Shown here piece after piece: positions 1 through 64,000 of a stretch of 64,000 bases of DNA (positions are counted from its first letter, which is position 1; each line of letters starts with the position of its first letter). The stretch is from an uncultured Granulosicoccaceae bacterium (GTDB lineage Bacteria > Pseudomonadota > Gammaproteobacteria > Granulosicoccales > Granulosicoccaceae). The stretch is taken from assembly GCA_937951345.1 (NCBI GenBank), contig CALFCF010000040.1, forward strand, positions 1-64,000. Reading direction: 5' to 3'. The notes beneath the pieces are model-generated. The model was not told the origin of the DNA. It was given only the letters and a program-made list of their open reading frames with translations, and made no database searches. Both the position numbers and the translations under genes were made by a program.

Positions 1-787
<787 letters not shown>

Positions 788-1090
788 AAAAGTATTGTGC
801 TTTTGAGTGTTTCCACCCCGATGCACAAAATCGATAGTTGGGAACCAACCTGAGCCGACGGTCAACGAGTTGACTGCCGGGACTTGGTCGTCCCCGGAAG
901 TACCGATTTCCTGTTTATATAAACTCGGAATTAAACAAAGACTTTTAAAACATGCCTTTGACCTTCTCGTCCTTTTCAGAATGAGTTGGAAAAAAGCAAT
1001 GCTTTTAACAAGCTTCATTTAGGGTACTTCTTCAGTCAATTGGCAAACCAACCAGACCGGCACAAGCACCCATGTAAGTTACAAGATTCA

Positions 1091-1104
1091 ATTGTAAAAG
1101 AGCG
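1091..1104 (-). promoter_or_regulatory. rrn leader boxA antitermination element
   Basis: On the minus strand this reads CGCTCTTTTACAAT, very close to the E. coli rrn leader boxA (TGCTCTTTAACAAT). It lies about 300 nt upstream of the mature 16S 5' end, inside the predicted leader. In known systems boxA RNA recruits NusB/S10 and protects rRNA transcripts from Rho. The match is seen in the sequence; the function is inferred from position and similarity. Confidence 0.7.
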
Positions 1105-1382
1105 GCTGAAACTTTCGTTCAGCGGAGCCAAAGAAGTATAGGGCCCCTCATCTTAAGAGTCAATAGCTTACAAGCGACAATCCAGACTTCAAATTGTCCA
1201 GAGTGGCTTTCAAGCTACCCTGAGCACAAGCTTAACTCTTAATCCGTTTGTCAGCGGTTTTCTGCCGGTAATTAACCGCATCAAGCGCTGGATAAAAATA
1301 CATCCGGAATACTTATTCCGAAGATTTCTACCGCCGTCTGGCAGCTTGTAAAACTGGCCACCAGCCGTAAAAACGAATCAGC

Positions 1383-1410
1383 ATTATAGGGGCGAAAATA
1401 CTGCGGTCAA
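1383..1410 (-). promoter_or_regulatory. Predicted rRNA operon promoter
   Basis: The minus strand has TTGACC (1410-1405), a 16-bp spacer and a perfect TATAAT (1388-1383). It lies upstream of the leader and of 16S. Transcription would begin near 1375, giving a leader of about 590 nt. The short spacer and strong -10 box fit a growth-regulated rrn promoter, although the region just after the -10 is not a typical GC-rich discriminator. No other equally good sigma-70 site was noticed between here and 16S. Confidence 0.65.
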
Positions 1411-1454
1411 GCGTTTTGTGATCACCCTCCAAATTCGCAGTAATTGCTTCTTTT

Positions 1455-1715
1455 TTAAACGCTTTCAGATGGTGTCGTTTCGGTGAAATCCGTGTGTAAC
1501 GCTACATTGGAAATTTTGCAAAGTGACTGCATAGACTGTTGCACGTGCTCAACTAGCACACTGATTGGCTTCGGAAAAGTCGCTGTTCTGGAACGCAGCC
1601 GCTTGAAATGACCTGCGATAAGGTGAACGAAGGCTTGTTGTTCGCGTATTCCTTCATCTTCGCAAACAAGGTGCAACAGTCTATGCACCCAGCTTGGAAC
1701 TTTTGATGGTTTCAT
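1455..1715 (-). CDS. Doubtful small ORF, hypothetical protein (86 aa)
   Basis: An open frame starts with MKPSKVPSWVHRLLHLVCED on the minus strand, just upstream of the rrn promoter. No family is recognised and no Shine-Dalgarno sequence precedes the ATG (ATATACCTATCAGTAGATAG). It would be divergent from the CMD gene and shares about 55 bp of upstream DNA with it. It is listed because it is the only frame in an otherwise empty stretch; it may be noise. Confidence 0.25.
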   Translation of the reverse strand: MKPSKVPSWVHRLLHLVCEDEGIREQQAFVHLIAGHFKRLRSRTATFPKPISVLVEHVQQSMQSLCKISNVALHTDFTETTPSESV

Positions 1716-1770
1716 CTATCTACTGATAGGTATATCATTTCATTTCACATCCTATTCGGAGAATCCCAAG

Positions 1771-2076
1771 ATGTTTGATTTCAAAAACCTGCAAAAAATA
1801 CCCACACTTGCGCAATCTGCTCCCGAGGCTATGGAAGGTTTCAAGGCGCTTGACGCTGCGGCCATGAAAGACGGTGCAATCCCGAAAAAGTACAAGGAAT
1901 TGATGGCAATAGCAGTCGCACTGACCACGCAATGTGGCTACTGCCTGGAAGTACACCGCAAAGCAGCTTTGGCTGCGGGTGCCACGGAGGAAGAACTGGC
2001 CGAGGTTGTGTTCGTCGCAACAGCTCTGCGCGCTGGTGCAGCACTCACCCACGGCACACATCTGGTGTCCGACTAA
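1771..2076 (+). CDS. Carboxymuconolactone decarboxylase / AhpD-like protein
   Basis: A compact all-helical protein of 101 aa, the usual length for single-domain CMD-family members. The redox motif is C55-G-Y-C58 followed by E60 and H62, the arrangement found in AhpD-like alkylhydroperoxidases. The frame KELMAIAVALTTQ before it and LRAGAALTHG after it are typical of the fold. The start is supported by GGAGAA at 1758-1763, eight bases before the ATG. It is the first of three thiol-related genes on the plus strand (hydroquinone reductase and glutaredoxin follow), so a role in peroxide or quinone detoxification is likely. Family assignment is firm; the substrate is unknown. Confidence 0.9.
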   Translation: MFDFKNLQKIPTLAQSAPEAMEGFKALDAAAMKDGAIPKKYKELMAIAVALTTQCGYCLEVHRKAALAAGATEEELAEVVFVATALRAGAALTHGTHLVSD

Positions 2077-2209
2077 CCGATACGCCGGTAAATGAGTCAT
2101 TAATCTCAACACGACGACTGATGTCCCGGACAAATGCCGGGGCATCAAGCTCGCTACCGCGCTCATCCAACAGAACAGGCTAACCATCACGAAACCGGAT
2201 TAAATCACC

Positions 2210-3163
2210 ATGTCTACCGCCGAGTTATGCCACGTTGAAACAACTTCCTTTCACCAGAGTCTCGGCAGCAAGACGTTTCCAGTGGAGGATGGCCGCTATT
2301 GGTTATTCACCGCCAAGATCTGCCCGTTCGCTCACCGAACAGAAATCGTCCGTGTGTTGAAAGGGCTTGAGTCGGACATCGGCATCACCATTGCCGGCTC
2401 TATCCAGAGCGAGCAGGGGTGGCCGCTGTCGCAGCGCTACCCGGGTCATGGCAGCACTGATACACCGGTATCAGGCACAGACTTTCTGCCCGATATCTAC
2501 CAGATCGCCTCGCCGGGTTACACAGGGCGGGCTTCGGTGCCAGTCCTGTTTGATACCGCGAGCCGCCAAATCGTAAACAATGAGTCCGCAGAAATTATCC
2601 AGCAACTCGACAACAACTACGATACCGAAACAACCCTTTATCCTTTAAGCAAACGTGATGAAATCAAGCAGTTCTCTAAGTGGTTGTCTGAGGAGTTAAT
2701 AGGACCGATCTACCACGCCGGTTTTGCACAGCAGCAAACAACTCACAACGAAGCCTGCAATCGCGTTTTCGACGCCCTCGATGTTCTGGAAAATCATTTG
2801 GCACACGGTCGCCGCTATGCAATTGGTGACAGGATTACGCTGGCTGATGTTCACACCTTCCCGCATTTATGCCGATTCGATAGTGTCTACCACTCGCTCT
2901 ACCGACTGAACAGATACTTCTTGAGCGACTATCCGGCAATAAGCGAGTACATGGAGCGACTCGGATCCTTGCGTGCGTTTAGCGATACGTTTGATCTGGA
3001 AGCGATGAAAGAAGGCTATTTTCTGTCGTGGAACCAGCCCACTAACGGGAAATTCATACCACAGGGTCCACCGATTGATGCCGCAACCGGTCTTGCGCAA
3101 AAAACCACTCGGCAATTACTGAACACACTGGACAACGTGGAGAATTCCCGATGGCTGCAGTAG
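2210..3163 (+). CDS. Glutathionyl-hydroquinone reductase (GST superfamily, YqjG/Xi class)
   Basis: A 317-aa protein with an N-terminal thioredoxin-like domain carrying C38-P-F-A-H-R and a C-terminal all-helical GST domain. The CP(W/F)AHR motif and overall length (about 320-330 aa) mark the Xi-class enzymes, which remove glutathione from glutathionyl-hydroquinones using the active cysteine. Other family signs are the DxYxxxxPGYTGRASVPVLFD stretch and the NNESAEII segment. The 3' end overlaps the glutaredoxin gene by 13 bp, so the two are probably co-translated. It would act in the cytoplasm on quinone adducts. The ribosome-binding site is weak. Confidence 0.9.
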   Translation: MSTAELCHVETTSFHQSLGSKTFPVEDGRYWLFTAKICPFAHRTEIVRVLKGLESDIGITIAGSIQSEQGWPLSQRYPGHGSTDTPVSGTDFLPDIYQIASPGYTGRASVPVLFDTASRQIVNNESAEIIQQLDNNYDTETTLYPLSKRDEIKQFSKWLSEELIGPIYHAGFAQQQTTHNEACNRVFDALDVLENHLAHGRRYAIGDRITLADVHTFPHLCRFDSVYHSLYRLNRYFLSDYPAISEYMERLGSLRAFSDTFDLEAMKEGYFLSWNQPTNGKFIPQGPPIDAATGLAQKTTRQLLNTLDNVENSRWLQ

Positions 3164-3468
3164 CAACAATTGAACTGTATACCGCCTCAGAGTGCCTGCC
3201 TTGTGAGCGTTCAAAACAGCGTCTCAACGCAATGGGTGCAAGCTACAGTGAAATTAATATCGAGAACGATGCGCGCCTGTACGACGAGATGATCCAGCGA
3301 AGTGGGGGTGCTAAAACACTACCGCAGATTTTCATCAACAACCATCACATAGGCGGCTGCGAGGAACTAACCAGCCTGCACGAATCCGGCGGGCTGGATT
3401 ACTGGTTTGACGAACCCTTGCAGACCTTGCGTTGCGCTGTTGTTCGCGATGAAGTGGTGTGCAAGTAA
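3151..3468 (+). CDS. Glutaredoxin
   Basis: A 105-aa protein with the thioredoxin fold. The dithiol active site is C15-L-P-C18, the cis-proline segment is T-L-P-Q-I-F-I, and the glutathione-binding GGCEEL motif follows. The CLPC motif replaces the more common CPYC, so C15 is the likely nucleophile. The ATG lies inside the end of the hydroquinone reductase frame, preceded by GTGGAG at a spacing of about 10. It would reduce mixed disulfides with glutathione, possibly recycling products of the upstream enzyme; that link is inferred from the gene overlap. Confidence 0.92.
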   Translation: MAAVATIELYTASECLPCERSKQRLNAMGASYSEINIENDARLYDEMIQRSGGAKTLPQIFINNHHIGGCEELTSLHESGGLDYWFDEPLQTLRCAVVRDEVVCK

Positions 3469-3494
3469 CTCAACCCACTCCCGACCCAGGGTTG

Positions 3495-5258
3495 TTACTC
3501 GGCTGTGTGACGCGCCACAGTGGCATCCAATGACTCATTAACGCTGCGCATTTGCGCCAGTAATTCATTGGAAATCGATTTCAGCGCCGGCAGTTGCGAT
3601 GCGGCCAGTGGCTCCGGTGACGGGAGCTCCGTTTTAAGCGGATCAACATGCACGCCGCGAATACGTAATTCATAGTGCAGGTGCGTCCCGGTTACGCGCC
3701 CGGTGTTACCAACATACCCGATCACATCGCCGCGTTTTACTTCACGACCGGTTTTAGTATCGCCGTCTATCTTTGACATGTGCGCGTACAAGGTCGTGCG
3801 CTTGGAGTCGTGCTTGATAATGACAGTTTTACCGTAGGCGTTGCGGTTACCGGCAAACGAAATGTGTCCGTCAGCAACGGCGCGAATCGGTGAACCGTAG
3901 GGTGAGCCGTAGTCAACACCGCGATGAGCACGAATTTGGTGCAGTACCGGATGCATGCGCTCAGGATCGAATCTGGATGTAATGCGCACAACATCTACCG
4001 GGTGGCGGTTAAAGGTACGGCCCTTGGCCTTACCGTCCGGTGCGTAATATCGAGTTTTGCCGTTTTCATCGGTAAACCGGATCGCACGGTGCACACGGCT
4101 GCCACGCACAAATTCCGCAGCCAGGATGTCGCCGTCGCCGACGTATCTACCGTCGCGGTACAAACGGTCATAGACAATACTGAAGTGATCGCCCTTGCGG
4201 ATATCGCTACCGAAATCCAGCTCCCACTGGAATATATCCGCCAGGTTCATAATCGTGTTCTGCTTCAGCTGCGCTTTCTCGGCAGCGGCATACAACGATT
4301 GCTCTATCGTGCCGGAAGTCACTACACGCTCGTACTCAAGCGGCAGATGCACTGTCTCGACCGCGTAGCCGTCAGCAGTTTTGGCAAGCTTGACCCGCGT
4401 GTCACGGCTGACCTTGATACTCAACGATTTGAAATCGCCCTGCCAGTCCTGTGTGACTTCCATTTTCTGACCGACCTTCAGGCGTGTCAGGTGACGTTGA
4501 ATCAGTTCGTGTTCTTCCAACACACCCAGTTCAGCACGCGCCACACCGTTGTCGTTAAGTATTTTTGAAAACGAATCGCCTGCGACCACTTCAACCGTTT
4601 TGGTTTGATCCTGCTGCAATGGTTGCTTGACTTCCTCGATGCCAAACGATGGCTGCGGGAAGCTGGTTTGAGTTTCCAGCGGTGGCAGGAATCGCTCAGC
4701 GTTCTTGATGTCGTCAAGCATCGCCTGCTTTTCCAGCGGTGTCGCGTCTTTAGGGCCTATCAGGTCAACAAAGGTTTGTGGTGTGAACGCCTGTTGTAAC
4801 TGGTCCGGATGATTTTGATCCTGAACCGGGTCGTGCAATAACGCAGTCTGGATAGTATCTGCATCATCGAAACGAAAAGTCGGCTGCGGTATGGGTTTTG
4901 GTAACTGCGGTGCACGCAAAACAGTGTCATGAAAGGTTGCCGTTTTCACGGAACCCAGATCAGCCGTATTGTCGCGTGCGCCGTCTTTCGAGCCAGTCAG
5001 AATGCCGGCCATGCTGACCAGATAGAACGCCGCACCGGTGGCTATGCAGCCGGCACCGAATACGAACAAATATTGTCGCCCGGCGGATTGAGCCGAATTG
5101 TCCACTCGCACTGCTCCCAGTTTTTGGTTGCTGCTACGGAATTTTAACCCGACAGGCTGCGCAGTCAGTCGACTAGCCAAGCGGCCTGTAAATCCGGGCT
5201 GCGATTTCCTGGAAGGCGTCGCGCCGGGGCCATGTCCCGGCTTGAAATCGATTTGCAT
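3495..5258 (-). CDS. M23 family murein DD-endopeptidase (MepM-like)
   Basis: 587 aa. A basic cytoplasmic N-terminus of about 60 residues is followed by one membrane segment (near 62-87, YLFVFGAGCIATGAAFYLVS). Next come a Pro/Gln-rich linker, a LysM/OapA-like region (near 215-265) and a C-terminal M23 peptidase domain. Zinc ligands fit H445 and D449 in HRGVD and H528 in HLHYEL. The enzyme should cut cross-links in the periplasmic peptidoglycan during growth. It is about 100-150 residues longer than E. coli MepM, all at the N-terminus. In Pseudomonas this gene sits beside tyrS and anmK near an rrn operon; here both neighbours are missing. No clear Shine-Dalgarno precedes the ATG. Confidence 0.93.
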   Translation of the reverse strand: MQIDFKPGHGPGATPSRKSQPGFTGRLASRLTAQPVGLKFRSSNQKLGAVRVDNSAQSAGRQYLFVFGAGCIATGAAFYLVSMAGILTGSKDGARDNTADLGSVKTATFHDTVLRAPQLPKPIPQPTFRFDDADTIQTALLHDPVQDQNHPDQLQQAFTPQTFVDLIGPKDATPLEKQAMLDDIKNAERFLPPLETQTSFPQPSFGIEEVKQPLQQDQTKTVEVVAGDSFSKILNDNGVARAELGVLEEHELIQRHLTRLKVGQKMEVTQDWQGDFKSLSIKVSRDTRVKLAKTADGYAVETVHLPLEYERVVTSGTIEQSLYAAAEKAQLKQNTIMNLADIFQWELDFGSDIRKGDHFSIVYDRLYRDGRYVGDGDILAAEFVRGSRVHRAIRFTDENGKTRYYAPDGKAKGRTFNRHPVDVVRITSRFDPERMHPVLHQIRAHRGVDYGSPYGSPIRAVADGHISFAGNRNAYGKTVIIKHDSKRTTLYAHMSKIDGDTKTGREVKRGDVIGYVGNTGRVTGTHLHYELRIRGVHVDPLKTELPSPEPLAASQLPALKSISNELLAQMRSVNESLDATVARHTAE

Positions 5259-5344
5259 AGCGCAGTGAAATAAGTTTATTCAGTATCCCGCTTTTCCGGA
5301 GCTTACCCGGCGCGTTCCGGCGTTTTGCCGTCTCACTTGAAAGC

Positions 5345-5370
5345 CATCAGCTAAAAAGGCCTAGCTGATG
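5345..5370. repeat. Perfect 9-bp inverted repeat upstream of the M23 gene
   Basis: CATCAGCTA (5345-5353) and TAGCTGATG (5362-5370) form a perfect dyad with an 8-nt spacer, about 90 bp upstream of the M23 ATG. It could be an operator or a leader hairpin. There is no T-run directly after it on either strand. Confidence 0.6.
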
Positions 5371-5699
5371 AAGAGCCAGGCCGATGAAAGCAAAGTTTCA
5401 ATAAGCCCTAAGCTACTGGATCCTGATGCCTCCCTGGACCCCTCCGATTATCTTTTCCCTGACGTTTTGTCGTTCTTTTTTAGTTTTTTTGTTGTTGTAA
5501 TTGCCTGCGAGAATAACCTGACTTACCGTTGCAAAGATAATCCAAAAAGCAGTCAGTTCCCTAAACTCACAGGTAACTTCGAAGTTTAGAACAAATCGCG
5601 GTAATTTCTGTAATTTTTAACAAAAAATTCAGTGGGGCTGTGGACAAGTTGCCAGTGAGGATTTCGCCATACGCACCGAGTATATTCCCTACCCTGCGT

Positions 5700-5720
5700 A
5701 TTGTTCTATTTTTGAACAAT
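5700..5720. promoter_or_regulatory. ATTGTTC-N7-GAACAAT dyad
   Basis: A perfect 7-bp inverted repeat (arms 5700-5706 and 5714-5720) with an AT-rich 7-nt spacer. The 14-bp centre-to-centre arm spacing suits a dimeric regulator. It lies in the middle of the erpA/M23 spacer, about 440 bp upstream of the M23 start, so the controlled gene is uncertain. Confidence 0.4.
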
Positions 5721-5999
5721 CCGTTGCTGAAATTCCCGTGATCGACGCTAGTAGCGTCACACGCAGTCGCACGAATTACGCGAGTACGAAAAACGCGAAC
5801 GGATTAAGCCAACTGATTGCTGATCTGATTACTGATGCAAGATACAGGAAGGGTTTGCGGGTGTTTAAAGCAAAACCCCTTTTAATTGTTGAATCTCGGG
5901 TACCGTTTACTCACAACCGAGTGTAACTGCTCGAGCAGGATTCGCGTAAAAGAGCCGAGCACGCCGCTCAAGGCAGCGCTCACCTGTCAAAGCGAGATA

Positions 6000-6031
6000 C
6001 AAAACAGCCGGGTTCTCAGGCGATACCCGGG
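6000..6031 (-). terminator. Probable terminator after erpA
   Basis: On the minus strand, 20 bp past the erpA stop, CCGGGT (6030-6025) pairs with ACCCGG (6013-6008) across an 11-nt loop, followed by CTGTTTTG. The stem is short and the T-run modest, so it is a probable rather than certain intrinsic terminator. Confidence 0.5.
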
Positions 6032-6050
6032 ATAGGAGAGATTTTAAATA

Positions 6051-6419
6051 TCAGACCGAGAACGAGCTGCCGCAGCCACAGGTAGTGGTTGCGTTGGGGT
6101 TTCGGATAACAAACTGCGAACCTTCCAGCCCTTCGGTGTAATCGATTTCAGCACCGGTCAGGTATTGGAAACTCATCGGGTCAATCAGCAATTTCACGCC
6201 TTCCTTCTCAACCGCGGTGTCTCCGTCCTGCACCATCTCGTCGAACGTAAAACCGTACTGAAATCCGGAACAGCCACCACCGGATATGAAAACACGCAGC
6301 ATCAATTCAGGATTACCTTCTTCCTCGATCAGAGATTTGACCTTCAACGCCGCCGCTTCGGTGAACACCAATGGATCGGGCATTTCAAAATCATCAAGGT
6401 TTTCTACTTCTGCATTCAT
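6051..6419 (-). CDS. erpA: Iron-sulfur cluster insertion protein ErpA
   Basis: An A-type Fe-S carrier of about 122 aa. The three conserved cysteines are present in [10 protein letters not shown] and in the C-terminal CGCGSSF. ErpA passes Fe-S clusters to target enzymes such as those of isoprenoid synthesis and respiration. The start [10 protein letters not shown] at 6419 is chosen over the longer in-frame start at 6470, because family members begin about here and the extra residues show no similarity. Placement between argC and the M23 gene matches the Pseudomonas order, which separates ErpA from the paralogues IscA and SufA. The 6420-6648 spacer is AT-rich, with a TATAAT on the minus strand near 6590, a possible promoter. 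Confidence 0.93.
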
Positions 6420-6648
6420 TATCGGATCTCTGAGAAACTGGCAGGGCGGCTTCGCTACCTGAAACGGCAAGCTATCTTAACCTAGTAAATACGTCAAGTA
6501 TTATGGGGGCGACCAGCAGAAACCCCAACATTTTTTCGTAAAGGATTTTAAAGTCGTTTAAAAACGGCGTTAAACGGTAGTAAATAGTATTATATAACTA
6601 CTTTTATTCTTTTTATAACCCCGTCTACCGAGCCTTATTTGCCGTTTA

Positions 6649-7584
6649 TTACTCATTAGACGCATCAACATCGGTATCGATCCGCCACGGGAAGAGCTTT
6701 GCGACCGGCTTGATCGTAGGACTGTAGGCCGATTCAGGTTCAACAGCAAAGCCGATCATCTCCGGTGTGAAATCATCCGGAACCTCAACGGTCACCACGA
6801 AGTTTTCCAGATAACGAAAATCAAAATCAGGGTAACGCCCGAGACCGGATGCAATCACTGCGAGTTGCGGTGATAGCGGGCTTCCGGATTCCAACAGATC
6901 ATTGGCTGCATCAGGCAGTAATTCAACACCCTCGCCAGAGGAGACCTGCCGGTCTATCCAGTCGGAAGGTGAATACGATTGATCGTGCGTCGTTGCACCT
7001 GAATCACTGTCCCTTTGCGCCCCTTTGGCCCCTTGCGCCAAACTGTCTTGCGATTCGGCTTTTGGAGAAAGGGTTAGCGAACCAATATTGATTGATCGGT
7101 ACTCGCCTGCAGCGTCAGTACCTTCAATGACGACCGTCTGATCACCACTGACACGCTTGCGACCACGCGGCTGCGTCAGTCGCCATTCAATAGAAAAGCG
7201 CTGTTGCCCCAGATCGGAAATAGTCATTGCATCAATAGCAATGCCTTTGCGGTCATCGCCCGCCTTTGCAAGGTTACGAAACATGACCAGCTCCTGGCGC
7301 TCACGTGAACGGGTTAATCGCAGGTCAGTCAGATCGGTTTGCAGATCACGAATGGTTTGTTCATCACTGTAACGTTGCGCTGTCAGCAGATGTACTTCGT
7401 CTGAAAGTTGCCGGTTCTGTTTATCCAGCTCGTTAAACTGACGCTCCTGGGTCAACGAGATGGTCGCGGGACCATCGCTCGTGCCACTACCGACGACCCA
7501 ACCCGCTAAAAACACAGTCAAAACGCCCAGGCCCATCATCAGCGGCCGGGTTATGTGGGAATTGTCTAACGGTGTGAGCGTCAT
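6649..7584 (-). CDS. DUF6776 family membrane-anchored protein
   Basis: 311 aa. One N-terminal membrane segment (about residues 13-31, LMMGLGVLTVFLAGWVVGSG) is followed by a coiled coil (about 40-105, rich in Q, L, R and E) and a periplasmic beta-rich domain. A long Ser/Gln/Asp-rich insertion (about 175-215) lies within the domain. Proteins with this layout lie between argC and erpA in Pseudomonas and are classed as DUF6776; their role is not established. The acidic C-terminus ends TDVDASNE. Family identification comes from layout and synteny, so it is good but not certain. Confidence 0.75.
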   Translation of the reverse strand: MTLTPLDNSHITRPLMMGLGVLTVFLAGWVVGSGTSDGPATISLTQERQFNELDKQNRQLSDEVHLLTAQRYSDEQTIRDLQTDLTDLRLTRSRERQELVMFRNLAKAGDDRKGIAIDAMTISDLGQQRFSIEWRLTQPRGRKRVSGDQTVVIEGTDAAGEYRSINIGSLTLSPKAESQDSLAQGAKGAQRDSDSGATTHDQSYSPSDWIDRQVSSGEGVELLPDAANDLLESGSPLSPQLAVIASGLGRYPDFDFRYLENFVVTVEVPDDFTPEMIGFAVEPESAYSPTIKPVAKLFPWRIDTDVDASNE

Positions 7585-7815
7585 GGCAGAGTCAAGACGG
7601 GATTGCTGTCATCACAGGAATAGTGCTTGTGATGCAACAAGATTCATACCAGCGCTGTTGCCAGACAATCGCTGTGCGAACGCCACACGGAGCGCGATAA
7701 GAATCGACAGATCGTTCCACCACCCATTGCCGCAATGCCCAATGCCGGCAATATCGACGTGTGTTACGTCAAAACTATGGGCAGGAGAATATGACGGCGA
7801 GGGTACTACCGAAAA

Positions 7816-8856
7816 TTACGGCAGCAGTGCGATGGACTCGAGTGCGGTTTTTTCTTCAAAGCCGAGCATCAGGTTCATATTCTGTACTGCCTGACCGGCA
7901 GCACCTTTAACCAGATTATCTTCAACCGTCAGCACCACCACCGTATTGCGGTCCTGTGGTTTAAATACCGCCATCCGGCAGTGGTTTGCACCTTTAACGG
8001 AACGCGTTTCCGGGTGGCTTCCGGGTGGCATGACATCAACAAACCACTCATCGCGGTAACGCGATTCAAACAGTTCCTGTAACGCTGCCTGATCGATGCT
8101 CGTATCGGTTAACGTTGCGTACAGCGTTGCATGGATGCCGCGAACAATGGGCAACAAATGCGGTGTAAATGTCAGCTGCACATCGGCGTCTGTTATTTGA
8201 TCAAGGCCCTGCTCTATTTCAGGTAAGTGGCGGTGACCGGCAACCCCGTAAGCACGAAAGTTGTCAGACACTTCAGCATGCAGTGTGGCGACACTGGCAC
8301 TACGCCCGGCACCACTGACACCCGACTTGGCATCAGCTATCAGAGACTGTGTGTCTACCAGAGCGGCTTCTAGAAGCGGCAGGAACCCGAGTTGTATGCA
8401 GGTGGGATAGCAACCGGGGTTGGCAACCAGCGTGGCTTGTCGAATGGCATCGCGGTTAATTTCCGGCAATCCGTAAACGGCGCCCTGCAGAAGATGCGGT
8501 GACGCATGCGTCTGGCCATACCATTTTTCCCAGACGGCAACATTTTTAAGGCGAAAGTCAGCAGACAGATCAACAATCTTCACGCCCTGCTGCAATAGGT
8601 CGTCAGCCGTTAACATGGCTGTACCGTTCGGTGTTGCGTAAAACACAAGATCAAGACGTGACAGATCCGTGTTCGCCGGGTCGGTAAAACACAAATCCGT
8701 CAGACCCCGCAGACTCGGGAACAACTCATCAACACGGGTACCGTCATTGCTGCGCGAACAGATAACGGTAATTTCGACCTGTGGATGATTGAGTAAAATA
8801 CGTAACAGTTCAACGCCGGTATAACCGGACCCACCAACGATACCGACCTTTTTCAT
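7816..8856 (-). CDS. argC: N-acetyl-gamma-glutamyl-phosphate reductase
   Basis: 346 aa, full length for the long-chain ArgC type. The N-terminal nucleotide-binding loop is [15 protein letters not shown], and the catalytic cysteine is C149 in [15 protein letters not shown] and GHRHLPEI are also family signatures. It reduces N-acetylglutamyl phosphate to the semialdehyde in arginine synthesis, using NADPH. The ATG overlaps the chpA stop by four bases (ATGA), so argC is translated as the last gene of the chp operon or from a promoter inside chpA. In Pseudomonas argC is not next to chpA, so this junction is a lineage-specific joining. Confidence 0.97.
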
Positions 8857-11800
8857 GATGGAATTGCGGGTTCCTGCTGTTGTTTATTTGAAAGCCCCAG
8901 ACTCTGCATGATGCCGGTTAACTCTTCTGCCTGATAGGGTTTACCCAAATAGGCAACAACACCGAGCTTTGCCGCACGGTGTCGATACGAGTTACCAGTA
9001 CGCGAACTGATCATAACAACCGGCAGCTTCGTGTAACGTTCAATCTTACGCAGCGCTGCGACCAGTTGAAAGCCATCCATGCGAGGCATTTCAACATCGA
9101 CAATCAGCAGCGCCGGCGGATGATCCATGTGTTTAAGCGCTTGCAGTGCTTCCAGACCGTCGCGCGCTTCTATAGAACGAAACGGTAGTCTTTTGTCTTT
9201 CGCATCACCACCCACTGATGTCACGATATCACGCGTGTAGGTACGTAACGTCACTGAATCATCGACGATCATCACGCACGGCTCGATATCACCTGACACA
9301 TCGCCTGCACTCTTGTTGGCTTCAAGCTGTCTTCGAGCTGCAGCAGTCTCCTTACCAAAGTCCAGTGTATCGACAAACAGTCTGGTGGCATGATGTGATT
9401 GCGCTTGAGCAGGAATTTGTTGCGTGTCATCCATGCTCAACGGTTCACCTGAATCGTTCAGCGCCAGAGCATCGGTATCATCTGGATCATCGGAATAAAG
9501 AGCGGTTTCAGTATCTGTAACACGAGAAGTCGTCGTGTTTGCCGCTGCACCTGGGCGAGCGTTATCAGCCGGCGAATCCAACGGGAAGTTCTTCATCAAA
9601 CCGCGTGCATCCAGCACCATCACCTGGCGACCGTCTGACTGCAAGGAAACACCGGAGTAAATACCGAGCGATGCCAATTGCCGACCCGGTGGGCGCGTAA
9701 CAAGATCACGAAAACCCACCAAATGATCGGGCTGCAGACTAAAACGTTGCCCGTCGTGCGCCATCAGGATTACTCTCGGTGGGCTTAATGTGTTTTCAAG
9801 CAGTTGTCGCGCGGTACCCGGATAGGCGTTGGAACTCCTCGCTTCCATACCAAGTAAGCGTCGTAAATCATACGGTGGATAGCTGTCAAACATCTGCACA
9901 GCAGATGCACTTTCAATCGAAGAGGGTAATGTTCGCACCGCGCTGACAAACTCTGCAGGCACTGCAAAGTCGGTCGCACCCAGTGTAAATACAACAGCCC
10001 GTTGCAATTGCACTTGTAACGGAATACGCACATGGATGGATGTGCCACCAGGATCGCTGGATTTAAACTGCAGCGTGCCATCAAGCTGAGACAGCGACTG
10101 GTTGACCGTACCCAGACCCACACCACGACCTGCAAGCTCATCAGTGTGCCCGCGAGTGCTTTGACCTAATTGTGGCAATCGTGCAAGCAGTGTCTGTACA
10201 TCCAGTGTGTTATCACCGGACAGCTCGCGTAAGCGTTCAAAGTCGACACCACCGCCATCATCTTTTATATCCAGATCAAGATAATTCCCCGATACGCTGA
10301 CATTGACTTGAACCAGTCCAACCGGTGGTTTACCCAACGCCCGACGTTGTTGCGGGTTTTCAATGCCGTGCACGACTGCATTGCGTAATAGGTGTTCAAG
10401 CGGCGCTGCGAGTTGTGCGTGAATATCACGGTCTATGCTTGCATCGCCGCCGGAGATACGAAAACTGACCTCTTTTTGCAGAGCACGTCCGGCCTGTCGT
10501 ACAACGCTTTGCAAACGATGCGTCAACGTATCGAACCGGACCAGTCTGGCACTCAGAACAGTCTCATGAATTTCAGATGCAAGGCGCGAGGTTTGGGCCA
10601 GTGTTTCTTCCTCATGACGCAAGCGCTCATGCAATGCATCGCGAATGGTATCGAGATCATGCAGCACTTCACTGAGTTGACGTGAATCTTCCGCCGTGGC
10701 CAGTGTTGTACGCTCTGTTGTTCGATCGACCACCTCATCTTTAAAGCGGTCTGTGTTTTGATCAGGACTGTAGTCTGCAGGGGATGTGCTGTGCGACGAA
10801 CTGTCCAGCGAAGCATTATGCGTAGCACTGGTGCTGTGACCCGGCACGGCAGGTACAACACTCGTTTCCAGATCCAGCTCGCGCAGTTTCTGGCGCAACA
10901 TCACACTCGATTTATCAAGATCAAGCAGATTGTCGCGTAGCAGCGACAAGCCCTGGTGCAAATCACCCTGCTGCAAACTGATACGCGTCGCTAGCGAATG
11001 CAATCGCGATAACACCTGCTGATCAATTTCAGAACCGGGCCTGTTTGTTTCGAAAGCTTCTATTGCCTCTGCATTACCGGGTCCGTCAACACCCGCGTCG
11101 AACAGCATACTCTCGCGAGACATGGACGCTGTTGATTCAGCGGTATTCTCGAGGGTAGTCTCGAGTTCATCGATTAGTGTTTTATCCGTATCGGAAGACA
11201 AATCACGGGTGCTATCTATCGCATCAGTCGTCGCAAACGCGTCAGCTGTCAGGTTATCGTCCGCGCTTAGCTCCAGCGGGTCACTGCCGACGTTGCGCGT
11301 CGCTAATACCGAGTGCTCGTCCCCCAGTTGCTCACGATCCTGGATGAGCTCTTCCAGTAACAGGTTGAAATCACCCATCGGCTGCCCGCTACGTGCCTGC
11401 TCAAGATTGATTTGCAACGCATCAACTGACGCAAGAAATAGATCCTGACGTTTTACGTTGAATCCCGCGTCATCATGACGCCAGCCAAGCCAGTGATTTT
11501 CTATCTGATGTGCCAGCACAGCCATCGGCTCACAGCCGGCAACTCTGGCGCTGCCTTTTAGCGTATGCAGTTGACGTAAACCATCCCGTAAAACCTGATG
11601 TGCGCGTACACCCGACCCGGAAAGCGTGCCGTGCATGTTCTGTAACTTGCGCAGAATCTGATCTGCTTCATCTATAAAGGTTAGAAAAAGCGCTTGATTT
11701 GGCTTACTTGTATATGCAGTTTGTGCGGAGAATCCGGTAGCACCACTGGCTGCTGAATCGTTACTTTGCAGATTAGCTGGTATATCAACTGTGCGGCTTT

Positions 11801-14800
11801 CTAACGCATCCGTATCATCATAATCATGATTATCGCTGACATCCATAGCACTATCGAAGGCATTATGTTCAAGACGGTCACCGCGTGCACTCATGCTATT
11901 CAACTTCGCGATAACCGGCTTCACCATGTTATCAACAGCCTCAACACCGACACCTGACTGGCGTGCATTTAATACCTCTGCCAACTGATCAATGGCCGCG
12001 TTGATGTGTAACCATTCATCATGCGTTAGTGCAGTAGAGGTGCGACGATAACTTTCTATGCGTGACTCTAAAGCCGCCGCAAGCGAGGCAATACCTGTCT
12101 CTTCAGCTGTCAGCGCGCTACCATTCAGGGTATGTAGCGTGCGGGCGAATCTGTTACTGACCGGCACGTCCGTTCCACTACGTACAGCTGCATCGACAAC
12201 ACCATTCAGGGTAGCCAGGTGACCGGCGCATTCATGACGAAATACATCAAACAATGTACTGTCATGTGTTCCGTCGTTTGTCAGCGCAAGCGTATCGTCA
12301 AGAAATTTGTCCTGCAATTTTTCCTGCGACCCGACAAACTCAACGGAGTCCAACGACCGGGTAGTCGCAGATTCAAGTCGTTGCAGCAATCCCGTCAGGA
12401 CACTCTCATCATCAGCCGAAGGCCGTGCTACAGCAGGATCATCGAGGTATGTATCGTTGAGTAACTGAGGTAATGTCGCGATGCTTTCTTGCAACAACCG
12501 GTCAGTAACAGCCGCATTAATAGATGACTGCCCTTGCACACCGTCCTGGTTCGATGGTTCGTCACTCGACTGTCGCAGCAGCGAACGATTAGCCTTGCAG
12601 AGCTCTGCAACGTCAGCAGCACCGGATTTCGAACTGACCTGCTCGAGTGCCCGGTATACGTCCTGCAGTGCATGCAGCGCAGCCGGGTCACGCGATTGCC
12701 GCCAGGTACTAAAGTGCTCATTCAATTCACCGAAATGACTTAACGCAATGGATGTGTACCGGCTATCGAGGCCTTTGCCATGCGTACTGTCGTTAGCCTT
12801 ACTATCAAAATCACCTGTTAAATAAGAACGATCAGATACAGCACCTGTTGCATGCAACGGGCGTTCACTAATGCTGTTACTCCCTTCGCGGTCATTGGCA
12901 CCGGTATCTTCAGCATCAACATCGAATTCCGTTTGTGCCCGATAGGGTGATCTGATTAGCGCCGGGTTATAGGCTTGCACATCCGTGCTACCTGACAGCG
13001 TTTCGTTTTCATTGTCCAGCACCTGCTCCAGCCACTGCATTGCGACTTCCGTGTTCTGCAATAGGTCACCGGCAACCGCCTGACCCCGAATCGTCGCATC
13101 AAGGTAGTGTGAGAGGTTTACCACCAGATCAGCAAATGCAACGTGCATGTCGGCTGTTACAGCCGCTGTTACAGCTGTAGTTGCGACTTTGTCGTCACTC
13201 TGCTCATCGCACCAGCGCAAGTAGCGTGACACAATCGCAAGTGGCGGCGAAGCCTCTGGAAGTGGAATAATCATCAACGCCTGGGCAGCGCGTTCCATTG
13301 CTGTCGCGTGCGCACCAAGCGAACCTGACTTTGCGCTAGCACGTTTTTCCGGTGCTCTGACAACAACAGCAGTTTCTGACAGTGTTTCATCAGCCGCATC
13401 CTGCGTTCCATCATTACCCGCTATGTGCAGATCGGGTTGTTCGCGTGCAGCAAGATCTTCCAACGCGATCTCGTAGTGATCGAGATAGAAATTTTCCAGT
13501 GAAGCGAGCTGTGCTCTGGCCTCTTCAACACAATGTGTAATCGTGCGGTCCATACTGAACGCCGACAAATTACGCTCAGATAAATTAAGCTCAGAGAAGG
13601 ATGTCGCACGGTTGGATGTCGCTTGGTTATTTTTATTGTCAGAGAGACCGGCAGAGCTGCCTGCAAACAGACGCATACGCCCGCCATCTTCCTGCAATTG
13701 ACTCAGGCGTTCCTGCAATAACAGCAACTCAGTGGCAAGCTGTTGCATCTGCTCCGGGTCGGGCAACTCGGCAATCTCTTCAATAATTACGGCAACCTGA
13801 CGGCTTTGTTGCTCTGATCCATATTCGCCTAACAACAGAAACCCTGCAGCAACCTGTTGCATGTGTGTAGCGGTTTCGCGCAACTGCTGTTGTGTCTTCA
13901 ATCCGGTTTCTGCGTGTTCATCAAGCAGCGCCTGGGCATCCTTTACTTCGCGCATCAGGTTATCTACGATCGATCGATCCAATGCGCGCGATAGTTTTTG
14001 TGCCGGCGCTACAGCAGCACTGTGTGGCAGGAGTTGACTCAGCTGGTTATGTTCGCGAACTGCAACGACCTGCGGGTGCTGCGATTGCGAGTAAGCCGTG
14101 TAGTACAACAGATTACGAACAAGCCGATCAGGTAACGCAATTTGCATTGCGTCATCAGCGATGGGTTGCCGGGTTGTTTGCATCCGCGCAGTTAATCCGT
14201 CCAATGTTTCCTGTAACGTGCCGAGATACCGTTCAAACTGAACCAGCAACTGACGGATTGCAGTATCAATAGCCAGCGACGAATCTGTAATCGACAGACA
14301 TACCGCCTGAACCAGCGACCATAGCCGCTCAAGCGGTTCAAGTAAGTCATCAGTGCTCGCCTGCTGTAGTCGCTCAAGCAAAGGAACAACAGTTTCAGTC
14401 GCTTTACGTTGCGACTCGGTTGACTCATCTGTACGACAAATCTGCAGAATAGACTGCATTAACGGCAAGCGCACCTTACGCATTTCCGCGTTTAGCTGAC
14501 TAAGTACTTCGACTGCAGCACGATCTACGTCGAGGCTTGAGCGAACACCGAACACATCCGCCGCAACAACTGTTTCCGACAGCAGCGGTTCGTGACGGCA
14601 GGCACGCAGATTGTTTACGAAGGGAACCAAAGCCGGAACGCGATCAGCGTTACCGGCGAGCAGGAAGTCAACATAATCAATGAAGGCGTTAGCGGCGGCT
14701 GGCAGCTGATATTGCGCATCCGTTAAGTTAACTGCAGATGATTGCGGATGCGTTTCGTCAGCTGCATCTGACTGTGCAGATGAGGTCTGATTATCTGCAG

Positions 14801-15119
14801 AAGCGATATCCGTATCAGCGTCCGTATCAGCGATGCCGTAGGCACGTTGATCAGCACGGTGAGCCTCCGGCGAACCAGCAAAACCCGGGCGCGTGGCCGC
14901 AACCGCCTGCATTTCTTCAACCAGTAAGCGCGCACCCTGCAGGTTCGCCAAAGTCAGCGTATCAGCAATAACCTTCAGACGTTGATCAACTTCGCACCAG
15001 GCAGGCTCGCTGCTCGACTCGACAGCATTTTTAAGAACAGGTTGTAGCGCGACAACCGCGTTTTGAACTTCCGCCAGAACAGGGCGTGTAAAATCAAGCG
15101 TGGCACGGCTGTCAGTCAT
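8853..15119 (-). CDS. chpA: ChpA-type hybrid chemosensory histidine kinase
   Basis: A very large protein (2088 aa from the chosen start). The N-terminal half holds degenerate Hpt-like helical modules and acidic linkers. Two canonical phosphotransfer sites are seen, H996 (LHTLNGSA) and H1185 (LHTLKGSA). The CheA-like kinase core follows, with N-box [13 protein letters not shown], then DDGGGV and GRGVGLG. After it come a CheW-like domain and a C-terminal receiver with phospho-acceptor D2008 ([10 protein letters not shown]). It should relay PilJ signals to PilG and PilH to control type IV pili. The start at 15119 overlaps the pilJ stop by 8 bp; a longer start at 15182 would overlap by 71 bp and is less likely. 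P. aeruginosa ChpA has more intact Hpt sites. Confidence 0.95.
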
Positions 15120-17994
15120 GCCCGATATCCAGCTTTTCCTTAGTGACTGCCTTAACAACCGACGTATCAGTGTCTGATTCAATGATCAGAGTTGCATCTG
15201 AATCGATATCGACAAGTTCGTCAGCGATATCTTCAACCAGATTGTCTTCAATGGCGACGGTACCAGCAAAAAGCGGGTCTACGACTTGAGTCTTATCCGC
15301 ATCATCACTATCACCAACATCAGAACCGCTGACCTTGTCAGTAAAACCCGAATCAATTAACAGCGTGCTATCAGTCTCAGCAGATGCATTGTCACCGGTG
15401 ACTTGCGTCGCATTTTGCAGTGAAGTGCTATCACGCACGGAATCAAGCAACTGGGTGGCATCAGAATCCATATCCACCAGTACGTCATCTGATGCCAATG
15501 TGAAATCATCAGTGCCAGCGGTTAGGTCATTCAACTGCGTCTGATCAGTTGCTGCCTCATTATCGGGTGAATCAGCTACAGCGCCGGATGCGGATTTCGC
15601 ATCGGTGTCGAGCAGAAGCGTAGCGTCGTTTTGCGCAGGTGACAGAGTGCTGTCAGCGCTTTGCGATAAATCTGCTGATCGATTTTCAACACGGTTTGCC
15701 GAGCTTGCTGAGCTTGCTGAGCTTGTGGAAGAAAGTGTTGCATTCAGTAAATCGTCAACCTCGTGTTTTTCTATGGCACGCGTCTGTCTGTCAAGCGTGT
15801 TGTCGCCCAATGCCAGCATGTCGTGATTAACTGCCAGCGTTGCCGAGCCGGCACCAACATGCTCGTGCGAGCGAATTCTGTCGGTGCGTGCCGCAATCGC
15901 CGCGATATCGCGCTCAGGGAGTGAGAATTCAGCGACACTGTCACGCAGCTCAACAGACATCAGACGCAGATCTTCCAATGCCGAAGCGGACAAGCGCAAT
16001 CCGTGTGACGACTGGCGTGTAACTTCGTTTATGACATCCATGTTACCGGCAAGTTTTTCAACCACGGCAGTTTGCTTACGTGCACGAGTACTGATCGAGT
16101 CAACTACCTGCTGCAGACGCTCCGATATATCATTGATTTGCGTGAGGTTGTTTTCAGCATTACCGGCACGCCCTGTCAGATCCACCATGGATGTGTCGAT
16201 TTGTTGGATATTATCAAGCGCCACACCGACATCCTGTTGCACCACAGTGACCAGCGTTTCGATTTCCGCAGCCGATTGACCCAGGCGATTGGCTAGTGTT
16301 TGCACCTGATCGGCAACATCGGCAAGATCCTGTCGTGCCTCTGTGGCTGCAGTCGCATTACCGGCACGAGAGCGGATGGTTGTATTCATAGCCAGCAGCC
16401 GGGTTTTCTCGGCGGCTTCATCGATCAGGCGCACACTTCGGGTTATTTGCGACGCACTATCAACAAGACGGCGCATCATACGCGTCGCCTGCCGCGTGTT
16501 GTCATTGACTACATGAACCGTTTCGGCTGTTTGCTGAACAGCCACTGCACCCTCGGTGGCAAGCGCTACCGATTCGCCAGCGATTTCTGCAGCCTCCGTA
16601 CTTTGCACAGAGAGTTGCGACATGGTGTCAGACAGCGCTGTCATGTAGGCCGATGATCGAGAAATCTCGCGCGACTGCACCACAGCGGCGTTAGCCAACT
16701 GCTGTGCGGTAGCACCGGTTTCTTCCACAGCGACTGAGACACGCTCGGATGAAGTCGACACGGTGCCTACCAAACGTCGTAGCTCGCTGACCGCGTAGTT
16801 AACACTGTCAGCAATAGCACCGGTAACACCTTCGGTAACCGTTGCCTGTGTGTTCAAATCACCTTCAGCCAGTGATTCAATCTCATTCAGCAGTTTAAGT
16901 ATTGAAGCTTCGCGCTGTTGTTCATCACTGCGCGACACGCGCGTATCAACCTGTGTACGTGTCAGCGCATAAAGACTCAGCATCGTTAGCAACGCGCTGG
17001 ATAACAATCCAGTTAAAAGCCCCCAATTAAACCAGTTCGCGCGCGCGCTCTGCTGGGTTATCCACGTTGATTGAAATGCTACCAGGCCGTCGTCAAGCTG
17101 TGCATGCCGGGTATCGAGCCGTGTCAGCACGCCACGCGTACTGTCGTCATCGTTTTGCTGTGTGACTGATTCGACTGGTGCCTGTTCAACCACTTCACCG
17201 CGCCTTATTGCACCAAACAGACGATTCATTTCCATCTGTCGGGCACGCACGTCATTGATCAGCACCAAATGGTTTTCTGATGACACTTCGCCGGTACCGA
17301 CCATCGCCTCCATACGCTTGAGGATTTGTTCAAACACCAGCCACGGTCCCTGTGCGGCACCGATATCAGGAGAATTCGGGTCGCCAGTATTTACGCCGAG
17401 TCGATCAGCAACCGACACAGATAACTGATAAAGATGGCCGGCTGTTTCAACCTGCACCGGCGTTGCCTGGTCCCGTGCCAGCATGGCACGCAGCGTCGCC
17501 GTGGTTTCAATCAGGGTGGTCGCCTTACCGAATACACCGGTTGAGTTGCTTGCCCGGGTTATCGAACGGGTAGCTTCAGCGTCTACAACGGCAGGTGGCT
17601 CACCGGTTTCAGCCGGCAGAGCGTTGCGTAACCCGGCCAGCGCATCGACAGTTCGCTCGGATACGGCGTTGAGCGCGTCGTTGTCTCCGTCCGCTGCATT
17701 CGCACGATCAATTAGCTCACTGTGCGATTGAAGAAATACTTCGAGCGGCTTTTCCAGTTGGTCGAGACCCTGCCCCTGTGTCCAGCGTTTACGAATATTT
17801 CCGGACAGTCGATGTTGCTGTAACAAGGTCTGCTGAACAGCCGCATCGTTACCAGACTGCTGGTACGCACGATAGAAAAAATACAGCGAGCTCAGAAGAC
17901 CCAATACACCGATTATCAAGAGTGGCCAGGTTAACCAGCCACGCTTGCCAAGTAACTGTCCCTGTGCCGGAACAGGCGCAAATGTCCGGTTCAC
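15112..17994 (-). CDS. pilJ: PilJ-type methyl-accepting chemotaxis protein with long acidic tail
   Basis: 960 aa, whereas P. aeruginosa PilJ is about 680. Membrane segments are near residues 20-44 and 323-347, flanking a periplasmic pilus-sensing region. HAMP-like and cytoplasmic signalling helices follow. The signalling tip near 530-555 (LLAMNTTIRSRAGN) departs strongly from the usual LLALNAAIEAARAGE. After about residue 695 comes a Ser/Thr/Asp-rich tail to the end, with seven acidic repeats of the D-x-T-(Q/L)-x-x-D type. The start codon is GTG, preceded by GGAGGG at a spacing of 5, and overlaps the pilI stop (GTGA). It would sense pilus state and control ChpA through PilI. No pilK methyltransferase gene follows. 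Confidence 0.93.
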   Translation of the reverse strand: MNRTFAPVPAQGQLLGKRGWLTWPLLIIGVLGLLSSLYFFYRAYQQSGNDAAVQQTLLQQHRLSGNIRKRWTQGQGLDQLEKPLEVFLQSHSELIDRANAADGDNDALNAVSERTVDALAGLRNALPAETGEPPAVVDAEATRSITRASNSTGVFGKATTLIETTATLRAMLARDQATPVQVETAGHLYQLSVSVADRLGVNTGDPNSPDIGAAQGPWLVFEQILKRMEAMVGTGEVSSENHLVLINDVRARQMEMNRLFGAIRRGEVVEQAPVESVTQQNDDDSTRGVLTRLDTRHAQLDDGLVAFQSTWITQQSARANWFNWGLLTGLLSSALLTMLSLYALTRTQVDTRVSRSDEQQREASILKLLNEIESLAEGDLNTQATVTEGVTGAIADSVNYAVSELRRLVGTVSTSSERVSVAVEETGATAQQLANAAVVQSREISRSSAYMTALSDTMSQLSVQSTEAAEIAGESVALATEGAVAVQQTAETVHVVNDNTRQATRMMRRLVDSASQITRSVRLIDEAAEKTRLLAMNTTIRSRAGNATAATEARQDLADVADQVQTLANRLGQSAAEIETLVTVVQQDVGVALDNIQQIDTSMVDLTGRAGNAENNLTQINDISERLQQVVDSISTRARKQTAVVEKLAGNMDVINEVTRQSSHGLRLSASALEDLRLMSVELRDSVAEFSLPERDIAAIAARTDRIRSHEHVGAGSATLAVNHDMLALGDNTLDRQTRAIEKHEVDDLLNATLSSTSSASSASSANRVENRSADLSQSADSTLSPAQNDATLLLDTDAKSASGAVADSPDNEAATDQTQLNDLTAGTDDFTLASDDVLVDMDSDATQLLDSVRDSTSLQNATQVTGDNASAETDSTLLIDSGFTDKVSGSDVGDSDDADKTQVVDPLFAGTVAIEDNLVEDIADELVDIDSDATLIIESDTDTSVVKAVTKEKLDIGHD
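15165..15632 (-). repeat. Repeated D-x-T-(Q/L) segment coding for the PilJ tail
   Basis: Within PilJ residues of about 788-941, seven short acidic repeats are seen: NDATLLLDT, TDQTQLNDL, SDATQLLDS, QNATQVTGD, TDSTLLIDS, ADKTQVVDP and SDATLIIES. Two have extended similarity, VDMDSDATQLLDS and VDIDSDATLIIES. Spacing is irregular, so they look like linear motifs in a disordered tail rather than a folded repeat domain. Confidence 0.8.
15702..15728 (-). repeat. 9-bp tandem repeat in pilJ (Ser-Ser-Ala)
   Basis: AGCTTGCTG-type 9-bp units recur three times on the plus strand near 15702-15728 and encode Ser-Ser-Ala repeats in the PilJ tail. Being a multiple of three, slippage here would change tail length without breaking the frame. 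Confidence 0.6.
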
Positions 17995-18755
17995 ACACTC
18001 CCTCCGGCAATGCCTGTCAGATGTGCATTACGAATGTCTGTGAACACCGGCGTATTAATTAAGGTACTCAAATCACAAAGCAGCTGTATCGACTGATCGT
18101 TGTCGCCAGGCGTAATCATACCAGCCAACAGTGCAGCGGCATGCGAAGGTTTGTCGGTCTTGATCGATGCCAATCTGATGGCGTCCTCGGCAGTTACCGC
18201 TGCGACAACATCGTCGTCAAGCGCTGCTCCGGGTGCGACCACCTTGCTGATCCTGTCGCCCCTGACGGCTCTGTAGCCGAACACTTCATCGACACGCAGT
18301 GCAAATTGCAGAGCGACCGAGCGCGACTCGGGGTGTTGTTCATGGGATAGCTGATCCCGCTGGTTGATCTGCGGTTGAATAATCAATAACCGTCCGCCCG
18401 TCCTTGCTGTCGCGGCGAACGGCGCGATTAATCTGTGACTACTGGAATCCGCTCGCGGAAGATCTTCGGGCTGAGCATTTTTTACCCGGAAAGGCAAACC
18501 AAGCCAGAGGCGCAAATCGGTCACCGGGAGTAAATAGCCGCGGTAGTTGGCCAGACCGGCAAACCAGTCTGACGTACCGGCCACATCATGAAGCTGTAAA
18601 TCCTCGACAACCTCACACAGACAACCACTGGTATCCAGCCAATGGGTTTCGCCACTGCGAAAGGCATAGCCCTCAATAAAATCAGCGCTGCCGTCAACGA
18701 CGCCTGCACCAATGGCAGGGGCAGTTGCAATTTGACTCTCGGTCAGACCATCCAT
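17991..18755 (-). CDS. pilI: PilI-type CheW-like adaptor protein
   Basis: 254 aa, longer than P. aeruginosa PilI (about 180). The CheW-like signature WFAGLANYRGYLLPVTDLRLWLGLP lies near residues 63-87. The C-terminal part carries the second half of the fold (ALRVDEVFGYRAVRGDRI and QLLCDLSTLINTP). An insertion near 90-145 accounts for the extra length. It should couple PilJ receptors to the ChpA kinase in the cytoplasm. Its stop overlaps the pilJ GTG start by four bases, and its start overlaps the pilH stop by one base (TGATG), so translation is coupled. Confidence 0.88.
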   Translation of the reverse strand: MDGLTESQIATAPAIGAGVVDGSADFIEGYAFRSGETHWLDTSGCLCEVVEDLQLHDVAGTSDWFAGLANYRGYLLPVTDLRLWLGLPFRVKNAQPEDLPRADSSSHRLIAPFAATARTGGRLLIIQPQINQRDQLSHEQHPESRSVALQFALRVDEVFGYRAVRGDRISKVVAPGAALDDDVVAAVTAEDAIRLASIKTDKPSHAAALLAGMITPGDNDQSIQLLCDLSTLINTPVFTDIRNAHLTGIAGGSV

Positions 18756-19138
18756 CAGGCAGTTGCACCCGGCAGGTCGGCGATCGCCTGATTGACGGAC
18801 GCAGTCAGCACAACCGGATCAATCGGCTTGCACAGGTAGTCAACAGCTCCCTGACGCAAGCCCCACAACTTGTCAGTCGGTTGCTTTTTGGTGGACACCA
18901 TGATGACGGGAATATCAGCAGTCGACGGGAGACGGCGCAACTCGCGGGTCGCCTGAAAGCCGTTGAGGTGCGGCATAACGATATCCATCAGTATCACGTC
19001 CGGTAAATGCACGGCTGCATGATCAATGGCTTGCAGGCCGTCACTGGCGACACACACCTGATGCCCGCTCAGCTCCAGCGTCCGACGCAGTACCATCGCG
19101 TCGGTTGGAGAGTCTTCTACTATCAGAATATTGGCCAC
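18755..19138 (-). CDS. pilH: PilH-type response regulator
   Basis: A 127-aa single receiver domain without an output domain. Acidic pocket residues E8/D9 and phospho-acceptor D52 (VILMDIVMP) are present, as are the conserved STKKQ threonine/lysine-side loop and K-P near the end (LCKPID). In the known Chp system PilH opposes or tunes PilG and is linked to pilus retraction. It is second in the cluster, 177 bp after pilG, and its stop codon shares a base with the pilI start. Confidence 0.92.
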   Translation of the reverse strand: MANILIVEDSPTDAMVLRRTLELSGHQVCVASDGLQAIDHAAVHLPDVILMDIVMPHLNGFQATRELRRLPSTADIPVIMVSTKKQPTDKLWGLRQGAVDYLCKPIDPVVLTASVNQAIADLPGATA

Positions 19139-19315
19139 GGCCCCACCAGTTCCAATCGAGCCTGCATAGCTGTCGCAGGCATGTGAAGCTATTCTAAATA
19201 ATCAGAACCCGCATCAAAACTACAGATTTTACCGCCTCCGTCTGCAATCAGCGGGCGATTTTTTCGTGACGAAATTACGAAACCCGGATCTTTTACCGAA
19301 GAAGGTGTTCACCCA

Positions 19316-19804
19316 TCACCCGGAGCGCGCGTGACGCTTCACCGCCCGAATGAGATCGCGACGGGTAAATGGTTTCGTGAGGTAGTGTTCAGAACCGACC
19401 AACCGACCACGCGCTTTGTCGAAGATACTGTCTTTGCTTGAAAGCATGACCACGGGAATATGGCGAAAGCCGGGATTGTTTTTTATCAGTGCACAGGTTT
19501 GGTAGCCATCCAAACGCGGCATAGATACATCGGCAAAAACGATATCCGGTCGTGACGAGACGATTTTGGCAATCGCATCAAAGCCGTCATCTGCCGTGAC
19601 GACATCGAACCCTTCATCCTTCAGCAAACTGGACGCTGAACGGCGGATGGTTTCGCTATCATCGACAACCATGATTTTCACCGGTTTTCGATCGGCAGAC
19701 GTGTCAGGTCTACCAGTGATCGCGATGTCTTCTGCAACGGCGGGAACGTCTCCGGGCGATACGTTTGTCGATCGGGTTTTGTCTATCTGCGGTGTTTCTG
19801 TCAA
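19316..19804 (-). CDS. pilG: PilG-type response regulator
   Basis: A 162-aa receiver protein with a variable N-terminal extension of about 42 residues. The receiver runs from KIMVVDDSETIRR to the end, with the D48/D49 acidic pair, phospho-acceptor D92 (VFADVSMPRLDG), and K-P in YLTKPFTRRD. P. aeruginosa PilG is about 135 aa, so the N-terminal tail is longer here. In the known system PilG~P promotes pilus extension and raises cAMP through CyaB. It heads the minus-strand cluster and is divergent from gshB, as in Pseudomonas. Confidence 0.92.
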   Translation of the reverse strand: MTETPQIDKTRSTNVSPGDVPAVAEDIAITGRPDTSADRKPVKIMVVDDSETIRRSASSLLKDEGFDVVTADDGFDAIAKIVSSRPDIVFADVSMPRLDGYQTCALIKNNPGFRHIPVVMLSSKDSIFDKARGRLVGSEHYLTKPFTRRDLIRAVKRHARSG

Positions 19805-20526
19805 GAGTTACTTGCCTGTCAAGCTAGCACATAGTTGCAATGAACCCATCGGGATTAATTAATCCCTGGGGCTACTGCCGCTTATAGTTGAACTAACTGT
19901 ACGTAACCGCCGGGCCCGTTTGCATCAACGAGCACGAAACGGTGCAGCCTGATAGAGAAGGTTTACCCGGGTCGTTACATCCGTTGTAACCGGTACTTGC
20001 AACCATAAAACTCAAACAAAGCTGAAAAATCTAATGAGCTTTGTATTGCTTAAGTCTCGCGCGGCTATCACACTATTAAAGTTAACAGGGTTACGGCAAA
20101 GTCAGCACCGGGGTGTTTGTCAGCGCCTGTATTGATCAAAACTGCGCATCATATAACCACCGGCTCCGATCAACCTCAAGATTGGCCACAAACAATGGTC
20201 ACAACAACCACCAAACCGCGCTGACCGGTAACTGCGCCTACCTTAGCCGAAGCGCCCGTTGCTGGCAATCAGTGCTAATGCGGATTGTCACTATTTTTTT
20301 AAATTAGCGGGAGTTGTTGATCGTGAAACTGCCTTATCGGACGCTCAGGGTTTATTTATTGACCGGCACAACTGACTACTGACAAAAATGTAAATATAGT
20401 TCCTTGCCCAACCCGTGAGACAATAGGCGTTTACCGAGTTGAGCATTATCGCGCGTCAATCGATACAAAGCGGCCAACGTTCAACCCCGTGATGCATTGT
20501 CCACCCGAATTTTTTACTGTGAAGCT
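19805..20526. other. Divergent promoter region between pilG and gshB
   Basis: About 720 bp without a gene. It should hold the promoters for the chp cluster (left) and gshB (right). The clearest element is a perfect 16-bp palindrome at 19851-19866. A frame at 20113-20307 has no recognisable product and is treated as noise. Confidence 0.6.
19851..19866. promoter_or_regulatory. Perfect 16-bp palindrome upstream of pilG
   Basis: GGGATTAATTAATCCC is perfectly self-complementary and centred 54 bp upstream of the pilG ATG. That position is typical of an operator overlapping or just downstream of a promoter. The cognate regulator is unknown. Confidence 0.55.
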
Positions 20527-21477
20527 ATGACAATAAATATTGGTATTGTGATGGACCCGATTGAGTCAATCACACCCTACAAAGACACAACGCTGGCTAT
20601 GATGCTGACGGCTCAATCCAAAGGCTGGACGTTATGGTATCTGCAACAACACGACCTGTATATGCGTGACGGCAAAGTCTATGCAACCCGCTCGCGTGTA
20701 AGTGTCTTTGATGACAACGATCACTGGTTCGATCAACACGAAACCGTTGATACCCCATTAGCGGAACTGGATATCGTTCTGATGCGCAAGGATCCACCGT
20801 TTAATATGGACTACATTTACTCCACATATTTGTTGGAACGGGCTGAAGCCGACGGCGTAGTGGTCAGCAACAAACCGTCTTCTTTGCGGGACGTTAACGA
20901 AAAGCTCTACACCGCCTGGTTCAGTGAACACTGCCCGCCAACACTGGTCACGATGAAAGACCAGCTGATACGCGAGTTTCTCGATGAGCATCAGGATATT
21001 GTTGTTAAACCGCTTGATGGCATGGGTGGTGAGTCAATTTTTCGTCTGCAGTCTGGCAACCCCAACACCAGTGTCGTGCTTGAACTAATGACCGCGCGCG
21101 GCACCCGACAGATCATGGCACAACGCTACCTGCCGGAAATCGTCGATGGAGACAAACGTGTTCTGGTGGTCGCCGGAAAGCCGGTTGAATATGCTCTGGC
21201 ACGGGTACCCTCCCAGGGCGAAACACGCGGCAACCTTGCCGCCGGTGGCCGCGGCGTACCGACACCGCTGTCAGATACAGACCGTGCTACCGTAACCGCG
21301 TTGGCACCCGAGCTACTTGCAAAAGATCTGTTGTTTGTCGGGGTTGACATCATCGGCACCCGAATTACAGAAATTAATGTCACCAGCCCGACATGTGTAC
21401 GCGAGCTCGAGGCGCATGCTGACTTGGGTATCGCTGATCAGTATCTAACGGCCCTGGCCGAGCGGCTACCGGTATAA
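20527..21477 (+). CDS. gshB: Glutathione synthetase
   Basis: 316 aa, typical for bacterial GshB. The start MTINIGIVMDPIESI matches the family start, so ATG 20527 is preferred over a TTG at 20497. The ATP-grasp features are VVKPLDGMGGESIF (near 160-175), the GDKRVLVV segment and EINVTSPT near the C-terminus. It joins gamma-glutamylcysteine to glycine with ATP. Its product is the substrate pool for the glutaredoxin and hydroquinone reductase encoded at 2.2-3.5 kb. It is divergent from pilG, as in Pseudomonas. Confidence 0.97.
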   Translation: MTINIGIVMDPIESITPYKDTTLAMMLTAQSKGWTLWYLQQHDLYMRDGKVYATRSRVSVFDDNDHWFDQHETVDTPLAELDIVLMRKDPPFNMDYIYSTYLLERAEADGVVVSNKPSSLRDVNEKLYTAWFSEHCPPTLVTMKDQLIREFLDEHQDIVVKPLDGMGGESIFRLQSGNPNTSVVLELMTARGTRQIMAQRYLPEIVDGDKRVLVVAGKPVEYALARVPSQGETRGNLAAGGRGVPTPLSDTDRATVTALAPELLAKDLLFVGVDIIGTRITEINVTSPTCVRELEAHADLGIADQYLTALAERLPV

Positions 21478-21762
21478 GAGACTGGTGGGCGCGGTAGCAG
21501 CGGGCAACTAAATTTATTGATTTCCACCGAAAAGCAACGTTACAAGTGTTTTTTTCGCTCGCACACCTTCTATATATAAGTGGGTTAAGCAGACAGACCT
21601 GAACACTGCTGGAAACAAAAGCAATTTGCGACGGCAAAGTCCATTGATTACTAGAACACCTGCCAACAATTTGAGGGGAGCGCCCGGCTATTTTTATACT
21701 AAGCGGTGTGCACATGAAATGTATATTCGCACCGGCGCTACAACCCGGGTGACGGTACTCTG

Positions 21763-22644
21763 ATGGACGCAGCAAACTTTGATGCCGAACCGCCGAAGCA
21801 ACCTGATCGCCTGACGTTTGCGCTGTTTGTTGCGGCTGCACTGCACGCGATTGGCATACTCGGCATCAGCTTCGTGCCGGTCATCGAAGAAATGCGCACC
21901 CCGCCTCCGCTTGAGGTCATATTGATTCAGAATCGGATCGAAGACAGTAATCCGGAGGAGGCGGATTATCTTTCCAATGCATCACAGGATGGTGGCGGAG
22001 AGGTTGATGAAAATACCTCACCCGCAAAACCATTCACGACCGAGCTGGATTTCGACACCGACGGGCTCGCACAAACGCCCTTGCAGGCGACCGCACCGGA
22101 AGCACTACCGGAGACCGCCGATCAGGTGCTGACGACCGTGCTGTCAAACGAACAGGTCAACAGCGACACACCGGAGAAAGACACCAAACCGCTTGATGCC
22201 CGGCCGGATGACGTGCTGGTTGAACAAGATCTGGAGATTGCCCGCCTTGCAAACGAAATAGCGCAACGCGTGGAAGACTATGCCAAACGGCCACGCAAAA
22301 AAGAGATCACGGCGCGAACTCAGGAATCAGCGGCAGCTGAATACATGTACCGGTGGGCCGAGCGCATTGAACGTATCGGGAATCTGAATTACCCGGAGCA
22401 AGCCAGATTACGGGATCTGAAAGGCGCAGTGCTGCTGGCGGTAGGGATTTTCAAGAACGGCAACATAGAAAGCATCACCATCCATCGCTCATCAGGTATT
22501 GGCTTACTCGACGACGCGGCACAGCGTATCGTTCATCAGGCGGCACCTTTCGAGCCCCTGAGCGGTGATCTAGCCGACGAAACCGACATTCTCTATATCG
22601 TCAGGACCTGGGAGTTCGGTGCCGATACACTGAAAAGTCGCTGA
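21763..22644 (+). CDS. TonB-like energy transducer (TonB3 position)
   Basis: 293 aa. A single N-terminal membrane helix (about 18-36, TFALFVAAALHAIGILGISF) is followed by an acidic Pro/Glu/Asp-rich periplasmic linker and a C-terminal TonB domain. The domain shows YPEQARLRDLKGAVLLAVGI and the IHRSSGIGLLDDAAQRIV helix. Family members use the proton motive force relayed from ExbB/ExbD to drive outer-membrane processes. In P. aeruginosa the tonB gene in this same place (tonB3) is needed for normal twitching motility, which fits the nearby pil/chp genes; that role here is inferred. No exbB or exbD genes are in the window. Confidence 0.88.
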   Translation: MDAANFDAEPPKQPDRLTFALFVAAALHAIGILGISFVPVIEEMRTPPPLEVILIQNRIEDSNPEEADYLSNASQDGGGEVDENTSPAKPFTTELDFDTDGLAQTPLQATAPEALPETADQVLTTVLSNEQVNSDTPEKDTKPLDARPDDVLVEQDLEIARLANEIAQRVEDYAKRPRKKEITARTQESAAAEYMYRWAERIERIGNLNYPEQARLRDLKGAVLLAVGIFKNGNIESITIHRSSGIGLLDDAAQRIVHQAAPFEPLSGDLADETDILYIVRTWEFGADTLKSR

Positions 22645-22806
22645 TTCCAGCCACTCCAACCCCACCCTGTCGACAAACAAACAGGTCATAACAGTTCACA
22701 GAATTCTCTCCACGCTGCGACTTTGTCATAAAGTTCGGACATTCCCGCCGCCCGCGCGCTGCACTATGCGCTAGAATGTCGCTACTTTAGCAGCGCTGAA
22801 AAATAC

Positions 22807-23358
22807 TTGGAACTGTCGCACCACTTTCTACTCTCCATGCCACAGATGGAGGACCCGAACTTCAAGCACACCCTCACCTATATTGTCGAGCACAGTGACC
22901 AGGGAGCGCTGGGATTTGTGATCAACCGGCGTATCGGTATCGGTCTCTCCGAAGTGTTTCAGCAAATGGATATCGAGTCACAAGAGACTCTCTCCGCTGA
23001 TTCACCGGTACTCGAAGGCGGGCCGGTGGATCGTGAACACGGCATGGTGTTGCATCCGAGCGGCAACGCCTGGCAGTCGAGTAAAGATTTCGGGCACGGT
23101 ATCAGTATCAGCAGCTCTCGCGACATACTGGTCGATATGGCACGTGGTGAAGGACCGGGTCGGGCGCTGGTCCTGCTGGGACACTCCGGCTGGGGGCCTG
23201 GACAGTTGGAGGAGGAAATGACTCACAATGCATGGCTTAATTGTCCAGCCGATGTCGAGATCCTGTTCAACACAGATGTTGATAAGAAACTAACGGCGGC
23301 TGCCGACGTTATCGGCATTGATCTGTCACGTATGGTGACTGTCGCCGGCCACGCATGA
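22807..23358 (+). CDS. YqgE/AlgH family protein
   Basis: A 183-aa protein of the UPF0301 family. The N-terminus ELSHHFLLSMPQMEDPNF closely follows the YqgE pattern, and GALGFVINRR and the later LGHSGWGPGQLEEEM are hallmark segments. To reach the conserved start, translation must begin at a TTG (22807); no in-frame ATG or GTG lies close upstream. The molecular role is unsettled (AlgH was named for alginate regulation in Pseudomonas). The yqgE-ruvX-pyrR order is conserved in gammaproteobacteria. Confidence 0.93.
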   Translation: MELSHHFLLSMPQMEDPNFKHTLTYIVEHSDQGALGFVINRRIGIGLSEVFQQMDIESQETLSADSPVLEGGPVDREHGMVLHPSGNAWQSSKDFGHGISISSSRDILVDMARGEGPGRALVLLGHSGWGPGQLEEEMTHNAWLNCPADVEILFNTDVDKKLTAAADVIGIDLSRMVTVAGHA

Positions 23359-23533
23359 TGCACAGACTCACTGCTTTGAAGACACACAAAAATTGTTGCA
23401 AAGTCGCACAGCGGCATTAACCGATTACCAAACGAAAACGATTACCAAGCGATTCTTTGATGATTGGTTGAAGCTTTAACCAACGAAAACCTGAACCGGA
23501 ATCCACTTGCAAAGCAGCAGCCAGGTTATCCAG

Positions 23534-23971
23534 ATGACGATAAACAACGGACAACGTTATCTGGCTTTTGACTACGGTGAAAAACGTATTGGCGTTGCCA
23601 GTGGCAATAGTCTGAGTCGAACGGCCGCTACCCTGGAAACCGTATCCAATTCAAGTGGAACACCTGACTGGCAACGGCTGGACGAGCTGGTGAAGACATG
23701 GTTGCCGGTTGGTTTAATCGTCGGCGACCCTGTAACCGAAAACGGCGAAGTCGTTGAAATTACTCGCCAGGCACGTGGTTTTGCCAAACGACTGACCAAG
23801 CGTTACAAACTGCCGGTGCACAGCATCGATGAACGTTACTCTTCGATGGATGCATCGGGAACAATTAAATCCTTGCGCCGACAGGGAGCACGCGGTCGCA
23901 CAAAACGTGGCGATATTGATAAGGTTGCTGCTGCGCTGCTGATGCAAAGGTGGTTTGATGAAAACAGCTGA
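23534..23971 (+). CDS. ruvX: Holliday junction resolvase-like RuvX/YqgF
   Basis: 145 aa, RNase H-like fold. Conserved catalytic-site segments are LAFDYGEKRIGVA (first Asp), VGDPV and IDERYSS near 100. YqgF is linked to 16S rRNA 5'-end maturation and was first proposed as a Holliday junction resolvase. ATG 23534 is chosen over a TTG at 23507 because the family begins close to this residue. The end overlaps the pyrR start by 14 bp. Direct repeats of CGATTACCAA and an inverted TTGGTT/AACCAA pair lie just upstream (23420-23485). Confidence 0.92.
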   Translation: MTINNGQRYLAFDYGEKRIGVASGNSLSRTAATLETVSNSSGTPDWQRLDELVKTWLPVGLIVGDPVTENGEVVEITRQARGFAKRLTKRYKLPVHSIDERYSSMDASGTIKSLRRQGARGRTKRGDIDKVAAALLMQRWFDENS

Positions 23972-24491
23972 ACAGCTCGAGTCGATTGACTCAGCGACTG
24001 TGCAGTCGTGGATGGGCAATCTCAAAGAACAGCTCGAGCTGATTCTGGGCGACTCGCTGCGTAGTTGTTCAATGGTTGGTATCCGCACTGGCGGCGCTGT
24101 CCTGAGCGAGCAACTACACCGCGATTTCGCAATGGAGGTACCGCTCGGGCAACTCAATATCAGTTTCTATCGAGATGACTTTAGCCACAAGGGCCTGCAC
24201 CCGGTAGTCGAAGCTTCGACGCTGCCGTTTTCAATAGATGATCAGACAATCATACTGGTCGATGACGTTTTGCAAAGCGGGCGTACCATCCGTGCTGCGA
24301 TGAACGAGATATTCGATTACGGTCGCCCGGCTCGCATCATTCTGGCGGTGCTGGTTGATCGCGGTAATCGAGAATTACCAGTGCACGCGGACGCGCTGGG
24401 ACACGAAATAACACTTGAACAGGGACAGCATCTAAAGCTTGTCACAGATGACTTATCTTTTCAGATCCTGACCAAACCTGAAAGTAACTGA
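23958..24491 (+). CDS. pyrR: PyrR bifunctional regulator / uracil phosphoribosyltransferase-like protein
   Basis: 177 aa. The PRPP-binding motif is [18 protein letters not shown] near residues 95-112, in a type I phosphoribosyltransferase fold. In Gram-positive bacteria PyrR binds pyr mRNA to attenuate transcription; in Pseudomonas it also affects pyr expression. It starts inside the end of ruvX with AAGGTGG as ribosome-binding site, and its stop shares one base with the pyrB start (TGATG). The order ruvX-pyrR-pyrB-pyrC' matches Pseudomonas. I did not find a convincing pyr mRNA anti-terminator in the tight spacing here. Confidence 0.92.
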
Positions 24492-25519
24492 TGTCCTCGG
24501 ATCCACTGCAATACAACGCCGAAGGAAAGCTGCGGCATTTCCTTTCGCTTGACACACTACAGCGGGATACGCTGATCAATATTCTCGACACAGCTGAGAA
24601 TTTCACCAGCGTTAATGACAAGGCCATAAAAAAAGCACCCCTGTTGCGCGGCAAAACTGTTGCCAATATCTTTTTCGAAAACAGCACGCGAACACGAACC
24701 ACTTTTGAACTCGCTGCCAAGCGCCTGTCAGCCGATGTACTGAACGTCAACCTCGTCACCTCATCGACCACCAAAGGTGAATCACTACTCGATACACTGC
24801 GTAATCTCGAAGCGATGCAATGCGACATGTTTATCGTGCGTCACGGTGATTCCGGTGCTGCTCATTTTATCGCGAGCCATGTTGCTGATCACATCAGTGT
24901 CATCAACGGGGGCGATGGTCAACATTCGCACCCGACTCAGGGCATGCTGGATATGTTTACCATTCGCCGCTGCAAGGGCAGCTTTGACAATCTGGTGGTC
25001 GTTATCATCGGTGACATTCTGCACTCACGGGTTGCCCGTTCGGACATAGCGGCGTTAAGGATTCTCGGTACACGCGAAATTCGCGTTGCAGCACCACGCA
25101 CCCTGTTACCGGCTGATGTTGAGTCGCTGGGTGTGTCGGTCTTCCATCGTGTCGAAGACGCACTCGACGGTGCTGATGTGGTGATTGGTCTGCGTCTGCA
25201 GAACGAACGTATGCAGGGCGCAACCATTCCAAGCTCGGATGAGTTCTATTACACGTACGGATTAACACCTGAGCGATTGCGAATTGCCAAACCGGACGCC
25301 ATCGTTATGCACCCGGGGCCCACTAACCGCGGTGTCGAGATTGAAGCCGGCGTTGCTGACGGGCAGCAATCGGTGATTCTGCACCAGGTAACTTATGGCA
25401 TTGCCGTGCGCATGGCGGTAATGGCAATTACGATGAGTAACACCACGGATGCTACCAACCGACAGACAGAAAGCGGCGACGCTGCAGCGACTGTTGGCAA
25501 TCAAACCGGCAATCCATAG
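24491..25519 (+). CDS. pyrB: Aspartate carbamoyltransferase catalytic chain
   Basis: 342 aa, with the carbamoyl-phosphate loop [12 protein letters not shown], the [10 protein letters not shown] loop, [10 protein letters not shown] and the C-terminal [11 protein letters not shown]. It makes carbamoyl-aspartate in pyrimidine synthesis. It is longer than E. coli PyrB (311 aa), with extra residues at both ends; the C-terminus has a Thr/Asn/Gly-rich tail. The neighbouring pyrC' product probably forms a complex with it, as in the Pseudomonas-type dodecameric ATCase, which lacks PyrI. Confidence 0.97.
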
Positions 25520-25547
25520 GATCTGAATTACAGGCTCTCATTTTCGA

Positions 25548-26867
25548 ATGTCACCTCCAACCAATAGTGATATGCCGGAAACGCTCACAATCCGCAACGC
25601 CATAGACGTAACCGGAAACAAGCAACAGCGGGTTAACCTGACTACCGGTAACGGTCTTATTTCGCGACTGGAAATTGTCAGTGATTCAACCGCTGACTCG
25701 CCCGGTGACACATCTGTAGCAGACGATACGTTAACAATTGATGGCAGCGGGCTGTATTTGTGTCCCGGTTTTATCGACAGTTATGCACGTCTGCGGGATC
25801 CGGGTTTTGAGAAAAAAGGCACCATTGCCAGCGAAGTACGTGCCGCAGCCTGTAATGGCATCACCACTGTTTTGTGCTCTCCCGACACAGATCCGGTTAT
25901 CGATGAATCAGCAACGGTCGAGCTAATTAACCGCAAAGCACGTGACAGTGGCGGCGCGCGCGTGCTGCCGATCGCCGCACTGACACGCAGTCTCGAGGGT
26001 GAGTTGTTATCCGAACTTGCCACGTTAAAAGCGGCCGGCTGCATTGCTGCATCGAATGCTGATCACGCGCTGGTGGATCTGCAGGTTATCCGACGTTGTA
26101 TGGAGTATGCGCGCACCTTCGACATCGTTTTGATCTTTCACCCGGCCGATCGTTGGTTGACCGCGAATGGCGTTGCACATGAGGGTGCAACTGCAGCACG
26201 AATCGGTTTGCCGATGATTCCGGTAGCCGCAGAGACAGTTGCGTTGGCTATGTTGATTGAACTGGCCTGGCAAACAGGAGCGCGCGTACACTTCTCACGC
26301 ATTACCTCGCGACGCGGCGTCGATATGATCCGTCAGGCTCGTGCCGGCGGTCTGCGTATTACGGCTGACACTTCGATAAACCATCTGGTGTATGACGACA
26401 CCATGCTCAGCAGTTTTGACAGTCAATTCCGATCTGTTGCACCGTTTCGTGACAGTGATGATCGTCGGGCACTGCGTGAAGGAATAGTTGACGGCACAAT
26501 CGACAGCATCTGCACCGACCACGCGCCACATGAACGTGACGCCAAACTGGCTCCCTTCCCGTCGGCTGAGCCGGGCATATCCGGCTTTGACACACTACTG
26601 GGTTTGCTGTTGAAGCTGGTTAGTGAAGCGGACATACCAATGACTACACTCATCAAAGCACTGACTGCCAACCCGGCACGTGTGTTTGATCTGAAACAAG
26701 GACACTTACAGGAAGGCGCACCTGCCGATCTGATATTGTTCGACACTGAAGCATCGCACACTGTCGAGACAATGAAATTTTTAAGTGCAGGTCAGAACTC
26801 GCCGCTCAACGGACAGGAACTAAAAGGCAGGATTGTCCACACCATCATTAATGGCTGTCTAGCCTGA
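25548..26867 (+). CDS. pyrC': Dihydroorotase-like protein lacking the HxH metal motif (PyrC'-type)
   Basis: 439 aa, with the amidohydrolase layout of a class I dihydroorotase: the LRDPG segment, HPAD, HFSRITS and TDHAPH. The metal-binding HxH that should precede LRDPG is replaced by S78-Y79-A80, so the binuclear metal site cannot be complete. This matches the inactive PyrC' of Pseudomonas, a structural partner needed to assemble active aspartate carbamoyltransferase. It follows pyrB by 28 bp. A separate active dihydroorotase is expected elsewhere in the genome. Confidence 0.9.
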   Translation: MSPPTNSDMPETLTIRNAIDVTGNKQQRVNLTTGNGLISRLEIVSDSTADSPGDTSVADDTLTIDGSGLYLCPGFIDSYARLRDPGFEKKGTIASEVRAAACNGITTVLCSPDTDPVIDESATVELINRKARDSGGARVLPIAALTRSLEGELLSELATLKAAGCIAASNADHALVDLQVIRRCMEYARTFDIVLIFHPADRWLTANGVAHEGATAARIGLPMIPVAAETVALAMLIELAWQTGARVHFSRITSRRGVDMIRQARAGGLRITADTSINHLVYDDTMLSSFDSQFRSVAPFRDSDDRRALREGIVDGTIDSICTDHAPHERDAKLAPFPSAEPGISGFDTLLGLLLKLVSEADIPMTTLIKALTANPARVFDLKQGHLQEGAPADLILFDTEASHTVETMKFLSAGQNSPLNGQELKGRIVHTIINGCLA

Positions 26868-27003
26868 TCTATTCACGAAGGCGAAAACAGTAGCAATGAA
26901 AACTAAGCAATATCCAGTTAGAAAAGCAGTTTTAGCGTCGCTGCGGGTATTCGCACACTGTTTTCTATTCACCCCCAGTGCCCGTCTGCCGTCGCAGCTC
27001 ACT

Positions 27004-27047
27004 CGATTGAGCTCAACCCGTAGATTTCTACGAATTTCGCTCAATCG
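27004..27047. repeat. Nested inverted repeat (outer 9 bp, inner 6 bp)
   Basis: CGATTGAGC (27004-27012) pairs with GCTCAATCG (27039-27047), and inside it CGTAGA (27019-27024) pairs with TCTACG (27027-27032) across a 2-nt loop. Symmetric 6-nt internal loops separate the two stems. Both arms are perfect. No T-run follows. Confidence 0.7.
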
Positions 27048-27066
27048 TGCGACCTGCTTAGGCAGC

Positions 27067-27108
27067 CAGACTCTGGTGGCGAACCCTTCATGAATAGAGC
27101 AGGCTAGT
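27067..27108 (+). repeat. Dispersed 42-nt repeat, copy 1
   Basis: This sequence recurs at 47317-47358 with two mismatches (positions 27072 and 27105). The central 32 nt (27073-27104) are identical in both copies and include TTCATGAA, an 8-bp palindrome. Both copies are intergenic and in the same orientation. Confidence 0.8.
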
Positions 27109-27241
27109 GGACATCACGTAGTTTCCTACAAGACACCTCAAACGGCGAAGGTTTTATCGCTCAGGTTTGACTACGTGTGACTGAATGCGAATAGGTGCGA
27201 CTGTATGCGAACAGGTGATACGTCGACTCCGGTTGCACGAA

Positions 27242-27269
27242 GAGCCCGGCTGATAAAACAACCGGGCTC
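27242..27269. terminator. Strong GC-rich hairpin between pyrC' and pilU
   Basis: GAGCCCGG (27242-27249) and CCGGGCTC (27262-27269) form a perfect 8-bp stem with a 12-nt loop, about 90 bp beyond the pilU stop. There is no clear T-run on either side, so it may block exonucleases or polymerase rather than act as a classical intrinsic terminator. Confidence 0.4.
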
Positions 27270-27355
27270 GGATTCATTGCAAAATCATCACAAAATCATC
27301 GCGCAGTCATCGCGTAATTAACCCTGAACCCTGAACCGAGAACCCGCCAGAGGGA

Positions 27356-28531
27356 TCAGCCTATCCGGCCGGCACCCGGTTCTGAATCATCTTGTATATC
27401 TTCAAGACTCATCGTACCTGCAATCACATCATCCACTGCTGATGTATCACCGTCAGAGAGTTTGATCTTGAGGCGCAGATCGTTAACCGAGTCAGCGTTA
27501 CGCATGGCTTCTTCGATGGTAATGGCACCTTCCTGGAGCAGATTAAAGAGCGCCAGATCAAACGTTTGCATACCGAGCTCAGTTGATTTGTGCATCAACT
27601 CCTTGATCTCATGTACCTCGCCTTTCATGATCAGGTCAGCCATTAACGGCGTGTTAATTAACACTTCGATTGCCGCTCTGCGCCCCTCACCATCCGGTGT
27701 CGGCAACAGTCGCTGCGATATTACCGCTTTCATGTTCAATGACATGTCGAGCAACAATTGCTTGTGCCGTGCTTCAGGGAAGAAGTTGATAATACGATCC
27801 AGTGCCTGGTTAGTATTGTTCGCGTGCAGCGTCGCCAGACACAGGTGACCGGTTTCAGCAAACGCAATCGCATGCTCCATGGTTTCCTGATCACGTATCT
27901 CACCAATCAGTATGACGTCAGGAGCCTGTCGCAACGTGTTTTTAAGTGCGATGTCGAATGAGTCTGTATCAGTCCCTACTTCCCGTTGTGTGACGATACA
28001 GCCTTTGTGCTGATGAACAAATTCGACCGGATCTTCGATAGTTATGATGTGACCGTTGCTGTTCTCGTTACGGTAGTCGATCATTGCAGCCAGACTGGTT
28101 GATTTACCGGAACCGGTACCACCAACAAAAATTACCAGTCCGCGTTTTGTCATAGCAATCTGATTAAGTACAGTCGGCAGATGCAGGTCTTCAAATTTCG
28201 GAATATCATTTGGAATGATACGAATTACCATTCCAGCACTGCCGCGCTGCACCAGTGCGTTAACACGAAAACGCGAAATATCAGGCAACGCTATTGCAAA
28301 GTTGCATTCTTTTGTCTCACGAAATTCCTTGAAAGATTTAGCGTTCATGATGCTCTGCGCGAGCACGATGGTGTGATCCGCTGTGAGCTTTTTATCCATG
28401 ATCGGCGTGATTTTGCCGTGAATACGCATCGCCGGTGCAGCACCGGCGATCAGAAACAGATCCGAACCACCCTTCTTGAATAGATTGACCAACAGGTCAT
28501 CCATAAATTTCTTGGCTTTCTCAAGATCCAC
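27356..28531 (-). CDS. pilU: Type IV pilus retraction ATPase PilU
   Basis: About 391 aa, of the PilT/PilU secretion-ATPase family. The Walker A motif is GGTGSGKSTSLAAM, the Walker B/Asp box region is IEDPVEFVHQH, and PDVILIGEIRD and the ATLHANN His box follow. The C-terminus is extended and acidic, as in PilU. GTG 28531 is chosen because GAGGA lies seven bases upstream, whereas an in-frame TTG at 28537 is too close to it. PilU assists PilT in pulling pili back. It lies 87 bp after pilT in the same direction. Confidence 0.95.
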   Translation of the reverse strand: MDLEKAKKFMDDLLVNLFKKGGSDLFLIAGAAPAMRIHGKITPIMDKKLTADHTIVLAQSIMNAKSFKEFRETKECNFAIALPDISRFRVNALVQRGSAGMVIRIIPNDIPKFEDLHLPTVLNQIAMTKRGLVIFVGGTGSGKSTSLAAMIDYRNENSNGHIITIEDPVEFVHQHKGCIVTQREVGTDTDSFDIALKNTLRQAPDVILIGEIRDQETMEHAIAFAETGHLCLATLHANNTNQALDRIINFFPEARHKQLLLDMSLNMKAVISQRLLPTPDGEGRRAAIEVLINTPLMADLIMKGEVHEIKELMHKSTELGMQTFDLALFNLLQEGAITIEEAMRNADSVNDLRLKIKLSDGDTSAVDDVIAGTMSLEDIQDDSEPGAGRIG

Positions 28532-28618
28532 AATCAATTCCTCATGTCTTTCTTACATTCAAGGCAAAATGCACTATCAGCACCATTCGTACGGCCTTAG
28601 TTAAACGACCCGGTACGA

Positions 28619-29653
28619 TTAAAGCTGATCCGGGGCCTGTGCTTTCTTACGCGCTTCGTTGACGTCAACCACACCGCGATTCACCAGCTCTTTCAAATTC
28701 TGATCGAGAGTCTGCATGCCGTGCTGTTGCCCGGTTTGAATCGCCGAATACATTTGTGCAACCTTATCTTCACGAATCAGGTTTCGTATCGCGGGAGTAC
28801 CAATCATTATCTCGTGTGCTGCCACACGACCACCACCCTGCTTCTTCATAAGCGTCTGGGAAATAACCGCACGTAATGATTCAGACAACATCGAACGTAC
28901 CATTGGCTTCTCACCTGCAGGGAACACGTCAACAATACGGTCAACGGTTTTTGCAGCAGAACTGGTGTGCAACGTACCGAAAACCAGGTGACCGGTTTCA
29001 GCAGCTGTCAATGCAAGAGAAATTGTTTCCTGGTCACGCATCTCACCAACGAGTATGACGTCAGGATCTTCACGAAGCGCTGAGCGCAATGCATGATCAA
29101 AACCGTGCGTATCACGGTGCACTTCACGCTGATTGATCAGACACTTCTTGGACTCGTGGACAAATTCTATCGGGTCTTCAATAGTCAGTATGTGGCCAAG
29201 CTCATTATTGTTCTTCCAGTCAACCATGCCAGCGAGCGTTGTTGACTTACCCGAACCGGTCGGACCGGTTACCAGAACGATGCCTCGCGGATATGCTGCG
29301 ATGTCTTCGAATATTTTTGGCGCACTGAGTTGCTCAAGCGTCAGAATTTCTGTCGGAATCGTTCGAAATACCGCACCACAACCACGATTCTGATTAAACG
29401 CGTTAACACGATAGCGCGATACACCTGGTATCTCGAACGAAAAGTCAGTTTCAAGATGTTCTTCGAAATCCTTTCGCTGTTTGTCATTCATGATGTCGTA
29501 AACCATTGCCTGCACACCTGATTGATCAAGTGCAGGCACGTTGACGCGACGCATATCACCGTCAACTCGTATCATCGGCGGAAGACCTGCCGAGAGGTGA
29601 ACGTCAGACGCACCGTTTTGCGTTCCGAAAGTAAGTAACTGGGTTATATCCAT
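28619..29653 (-). CDS. pilT: Type IV pilus retraction ATPase PilT
   Basis: 344 aa, exactly the P. aeruginosa length. It starts MDITQLLTFGTQNGASDVHLS; ATG 29653 is chosen over an in-frame start at 29758 that would add 35 residues not found in the family. Walker A is GPTGSGKSTTLAGM; the Asp boxes LTIEDPIEFVH and PDVILVGEMRD and the His box GTLHTSSAAKT follow. AIRNLIREDK near the C-terminus is the conserved retraction motif. PilT hydrolyses ATP at the pilus base to depolymerise the fibre. It is divergent from yggS, as in Pseudomonas. Confidence 0.97.
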   Translation of the reverse strand: MDITQLLTFGTQNGASDVHLSAGLPPMIRVDGDMRRVNVPALDQSGVQAMVYDIMNDKQRKDFEEHLETDFSFEIPGVSRYRVNAFNQNRGCGAVFRTIPTEILTLEQLSAPKIFEDIAAYPRGIVLVTGPTGSGKSTTLAGMVDWKNNNELGHILTIEDPIEFVHESKKCLINQREVHRDTHGFDHALRSALREDPDVILVGEMRDQETISLALTAAETGHLVFGTLHTSSAAKTVDRIVDVFPAGEKPMVRSMLSESLRAVISQTLMKKQGGGRVAAHEIMIGTPAIRNLIREDKVAQMYSAIQTGQQHGMQTLDQNLKELVNRGVVDVNEARKKAQAPDQL

Positions 29654-29936
29654 CTGAATGCCTTTTAAACTAAACGCTAAGCGTATGAATTTTGTATAAA
29701 CTTGTAGGCAAGTTAATGCCGGCAGAAGCACAGTGGCGCGTACGACGCGATTCAGCACTATGCTGTGACTCTATGGGTTTGTCGGCCATTACTGACGAAT
29801 ACTTAACAAGCTCTCCGGTGTACCTCACTCGAGTGAGACTACCGCCCGCAAACCAGCATCAACCCGGTAACAGCGTGTATAAATATGCATCGAAATATGC
29901 ATTAAACTACGAGATCCAAAACACTCCCTAAAATTG

Positions 29937-30644
29937 ATGAGCCGAACACCTGAACAAATACAACAGGCTATAAAGTCGATTCGCGAGCAAATCGATGCGT
30001 TCCAGCAACGCTACGACAGTGCAGCGCCGGATGTCACTTTACTCGCGGTAAGCAAAACCAAACCGGTAGAGCTAATTCGCGCGGCAATGGCTGCCGGGCA
30101 GCGGGACTTTGGGGAGAATTACCTCGACGAAGCACTGACCAAGATTGAAACGATTGGTCGCGAAGCCTGCACCTGGCATTTCATTGGACAGATTCAGTCC
30201 AATAAAACGGCCGCAATCGCTGCCAATTTTGATTGGGTACACGGCATCGACCGAGACAAGATTGCAACACGGCTGGCAGCACAACGCCCGGACTCCCTGC
30301 CACCGTTAAATTGTTGCATTCAATTGAACATTGACGACGAAGACACCAAGGCCGGTGTGCAGCCTGAGCAGTTGCCTGACCTGTGTGCGCACATAGCTGA
30401 GCTGCCACAACTCGCTCTACGTGGCGTGATGTGTATCCCTGCACCTCGCACAGAACTTGACGAACAGCGGGCCCTTTTTCGCGAAGTAACCCGTGCGCTC
30501 TACGACATAAAAGCCAGCTACCCGCATCTTGATACCCTGTCGATGGGTATGAGTGGCGATCTGGAAGCTGCCGTTGCAGAGGGATCGACCCTGGTACGTA
30601 TCGGCACTGCATTGTTCGGTGCACGACCGGCCAAACCGGCTTGA
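29937..30644 (+). CDS. yggS: PLP homeostasis protein YggS (PROSC/PLPBP family)
   Basis: 235 aa, with a single alanine-racemase-like barrel. The PLP lysine lies in LLAVSKTKP (about K40), followed by FGENYLDEA, WHFIGQIQSNK, and near the end LSMGMSGDLEAAVAEGSTLVRIGTALFG. It binds PLP without known catalysis and keeps vitamin B6 and amino-acid pools balanced. ATG 29937 directly follows a TTG that also opens the frame. The yggS-proC-yggT grouping is common in gammaproteobacteria; here a transaldolase gene is inserted in it. Confidence 0.96.
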   Translation: MSRTPEQIQQAIKSIREQIDAFQQRYDSAAPDVTLLAVSKTKPVELIRAAMAAGQRDFGENYLDEALTKIETIGREACTWHFIGQIQSNKTAAIAANFDWVHGIDRDKIATRLAAQRPDSLPPLNCCIQLNIDDEDTKAGVQPEQLPDLCAHIAELPQLALRGVMCIPAPRTELDEQRALFREVTRALYDIKASYPHLDTLSMGMSGDLEAAVAEGSTLVRIGTALFGARPAKPA

Positions 30645-30790
30645 TCAATGCTTCGAGCCCGCACACCGGTACGACAACATTGATATCATGCGCTTGATTA
30701 GAATCAACCGGCCAAACCGGATCGGTTGATGGGTTACACTCCACGCTTTACCCGACTCTTGATCCGCAGGATTTACAGGAAGCTAAATAC

Positions 30791-31912
30791 ATGAGCGCAG
30801 CCAACCCGCTTGTCAAAGCGAACGAACTTGGACAAAGCATCTGGATAGACTTTATTCAGCGCAGCATGCTTGAGTCGGGCGAACTCGCGGCGATGATTGA
30901 ATCTGATGCCATCGCCGGGCTTACGTCGAATCCGAGTATTTTTGAAGCAGCCATAGCCAAAACCAACGAGTACGACGCGAGCCTCGCTGAGTACGTGCGC
31001 AACCAACCTCAAGCATCGAATCTTGATGTTTTTAATCATCTGGCGGTTGAAGACATCCAGGCAGCCGCAGACATCTTTGCCAACGTCTATCGCGACAGTG
31101 GCGGTGAAGACGGTATGGTGAGTCTTGAGGTAGCACCTGAGCTCGCGCACGACGCCGATGCCACAGTTGAGCGGGCGTTAGAGTTAAACACGGCTGTCGA
31201 TCGACCCAATGTGATGATCAAGGTACCCGGCACCGAGGCCGGGGTCGTGGCATTTGAGCGACTCACGGAAGCAGGCGTTAACGTCAACGTCACCCTGTTG
31301 TTTTCCGTTAATCGCTACCTGAGTATCGCGAAGGCCTATATCAACGCGCTCGAGAGGCGCCTGGCAGACGCTAAACCGATAAACGAAATTGCGTCCGTTG
31401 CCAGTTTTTTTGTCAGCCGGGTGGATACAGCTGTGGATGCCGAGTTGGCGGGGATCAGCGACGCAGACCAGGCTCACGATCTGCGCGGGTCGATTGGCAT
31501 AGCCAACGCCCGTGTAGCCTACGGTCATTTCGCTAATTTGTTTGGTTCCGCGCAATGGCAGAAGCTCGCAAGCGCCGGTGCCCGCCCGCAGCGATTGCTG
31601 TGGGCAAGTACCGGTACAAAAAATCCGGACTACCGCGATACGCTCTATATCGAAGAACTACTCGGGCCGCAGACAGTGAATACGGTTCCACCTAAAACGC
31701 TGGATGCATTTCGGGATCACGGTATCGCTGAAAGCAGGCTCTCGCAGAATCTGTTGGTTGCACATAAACAGTTGTCCACGCTGCTTGAACTGGGCATAAA
31801 TCTCAATCAAATTACCGACCGACTTGAAAATGAGGGGCTACAGGCGTTTGCCGACGCGTTTGACCGATTAATGAATTCCATTGATGAAAAGCGCAAACAC
31901 CTGGCAGCGTAG
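30791..31912 (+). CDS. tal: Transaldolase
   Basis: 373 aa, of the longer transaldolase subfamily also seen in cyanobacteria and actinobacteria rather than the 317-aa E. coli TalB type. Evidence includes GLTSNPSIFEAAI near 43-55, the Schiff-base lysine K144 in VMIKVPGTEAG, NVTLLFSVNRY and ASFFVSRVD. It transfers a dihydroxyacetone unit between sugar phosphates in the pentose phosphate pathway. A ribosome-binding AGGA precedes the ATG. It stands between yggS and proC, a place where Pseudomonas has no transaldolase. Confidence 0.95.
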   Translation: MSAANPLVKANELGQSIWIDFIQRSMLESGELAAMIESDAIAGLTSNPSIFEAAIAKTNEYDASLAEYVRNQPQASNLDVFNHLAVEDIQAAADIFANVYRDSGGEDGMVSLEVAPELAHDADATVERALELNTAVDRPNVMIKVPGTEAGVVAFERLTEAGVNVNVTLLFSVNRYLSIAKAYINALERRLADAKPINEIASVASFFVSRVDTAVDAELAGISDADQAHDLRGSIGIANARVAYGHFANLFGSAQWQKLASAGARPQRLLWASTGTKNPDYRDTLYIEELLGPQTVNTVPPKTLDAFRDHGIAESRLSQNLLVAHKQLSTLLELGINLNQITDRLENEGLQAFADAFDRLMNSIDEKRKHLAA

Positions 31913-31990
31913 TGCGACGAAGGTCCTGATAAGCGATAGCAGAACAATCAAAAGCGGGGAAAGCGAAAGCACAATGCAGGTAATTTTTCT

Positions 31991-32848
31991 ATGAACCCGA
32001 CGCTCTGTTTTATCGGTGCCGGCAATATGGCTGGCAGCCTCATCGGTGGCTGGTGCACGCAATGCGAGCAAGCGGGTGAGACCGCAAAAGTCCGCGTCGC
32101 TGACCCGAGTCAGGAGCAACTGGATACGCTGGCAAGCAAATTCCCTGTTACAACTCATCACGCCAATAACAAGGCCGTCTCCGGTGCAGATGTTGTGATA
32201 ATCGCGGTTAAACCGGACAAGGTTAGTGCGGTATGTCAGGAGATTGCAGAGGGTTTGTCCACTGATGCGCTGGTTGTGTCAGTAGCAGCGGGCGTGCGAC
32301 TGCAGGACATCGAGCGGTGGCTGAATGGCGAACAAAGTGAAAAAAATGCTGTAACCGGCAGGGCGCTGGTGCGATGTATGCCAAATACCCCGGCGTTACT
32401 CGGTGCAGGTATTACCGGTTTGTACGCCGCGCAATCCTGCACGCAGGCGCACAGCCAGCTTGCTGAACGTGTGCTTAAATCAGCCGGGGAAACGGTCTGG
32501 GTTAATGAAGAACAGTTACTTGATGTGGTTACGGCGGTGTCCGGCAGCGGCCCGGCTTACTTTTTTTACCTGATTGAGTGTATGGCAGCAGCTGGCGAAA
32601 ACATGGGATTGGCCGGTGATGATGCCCGAAAGCTTGCGATAGAAACTGCCTACGGTGCTGCACGCATGGCGCGCGAGAGCACTGAGGAACCGGCAAGACT
32701 GCGTCAGAACGTGACTTCCAAAGGAGGAACGACGGCCGCAGCACTTAACTCGTTTGAGCAAAACAATTTCAGTCAGGTGGTTCAGCTGGGTATGCAGGCC
32801 GCACGCGAGCGTGCAGTCAGCCTCGGCGACGAGTTTGCATCAGATTGA
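31991..32848 (+). CDS. proC: Pyrroline-5-carboxylate reductase
   Basis: 285 aa, slightly longer than the usual 270. The N-terminal Rossmann motif is CFIGAGNMAGSLIGG, and VRCMPNTPALLGAGITG and the C-terminal SGSGPAYFFYLIE and RQNVTSKGGTTAAAL are diagnostic. It reduces pyrroline-5-carboxylate to proline with NAD(P)H. An AGGT lies nine bases before the ATG. It is followed by yggT. Confidence 0.97.
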   Translation: MNPTLCFIGAGNMAGSLIGGWCTQCEQAGETAKVRVADPSQEQLDTLASKFPVTTHHANNKAVSGADVVIIAVKPDKVSAVCQEIAEGLSTDALVVSVAAGVRLQDIERWLNGEQSEKNAVTGRALVRCMPNTPALLGAGITGLYAAQSCTQAHSQLAERVLKSAGETVWVNEEQLLDVVTAVSGSGPAYFFYLIECMAAAGENMGLAGDDARKLAIETAYGAARMARESTEEPARLRQNVTSKGGTTAAALNSFEQNNFSQVVQLGMQAARERAVSLGDEFASD

Positions 32849-32946
32849 CGGGCGTCTATACAGATAGCTGATTGCACAGATGATTGACTACCTGCACCGG
32901 CAGAGACCCGGTTGCATGTCGCCCCACGCTTCGGAGATACGAAAAC

Positions 32947-33540
32947 ATGGCTAATCCAGCCCTCTCATCACTGAGTTTTATTATCGGTGCACTGTTCGAC
33001 CTGTACGCGTTAGTCGTCGCGCTGCGGTTTGTTATGCAAGCTGTCGGTGCAGGCCCACAAGGACCGATCTCGGAATTTATCCTTCGCGCCACCAATCCGC
33101 TGGTGCAACCGCTGGAACGTTTAATTCCGAGATTTCGCCAATTCAATCTTGCAGTGCTGGTCCTGTGCTTTGTTGTACTTTTCCTTAAAGCACTGATATT
33201 TAAAGCATTAAGCCAGACCGGTTATGTGGGCGCCTTCCCCTTTCAATTGCCGTCGATGGGCTTGATCGGGCTACTTTGGTATGCGTTTGTCTCTGTGGTC
33301 AGTCTGGTTTTCAATATCTTTATATTCTCCATCATTATTCTTGCGCTGCTCAGCTGGATCTCTCCCGATCCGCGCAGCCCCATCTACGAAATTCTCAATC
33401 CAATAACCTATCCCGTGCTCAGCCGCGTCAGGAAGTTTGTACCACCGCTCGGCGGTCTTGATCTGTCAGCACTTGCTGCAATACTTGGTTTGTACGCACT
33501 GAAAATATTTGTTGTCGGTGTACTTGTCAGCCTGGCGTGA
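32947..33540 (+). CDS. yggT: YggT family integral membrane protein
   Basis: 197 aa with two YGGT repeats. Each has hydrophobic helices and the conserved segment between them (ATNPLVQPLERLIPR near 48-62, and NPITYPVLSRVRKFVPPLGGLDLS near 150-173). ATG 32947 (MANPALSSLSF) is preceded by GGAG and gives the Pseudomonas length; an upstream TTG frame at 32884 is not supported. The function is unsettled, with reports linking the family to osmotic stress and membrane protein assembly. Confidence 0.95.
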   Translation: MANPALSSLSFIIGALFDLYALVVALRFVMQAVGAGPQGPISEFILRATNPLVQPLERLIPRFRQFNLAVLVLCFVVLFLKALIFKALSQTGYVGAFPFQLPSMGLIGLLWYAFVSVVSLVFNIFIFSIIILALLSWISPDPRSPIYEILNPITYPVLSRVRKFVPPLGGLDLSALAAILGLYALKIFVVGVLVSLA

Positions 33541-34024
33541 CTTTCAAGCGGCAAAACTCACTTGAATGCCTATTCAAATATAAATTATTTGGATATTTCA
33601 ATTTATGGAAACGCTGAAATAGCAGCGTTTCCAGCCCTTCAATAAACGAAAACACTGCAAAAACAGGTGTTTTTGTACATTTTTTGCGCAAAAGTTTTGT
33701 TTATCAGTCTTTGTGTGTTAGTTTGCACGCGCTTATATAGCTCGCGCAACGCGCTTTTTAGTCTATAAATGCAGTGGAAAAGTGAAACTTGTACTGTTGC
33801 TTTGAATCAACAGCATGACGGTCATTGCAACTCAAATGGAAGAACTTTTGCTTTCACTAGCTCGTTTCTGTACTGATAGGCGACGTTAAGCAGTTGCGTA
33901 GATGGTTACATCAGCGAGTTCATTTTGTTCGCCACCCTGCTGCCGAATGGGCTAATGCAGAGGTGAATATCAACCCTGAGAGCTGATACCGCTCTAATGT
34001 TTGACCCAACGCCGAGGAACTACC
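33541..34024. other. Intergenic region yggT / HU-like gene
   Basis: About 480 bp with no credible gene. It opens with two hairpins suited to ending transcription from yggT (33607-33632 and 33649-33673), followed by AT-rich DNA that must hold the promoter of the HU-like gene. No specific promoter stands out. Confidence 0.5.
33607..33632 (+). terminator. 10-bp hairpin downstream of yggT
   Basis: GGAAACGCTG (33607-33616) and CAGCGTTTCC (33623-33632) form a perfect 10-bp stem with loop AAATAG. A second stem, AAAACAC/GTGTTTT (33649-33655 and 33667-33673), follows and leads into a T-rich stretch (33670-33685). Together they are a likely termination region for the yggS-tal-proC-yggT transcript. Confidence 0.55.
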
Positions 34025-34387
34025 ATGGCAGTAAAGAAGAAAGCCAAGAAGAAAGCAGCAGCAAAGAAAAAAGTCGCTGCCGTTAAAAAGCCACCGACTA
34101 AGTCAGAGATTCTGAACCGAATCGCTGAAGAAACTGAGCTGACAAGAGCAGACGTGTCAGCGGTTTTCGATTCGCTGGCCGGTGTAATAGAGAGCAACCT
34201 GAAGCCTCGCGGCCCGGGTGTTTTCAACATGCCAGGCTTGTTCAAGGTAAAGGTGATCAAAAAGAAAGCACGACCTGCGCGCAAGGGAATCAATCCGTTT
34301 ACCGGTGAAGAGACCATGTTTAAGGCAAAACCTGCCAGCAAAGCCGTAAAAATCCTGCCGCTTAAGGGCATGAAAGAAATGGTCTGA
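34025..34387 (+). CDS. HU-family DNA-binding protein with Lys/Ala-rich N-terminal tail
   Basis: 120 aa. The first 27 residues are a basic tail of Lys, Ala and Val, and the HU/IHF-like domain follows (KSEILNRIAEETELTRADVSAVFDSL, then RGPGVFNMPGLFKVKVIKKKARPARKGINPFTGEE). The arm motif INPFTGE stands where HU has NPxTG. ATG 34025 is preceded by GAGGA at a good distance; the frame is open from 34001. It should bind and bend DNA non-specifically, the tail adding electrostatic contacts. Similar tailed HU-like proteins exist in other proteobacteria. Confidence 0.9.
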   Translation: MAVKKKAKKKAAAKKKVAAVKKPPTKSEILNRIAEETELTRADVSAVFDSLAGVIESNLKPRGPGVFNMPGLFKVKVIKKKARPARKGINPFTGEETMFKAKPASKAVKILPLKGMKEMV

Positions 34388-35004
34388 GGCTAATACCTCC
34401 AGCGTTCGACACTGCTCGAGCCGAAGATGCCCGGCAGCCATTCTGAGGCCGCCGGCATTCCTGCAAAATACTGCCACCTGCGCGAAAAAAACAGTCTGCC
34501 AAAACCAGCCATACCGTTCTGTCATCCAATCCCAACAAAACTGCAACACAACCACAACAAAAACGTCGAACCAGAACCGGGTCACCACTGTCTACCATCA
34601 AAGACACTGACACAACCGACGTAGCATCTTGCACCTACATTGCAAACATAAACTGCAGTCAATGTTTAATGCAGTTAAGTGCCTTCCGAACTGTCATGCG
34701 TTAAAGCGAGTACATTTGCTGTCACAACGTCTAAACTTTGTGTAGGAGTGTGCTCTGCAATTAGTTGCAGAAGGTGTCAACAGTTGGTCGGTAAACGCAT
34801 TTCCAGTCAACAAATGATCAGATTTACCGATGTGTTTAATGGATAACTGACGCCATGTTGGCGCCTATCTGCGATGCTGTTTTTTTGACTAAGAGTCAAA
34901 GAATTCACACTCAAAAAACTCAGGAAGTCGATGATGTTTTTAGGTTTTTTCCAAATTATTCTTGTTATTATTAATATCCGAAACGCGTGCGGGATGCACA
35001 GATC
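34388..35004. other. Intergenic region upstream of gspC
   Basis: About 620 bp with no convincing gene. A short CGCCA/TGGCG hairpin sits near 34850-34865. The last 60 bp before gspC are strongly AT-rich and probably hold its promoter. Frames at 34427-34624 and 34362-34634 look like noise. Confidence 0.45.
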
Positions 35005-35916
35005 ATGAGTACCGGAACTTCAGCTTCTACTGAATCGAGTGGTTTCAGCCGCCTTGCACCACGCTGGTTGAACACACTGCTTGTGGTCGGCATTGGTTAT
35101 GCCCTCGCCGTGCTTACAGTAAAAATGTTGCCCGCCTCTGAACAGGCGTTTGTGCCGGTTGCATCCACCAATATTGAAGCACCCCAACGCAAGGTTGTGG
35201 ATAAGTTAGCGATGAGTCGTGAGATTGCGTCGACCCATCTGTTTGGCGATGTTGCCAAAGCACCGGTTGAAAAGCCGAAAGAAAAAAAGCCCCTTGTCAA
35301 AACCAAGCTGAATTTAAAACTCACCGGTGTCGCAGCCTACGAGCCACAGGAAAAAGCCGTAGCGATCATCAACACCGGTGGTTCCGAGGAAACAGCATTC
35401 CTGGTTGGCGATACGATTATCGGCCAAACCAAACTGAAAGCGGTCTACCCCGATCGCGTGATACTGGATAACAGAGGACGCGAAGAAGTACTCGAGTTGC
35501 CTGAAAACGTTACACCGATTGCGGTGCGACCATCAGCCGCCACACGCCAGGCAAGCTCAACAACCGGTGGTGCCAACCCTAACGGGGCGGTCGATAATTT
35601 ACCCAGCACGCCGGGTGCACTGCGCGATACGCTTGCTAAGAACCCGTCTCTACTGGGTCGGGTGGTCGCGGCTGAACCTTATCAGGAGAACGGCAAGCTG
35701 CGCGGTTATCGCATCACACCGAAACAGAATCCGGAAATACTCGAGTCACAAGGAATTCTGGCGGGCGACATCATCACGCGCGTCAACAACATCGAATTGA
35801 ACAGCCAAAAGCAGGGTGTTAGAGCGCTGCGTAATGCTGTGAAAGCTGAAAATCTTGAAGTCACGATACTGCGTGATGGCGTCGAAATACCTATTTCGAT
35901 CTCACTTGCACAGTAG
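35005..35916 (+). CDS. gspC: Type II secretion protein GspC
   Basis: 303 aa. A short cytoplasmic start is followed by one membrane helix (about 23-44, WLNTLLVVGIGYALAVLTVKML), a periplasmic HR domain (about 95-165, LKLTGVAAYEPQEKAVAII...) and a C-terminal PDZ domain (about 210-300, GILAGDIITRVNNIELNSQ). GspC links the inner-membrane platform to the secretin GspD. ATG 35005 is chosen over a GTG at 34987; neither has a strong ribosome-binding site. It begins a gspC-gspD-gspE-gspF set on the plus strand. Confidence 0.93.
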   Translation: MSTGTSASTESSGFSRLAPRWLNTLLVVGIGYALAVLTVKMLPASEQAFVPVASTNIEAPQRKVVDKLAMSREIASTHLFGDVAKAPVEKPKEKKPLVKTKLNLKLTGVAAYEPQEKAVAIINTGGSEETAFLVGDTIIGQTKLKAVYPDRVILDNRGREEVLELPENVTPIAVRPSAATRQASSTTGGANPNGAVDNLPSTPGALRDTLAKNPSLLGRVVAAEPYQENGKLRGYRITPKQNPEILESQGILAGDIITRVNNIELNSQKQGVRALRNAVKAENLEVTILRDGVEIPISISLAQ

Positions 35917-36187
35917 TAAATACGCGGTAAATAGTAACCGGCACACGAGCCGTAACGGCGCGTTGCCTGTTTAGAAGCTTTTCCGGCAATTTGCCGGCCT
36001 ATGGATGTACCCGATGTACCGAACGGTTGCGCCATCGGTTAGTTAACCGATGTACACCCGTGCTGAGAGGCAGGCGTGTCAGAAGCGCTTGCAACGACAC
36101 TCGTCCGTGGACGCGTGTGCCGACGATCAGCACGGCAACTGCACGGCACAAAATGAGAACAACGTGCGTTAGCACTGGTAATAGGTT

Positions 36188-38473
36188 ATGACCGAAAGTA
36201 TGTCGCATGCTGACATAAACAGTCGCGGTAACACGCGCTGCAAAACGGCCCTTGCACTGCTGGCATTTGCCAGTCTGCCGCTGATGTTGAATTTGTCTGC
36301 AGTAAATGCAGTACACGCTCAACAGAACGGCAGCACCGCGCAGAGCAATCCGGATGGCACATTTACGCTCAACCTCAAAAACGCTGATATACATTCGCTG
36401 ATATCAACCGTATCAAAACAATCCGGTCGTAACTTTGTTGTCGATCCGCGCGTCAAAGCAAAGATCACCGTAATCTCTTCTAAACCGCTGGACGGCAACG
36501 AGCTTTACGAAACATTCCTGAGTGTGCTGCAAGTGCACGGTTATTCGGCGGTACCGTCAGGCGATTTGATCAAGATTGTCCCGGACGTAAACGCTAAACA
36601 AGGGCCTGTACCCGCCTATGATCCGAGCACACCGGAATCAGACCAGCTCGTCACCCAGGTAATAAAGATCGTCAACGTGCCTGCAGCCCAGCTGGTCCCG
36701 ATTCTGCGTCCGTTGGTACCACAGCAGGGACATCTCGCCGCCTACGCTGCAACTAATGCATTGATCGTCACCGATCGCGCTAACAACATTAACCGATTGA
36801 TCGAAATCATCACTGATGTTGATCGCCCGGATAACGAAGAAGTCGAGATCGTACGCGTCGAGCACGCCTCGGCAGCCGAAATCATCCGTATATTGAGTTC
36901 GCTGCAAACGCGCGCCGGACAGCCCGGGCAGTCACCCGGCGCCATTCGATTTGCGGCAGACGAACGCACTAATAGCATACTCCTGAGTGGTGACAGTGCA
37001 GCTCGTTTACGCATGCGTGGCCTGATCAGCAACCTCGATACGCCAGTAGCATCAACCAGTGGCAACACGCGTGTGGTTTACCTGCGCTTCGCCAATGCGG
37101 CAGACCTGGTGCAAATACTGACCGGCGTCTCGCAGGGCCAGTCACGTATCGGTACGACTACAGACGACAACGTCAATGCTGCGGGTGTGCAACAAAATAC
37201 CGGTGTGCAACAGCAAGTGACCAACGGTGCGGTGCAGCAGGCAACGCCAACTGCCTCGATCATCCGGCGCGCCACGCAGCAGCAGGACGACGGGCCGAAT
37301 ATCGATATTCAGGCCGATGAAGACACGAATGCACTGATTATCACTGCGCCACCTGACGAAATGCGCAACATACTGGCTGTTATCGAGCAGCTCGACATAC
37401 GCCGTGCCCAGGTATTGGTGGAAGCCATTATTGCCGAACTGTCAGAGAACAACAGCCAGTCTCTCGGCGTTAACTTTGCAGTAGATGGAAGTGATTCGAA
37501 CCGTCCGGTCGCGCTGACCAATCTCGGTGGGCAAACGCAGCAGCTCGCAGCTCAGGTTGCCAGCCAGGGTACATCGGGTCTGGCAACCGGTTTGCAACTG
37601 GCTGTCGGACGTTTTGGAGAAGGCGGAATCGATTTCGGATTTTTATTGTCAGCCATCGCCTCGGATTCGGATAACAATATTCTGTCAACACCGACACTCG
37701 TGACTTTGGACAATCAGGAAGCTGAGATTATCGTCGGTCAAAACGTACCGTTTGTTACCGGAACCCAATTGTCAGCGTCAAACAACAACCCGTTCCAGAC
37801 AATTGAGCGCCAGGATATAGGAATCAGCCTGCGTGTGCGGCCTCAGATCAATGAAGGAAACAATATTCGAATGGATATCGAACAGGAAGTCTCTGATGTC
37901 AGCACAACATCAGTGACCGGCGCATCAGATATCACCACCAACCGGCGGGCTATCAGAACCACGGTGTTGGTTGAAGACGGACAGACACTGGTACTGGGTG
38001 GTTTACTTGATGATCAGAACAGTTTCTCACGCGAGAAGGTGCCGGTACTGGGTGATATCCCCCTGCTCGGCAATCTGTTTCGCTTTAAAACATCAACGCG
38101 TGAGAAAACCAACCTGATGGTTTTTATGCACCCGACAATACTGCGCGATGTTGCCAGTGCCGACTATTACTCGCGCAACAAATACAACGATTTGCGACTT
38201 GAGCAAGTCCGCAAAAGTGGATTCTTCGGTTATGACAACAGTGACCCGGTGCCACTGCTACCGGAACTTCGACTCTATTATCAGGGTCAACCGGTGACGG
38301 ATCCACAATCACTGAATACCATTGTGCCTGCAAGCAGCAATGCGGCGCCGCAGCAACCTGCTGCCGCACAGTCAGGCAATCAAGACAGTACGGCTGAGGG
38401 TATTCTGTCAATCGAACGAGCCGACGTGGCTAATCAAACACGCCTGGTTGGTCCGTTTGACCAGAATAAATAA
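36188..38473 (+). CDS. gspD: Type II secretion outer-membrane secretin GspD
   Basis: 761 aa. A signal peptide (cleavage likely near VHAQQ) is followed by the N0 domain (FTLNLKNADIHSLISTVSKQSGRNFVVDP), three N-repeats and the secretin core (EAIIAELSENNSQSLGV, DNNILSTPTLVTLDNQEAEIIVGQNVPF, VLGGLLDD). A Gln/Asn-rich stretch (about 330-360) sits in a linker between N-domains. The C-terminal tail after about 660 is hydrophilic and could bind a pilotin. It forms the multimeric outer-membrane channel. It lies 271 bp after gspC, a longer gap than usual within a gsp operon. Confidence 0.96.
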   Translation: MTESMSHADINSRGNTRCKTALALLAFASLPLMLNLSAVNAVHAQQNGSTAQSNPDGTFTLNLKNADIHSLISTVSKQSGRNFVVDPRVKAKITVISSKPLDGNELYETFLSVLQVHGYSAVPSGDLIKIVPDVNAKQGPVPAYDPSTPESDQLVTQVIKIVNVPAAQLVPILRPLVPQQGHLAAYAATNALIVTDRANNINRLIEIITDVDRPDNEEVEIVRVEHASAAEIIRILSSLQTRAGQPGQSPGAIRFAADERTNSILLSGDSAARLRMRGLISNLDTPVASTSGNTRVVYLRFANAADLVQILTGVSQGQSRIGTTTDDNVNAAGVQQNTGVQQQVTNGAVQQATPTASIIRRATQQQDDGPNIDIQADEDTNALIITAPPDEMRNILAVIEQLDIRRAQVLVEAIIAELSENNSQSLGVNFAVDGSDSNRPVALTNLGGQTQQLAAQVASQGTSGLATGLQLAVGRFGEGGIDFGFLLSAIASDSDNNILSTPTLVTLDNQEAEIIVGQNVPFVTGTQLSASNNNPFQTIERQDIGISLRVRPQINEGNNIRMDIEQEVSDVSTTSVTGASDITTNRRAIRTTVLVEDGQTLVLGGLLDDQNSFSREKVPVLGDIPLLGNLFRFKTSTREKTNLMVFMHPTILRDVASADYYSRNKYNDLRLEQVRKSGFFGYDNSDPVPLLPELRLYYQGQPVTDPQSLNTIVPASSNAAPQQPAAAQSGNQDSTAEGILSIERADVANQTRLVGPFDQNK

Positions 38474-38475
38474 AC

Positions 38476-40194
38476 ATGACGAACAAACCGGTTGTTACCG
38501 TCGACAATTTCATCGATGTCGGCGAGCCAGACACTAACGATGACTATCTGCGCACTGGTGCCACCAGTGCCAATCAGCCGCACCTTGTTGTAGCCAACAA
38601 TCTCGACGCTGACACCCGCGATACAGACAATGGCAAACTGCCGGACAACCCGCATGAATTTCAGAATCAAGGCAGCAACCCGATAAACGGTTCTGCGCAA
38701 GCGCCACATATGCCCGGCGTTAAACCTTACACTGACCTGCCATACACATTTGCCAAGCGACACGGCGTGCTGCTTGAGACCAACAGTTCCGGTGAGCTGG
38801 TAATGGTGCAACGACATAACGTCGGCATGATTGCCATCGCTGAAGCGAGCCGCAAAGCCGGCCAGAAAGTTAAGGTCGAAAAAGTCAGCGATGACGAGTT
38901 CGATGGCCGACTGACCCGTCACTACGAAGGTGACACCGGTCAGGCAGTTGATATCATGGACGACTTCGGCGACGACATGGATCTTGAGCAGCTGGCCGAT
39001 GCACTACCCGAACCGGAGGATTTGCTCGAGTCCACCGATGATGCGCCGGTTATTCGTTTGATTAACGCAATGCTGTCTGAAGCGGTACGTAAACAGGCAT
39101 CAGATATTCATATTGAACCGTTCGAAACACGTCTGTCCGTGCGCTATCGCGTAGATGGCGTAATGCAGAAACTACTCGAACCACCGCGTGCTATCGCGCC
39201 GATGATGATTTCGCGCCTTAAAGTTATGGCCAAGCTCGACATCGCTGAGCGTCGATTACCGCAGGATGGACGCATCTCGTTACGCGTAGCAGGAAGACCG
39301 GTTGATGTGCGGGTTTCGACGCTACCGTCAGGGCACGGTGAACGGGTGGTACTACGATTGTTGGACAAACAGGCGGGACGTCTCGATCTCGAACATTTAG
39401 GGATGCCAAAAACGGCCTTTAACGATCTGACCAAAGCGTTGTCATTGTCACACGGCATTATTCTGGTCACGGGCCCGACTGGTTCCGGTAAAACCACCAC
39501 ACTCTATGCCGCGCTTTCACGTCTGAATACATCAAAGTTTTCGATACTCACGGTTGAAGATCCGATCGAGTATTACCTCGATGGTATCGGGCAGACTCAG
39601 GTCAACAACAAAGTCGATCTGGACTTTGCGCGCGGTCTTCGAGCCATACTCCGCCAGGACCCGGATATAGTGATGGTGGGTGAGATACGTGATGTAGAAA
39701 CCGCCGAAATCGCAGTTCAGGCGAGTCTGACCGGCCACCTGGTACTATCAACTTTACATACAAATACAGCAGTAGGTGCTGTGACGCGTTTACGCGATAT
39801 GGGCATTGAACCGTTCCTGCTGTCATCGTCACTCGTGGGTCTGGTTGCACAACGCCTGGTGAGACTACTGTGTCCGCACTGCAAAAAATCTCATCAGCCA
39901 ACCGATATCGAACTGCGCACACTCGGCATCAACCGCGACCAGGCCAAACATATCTCGCAATCGCACGGCTGCAACGAATGTAACCACAGTGGTTATCTCG
40001 GACGCAGTGGTATTTACGAAGTTGTCAATGTCGATGACAAGATGCGAAGCATGATTCACGACGGTGCCGCTGAGCAGGACATGGAAACCCACGCGCGCTC
40101 CAACTCACTTGGCATTTTCGACGACGGAATGCGACTGGTACTTGAAGGCAATACATCGCTCGAAGAAGTACTGCGCGTTGTGCGCGAAGGGTAA
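38476..40194 (+). CDS. gspE: Type II secretion ATPase GspE
   Basis: 572 aa. The first 75 or so residues are a low-complexity extension rich in Asp, Asn and Thr not expected in GspE (about 500 aa). The GspE N-domain follows (about 80-165), then the ATPase core with Walker A GPTGSGKTTTLYAAL, LTVEDPIEYYLDG, PDIVMVGEIRD and STLHTNTAVGA. The four-cysteine zinc module has CPHC then CNEC. It energises pseudopilus assembly on the cytoplasmic face. It begins two bases after the gspD stop, so translation is probably coupled. Confidence 0.96.
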   Translation: MTNKPVVTVDNFIDVGEPDTNDDYLRTGATSANQPHLVVANNLDADTRDTDNGKLPDNPHEFQNQGSNPINGSAQAPHMPGVKPYTDLPYTFAKRHGVLLETNSSGELVMVQRHNVGMIAIAEASRKAGQKVKVEKVSDDEFDGRLTRHYEGDTGQAVDIMDDFGDDMDLEQLADALPEPEDLLESTDDAPVIRLINAMLSEAVRKQASDIHIEPFETRLSVRYRVDGVMQKLLEPPRAIAPMMISRLKVMAKLDIAERRLPQDGRISLRVAGRPVDVRVSTLPSGHGERVVLRLLDKQAGRLDLEHLGMPKTAFNDLTKALSLSHGIILVTGPTGSGKTTTLYAALSRLNTSKFSILTVEDPIEYYLDGIGQTQVNNKVDLDFARGLRAILRQDPDIVMVGEIRDVETAEIAVQASLTGHLVLSTLHTNTAVGAVTRLRDMGIEPFLLSSSLVGLVAQRLVRLLCPHCKKSHQPTDIELRTLGINRDQAKHISQSHGCNECNHSGYLGRSGIYEVVNVDDKMRSMIHDGAAEQDMETHARSNSLGIFDDGMRLVLEGNTSLEEVLRVVREG

Positions 40195-40298
40195 TGATCA
40201 TAACCGGCACTGTTTGTGTAAGCACCTGTAGTCACATCGTCAGATTGTTGCTGACGCCGTTTAACCATCCACACGAGTAACGCAAGCGAACCATTGCC

Positions 40299-41525
40299 AT
40301 GGCTGCGTTTGATTACATTGCAATTGACCCCGATGGCCGGGAGAAGAAAGGTGTTCTCGAAGCAGACACTGCTCGTCTCGCGCGTACGCAATTACGCTCG
40401 CAGAATCTGACACCGCTTGAAGTCTCTGAAAGCAGTGCCAAAGCAAAGCTCACCGGCAGTCAGTCGTCAGGTAAGAGAAATTTTCGCGGCAGTATCTCGA
40501 CCGCAGAGCTTTCATTAATAACACGCCAGATCGCCACACTAACGAGCTCCGGCACTCCGATCGAAGAAGCACTGACAGCGGTCAGTCAGCACACTGAAAA
40601 GCAGAAAATAAAGTCTCTGATCTTATCGGTGCGATCAAAAGTACTCGAGGGGCACACGCTGGCAGCTGCAATGCGTGACTATCCGCGGGTGTTCCCTGAG
40701 ATTTACCACGCAACAGTCGCCGCCGGCGAACAATCCGGACACCTCGATGCTGTACTCGAGCGCCTGGCTGAATATCTGGAGAATCGCCAGTCGACTCAGG
40801 CAACTGTCAAAAAGGCACTGATCTATCCAAGCATGCTGGTTGTTGCCTCCATCGGTATTGTTGCGTTTCTGCTGGGGTACGTCGTACCGCAAGTGGTTCA
40901 GGTTTTCGACAGCATGAATCAGGAACTACCGATACTGACAAAAACGATGCTGGCGCTATCAGCTTTCGTGCGCGAATGGGGGTTAATTATTTTGTTAACT
41001 GCTGTTGTCGCTTATATTTTGTTTAACCGCGCCATGCAAAGCGAAGCGTTTAGGTACCGTGTTAACAGCTTTCAGCTTCGTATCCCGGTAGTCGGTCGAC
41101 TGATACGCGGGTTTAACGCATCACAATTTGCACGTACGTTAAGTATCCTTGCTGCCAGTGGTGTGCCTGTGCTTGAAGCGCTTGATATTGCCTCACAGGT
41201 CATCAGCAACCGTCCTATGCGCGAAGCTGTGAACACGGCCGCCGCCCAGGTTCGTGAAGGTGCAACGCTCAGCGGGTCACTCGAGAAGACCGGCTACTTT
41301 CCACCCATGATGCTGCACCTGTTGGCCAGTGGTGAAGCGTCCGGACAACTCGATACGATGCTCGAGAAAGCCGCAACGCATCAGGAACGCGAAGTCGACT
41401 CCCTAATATCGTTGTTCCTGGGCTTGTTTGAACCAATCGTGATATTGATTATGGGCGGTGCTGTACTTGCGATCGTACTGGCGATCCTGCTACCTATCTT
41501 TCAAATGAATCAGCTGGTGAACTGA
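40299..41525 (+). CDS. gspF: Type II secretion inner-membrane platform protein GspF
   Basis: 408 aa, the standard length. Two repeated T2SSF domains carry the ITRQIATLTSSGTPIEEAL and FARTLSILAASGVPVLEAL segments. Three membrane helices are visible near 170-195, 220-242 and 375-398 (ILIMGGAVLAIVLAILLPIF). GspF interacts with GspE and GspL in the inner membrane. It is the last gsp gene here; no gspG-N genes follow, and the next genes are on the opposite strand. Confidence 0.96.
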   Translation: MAAFDYIAIDPDGREKKGVLEADTARLARTQLRSQNLTPLEVSESSAKAKLTGSQSSGKRNFRGSISTAELSLITRQIATLTSSGTPIEEALTAVSQHTEKQKIKSLILSVRSKVLEGHTLAAAMRDYPRVFPEIYHATVAAGEQSGHLDAVLERLAEYLENRQSTQATVKKALIYPSMLVVASIGIVAFLLGYVVPQVVQVFDSMNQELPILTKTMLALSAFVREWGLIILLTAVVAYILFNRAMQSEAFRYRVNSFQLRIPVVGRLIRGFNASQFARTLSILAASGVPVLEALDIASQVISNRPMREAVNTAAAQVREGATLSGSLEKTGYFPPMMLHLLASGEASGQLDTMLEKAATHQEREVDSLISLFLGLFEPIVILIMGGAVLAIVLAILLPIFQMNQLVN

Positions 41526-41731
41526 TTTCCCGATAAAAGCGCCGCCTTTTGTTGATGTGCTTTTTTATTGCGGTTTTATTGCGGCTCGACATTCGATAGC
41601 AATCGAAATTTCCCACACACGAACAACCGTTCGCAACCGTGTGATTCTGGAATCTGTTATTGCAGAGAATGCAGGAACGCCGATAGGGTTATCGACCTGG
41701 CGAATGAAAAAACGGAAGAACTGATCCGGAT

Positions 41732-41968
41732 TTATGCCCGACCGGGCATGGGACCGAAAGGAAACTGCTGGTACTTCTCGACTTCATCGCAGGCGCGACG
41801 CGTCATGAATTCGGTTATTTCTTTTTCGTGATGCAACGCATCGACCACCGCAGCGTACGTGATTCGAGATGGCAGTCGGTATAGCGAGCGCGCACCATTT
41901 GTCAGCTTGCGATTCAAACGCTTGTCAGACGAGCCACGCGATTTCGAGTTGTCGGAATGATTCTTCAT
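41732..41968 (-). CDS. Small hypothetical protein (78 aa)
   Basis: The frame begins MKNHSDNSKSRGSSDKRLNR and has a basic, Ser/Asn-rich N-terminus followed by a likely helical part (AAVVDALHHEKEITEFMTRR). No family is recognised. A TTG at 41989 in the same frame could add seven residues. No strong Shine-Dalgarno is seen for either start. It lies between the convergent gspF end and the PPK2 gene. It is plausible from composition but not proven. Confidence 0.45.
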   Translation of the reverse strand: MKNHSDNSKSRGSSDKRLNRKLTNGARSLYRLPSRITYAAVVDALHHEKEITEFMTRRACDEVEKYQQFPFGPMPGRA

Positions 41969-42094
41969 AGGTTGGGTTAAAATTCCCAATCATGACTTGG
42001 CCTTCACTTTAACGAACTTCACCGACTGTGGACAGTTTGGCGACGAATATTAACAATCTGGTAAGAATTGGCCGAATGTTGCCTTATCCCGCTA

Positions 42095-42970
42095 CTAATC
42101 AGCCTCTAGCTGTGCCCGGATCGCATCGAAATGACTCAATTCTTCGGTGGACTTCTCCGGATAAGCAAGCGGCAGGCTCGCTAATTGGTCGCGCACGAGA
42201 CGCGCGATCACTAGACGCATCCAGGGCTTCGAATTCGCAGGTATCGCATACCATGGCGCCAGATCGGTCGATGTTGCGCGCAGCGTATCCTGGTAGGCAC
42301 CCATGTAGTCATCCCATCGCTGGCGGACGGACAAATCGGATTTGGAAAATTTCCAGTACTTGTCCGGGTTGGTTAGTCGTTCCATAAAGCGAGCTTTTTG
42401 CTCGTCACGGGACACGTTGAGCCAGAACTTGAGAATGCGGGTGCCGTTGTTGACCAGATGCGCTTCATGCTCGCAGATGGATTCAAATCGCTGCTTCCAC
42501 ATCGCTTCTGCATCCCCCGTTACGTGCTGAGGAAGGTTTTGCGCCGCGAGAAATTCCGGCTGAACGCGTACAGCCAGCACTTCTTCGTAGTAGCTGCGAT
42601 TGAACACACCAATGATCCCGCGCGCGGGCAACTCACGCGTGGTACGCCACAGAAAGTCATGGTCCAGCTCAAGACTGGAAGGTGCTTTGAACGACGAGAC
42701 CCGGCAACCAGCGGGATTAACACCGCTCAATACTGCTCGAATAGTACCGTCCTTGCCGGCAGCATCCATTGCCTGAAATACAAGCAACAATGCAAAACGT
42801 CCATCAGCATATAGCTTACGCTGTAACTCGCTGATCTCGTTAACTACGTTTTTGAGCTCTTTACGCAGTTCCTTTTTGCCGGGTACGTCATCATCCGGTC
42901 CACTTGGACTATCTGCCAGTAAGAACGTTTGATCAGTTGAGACTCTGTACGGACTATCAGGTGGATGCAT
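42095..42970 (-). CDS. Polyphosphate kinase 2 family protein
   Basis: 291 aa, single-domain PPK2. The Walker A loop is DAAGKDGTIRAVLSGVNP, the lid/Walker B region contains GVFNRSYYEEVLAVRV, and WLNVSRDEQKARF and KYWKFSKSDLSVRQRWDDY are typical. PPK2 enzymes move phosphate between polyphosphate and nucleoside mono- or diphosphates. The FNRSYYEEVL sequence resembles the group that can act on AMP and ADP (class III), but the substrate should be tested. No ppk1 or ppx gene is nearby. Confidence 0.93.
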   Translation of the reverse strand: MHPPDSPYRVSTDQTFLLADSPSGPDDDVPGKKELRKELKNVVNEISELQRKLYADGRFALLLVFQAMDAAGKDGTIRAVLSGVNPAGCRVSSFKAPSSLELDHDFLWRTTRELPARGIIGVFNRSYYEEVLAVRVQPEFLAAQNLPQHVTGDAEAMWKQRFESICEHEAHLVNNGTRILKFWLNVSRDEQKARFMERLTNPDKYWKFSKSDLSVRQRWDDYMGAYQDTLRATSTDLAPWYAIPANSKPWMRLVIARLVRDQLASLPLAYPEKSTEELSHFDAIRAQLEAD

Positions 42971-43018
42971 GGGAATCTCAGTTGCGAGAAATTTATGGGT
43001 GCAGCTACAAGGACTTCA

Positions 43019-43477
43019 TTAAACGTATTTGCCAGCGGCTGCGACAATAACAATGACGATGCCGATTATTAGATTAATGGTAACGATCAACCGCATACGA
43101 CCCGCCAATTGTTGTACGTCACCCGTTTGCGTGCCGGATACAGCTTTTCTGAAAGGCAAAAACACAAAGAAAAACAAAAACACAAACAAACCTGCCATGA
43201 TCAACCCAAGGCCATGCATGATGTGCACGTAAACTGGCGCGTTGCCAAATCCGCCAAAGACACCGGAAACCAGCAGGTAACCACTTACCAGAATAACCAC
43301 AACCGCATGCCACACCAATATAAAAAAACGCTTCAGCACTTTTGCAAAGAACGGCATGCGTGCTTGCGCAGGCAGATCGGGCAATGCAGGTCTTAACACC
43401 AGCAGCACGAAAAGCATTCCGCCGATCCATGCCACAGCCGAAAGTACATGTAACGCTGACGCTATACCAATAGTCAT
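43019..43477 (-). CDS. CopD-like four-helix membrane protein
   Basis: 152 aa, almost entirely membrane. Four hydrophobic helices are near residues 3-27, 50-72, 84-108 and 130-150. The N-terminal HVLSAVAWIGGMLF carries a histidine and the WIGG motif common to CopD-related and DUF4149-type proteins; a second His lies in the HIMHGLGL helix, which could bind metal or haem. The function is unknown. It lies 48 bp upstream of the PPK2 gene on the same strand. Confidence 0.75.
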   Translation of the reverse strand: MTIGIASALHVLSAVAWIGGMLFVLLVLRPALPDLPAQARMPFFAKVLKRFFILVWHAVVVILVSGYLLVSGVFGGFGNAPVYVHIMHGLGLIMAGLFVFLFFFVFLPFRKAVSGTQTGDVQQLAGRMRLIVTINLIIGIVIVIVAAAGKYV

Positions 43478-43628
43478 ATTGCCACCCTGACGTTAGACGA
43501 ATTGACAAACCAATTGTACATGGCAAAACGGGTCTGGAATCACAGACAGGCTGCGCTGATCGGAAACCTCAACGTTAAATCACCCAATGATTTAATAATT
43601 CAATGAATAGCCGCCTGGCCCTAAAGTT

Positions 43629-45056
43629 TTAACAATCCGGAAAGTTTACCGGAACTTCAAGCACATTAACCGCAAGCCCGCCACGTGCGGTCTCTTTGTA
43701 CTTGGTTTTCATGTCAGCACCGGTGTCACGCATAGTTTTTATGACTTTATCCAGTGAAACAAAGTGATGACCGTCACCACGCAGCGCTATTCTCGATGCA
43801 TTAATTGCTTTGACTGCACCCATTGCGTTGCGCTCGATGCAGGGTACCTGCACGAGACCACCAACCGGGTCGCAAGTTAAACCGAGGTTATGCTCCATAC
43901 CGATCTCAGCAGCGTTCTCGACTTGTTGTACCGTGCCGCCCAGTACTGCGGTTAACGCCCCTGCTGCCATCGAACAGGCCGACCCCACTTCACCCTGACA
44001 ACCTACTTCTGCACCTGAGATTGATGCATTGGTTTTGTAAAGGATGCCGATAGCGGCGGCTGTCAACATGAAACTAACGATACCTTCGTCATTGGCACCC
44101 GAGCAAAACCGCTCGTAATAATGCAGCACAGCAGGGATAATTCCGGCAGCACCGTTAGTCGGGGCGGTAACAACCCGCCCGCCCGCTGCGTTTTCTTCGT
44201 TTACAGCCAACGCATACAGGTTTACCCAATCGATTACCGTTAACGGATCACGCAATGCAGCCTCCGGCTGCTCACAAAGCTTACGGTACATTTCTGCAGC
44301 ACGCCTGCGAACTTTCATGCCGCCCGGCAATTCTCCGTGATTCCTGCAACCGGCATTTACGCATTCCTGCATTACATGCCAAATCTCAATCAACCCGGTA
44401 TGAATATCCTCTTCACTGCGAAACACCTTTTCATTCTCTAACATCAACTGGGCAATACTGAGATCGTTTTTCTCACAGAGATCGAGCAACTGCTCAGCCG
44501 ATGAAAAAGGAAACGGAACTTCAGTGGGATCCGGCTGCACAGGGGCATCGTCCGGATCATCAATATCCACTTGTTGCGTAGCAGCAGTTTCATCGATAAC
44601 AAACCCGCCTCCGATGGAATAAAACTGCTGTGAAGCTATAACCTCACCACTAGTATCTGTTGCGGTGAAACTCATACCGTTGGGATGATGTGGCAGGGTC
44701 TTGCGCTTGTGCATGATCAAGTGCTTAGACTCATTGAAGTCTATTGTATGTAAACCATACAATGGCAATTGACCGCTACTGCGAATTTCCTCCAGCCGGG
44801 CCGGTATTCCGTCAACGTCTACAGAGTGCGGTAACTCCCCTTGAAGCCCGAGCAACACCGCTTTGTCACTACCGTGTCCGCGTCCCGTTGCGCCAAGCGA
44901 GCCATATAAATTAACCGTTACATGCTTAACATCACTGAGTTTACCGGCTTCATGTAATTCGGAAACAAATCGGCTGGCTGCAACCATTGGCCCCACTGTA
45001 TGCGAGCTCGACGGTCCGATACCGATTTTAAATAAATCGAAAACACTGATATTCAT
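43629..45056 (-). CDS. sdaA: L-serine ammonia-lyase (Fe-S type)
   Basis: 475 aa, single-chain bacterial type with the beta and alpha domains fused. The N-terminus [24 protein letters not shown] is the family signature. The C-terminal half holds the cluster-binding cysteines in [19 protein letters not shown] and in [19 protein letters not shown]. It deaminates L-serine to pyruvate and ammonia with a labile 4Fe-4S cluster. The flanking spacers show no clear regulatory element. Confidence 0.97.
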
Positions 45057-45277
45057 GATGGACAGGTTCCGGGATAGCTATGCGTTTGAATTGACTTTTA
45101 CCGTTATTGCCATCAATACCGGGTACAACAAAAGTCGACCACGCACAGCAGTGATCGCCTCAGCTCAGATAGATAGCGGCGGGATTATAGATTGATAGGG
45201 CTAAGCTGGAAACCGAAAGCGGTCGCAAACTCGAGCAAATTCACGGTATTTTAGTCTGCTAGCGAATTTGATTCAGA

Positions 45278-46081
45278 TCAGTTAGTTACCATCGCCGCGC
45301 TAAAGGTTGTTCCCTGCGGCACTGAGTTGAAGAAACGCTGAATAGTTGTTGCCCCGACCGATACAGAATGATTGCGCAGTTTGATGAACTGCCCATCCCG
45401 TTCATAGGCACCGTAGCCCCTGAGCATACCGCCCAGGTAATAGCCGTCATCGCGACAAAATAGAAGACCGCCGCCCGACTGACCAAGATCGATACTGGCA
45501 CTGGCATGTAATGATCCAGCCTTGTTACGCGTCAGACGCCCGGGGGTGGTCGCCTTATCGGTAGCTCGCGGATAACCGACTGCCCACACAGATTGATTGA
45601 CAGACGGATCAGCGATTGCCACGCGCAGTGGTGCTATCTCGCTGGTATCAACCGAGAGCAAAGCCAGATCATCACGCCGGTCAACCATTAAAATACGCGC
45701 GGGACGGTATTCTTCGTTGACGTTTACAAATACGCGGTGGTTTAGGGTAAGCGCATGAGCCGCAGTCAATACACGATTACGATCCACAACCACACCGCTT
45801 GCGTAACTTCCGTCTTCACCGGCAATGGCAACTACCGCATCAAGTGCCTGACGATTCGGCCAATTACACTGAACAGCATCTGTAACGTTTACATTTAGTG
45901 ATACGTTGTCATAAGTTCCAACTACCCCGGCCCCGATTCCTGCGGGTATCGCTGCAGGCATGACAAACGAATCCTGCGCTGTGAGACTCGTTGTCCCCAA
46001 CGTTGCGGTTGCTGCTACCAACGCACCCATACGGGTGGCCCGGACAGCGATTGTCTTTAGGTTGTCAAACAGTGACGACAT
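45278..46081 (-). CDS. Secreted trypsin-like serine protease
   Basis: 267 aa from ATG 46081, which has AGGAAA eight bases upstream; an in-frame start at 46105 is less likely. A signal peptide-like N-terminus (about 1-36, ending LTAQ) is followed by an S1-type domain with H109 (VLTAAHAL), D138 (RDDLALL) and S202 (GQSGGGLL). Only two cysteines are visible in the mature part (near 72 and 208), perhaps one disulfide. The domain ends with a 30-residue tail. It would act in the periplasm or outside; export by the T2SS encoded nearby is possible but not shown. Confidence 0.87.
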   Translation of the reverse strand: MSSLFDNLKTIAVRATRMGALVAATATLGTTSLTAQDSFVMPAAIPAGIGAGVVGTYDNVSLNVNVTDAVQCNWPNRQALDAVVAIAGEDGSYASGVVVDRNRVLTAAHALTLNHRVFVNVNEEYRPARILMVDRRDDLALLSVDTSEIAPLRVAIADPSVNQSVWAVGYPRATDKATTPGRLTRNKAGSLHASASIDLGQSGGGLLFCRDDGYYLGGMLRGYGAYERDGQFIKLRNHSVSVGATTIQRFFNSVPQGTTFSAAMVTN

Positions 46082-46681
46082 CACACGTGTTTCCTGACAG
46101 CTCATGTGCTGTTCTTAATGATCTATTGTGCTATCGACATAAAGTGCAGCAAGTTAACCGGATGCGTTTCACGTTTAACGATCAATGTGAAACCGTATCA
46201 GTCAAATACAGGGCGTATCACATCCCTGGCGCGCACTGTTAGTCAAAAGCTCACGTTCTCACCGGTAAGCTGAACGAATATTTCTCAAAGCCCGCTCAAC
46301 CATCCAATCACACGTGCTGGCATATCTGACCCGATACACCCCCAAGTAATAACGGGACTGCCAGTCATAGTGTGACGCGATCGAGTTTAACGCGTAAGAC
46401 AGGCAATTGGCAGGTTGAAAGACGCCGTGTCACCAAGCTTTAATAGTCAATTAGATGGCATGTGATGCCTGAAACTAAGGGGGAAATACACAAGAGATTT
46501 GAAGTTTTCTTTGTGTATCAGTAAATTGCACACACTTGCTCATAATCTATTTGAAATAACTTCAAAACGCAGGACGCAAAAATGGCAGATACGTTGAGAC
46601 GGGATGCAGCGAATAGACACTACCATCTGAGATCGCAGAAGATTGCGAAATTAAGGTGTTAACGAAGGATTTTAAAACTGA
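46082..46681. other. Intergenic region protease / Slp1
   Basis: About 600 bp without a gene; it must hold the protease promoter (minus strand). A 7-bp inverted repeat GTTTCAC (46166-46172) and GTGAAAC (46187-46193) lies about 85-110 bp upstream of the protease ATG and is a candidate operator. The part next to the Slp1 stop is AT-rich with no clear terminator. Confidence 0.5.
46166..46193. promoter_or_regulatory. GTTTCAC-N14-GTGAAAC dyad upstream of the protease
   Basis: Perfect 7-bp inverted repeat with a 14-nt spacer (21 bp centre to centre, two helical turns), upstream of the protease gene. It is a possible regulator site; the regulator is unknown. Confidence 0.4.
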
Positions 46682-47191
46682 TCAATTGGAAATGGATATA
46701 CCAATGCCAATACTTACCGGCACAGAGTTGTGATACTGCTCGGCGGTCCACAAGTGAATGTCTGATGCATTCATAACCGGGAACACATGTTCTGCCTCAC
46801 CCACGCTACCAGTAGCGGTGCCGGCAAACTCACCGACTGCAGTTACCCGCGTGCCGGTTTTGTAGTCCAGTGTTTCGAGGTAATCAGGTGAGTTGATTAA
46901 TATTCGACCGGTTGAACGCTGGTTGGCGTTGGGACGTTGCAGGTAGTCGAGTGGATAGGTAAGCAATTCCAGTTGCGAGCCCTGTGTGTTATTGCTGCTG
47001 GAGACGACAACGCCGCCCCACATAATGCGTTTCCCCACTTCGATCGCTTCGCTTTGTAACGCATCAAGCGGTGAAACGTCGCGCGTGATTCCGTCGCTCG
47101 AAAAAGGTGGATTGACGCAGGCGCTAAGCAGCAATGAAACACTTACAAGAACGCATCTCAAAACCATGATGCGCGTGCCAGCCTGTTGCAT
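46682..47191 (-). CDS. Slp-family outer-membrane lipoprotein
   Basis: 169 aa from ATG 47191, which has AGGTG five bases upstream. The lipobox is LLLSAC with the lipidated Cys at residue 25. The Slp-type domain follows, with GKRIMWGGVVVSSSNN (about 55-70), LEVLTYPLD-like residues, GRILINSPDYLETLDYKTGTRVTAVGEF and LWTAEQ near the end. Slp proteins are stationary-phase or acid-linked outer-membrane lipoproteins of uncertain role. A second Slp-like gene lies 253 bp upstream, so the two are probably an old duplication. Confidence 0.87.
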   Translation of the reverse strand: MQQAGTRIMVLRCVLVSVSLLLSACVNPPFSSDGITRDVSPLDALQSEAIEVGKRIMWGGVVVSSSNNTQGSQLELLTYPLDYLQRPNANQRSTGRILINSPDYLETLDYKTGTRVTAVGEFAGTATGSVGEAEHVFPVMNASDIHLWTAEQYHNSVPVSIGIGISISN

Positions 47192-47316
47192 GTTACACCT
47201 GCCCGTGTTGATGGTCACAGCGATGGTCGTAGATCCAAGCATAACGATTCAACATCGTAAGAAAAAACGCCGGAGAAAATTCAATCCCGAACAAAGCAAG
47301 GGTTCATTGCTTACAA

Positions 47317-47358
47317 CAGACGCTGGTGGCGAACCCTTCATGAATAGAGCAGGCAAGT
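47317..47358 (+). repeat. Dispersed 42-nt repeat, copy 2
   Basis: Second copy of the sequence at 27067-27108, with mismatches at 47322 and 47355. It lies in the spacer between the two Slp genes. Just upstream, AAGCAA (47294-47299) pairs with TTGCTT (47307-47312), and the loop GGGTTC (47300-47305) is complementary to GAACCC (47331-47336) inside the repeat. Confidence 0.8.
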
Positions 47359-47444
47359 TATACAGTCTTTCTTACAATCATGTGTTGAACAATGTTAAAG
47401 CATGCATTAACCGATCAGTAGTTACGCAGAAATACCGTACAAGT

Positions 47445-48209
47445 CTAAAAACGGCGGCTTACAGCCCTGCGGCTACCCGTCCGGAATCTGCCTAAATGCT
47501 GCCGTCCGCCCCGGTAGAAATATCTGCCGTGCCCGAACGGGTGGTTTCTAAACCCGTACCCGGAGCGATAGCGATGGCCAATGTACCCGTACCTGAACGG
47601 GTGGCCGAAACTTAACGACAACCGGCTACCAAAACGGGATCCGTAGGAAAATCCGATGAACGGCGAATAGTACGACAAACCGTAGTGGCCCTTGTAGCCG
47701 TAGCCACCCCTGCCACGTCGTGCAAACCGCGTCTGTTCGGCAGTCCATAACTGATGCTCGGATACGACGACCCTGGGGTAGTCATAACTTGCTTCACCGA
47801 TCTTGCGTGTGTCACTGCCATCGACAGCACCGGTGATAGTGATTGCCTTGCCCGCACTGTAATCCACAGGATCGAGAAAGCCGGGCACAACTGCCATAAA
47901 ACGACCGCGCGACTGGCGGGTGGTCAGTGGTTGTCCACCACGTGACAGTGGCCGCTCAATCACTTCCACCCAGGTTGAATCGTCGCGGTTTTCAACTGCA
48001 ACCACGGTGCCGCCCCAGCGAACCGTACGGTTTTGATGTAGCTCGGGTTGAATGCGGACTGATTCGACGGTAGGAGGCTGCAAACCGTCATTAGCCGATG
48101 AGCCATCTGACGGTGCTTGTGTCGTCGCGCAACCGCCGGTCAGTAACACGGTTGCCAACACAAAAAATTTGCGCGTTGTTAAAAATCGCTGAATGGAGGA
48201 TGTATTCAT
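47445..48209 (-). CDS. Slp-family lipoprotein with Gly/Arg/Tyr-rich C-terminal tail
   Basis: 254 aa. The signal peptide ends in the lipobox LTGGC (Cys 27). The Slp domain follows (about 50-165), with RTVRWGGTVVAVENRDDSTWVEV, GRFMAVVPGFLDPVDYSAGKAITITG and LWTAEQTR. The last 90 residues are a low-complexity tail rich in Gly, Arg, Tyr, Phe, His and Ser with no acidic residues, unlike Slp1. ATG 48209 is preceded by AAGGAG at a good distance. The tail may be exposed at the surface or periplasm and bind polyanions (inference). Confidence 0.85.
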   Translation of the reverse strand: MNTSSIQRFLTTRKFFVLATVLLTGGCATTQAPSDGSSANDGLQPPTVESVRIQPELHQNRTVRWGGTVVAVENRDDSTWVEVIERPLSRGGQPLTTRQSRGRFMAVVPGFLDPVDYSAGKAITITGAVDGSDTRKIGEASYDYPRVVVSEHQLWTAEQTRFARRGRGGYGYKGHYGLSYYSPFIGFSYGSRFGSRLSLSFGHPFRYGYIGHRYRSGYGFRNHPFGHGRYFYRGGRQHLGRFRTGSRRAVSRRF

Positions 48210-49001
48210 TCATATACTCCTTAATCTTCTGAAACCACTACTCGACACTTTAGTATCGCCAACGGTCGCTGAACCGCTTCTGAATTACAACAAGATACAA
48301 GACATTAGCGCATCGTGTGGTTACACGGTCGGTTATCGAACACCCGGCAAGTCGCTTTTTAAGCACATTTGTAAGCACAGAATGTGTGCATGTGCGCACA
48401 AGCCTGCAGCAGACTAAACACAGGTAACACGCAAGCCCAATGTTTCGCATTACACGGCTCGTTTCATCTTACCTTCTATCAGACAGCCAATTATGGTTAA
48501 GAATCCCGGGTTTTGCAGTTACGCCCAAAATTTTTATTAAATTGGCAGGATTCTGGCGTGCAATATTACGCGGTTACCAAGCTGTCACCCTTTTACTACG
48601 CAGCACGATACAAACTGGTCGTGAAAAACGCGATTAGTTGGCAAATTTATTGTACGAAGGAAATCAGCGCTGCGCAGCTGCCGCTACCCTAACTGGTAGT
48701 CGGAAAAGCATCACCCGAAATACTGAATACGGCACGATGTATTTATACACTCGCAATCCGTATGAAGCTGCATACAGGCCGGGCTGCTTTTCAGCAACCC
48801 TGCCATGTCCTATGTAATGCAGGTCGGGTTGCTTCAATAGCACGTATAAAAACTTAGCACGTTGTAACACCTCAACGGAGCGAATCTTAGCCTGTTGAAT
48901 GTAAAACTACCGGATATTCACGGAACAAGATGAGCGATTCTTGTTCAAAGTAAGTAAGTGCGGGAAAACATAACACTTTGCATAGCGGGAGTGGTGAGAC
49001 G
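48210..49001. other. Intergenic region between Slp2 and a small plus-strand gene
   Basis: About 790 bp with no supported gene. It must hold the Slp2 promoter (left) and the promoter for the small gene at 49002 (right). An imperfect direct repeat, CAGGCCGGGCTGCTTT near 48776 and CAGGTCGGGTTGCTTC near 48822, is seen, and the first copy can fold as a GGGCTGC/GCAACCC hairpin. A frame at 48664-48870 on the minus strand has no family and is not accepted. Confidence 0.45.
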
Positions 49002-49295
49002 ATGCATAACGTGAAAAGAATTGCCGATCTGTTACAAGTCAGTGAATACAAAATATTCAGCGAAGCCTACCTGAACTGGCACGGTGACCGCGCCACAGAT
49101 GATGATCTGGCTGAACTGTTTTCGCGCTTTATGATGTTCGGCGAGGCGCCAGACTGGGCTGAGGTGTACGCGCAGTCTTTGCTAACTGATTTGATGAACA
49201 ATCGTCAGATCAACCTCAATTCCTATTGTGTACTGAACATGAGCCCCCGTGTGGCGAGCAAAAAACCGAAGATATCGTTCAGTATCGTTAGGTAG
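49002..49295 (+). CDS. Small hypothetical protein (97 aa)
   Basis: The frame starts MHNVKRIADLLQVSEYKIFS and has a mixed helical composition (FSEAYLNWHGDRATDDDLAELFSRFMMFGEAPDWAEVYAQSLL), ending in a basic segment (RVASKKPKISFSIVR). ATG 49002 is preceded by GGTGAG at about five bases. Nothing in it is recognised as a known family by eye. The protein-like composition and a plausible ribosome-binding site make it likely real. A 6-bp CGGGTG/CACCCG hairpin follows it (49317-49341). Confidence 0.6.
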   Translation: MHNVKRIADLLQVSEYKIFSEAYLNWHGDRATDDDLAELFSRFMMFGEAPDWAEVYAQSLLTDLMNNRQINLNSYCVLNMSPRVASKKPKISFSIVR

Positions 49296-49746
49296 CATCT
49301 ACTGATAGACATGGGCCGGGTGTGTCGGCACTTGGCACCCGAGAACCTTCGCTCATCCGCGCTTTTACGCTCAGTTACGTTCACATTTACGTTCAATTTC
49401 GCTGAACCAGCGCTTTGGAACTTGCGCTGAGAGACCGCGCACCCTATCCTGCCGGCCCCGATGGCAGTATCTTTGCTCCAGTTCTGCTGAGGCCGTGCTC
49501 TGCTAAACTACTTGATTAATAGTTCACTCAGAGATTGTTTACCCCTCAACACCAGCCCGCACGCAAGCCGTACCCGGTCAGGACGATGCATACATCTGCC
49601 ACCGCTTCGGCAGAGCTAATGCACCGGCTGGCCTGAACAAACCAGAATGCTACATAAGCCCGTTTGAGGACAGAACCCCGGTAACACTCCAGTCACCGGA
49701 TTTTTCGCCCCGGATTTTTAACCGCCCAACTTTTACAACAAACACT
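49296..49746. other. Intergenic region upstream of typA with phased repeats
   Basis: About 450 bp without a gene. The notable element is a run of five related 8-9 bp units between 49348 and 49405, listed separately. The typA promoter should lie in the last 200-300 bp; no single strong match stands out. Confidence 0.5.
49348..49405 (+). repeat. Phased direct repeats (TTACGTTCA type)
   Basis: Five degenerate units are seen: TTCGCTCA at 49348, TTACGCTCA at 49365, TTACGTTCA at 49375, TTACGTTCA at 49387, and TTCGCTGA near 49398. Four consecutive starts are 10-12 bp apart, close to one helical turn. Such phasing is typical of binding sites for tandem PhoB/OmpR-type regulators. Which regulator binds is unknown. 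Confidence 0.5.
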
Positions 49747-51570
49747 GTGATCACTCATTTGCGTAACATCGCGATTATCGCCCACGTCGACCATGGCAAA
49801 ACCACGTTGGTTGACAAGCTGCTGCAACAGTCCGGCACGCTCGATTCGCGTGCTGCACCGCAGGAGCGCATGATGGATTCGAACGACCTTGAAAAGGAAC
49901 GGGGAATCACGATCCTGTCGAAGAACACGGCCATCACCTGGGGCGAGTACCGCATCAACATTGTCGACACACCCGGACACGCTGATTTTGGTGGCGAGGT
50001 TGAACGCGTGCTAAGTATGGTGGATTCGGTTCTGCTGCTGGTTGATGCCGCTGAAGGTCCAATGCCGCAAACACGTTTTGTCACGCAAAAAGCGTTTGCG
50101 ATGGGTTTCCGCCCAATTGTCGTGATCAATAAAATAGATCGCGAAGGCGCTCGCCCGGCCTGGGCACTTGATCAGACTTTCGATCTGTTCGACAACCTCG
50201 GTGCCAGCGATGAGCAACTGGATTTTCCGGTTATCTATGCATCGGCGATAAACGGCTATGCCGGCACGGATGACGACGTGTCAGGTGGTGACATGGCACC
50301 GCTTATCGAAACGATCATCGAACATGTGAGTCCGCCAGACGTTGATCGCGAAGGTCCGTTACAGATGCAAATCTCTTCACTGGATTACAGCAGCTATGTC
50401 GGCGTCATCGGCATCGCACGTATCAAACGAGGCAGCATCTCCACCAATCAGGCAGTGCGTGTTGTCAGTGCCGATGGCAAAGACCGCTCAGGAAAAATTC
50501 TACAGGTGCTCGGTTTTAAAGGCCTCGAGCGCCATGAAGTAAAACAGGCAGAAGCTGGCGACATCGTTGCGATAACCGGAATCGATAAACTCCATATCAG
50601 CGACACGGTCTGCGATCCGGCTCATGTAGAAGCGTTGCCTCAACTGACGGTCGATGAACCCACTATCAGCATGTCATTCCAGCCGAATAGCTCACCGTTT
50701 GCCGGCCAGGAAGGCAAGTATGTAACTAGTCGTAATATCTGGGATCGGTTGCAACAGGAGCTTCTGCACAACGTGGCCTTGCGCGTTGAACAAACCGAGC
50801 AATCTGAAACGTTTCGTGTATCAGGACGTGGCGAACTGCACTTGTCGGTGCTAATTGAAAATATGCGCCGCGAAGGATACGAAGTGGCTGTCGGCAGGCC
50901 TGTGGTTATTACACGCGAAGTCGATGGAAAAATCGAAGAGCCCTTCGAGCGCATCACTATCGACATTGAAGAGCAGCATCAGGGCGCAATTATGGAGCAC
51001 ATGGGTGAGCGGCGCGGCGACTTGAAAGATATGGTACCTGACGGTAAAGGCCGTGTGCGGCTCGACTACATTGCACCGGCACGCGGCATGATCGGTTTCC
51101 GAACGGAATTTATGACCACCACATCCGGCACCGGACTGATCTACAGCGTGTTCGAACATTATGGACCGGCGATAGAAGTCAAAATCGGGCAACGCCATAA
51201 CGGTGTGCTGATTTCAAATGCTCAAGGCAAGTCATCCGGTTTCGCATTGTTTAATCTGCAGGAACGCGGGCGGCTGATCATCGGTGCCAATGTGCCGGTC
51301 TACGAGGGGCAAATTATCGGTATTCACTCGCGTGACAATGATCTGACGGTCAATTGCCTGAAAGCCAAACAATTAACCAACATCCGGGCGGCAGGCACTG
51401 ATGAAAATATCGTGTTAACTCCGCCGATCAAGCTGTCACTTGAGCAAGCATTGGAATTTATCGATGACGACGAGCTGGTGGAAGTGACACCTGAGTCGAT
51501 TCGGGTACGAAAGAAATTACTGACAGAAAGCGATCGCAAACGGCATTCGCGAGCGGCAAAAGCCAGCTAG
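49747..51570 (+). CDS. typA: Translational GTPase TypA/BipA
   Basis: 607 aa, with the standard EF-G-like layout. The GTPase domain has G1 AHVDHGKT (about 12-19), RGITI (switch), DTPGH and NKID. The beta-barrel domain II and two alpha/beta domains follow, with the TypA-specific C-terminal domain ([31 protein letters not shown]). It binds the ribosome and aids assembly and growth at low temperature or under stress. The start codon is GTG at 49747, giving [19 protein letters not shown]. No obvious ribosome-binding site is close. Confidence 0.97.
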
Positions 51571-51632
51571 TCCGTTGAGCGCATCTGGCGCTGAAAAGCG
51601 GCGCCTTCAGGGTGTCGCCCCTCGCACGATCC

Positions 51633-52553
51633 TTAAGCTCCCCGGCGGGTAAGTAACAACAAGCCCCCGGCCACGAGCGCCAGGCTGACGATCAACCAGA
51701 TACTGGCTGATTCACCGAGTAGCAGTATTGACAATAAAACACCCGATATGGGTGCGATAAACCCGAAGCTGGTCATCAGGCTCGGCCGATAACGGCTCAT
51801 TAGCCACAACGTCACCATAAAGCCGGCACCGGCAACGACGATACCCTGATAGGCAATGCCTGCTATGACTGAGGCATTGACGCGATCCCAACGAATCTCT
51901 TCAAAGATCAACCCCAGAACTATAAATAGCGGGATCGACAACAGCATTTGCCAGAACGCCAGCCGGTAGGAATCCACACGTTGCATCACACTGGCGCTGG
52001 CAATCAAGCGGAATCCGAGCAGACAGGCACTGGCGAGACAAAGCCAGTCACCGCGATTACCCAAATCAAGTGCCCGCAGTCGCTCCATCAGTGATTGACT
52101 GGCAGAATCACCACCGGTGACCAGAAGCGTCAGAACTACGCCGGCGAATGCCATGCTCAATCCGATCACGCTGAAAATTCCCTGCCGATCAGCGCTCAAC
52201 ATAAAATGCGCGAAAATTGCCGCGAACAACGGATTGGTTGAAATCAGGATCGCACCATTGACGCCGCTGGTGGCATCAAACCCCATGTTCATCAATGAAA
52301 TTTGAGTGGTGAAAAAAAGGCTGATGATGACCATGGGCCGCCATTCGTTCGATTCAGGCCACAATCTCTTGCCCCGCCAAAAACACCACACCCAGACGGT
52401 TACAACCCCCAGGATGAAACGCAGTGCTGCGCTCCAGAACGGTGGAAACGCCTCAAGTGCCAGCTTGCCACCGACAACGTTTCCGCCCCAAAGGGTATGA
52501 ATGATGACGGCGATTAGCAGTGCACTGACCGGTATAACGGGCTTGAAAACCAC
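51633..52553 (-). CDS. EamA-family (DMT) transporter
   Basis: 306 aa with ten hydrophobic helices in two EamA repeats. Signatures are HTLWGGNVVGGKLALEAFPPFWSAALRF near the N-terminus and PISGVLLSILLLGESASIWL near the end. It starts with GTG at 52553, without a visible Shine-Dalgarno. The substrate is unknown. It is convergent with typA, leaving 62 bp between them with an AGCGC/GCGCT hairpin. Confidence 0.88.
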   Translation of the reverse strand: MVFKPVIPVSALLIAVIIHTLWGGNVVGGKLALEAFPPFWSAALRFILGVVTVWVWCFWRGKRLWPESNEWRPMVIISLFFTTQISLMNMGFDATSGVNGAILISTNPLFAAIFAHFMLSADRQGIFSVIGLSMAFAGVVLTLLVTGGDSASQSLMERLRALDLGNRGDWLCLASACLLGFRLIASASVMQRVDSYRLAFWQMLLSIPLFIVLGLIFEEIRWDRVNASVIAGIAYQGIVVAGAGFMVTLWLMSRYRPSLMTSFGFIAPISGVLLSILLLGESASIWLIVSLALVAGGLLLLTRRGA

Positions 52554-53208
52554 AGTTTAATCAGATGCGCGGAAATGGGTTGAAGGGGTGCTCGCAATTC
52601 AATGCGACGATAAAACCGGTAAATTCCTAACACAGGGCACCGGACCTGTTTCACAGAAAAACGCCGAATGCAATGTGCACAAGCCCGCAATACTATCGCT
52701 TTCCATCGTGCAATGTGGTTAAATCTAGTGGTCGGAAGGCTGTGGACAATTGTGTCGGCGAGCTGCTTTAAGTGATTGCCCAGACCGCATGCCAGACAAA
52801 CTACGGCTGCTGCCAACAGAGGTAGAAAGTCAACATTCGTTTGTTCCGCCGGCGAACTTGTCGGCAACAAATAAGATGCAACAGATGAGACTACCAACAG
52901 ATGAGAATAGCCTTATTCTGTTGAACAACATCTCTGTTGAACAGCAGCCTGGAAACACCGGTCGGGTAATCGGACATACCAACCGCGTCACGCACTGTCC
53001 CTGTTAACAGTTTTCCCGTTAACGGTTCGATCAGGTGTCGTGGATAACGGAGATCTGTAGCCCCTCGCTGAACTGTCAATTCAAAACATCAGAATTGTCA
53101 CTTCAAAATACAGCGCGTAACGGCGTAACGAATACGTATTAACTTACGTTATATGATAAGCGCGTAACACCAATATAAATACGTACACCCGTTTTGGGAG
53201 GAAACCAC
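52554..53208. other. Intergenic region upstream of the TRAP operon
   Basis: About 650 bp without a supported gene. It holds two neighbouring GTTAAC-centred palindromes (53001-53025) and an AATACGTATT palindrome (53131-53140), which fit a regulated TRAP promoter. A candidate -10 sequence, TATGAT, lies near 53152. Frames at 52750-53007 and 52514-52897 are not credible. Confidence 0.5.
53001..53025. promoter_or_regulatory. Twin GTTAAC palindromes upstream of dctP
   Basis: CTGTTAACAG (53001-53010) and CCGTTAACGG (53016-53025) are two perfect 10-bp palindromes separated by 5 bp. Their centres are 15 bp apart. They lie about 190 bp upstream of the dctP GTG. This suits two dimers of one regulator, for example a GntR, IclR or LysR-type repressor of the transporter. 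Confidence 0.5.
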
Positions 53209-54276
<1,068 letters not shown>

Positions 54277-54350
54277 GCGTCATTAATCTAACGATTATTG
54301 TTCAACAAACAGCAACATACTAATTACTGTTAGCAGTTAATTAGAAATCG

Positions 54351-54386
54351 AAACGGCATTGTGCAAAGCTTCGCGCAATGCCGTTT
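54351..54386 (+). terminator. Strong intercistronic hairpin between dctP and dctQ
   Basis: AAACGGCATTG (54351-54361) and CAATGCCGTTT (54376-54386) form a perfect 11-bp stem, extended inside by three more pairs including a G-U, with an 8-nt loop. It is followed by TTGAGTTT. It lies 75 bp after the dctP stop, in a gap of 359 bp, and could partly end transcription or protect the dctP message so that binding protein exceeds the membrane parts. Confidence 0.7.
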
Positions 54387-54635
54387 TGAGTTTCACCCGG
54401 CAATTTGTAATCAATCCCTGCCACTTCTGCCATTGCATTAGAACTACGAAGCGCATTGGAATTGCGCTGGACAGAACTTCAGGATTTGAAAACAATTGAC
54501 GGTTGAATCCTTGAACCCCTTAGGCAATCGCCTGCGCACGGACAACAGCATGCGTAAGGCACAAGCAAAGGCTGCAGGATTCGAAATACACTCGTAACGG
54601 GCCGTATGAATCAACGCATCTGAACCATCAATATC

Positions 54636-55319
54636 ATGCTTAAATTTGCTCGCATGCTCGACCGCTTCAGCCGCAGTGCCGGATTACTGGCTGGTTGGCT
54701 GATTGTTCCGCTGGTGCTGATCATTCTGTTTGATGTCATCACCCGTAAGCTCGACTACACCCGACTGCTGTTCGCAGGCTGGGGTGTGGAATCCGGTTTT
54801 TCCGTATCGACAATTCTGCAGGACTTTCAATGGCATCTGCACGCAGTGCTGTTGTTAATGTCCTTCGGTCTTGGTTATTTAATGAATGCACATGTGCGCG
54901 TTGATATCTTTCGTGAGATGTTGTCGCGCCGCAAACAGGCCTGGCTTGAAATGATAGGCCTGATAGTACTGGGGCTGCCATTCCTGATTCTGATGATCAA
55001 ATTTTCCTGGGATCAATTCTACGTCTCGTTACTCCAGAACGAAGGGTCGGAATCGATGACCGGCTTGCCTAACCGCTACATCGTCAAGTCCTTTATGGTT
55101 CTGGGTTTTGTTGTTGCGCTTAGCGCCGTGGTCGCCACCATCCTGAGGCTCTGGGGTTATGTTCGCGACAAACAACCGACCGCCGATGAGGCGTTAAGTG
55201 AACTGGCGATTTTCTCTGATCAGTCCACTGCCCTTGCTGAAGCGCAGCGTGCGGCAGAAGAAGCACTAGAGAAAGAACGTCAGGCTGCACTAGCAGCCAA
55301 GAACGACCAGGCTTCATAA
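54636..55319 (+). CDS. TRAP transporter small permease DctQ
   Basis: 227 aa with four hydrophobic helices (about 18-36, 70-87, 108-128 and 150-170), typical for DctQ. It ends in a charged Glu/Ala/Lys-rich helix of about 45 residues (ALAEAQRAAEEALEKERQAA), longer than usual and likely cytoplasmic. It pairs with DctM. It follows dctP after the hairpin and precedes dctM by 46 bp. The ribosome-binding site is weak. Confidence 0.88.
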   Translation: MLKFARMLDRFSRSAGLLAGWLIVPLVLIILFDVITRKLDYTRLLFAGWGVESGFSVSTILQDFQWHLHAVLLLMSFGLGYLMNAHVRVDIFREMLSRRKQAWLEMIGLIVLGLPFLILMIKFSWDQFYVSLLQNEGSESMTGLPNRYIVKSFMVLGFVVALSAVVATILRLWGYVRDKQPTADEALSELAIFSDQSTALAEAQRAAEEALEKERQAALAAKNDQAS

Positions 55320-55365
55320 AACACCAACTTCTTAAAATATTTACAGGTTTAGAGTGAGCTGAGCT

Positions 55366-56970
55366 ATGTGGGAAATCGTCTACGATCACCTGTATGACTA
55401 CATTGGCGCCTACATGTTTCTTGTACTGGCGCTGATGCTGTTCTCAGGTTTGCCGGTTGCGATCGCGCTCGGCGGTGTCTCAACAATTTTTGGCCTGGTC
55501 GCCTGGCAACTCGACTTTCTCGATTTCGCTGTGTTCTTTCAGGTGGTGCAACGTGTCTGGGGGGACGGTGGTTCCGGGGCTGTGCACAACCCCATCCTGG
55601 TGGCCATACCCTGTTTTGTTTTTATGGGCACCATGCTTGAGAAATCCAAAGTAGCAGAGAATCTGTTGCAGATTCTTCAGGTTATGTTGCGCCGTGTGCC
55701 CGGGGGGCTGGCACTGTCAGTTACTGTCATGGGTACCATTATGGCGGCCACTACCGGGATCATTGGTGCATCAGTTGTCATGATCACGCTGCTGGCCCTG
55801 CCGACCATGCTGGGTCGAGGTTACAGCCCGTCACTTGCAACTGGAACAATCGCATCCAGTGCAACGCTAGGTATCCTGATTCCGCCAAGCATCATGCTCG
55901 TTTTAATGGCGAACCTGATGACTGTCTCTGTCGGTAACCTGTTTATTGGGGCCGTACTTCCGGGCCTGCTTTTATCCGGACTGTACTTCGCCTACATCAT
56001 GACCGTCTGTACGATCAAGCCGTCATTGGCACCGCCGTTACCGGCTGATGCGATTCAACTCAACCCAAGCAAGAAGCACAACGTCTTCGGCTATTTGATA
56101 GTCGCCGGGCTTGCCATCGGCGCTGCCTGGTACCTGACAACCAACGGTGTCATGCCGAATGTCAATTGGGGGCTTGCGGCATTCTTTGCGATTTTCACCA
56201 TGTCGATGATTATGGGGAAAATCGAAGGAAACACGCTGTGGGGCGGCATATTGCTCGGTTTCGTACCACCGATCTTCCTGATCGTTATGGTGCTAGGTTC
56301 AATCTTTGGTGGCTGGGCCACACCGACAGAAGCTGCTGGTGTTGGTGCATTCGGTGCCGTCGTGCTGGCCTTGTTTAACGGCACGTTCAACTTAAGATTG
56401 CTGAAAGAAGTGGTTGATCGCACAACACTGACAACAGCGATGATATTTTTTATCTTCGTCGGTGCTACCGCGTTCTCGACCATATTCCGTAACGTTTATG
56501 GTGAAGAGCTGATCATCGAATTCATCGAGTGGCTTGATCTGGCACCGTGGCATTTGCTGGTAATGCTGATGGCAGTAATATTCCTGCTTGGTTTTTTCTT
56601 TGATTTTCTGGAAATCATACTGATCATACTGCCGGTGTTTGCACCGGTTATCAAAACCATGGCACCGGAATTCGCCACACACCTGGGACTGGACCCTCCG
56701 GTCAATTCCGCGCAAATACAGTACGTGGAATCGCAAGTCGTGTATTGGTTTGCGATACTGGTGGCGACCAATTTACAAACGTCATTCCTGACACCACCGT
56801 TCGGCTTTGCGTTGTTTTATATGAAAGGTGTTGCACCCTCAATCGTCAAGATGCAACAGATATACAAAGGGATTATTCCGTTCGTCATCCTGCAGGTCAT
56901 CGGCATCATCATCGTACTGATGTTTCCGCAACTCGCCTTATGGTTACCGGAAATTGTATTCGGGCGTTAG
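55366..56970 (+). CDS. TRAP transporter large permease DctM
   Basis: 534 aa, longer than the common 430-aa type, which fits the DctM class seen with the mannitol/chloroaromatic group. About twelve to fourteen hydrophobic segments are visible. The LFSGLPVAIALGGVSTIFGL start, TGIIGASVVMITLLALPTM, the IASSATLGILIPPSIMLV motif, and the GWATPTEAAGVGAFGA segment are typical. It forms the sodium-dependent transport channel. It ends close to a strong terminator. Confidence 0.93.
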   Translation: MWEIVYDHLYDYIGAYMFLVLALMLFSGLPVAIALGGVSTIFGLVAWQLDFLDFAVFFQVVQRVWGDGGSGAVHNPILVAIPCFVFMGTMLEKSKVAENLLQILQVMLRRVPGGLALSVTVMGTIMAATTGIIGASVVMITLLALPTMLGRGYSPSLATGTIASSATLGILIPPSIMLVLMANLMTVSVGNLFIGAVLPGLLLSGLYFAYIMTVCTIKPSLAPPLPADAIQLNPSKKHNVFGYLIVAGLAIGAAWYLTTNGVMPNVNWGLAAFFAIFTMSMIMGKIEGNTLWGGILLGFVPPIFLIVMVLGSIFGGWATPTEAAGVGAFGAVVLALFNGTFNLRLLKEVVDRTTLTTAMIFFIFVGATAFSTIFRNVYGEELIIEFIEWLDLAPWHLLVMLMAVIFLLGFFFDFLEIILIILPVFAPVIKTMAPEFATHLGLDPPVNSAQIQYVESQVVYWFAILVATNLQTSFLTPPFGFALFYMKGVAPSIVKMQQIYKGIIPFVILQVIGIIIVLMFPQLALWLPEIVFGR

Positions 56971-57013
56971 ACGCGCCCGAACAAACGTACTTCAGGCAAC
57001 GTATTTCAGATAT

Positions 57014-57045
57014 AAAAAAAGGCCACTTTTCAGTGGCCTTTTTTT
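57014..57045. terminator. Bidirectional intrinsic terminator
   Basis: GGCCACT (57021-57027) and AGTGGCC (57032-57038) form a perfect stem with loop TTTC. It is flanked by seven A upstream and seven T downstream, so it can end both the TRAP transcript (plus) and the minus-strand gene that ends at 57084. Confidence 0.93.
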
Positions 57046-57083
57046 ATGCTTCAAATTTTTTACGGTTTACATTACAAACTGCC

Positions 57084-57521
57084 TTAGACTTGCTGCATTT
57101 CTGCAATAGCGAGCTGTTCAAACGCAACTGCAATCCAACCGCTAACCAGCATATCGAACCATTGCTCAACACCACTACACCCAACAACCACGCTGCCATA
57201 AACAAACGAGCCATAGAACGGCAGGTCATTCTCACGCAACGATGATGGATGCAGCGCCTGTGTTAACAGGTTAGCCTGCAAACCACGCCATGCCTGTTCT
57301 GCCTTATTGCGGGCGATATCATCAAATGGTTTGTCCCAGGATGGCGCTGTTCGAATAGATTCCTGATAAAGAATTGCATCGTTAAAACTGGAATCCCACG
57401 GCTTAAGACGAGGATCCATAATAACGATATGGAGTTCCTGGCGCGCGGTTCGCTTGAACAATTCGTCGATAGAAGGCCTGACCAGCGCTACGGCTTGTCG
57501 GGCTATCGATACATGATCCAT
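57084..57521 (-). CDS. GlcG/HbpS-like small protein (tentative)
   Basis: 145 aa. No motif is decisive, but the second half (ARNKAEQAWRGLQANLLTQAL, then PFYGSFVYGSVVVGCSGVEQWFDMLVSGWIAVAF) follows the shape of GlcG/HbpS-type proteins, a helix rich in Ala/Lys then a Gly-rich beta-turn-beta and a final helix. GlcG-like genes are common beside glycolate and hydroxyacid genes. It lies 47 bp after the dehydrogenase gene on the same strand. It could instead be an unrelated conserved protein. Confidence 0.55.
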   Translation of the reverse strand: MDHVSIARQAVALVRPSIDELFKRTARQELHIVIMDPRLKPWDSSFNDAILYQESIRTAPSWDKPFDDIARNKAEQAWRGLQANLLTQALHPSSLRENDLPFYGSFVYGSVVVGCSGVEQWFDMLVSGWIAVAFEQLAIAEMQQV

Positions 57522-57568
57522 AAATAAGTGCGATATCCAGTGGTGTTATAAGCGTGATGGCTTTGTAG

Positions 57569-58474
57569 TTACTTAGCCTGGCCTTTGAACAAGTCGGAAA
57601 GGAAGTCAACCATACAAGGAACGTCCCGGTCACCGTAACCTTTCGTGACCGCATCAGACAGAGCATCTCTGGTACCTGCACCGATAAAGCTGGTGGCCTT
57701 CAGGTTAGCGGCCATATCGTTGTAATAACCCAGATCCTTACGCGCATTAGCGATCGAAAACGCCAGTTTCTTGGAGTCTCCGTCTACCGCATTGGCTTTA
57801 ACAAAATCCATCATGGCTGAATGCAAAGGACCTGCTGACATGATGTTGTAAACCGTCTCACGGGAAATACCGGCAAGATCAGACATTGCAAACGCCTCTG
57901 ACATGGCAGTCGCAACAGTCATTCCAAAAAAATTGTTTATCAGCTTGAGCGTGTGCCCTGCACCCAGATCACCGACATGGAAAACATTTTCGCCGATGTC
58001 TTTAAACACAGGCTCCACTTTATCGAAATCCGTCTTTTCACCGGCCGCCATAATATTGAGCAAACCGTCTTTAGCGTGTGACGGCGTGCGTCCCAGCGGT
58101 GCATCCATGTAACTGGCACCGGCTTGTTTGACTTTTTCACCAAGAGTTTGCGTCGAGCCGGGTATCGAAGTGCCGAGATCAACAACAATGGCGCCGGGCT
58201 TGACACCAGCAATGATGCCCTCATCACCCTGCATTATCGACTCAACCGATTCAGAGGTATCAACACACAGCATCACGACATCAGAAGCACCTGCCAGCTC
58301 TTTGGCATTTTTTGCTTCCGCTGCGCCACGAGCAACCGCCGCATCGATACCGGTTCGATTGGTTCGACCCAGGACTGTCATGGGATAGTCAAGATCCTGC
58401 ATCCGGCCAACGATTGCAGAACCCATCAGGCCCAAACCAACAAAGCCAACACTTGGCAAATTTTTATCTGTCAT
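57569..58474 (-). CDS. NAD(P)-dependent 3-hydroxyacid dehydrogenase (HIBADH/GarR family)
   Basis: 301 aa. The Rossmann motif is VGFVGLGLMGSAIVGRM at the N-terminus. DLGTSIPGSTQTL, the substrate-binding YMDAPLGRTPSHAKDGLLNIMAAGE and the catalytic lysine in GAGHTLKLINNFF (about K174) follow. Family members oxidise 3-hydroxyisobutyrate or reduce tartronate semialdehyde. The genes beside it (MFS carrier, GlcG-like protein, TRAP transporter) fit small hydroxyacid use, but the exact substrate is open. Confidence 0.92.
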   Translation of the reverse strand: MTDKNLPSVGFVGLGLMGSAIVGRMQDLDYPMTVLGRTNRTGIDAAVARGAAEAKNAKELAGASDVVMLCVDTSESVESIMQGDEGIIAGVKPGAIVVDLGTSIPGSTQTLGEKVKQAGASYMDAPLGRTPSHAKDGLLNIMAAGEKTDFDKVEPVFKDIGENVFHVGDLGAGHTLKLINNFFGMTVATAMSEAFAMSDLAGISRETVYNIMSAGPLHSAMMDFVKANAVDGDSKKLAFSIANARKDLGYYNDMAANLKATSFIGAGTRDALSDAVTKGYGDRDVPCMVDFLSDLFKGQAK

Positions 58475-58681
58475 GATGAAAACACGTTATATAAATTAGT
58501 TAGAAGATTTTGACGCCAAGCACCGGCAATGATTGGCCGGGACGTTGCGCACTCGGTGTGCCGTCAATTATACCGGACACTGCTCAGACTCAAACCGGCA
58601 AACCGGCTTCAGTTAAAAAAGCACCCACCAATTAACGACTTAGATGAATCGGATACCCGGGCAGAGATACCTGGGAAATCG

Positions 58682-59974
58682 TTACTCAAGCCCAGCAGGC
58701 GCCTTTATTCCGGTAGGTGTGCGCAGATACTTGACCGTTACAACAGCCGTTACGAGGGATAACACGGCAAGCGCATAGAGCGTCATATCAGGGTTACTGA
58801 AGCGGTCAATCGCAAAGCCAACCGGCACGGGTGCCAGAGAGGCACCAATGACACCGACCATTTGCCCCTGTCCCTGAATCGAACCCAGATGCGCACGACC
58901 GAAATAGCGCGGCCACAGATAACCGAACATGGTCAGCATGAACGCGGTACACAAACCGAAAATGATGGCATACACCGCACCGCTGGCAAACCCCGTGACA
59001 AACGTTATAGCAACCAGTGCAGTGGCGATCAGGCACAATTGAATCGCAATAACAAAACGCGTTTTAACGGTATCGTAGACACGGCCGATTAACGGCATGG
59101 TGATGACTGCTGTCAATGCTGACACTGTGAACAGGCGCGCTCCGAATGAATCATCCAGCCCTTTGTCCGACAACACAGTCACCTGAAAAAACTGCAGAAC
59201 AGTGATCAGACCACCAACAACAAACCAGACCGCACAGAGCAAATAAAAAGCACGATCGGCCTTTGCCTCTTGTACTGTCAGGCCCTCTACCACAGGCTCA
59301 TCCACCGACTCATTATCCGTCGGCGTTACAGCTGATTGACCATCAATGCGTAGCCCAACAGCTTCAGGACGATCATGCACTATCAGCAACAACACCGGCA
59401 GCATCAAAACCCAAGTCATCAGTCCGAGACAAACCCAGGCCATGCGCCATCCAATTTTATCGATCAGCAGTTCGCCAAGCAGCGGATGAATGGCCATAGA
59501 GGCTGCAAATCCAAAACCCATCAGACTCATCGCAAAACCACGCTTCGACAAAAACCATTGCGAAACGAGATTGGCGGCGCTCATCATCGTAGCGCCTTGC
59601 CCCAGAAAACGCAGTGCCGCAAAACCAACAGCCAGCCACATAAAGTTAGCGGCTGCGCCGAAAAACAGACAGGCAACACCCAAAAGACAAGATAAACCGA
59701 CAAGTGTTAGTCGTGGACCGTAACGGTCAAGCAATCTGCCGGCATGCGGCAACAGAAACGCAGCGAAAAGTGTAGCAATGGCGTAGGCACTTGCGATCGA
59801 TGCCTTGCTGACACCAAGTGATTGCGTAATGGGTTGAATAAAAACCGAGAACGTATGCGACTGCCCTGGCCCACTGCAGAAAAGACACAACGCAGCGACA
59901 CCCACCATCGGCCAACCGTAGTACATGCGCGGCGACAGTGAAGCCACCACACGGCTTCGCAATGATTCAATCAA
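58682..59974 (-). CDS. MFS transporter (monocarboxylate/OFA-like)
   Basis: 430 aa, 12 hydrophobic helices, with the MFS loop motif GRLLDRYGPRLTLVG between helices 2 and 3. The start is TTG 59974, preceded by GAGGAAGG at eight bases, a strong site; a later ATG at 59926 would cut the conserved N-terminus. A cytoplasmic loop rich in Thr, Asp and Glu (about 212-230) joins the halves. It probably carries an organic acid. It ends about 200 bp downstream of the dehydrogenase start, on the same strand. Confidence 0.87.
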   Translation of the reverse strand: MIESLRSRVVASLSPRMYYGWPMVGVAALCLFCSGPGQSHTFSVFIQPITQSLGVSKASIASAYAIATLFAAFLLPHAGRLLDRYGPRLTLVGLSCLLGVACLFFGAAANFMWLAVGFAALRFLGQGATMMSAANLVSQWFLSKRGFAMSLMGFGFAASMAIHPLLGELLIDKIGWRMAWVCLGLMTWVLMLPVLLLIVHDRPEAVGLRIDGQSAVTPTDNESVDEPVVEGLTVQEAKADRAFYLLCAVWFVVGGLITVLQFFQVTVLSDKGLDDSFGARLFTVSALTAVITMPLIGRVYDTVKTRFVIAIQLCLIATALVAITFVTGFASGAVYAIIFGLCTAFMLTMFGYLWPRYFGRAHLGSIQGQGQMVGVIGASLAPVPVGFAIDRFSNPDMTLYALAVLSLVTAVVTVKYLRTPTGIKAPAGLE

Positions 59975-59997
59975 TGTATTGCCCTTCCTCTTTTTTA

Positions 59998-60351
59998 TCA
60001 GCTACCAAGCACACGATAAAACGCATGGCTTCGGTTCGATGTATGCGGCCGCACCTGTCCCGGCCACCTGCCCTGCTCAACCGCAGTTGCCCAGGCGTCA
60101 CTGGAGACAATCGATGGATCATCGACTTCATACATGGCGACGTAGCGTGGCACTGCCGCATCAATCTGTCGAACTTCACCGCCCATAGCAAACGCAAACG
60201 GCTCGCTCCTTGCGCGGGTGACTGAATGCACCCCGTCGACACGCATCAGGTTGGGTACATGCTCAGTATCGTAAACCTCGTTAAAGAGATCTTCGTATTC
60301 CGGATCGACATCCATCGAAACACACAACAGGTAACGGGAAGCTACGGGCAT
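59998..60351 (-). CDS. Small ferredoxin-fold protein (DUF4286/EthD-like)
   Basis: 117 aa. The alternating strand-helix pattern (RYLLCVSMDVDPEYEDLFNEVYDTEHVPNLMRVDGVHSVTRAR, then PRYVAMYEVDDPSIVSSDAW) fits a dimeric alpha/beta barrel such as DUF4286 or EthD-like proteins. The (E)HVPNL segment holds a conserved His. The biological role is not known. It is 23 bp upstream of the MFS gene on the same strand, so the two are probably one transcript. Confidence 0.7.
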   Translation of the reverse strand: MPVASRYLLCVSMDVDPEYEDLFNEVYDTEHVPNLMRVDGVHSVTRARSEPFAFAMGGEVRQIDAAVPRYVAMYEVDDPSIVSSDAWATAVEQGRWPGQVRPHTSNRSHAFYRVLGS

Positions 60352-60451
60352 GAATCACTCTCTTAAATGCTTACGCGGTCAAGGGCAATGATAGTGACAT
60401 TTACGCGTTCTCACGGCAAACTAAAAATTCGCTATCGGGCAGCTTCTCGAC

Positions 60452-61135
60452 ATGTTCAACAATCGAACGATCCGCTTTCTGAAAGAGCTTGACAGAAACA
60501 ACACCAAGGACTGGTTCCACGCCAATAAAGAGCGCTACGAGGACGATATACGCACACCCGCTCTGAACTACATCGAAAACATGGCCAATCCGCTGGCCCG
60601 TATTTCTCCGCACTTTATCGCATCAGCGAAAAAAAACGGCGGTTCGCTGATGCGGGTCTATCGCGACGTACGCTTCTCGGCGGATAAAACGCCCTACAAA
60701 ACCAACATAGGCATTCACTTCAGACACAGCGCGGGCCGGGATGTGCATGCGCCCGGGTTTTATCTGCATATTGAACCGGGTGATTGTTTTCTGGCTGCCG
60801 GCATGTACAAGCCGGACAACGCGACGCTCGGCAAAGTCCGGCAACTGATTGATGAATATCCAAAAGAATGGATATCGATTCGTGATCGGTTAACCGGTGC
60901 AGATTCGGCAAAGAAATTTGAATTTTTCGGTGACAGCCTGAAAAGACCCCCCAGGGGATTCAAAGAGAATCATCCATTGCTACATGATCTAAAACGCAAA
61001 CACTTTATAGTGACCAAAAAACTACCACAGAAAACGATCCTGTCACCCACGCTGATTGAAGAAACCAGCAGCCTGTTTGATGACGGCTCAGCGCTCGTAG
61101 CTTTCGTCTGTGATGCCTGTGACCTACCCTTTTGA
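60452..61135 (+). CDS. DUF2461 family protein
   Basis: 227 aa, the standard length of this family (TIGR02453). It starts MFNNRTIRFLKELDRNNTKDWFHANKERYE; the FLxxLxxNNxxDWFxxN segment is the family mark. YRDVRFSADKTPYKTNIGIHFRH and FYLHIEPGDCFLAAGMYKPD follow. The function is unknown. Its last 12 bp overlap the 3' end of the convergent EamA gene. Confidence 0.92.
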   Translation: MFNNRTIRFLKELDRNNTKDWFHANKERYEDDIRTPALNYIENMANPLARISPHFIASAKKNGGSLMRVYRDVRFSADKTPYKTNIGIHFRHSAGRDVHAPGFYLHIEPGDCFLAAGMYKPDNATLGKVRQLIDEYPKEWISIRDRLTGADSAKKFEFFGDSLKRPPRGFKENHPLLHDLKRKHFIVTKKLPQKTILSPTLIEETSSLFDDGSALVAFVCDACDLPF

Positions 61136-62080
61136 AACTGTTTTTTTAATTTTATCAGACTCAGACGTCGTAACCGGTACCGCAGCTGTCTGTTTCGACG
61201 GGCGCGTCGCGAGATACATACCCGGCAGGATAAAGACAGCACCGAGCAGATGAAACCATTGTGGTGCTTCACCCAGTAACAACCAGGCAATGGCTGCAGC
61301 ATATAAAGGACCAAGGTATAACACCAGACCGGTTTTTGCCGCACCTAGAACCGACTGCATGTACGAGTATGCCTGATAAGCACCAAACCCTGGAAACACT
61401 GCAACCATCACTGCCAGAAACAATGCATTCGGCCAGTCATCCGGCAAGCCCAGCCAGATTACTTCCACCAGAGTAAACGGCAAAAGTACAAGCACACCGC
61501 CTGCCGTAATAACCGTCAGGCGCGCAAATGGACCAAGTGCTGACGGCCATTTACGTAACAGAACGGAATACACAGTCCAGCAACACACAGCGAACAACAC
61601 CCACAGATCACCCGGCACTAACTGCACATGCAATAAATTGGTAATGCTGCCTTTGACAACAATAATCAGCATGCCGAGCAGCGCCATAGTCGCACCGACG
61701 ATTTGTACACCGCGCAAACGATCATTGAACAAACGTGCTGATGCTATCGCGATCATGACCGGTGCCATTGCATACAGCAGCCCGATATTGATCGCTTCAG
61801 TGGTTTTGCCACCTATGTAAACAAAAGCACCACAGACCCACATGCCCAGTGCGCCAAGAAACAAGCAATGGCGCCACTCCTGTCGCCAATCAACCCAGCG
61901 CTGCTTTAATTCCTTCCAGGCGAAAGGCAACATCAGCAACAATGCCAGCGACCAGCGAAGTAGCGCCAGCAGATGGGGCTCGATAACACCGTTCGATGTG
62001 CGAGCAACAATATAATTGACCGACCACATAGCCGGTGCTACCACCAGCAGTAAATAGGCAAAACGTGTGCGATTATCCAT
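61124..62080 (-). CDS. EamA-family (DMT) transporter
   Basis: 318 aa, ten hydrophobic helices in two EamA repeats. The start MDNRTRFAYLLLVVAPAMWSVNYIVART at 62080 is chosen because it begins the first helix; the frame is open to 62194 but that part is not family-like. The second repeat has LGAAKTGLVLYLGPLYAAAIAWLLLGEAPQWF. The substrate is unknown. It ends in a convergent overlap with the DUF2461 gene and follows the MFS gene by about 76 bp. Confidence 0.88.
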   Translation of the reverse strand: MDNRTRFAYLLLVVAPAMWSVNYIVARTSNGVIEPHLLALLRWSLALLLMLPFAWKELKQRWVDWRQEWRHCLFLGALGMWVCGAFVYIGGKTTEAINIGLLYAMAPVMIAIASARLFNDRLRGVQIVGATMALLGMLIIVVKGSITNLLHVQLVPGDLWVLFAVCCWTVYSVLLRKWPSALGPFARLTVITAGGVLVLLPFTLVEVIWLGLPDDWPNALFLAVMVAVFPGFGAYQAYSYMQSVLGAAKTGLVLYLGPLYAAAIAWLLLGEAPQWFHLLGAVFILPGMYLATRPSKQTAAVPVTTSESDKIKKTVSKG

Positions 62081-62156
62081 GGCGGTTTTCAGGTGCGCAC
62101 ATAAGTAAATATATCGACATGCCAGTGATTGAGCTGAATTCGAACTAATAGAAGGT

Positions 62157-63389
62157 TTAAGCTTTACGCGGCAAAAACCATGAGAGCAATACACTGATTA
62201 CAGCCATAAACATCAGCGTCATGAATGCGATTGAGTAACTACCGCTCCGATCAAACAGCCAACCAGCGAGTAACGGGCCGCTCGCGCCACTGAGCGTACC
62301 AAACAGTACGACAATACCGAATATCGCGCCATGCGCTTTCAAGCCAAAGTATTCAGCCACATTCGGTGAAACAACAGTAAACAGGCCGCCGTGTGCAAAT
62401 CCATAGAACGGTGCCAAAAAGTACAGCAGGTAGGGTGTATCGATAATACGCAGAGCAAGCAATGCCAGCGACAGCAACGTCAGGCACAACAACAATGCCC
62501 GGCGCCCGCCAATTCGATCATGCAACAACCCCACAACCAGTCGCCCGGCGATGCTGCACCCGCCTATCATTGATAACACGGTTGCCGCACGCACAGTTGA
62601 CAGACCGAGATCAGATGCGTGCGCAACAATATGCAAAGGCACTGTCGTGAGCGATGGGAAAAAACAGAACTGAATGGCGCATAACATCCACAACACCGGA
62701 CTTTTCAGCGCCGCGCTGAGCGTAAGCTGAGGACCTGCCAGATCCATGCTTTCAGCCCTGCCCGATGTTTGCGTCCCGTTGTCGTCAGATTGATCAGCCG
62801 TTGCATCATCGGGTCCGTCAGCCGCCGGTTTTCTGCGCATCATCTGCGCGACCGCCACAAGAATAATCGCCGCACCAATACCCAGTACGACCAGTGCCTG
62901 GCGCCATCCTACCGAGGCAATCAACACGGTGACCAGAATCGGCACCAGTACCTGTCCGACAGCGGTCCCTGTTTTGACAACACCGGTCATCAATCCGCGC
63001 TTTTTCTGGTACCAGGTCGCGACTGTGGACAATGTCACGACATCATGCGTTGCCAAACCGACTCCGACCAGACAACCGAAGTAAAGCAACAGCTGCCAGG
63101 GCTCCTGCATGCCGCCCATCAGAGCGTAGGCAACTCCAGTGCTAAGACCCGAAACCGTCAACACCCATCGCGGCCCGTAGCGATCACTGAGGCGGCCAAC
63201 GACAAAGGCCAGCAACCCCATGACCAGAAACGCCAACGATGGAGCGCCTGAAAGAACCGTACGTGACCAGCCAAGTTCGCCTTCAAGCACTTTCAAAAAA
63301 ACGCTGTACCCGAACATCATTCCGATGACCGTACCCTGGATAACAAAGGATGCAGCAACGACCCGTGCTCTTGGAGAGAAATTTGACAT
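62157..63389 (-). CDS. MFS transporter (monocarboxylate-like)
   Basis: 410 aa from ATG 63389; a TTG at 63407 would add six residues. Twelve hydrophobic helices are seen with the loop motif GRLSDRYGPRWVLTV after helix 2. A polar Asp/Gly-rich loop (about 190-215) separates the halves. It resembles the other MFS carrier at 58.7 kb in layout. The substrate is unknown. It and the EamA gene may be co-transcribed. Confidence 0.87.
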   Translation of the reverse strand: MSNFSPRARVVAASFVIQGTVIGMMFGYSVFLKVLEGELGWSRTVLSGAPSLAFLVMGLLAFVVGRLSDRYGPRWVLTVSGLSTGVAYALMGGMQEPWQLLLYFGCLVGVGLATHDVVTLSTVATWYQKKRGLMTGVVKTGTAVGQVLVPILVTVLIASVGWRQALVVLGIGAAIILVAVAQMMRRKPAADGPDDATADQSDDNGTQTSGRAESMDLAGPQLTLSAALKSPVLWMLCAIQFCFFPSLTTVPLHIVAHASDLGLSTVRAATVLSMIGGCSIAGRLVVGLLHDRIGGRRALLLCLTLLSLALLALRIIDTPYLLYFLAPFYGFAHGGLFTVVSPNVAEYFGLKAHGAIFGIVVLFGTLSGASGPLLAGWLFDRSGSYSIAFMTLMFMAVISVLLSWFLPRKA

Positions 63390-63628
63390 CAGGTCATATT
63401 CCGGCAAGTGGATAAACTGAATGGATAATCTGTGCCTGGCGTTTAGTCTGTTTCAATAAAACAGCCACCACAGGATGTTACGCACCGCGGATCAACATCA
63501 GGTAGGGTCTAGCCTGCATGATAGCAGTACCCGGCACCAGTTGGATAAATGTGGAAACAGTCAGCAACGGGTAGTGCATACCGATGGAACAATCTTGTGT
63601 CGCATAGCCGATCAATTAATCAAACCGC

Positions 63629-64000
63629 TTATAAATGCTCACGCGATAAATAGTCGCGGGTACGCATCTCGCGCAGACGACTTGCAGCTCGTTCAAATTC
63701 GAATGACAGGCGCTCGCCGACGTAAAGTGCTTCCGGTTCCGCTGCCGCCGAAACGACCAGATTTACGTTTCGATCGTAAAGCTCATCTATCAGGTTGACC
63801 AGACGCCGTGCTTCATCATTGCGGTTATTATCCAGTACCTCTATGTTACTGATGAAAACTGTACTGAAGACAGTCGCAATCTCGATGTAATCGCTGGTTG
63901 AACGCGGCGTATTACATAGCGTGTCGAATTCAAACCAAACGGCGGTTTCTGAACGCCGCACCACCGGTATGTCACGCCCGTTAATGGAAACCGCTTGCTC
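63629..64000 (-). CDS. zapE: Cell division protein ZapE / AFG1-like ATPase, C-terminal part
   Basis: The frame runs off the right edge with no start inside the window; 123 residues are present. VSINGRDIPVVRRSETAVWFEFDTLCNTPRSTSDYIEIA, then VLDNNRNDEARRLVNLIDELYDRNVNLVVSAAAEPEALY, match the C-terminal half of ZapE/AFG1-type ATPases. The Walker motifs would be outside. ZapE affects FtsZ rings at constriction. The last residues (RTRDYLSREHL) are a typical ZapE end. Confidence 0.88.
   Translation of the reverse strand, partial: EQAVSINGRDIPVVRRSETAVWFEFDTLCNTPRSTSDYIEIATVFSTVFISNIEVLDNNRNDEARRLVNLIDELYDRNVNLVVSAAAEPEALYVGERLSFEFERAASRLREMRTRDYLSREHL

Follow-up and report, generated by a model that had tools for sequence, protein, structure and literature searches.

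The window analysed here, a 64,000-nt stretch of DNA, carries at its positions 25548–26867 (plus strand) a dihydroorotase-like gene (amidohydrolase, Amidohydro_1), the end of which is overlapped by a complete 241-bp element (26863–27103; best-folding strand, minus). The element runs from CCTGATCTATTCACGAAGG at 26863 to CCTTCATGAATAGAGCAGG at 27103, these ends lying in two 19-bp terminal inverted repeats, the left at 26863–26881 on the plus strand (CCTGATCTATTCACGAAGG; family consensus CCTGCTCTATTCACGAAGG) and the right at 27085–27103 (minus-strand CCTGCTCTATTCATGAAGG). The tetramer CTAG stands on either side (26859–26862 and 27104–27107), and is replaced at other copies by TTAA/TTAA or CTAA/CTAA. 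The right inverted repeat and a long imperfect hairpin arm together occupy 26964–27103 (minus strand) and are matched by a covariance model of 37 pairs (R1). The hairpin at about 26975–27076 belongs to the same element as the 42-nt stretch from 27067 discussed below. The gene ends CTA GCC TGA, its last codons and stop being contained in the left CTAG and the left inverted repeat, and a C-to-A change in that repeat produced the TGA. Two adjoining PilT/PilU-like ATPase genes at 27356–28537 and 28619–29758, named by eye from their translations, have similar sequence (direct repeats D1 and D4).

A preliminary description of this DNA had singled out 27067–27108 (plus strand), which proves to consist of the right end of the element, the right CTAG and one flanking base. 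As stated there, the stretch is near-identical to 47317–47358, in the same orientation and with two mismatched positions (direct-repeat family D3, 95%). The second site is a truncated copy that holds only the last 37 nt (47317–47353, plus strand; element positions 205–241), the left part being absent, and is followed by CAAG (47354–47357) where CTAG was expected, which we take as a decayed duplication. The strong hairpins reported beside each copy were accordingly found at the first, where the hairpin is part of the element, and not at the second, a truncated right end without one. The truncated copy is flanked by two adjoining Slp-family outer membrane lipoprotein genes (within 46682–48209), possibly tandem duplicates. 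Among the identities proposed for the 42 nt, the end of a small mobile element agrees with what lies at 27067: the stretch is very probably the right end of a 241-bp non-autonomous DNA transposon (MITE).

The host falls in or near Granulosicoccaceae (Gammaproteobacteria, Chromatiales), the name attached to congeneric loci. In the organism's own assembly (G000; 4.49 Mb, 115 contigs), a 30-mer core of the right end was recovered 105 times at up to three mismatches (55 of the listed places exact) and never with a reversed-pattern control, which excludes chance, already judged very unlikely in the preliminary description; left ends numbered 97. Many contigs begin or stop within a copy, breaking the assembly, and the exact copy number is therefore unreadable from it. 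A local duplication between the two window sites would account for two copies within one window, 20 kb apart, but given about 100 copies genome-wide, unrelated flanks and the truncation of one copy, it can practically be dismissed. The preliminary description had named, as grounds against a repeat family, a core limited to two copies and missing from relatives; the core is instead present about 100 times, and relatives carry the element. The modal spacing between left and right ends was 249 bp including the CTAG on both sides, giving the 241-bp unit, and the 61 full copies had a mean pairwise identity of 94.7% and differed on average by 3.1% from their consensus, which fits spread from similar source copies.

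Beyond this genome, a scan of a genome contig collection gave no match to the exact core outside the organism's own genome. Of the 48 genomes from the family (Granulosicoccaceae), 17 were matched by R1, which models the long arm, including every genome of one genus and none of another; among 369 genomes from the class (Gammaproteobacteria), a further 13 were matched. G169 is a complete 2.96-Mb genome from another family with about 200 copies of a distant relative and 394 matches to the end sequence. Element length is near-constant, mostly 235–246 bp. Relatives in G001, G003, G023, G027 and G031 have different letters and CTAG flanks; their outer inverted repeats also differ (CCCGCTTTA, CCGGAACAA, CCTGCATTA), with the changes compensated at both ends in intact copies. 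A relaxed end pattern, scanned against the same contigs, matched other Granulosicoccaceae and gave single matches in Parvularculaceae and Rhodospirillaceae, the latter two having no element context and being taken as chance. Plasmid and phage collections held no match to the G169 copy. REP-like GTAGGAGCGGCCTCCAGGCCGCGA palindromes occur in some long elements of G169 (306–464 bp) and are scattered through other parts of the stretches of that genome that were read.

The flanking tetramers were compared in both genomes. In G000, identical 4-mers flanked 40 of the 60 full copies having both flanks (shuffle mean 35.4, p 0.007). Copies flanked by TTAA/TTAA or CTAA/CTAA were not, as a group, mutual closest relatives, which argues against a subfamily carrying those letters. 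In G169, where half of the genome was covered, 32 of 49 full-size copies had identical flanks (shuffle mean 16.2, maximum of 5000 shuffles 24), the matched tetramers being CTAG, CTAA, TTAG, TTAA, CTAT and TGAA; this test is independent of the one in G000 and stronger. Because the flanking 4-mers match even when they are TTAA or CTAA, CTAG, the commonest of them, is read as a 4-bp YTAR-type target duplication, YTAR being a known target duplication motif of IS5 (PMC10359306). CTAG could instead be part of the element, since it is self-complementary, lengthens the stem and stays constant while the outer inverted repeat varies between subfamilies. The pairs CTAA/CTAA, TTAG/TTAG, CTAT/CTAT and TGAA/TGAA are, however, direct and not inverted matches, several of them recurring in G169, and make that assignment very improbable. 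On these flanks and ends, the element is very probably a MITE with YTAR duplication.

The target motif also bears on the position of the element at the end of the dihydroorotase-like gene. YTAR includes a TAA or TAG stop. Insertion into a stop codon that restores the stop would explain why many open reading frames of G000 finish precisely at the border of an element. Insertion at a gene end can thus duplicate the TAR stop within YTAR and cause little harm. Orthologs of the dihydroorotase-like gene in G001 and G002 have their own stop and no element there, the absence at the orthologous gene end in G002 being a gene-end comparison without a clean nucleotide-level empty site.

Further size classes of 37, 43, 120 and 385 bp were seen in G000. 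In the minimal 37- and 43-bp derivatives (at L004, L031, L114 and L138; the 37-bp class at seven places in the genome), fusion of the two inverted repeats has produced a near-perfect hairpin, with CTAG flanks in most copies seen. One locus (L036/L037, G000:C9:147162-147292) is a CTAG-flanked palindrome of two facing left ends, and two left-end copies (L161 and L049) break off at the long-arm tip (element position 159–161) and pass directly or almost directly into CTAG, which may reflect hairpin-tip breakage or half-element insertion. A second MITE, 144 bp long and IS5-like (GGAACCTCTGATTTATT...AATAAATCAGAGGTTCC), is inserted at one CTAR within several of the 241-bp elements, in one orientation at L103, L126, L153, L155, L163 and L033 and in the other at L098, L149, L160 and L167, with flanking CTAA or CTAG duplications; this is repeated insertion at one hot spot within the 241-bp element. 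The 385-bp composite has CTAG flanks at different sites and has therefore moved as a unit.

With 19-bp terminal inverted repeats, a 4-bp YTAR duplication, a length of 241 bp, no gene inside and about 100 copies, the family has the features of a MITE, and of the earlier proposal of a REP/MITE-like family it is the MITE half that stands. Neither the G000 loci that were read nor 1.52 Mb of G169 showed a transposase gene between paired ends, and since no such gene with these ends was found, the family is taken to be moved in trans. A DDE transposase with IS5-type target choice would, now or formerly, cut and paste the element; judged by the target motif alone, we put the chance that the putative mobiliser is of IS5 type at about even. 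Several candidates were considered and set aside: the two DDE_Tnp_1 genes of G000 are without such ends, and L170, the single DUF772/DDE_Tnp_1 element whose ends are visible, carries different ones (CAGGGCCGACTATT); IS1380 and IS701 parents were rejected on finding no match to PF13701 or PF13546 in G000; and in G169 inverted repeats enclose a 1665-bp interval that looked like an autonomous copy but, by eye, seems to hold an ordinary YaeQ-type host gene with a copy on each side. Membership of a REP/RAYT system was likewise rejected, the unit being 241 bp long with target duplications, and the lone Y1_Tnp match in G000 being decayed, with three internal stops. The related suggestion that a Y1/HUH transposase (RAYT or IS200/IS605-type) moves the element as single-stranded DNA, the strand-biased fold being the recognised hairpin, draws on the resemblance of strand-specific hairpins with a foot tetranucleotide to REP/RAYT systems and on the strand bias described below; yet the 4-bp target duplications covary on both sides, which is unexpected for Y1 elements, and the sole Y1_Tnp match is the interrupted one, so that we consider this route quite improbable.

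The G000 element folds over its full length (minus strand −129.5 kcal/mol, z −11; plus strand −99, z −8) into a Y, in which the inverted repeats pair as a stem that carries one short and one long hairpin arm. Double changes were present in 24 of the 37 pairs among 17 aligned arms; across 81 arms, double compensatory changes affected 33 of the 37, with 94.3% of cells paired, a covariation of 0.503 against 0.04–0.11 for slid structures, and none of 500 shuffles reaching any of the measures. Because the model guided the alignment of the 81 arms and the minus strand served to derive the structure, these figures lean towards that structure, which we trust on account of the large gap to the slid controls. 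Internal loops (UAA/GAC and GAA/UGA type) hold their positions and remain unpaired, whereas the stems covary. That relatives keep the folded shape despite changed letters suggests that the fold itself does something, and the fold is likely to be under selection. Searches of Rfam 15 gave no match above the gathering score, the sub-threshold matches being microRNA hairpins only (26.4 bits against 92). As regards the conserved RNA motif that the preliminary description had also entertained, the conserved, covarying secondary structure of the body supports the motif, and an RNA role for it is plausible from the modelled folds.

When both strands were folded, the same strand was the more stable in 78 of 80 elements. 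In a self-alignment of the arms that assumed no G·U pairing, 66 of the 80 had more G·U (G·T) than A·C on the minus strand and five the reverse; the bias was strong in G000, in G001 and in a third genus, G169 showed a weak one (4.9 against 3.9 per arm) and other families a mixed picture, and a strand-biased C-to-T change in the palindrome could add to it. Between co-oriented genes, the structured strand was antisense in 47 of 62 Granulosicoccaceae copies (p 6e-5; simple ORF calls, robust to the ORF cut-off), an orientation bias that we offer as a lead only since it rests on those simple calls, while G169 had no such bias (6 against 6). No promoter-like site was found within the element. Taken together, the strand data fit selection, at least in Granulosicoccaceae, on the minus strand as a single-stranded nucleic acid, for which RNA is the simplest candidate.

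The mismatches in Granulosicoccaceae favour G·U on the minus strand, which argues that the fold there is probably kept as a minus-strand RNA; we regard the case for selection acting on RNA as evenly balanced. An ordinary MITE, whose fold would be a by-product of palindromic DNA, template switching or gene conversion keeping the repeats alike, with no RNA role, is a serious possibility that falls somewhat short of an even chance. Palindromes are common in MITEs and REPs, the G·U bias is weak outside Granulosicoccaceae, and gene-relative orientation in G169 is unbiased, all of which would suit such an element; correction between the arms would, however, erase the internal loops that stay unpaired and fixed while the stems covary, and both the strong excess of G·U over A·C in Granulosicoccaceae and the greater stability of one strand in nearly all elements speak against it. 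Across many genera the long arm has retained its pairs through compensatory changes; if selection does act on RNA, a folded transcript or folded single strand probably helps the element to persist or move. The broadest version, in which a mobile family common across Gammaproteobacteria has a functional strand-specific RNA body, so that an RNA fold and not a protein is its conserved 'gene', appears unlikely. Were it true, the element would spread as DNA, with YTAR duplication, and its minus-strand RNA would take part in moving or maintaining it, perhaps by attaching to the transposase or bringing it in, or by protecting the host transcript.

MITE interiors are usually seen as leftovers of insertion sequences that can drift without constraint. 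In this family, compensatory changes over many genera preserve a fold of the interior at near-constant length, and even the outer inverted repeats drift in step, so that the family makes it testable whether, and why, a bacterial MITE carries a selected RNA. With about 200 copies in one genome of 2.96 Mb, it is also a sizeable genome component, and one without a name in Rfam. A literature search for the element end sequences found none, and no described family combining this size, the YTAR duplication and a cross-family covarying fold was found in the literature, where a prior description may nonetheless exist.

Among known systems, the IS5-group insertion sequences share the YTAR target duplication (PMC10359306); unlike them, the element has no transposase inside, and no insertion sequence with these terminal repeats was found. 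REP/BIME sequences with RAYT are likewise palindromes that lie between genes in high copy number and have a tetranucleotide at their foot, whereas the present family is a full unit with inverted repeats and a target duplication, and no intact RAYT was found in G000. ERIC/RU-1 and YPAL/RU-2 of enterobacteria (PMC2759123) resemble it as imperfect palindromes of fixed length that form stable stem-loops, occur in several genera and are mostly intergenic. By their published description they measure 127 and 168 bp and have TA duplications, whereas the elements described here are mostly 235–246 bp with a 4-bp YTAR duplication. QMITE1 and QMITE2 of Coxiella burnetii (PMC5896051; review PMC10969869) are bacterial MITEs with stable hairpin transcripts, some copies of which yield small RNAs, and like the present family they are small and gene-free, with terminal inverted repeats, direct repeats and tens of copies. 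Their direct repeats are of variable sequence (2–3 nt in QMITE1, 7–11 nt in QMITE2), and QMITE1 is reported to be unique to Coxiella (PMC5896051; PMC10969869), whereas the family described here has a YTAR duplication and a covarying fold common to many gammaproteobacterial families.
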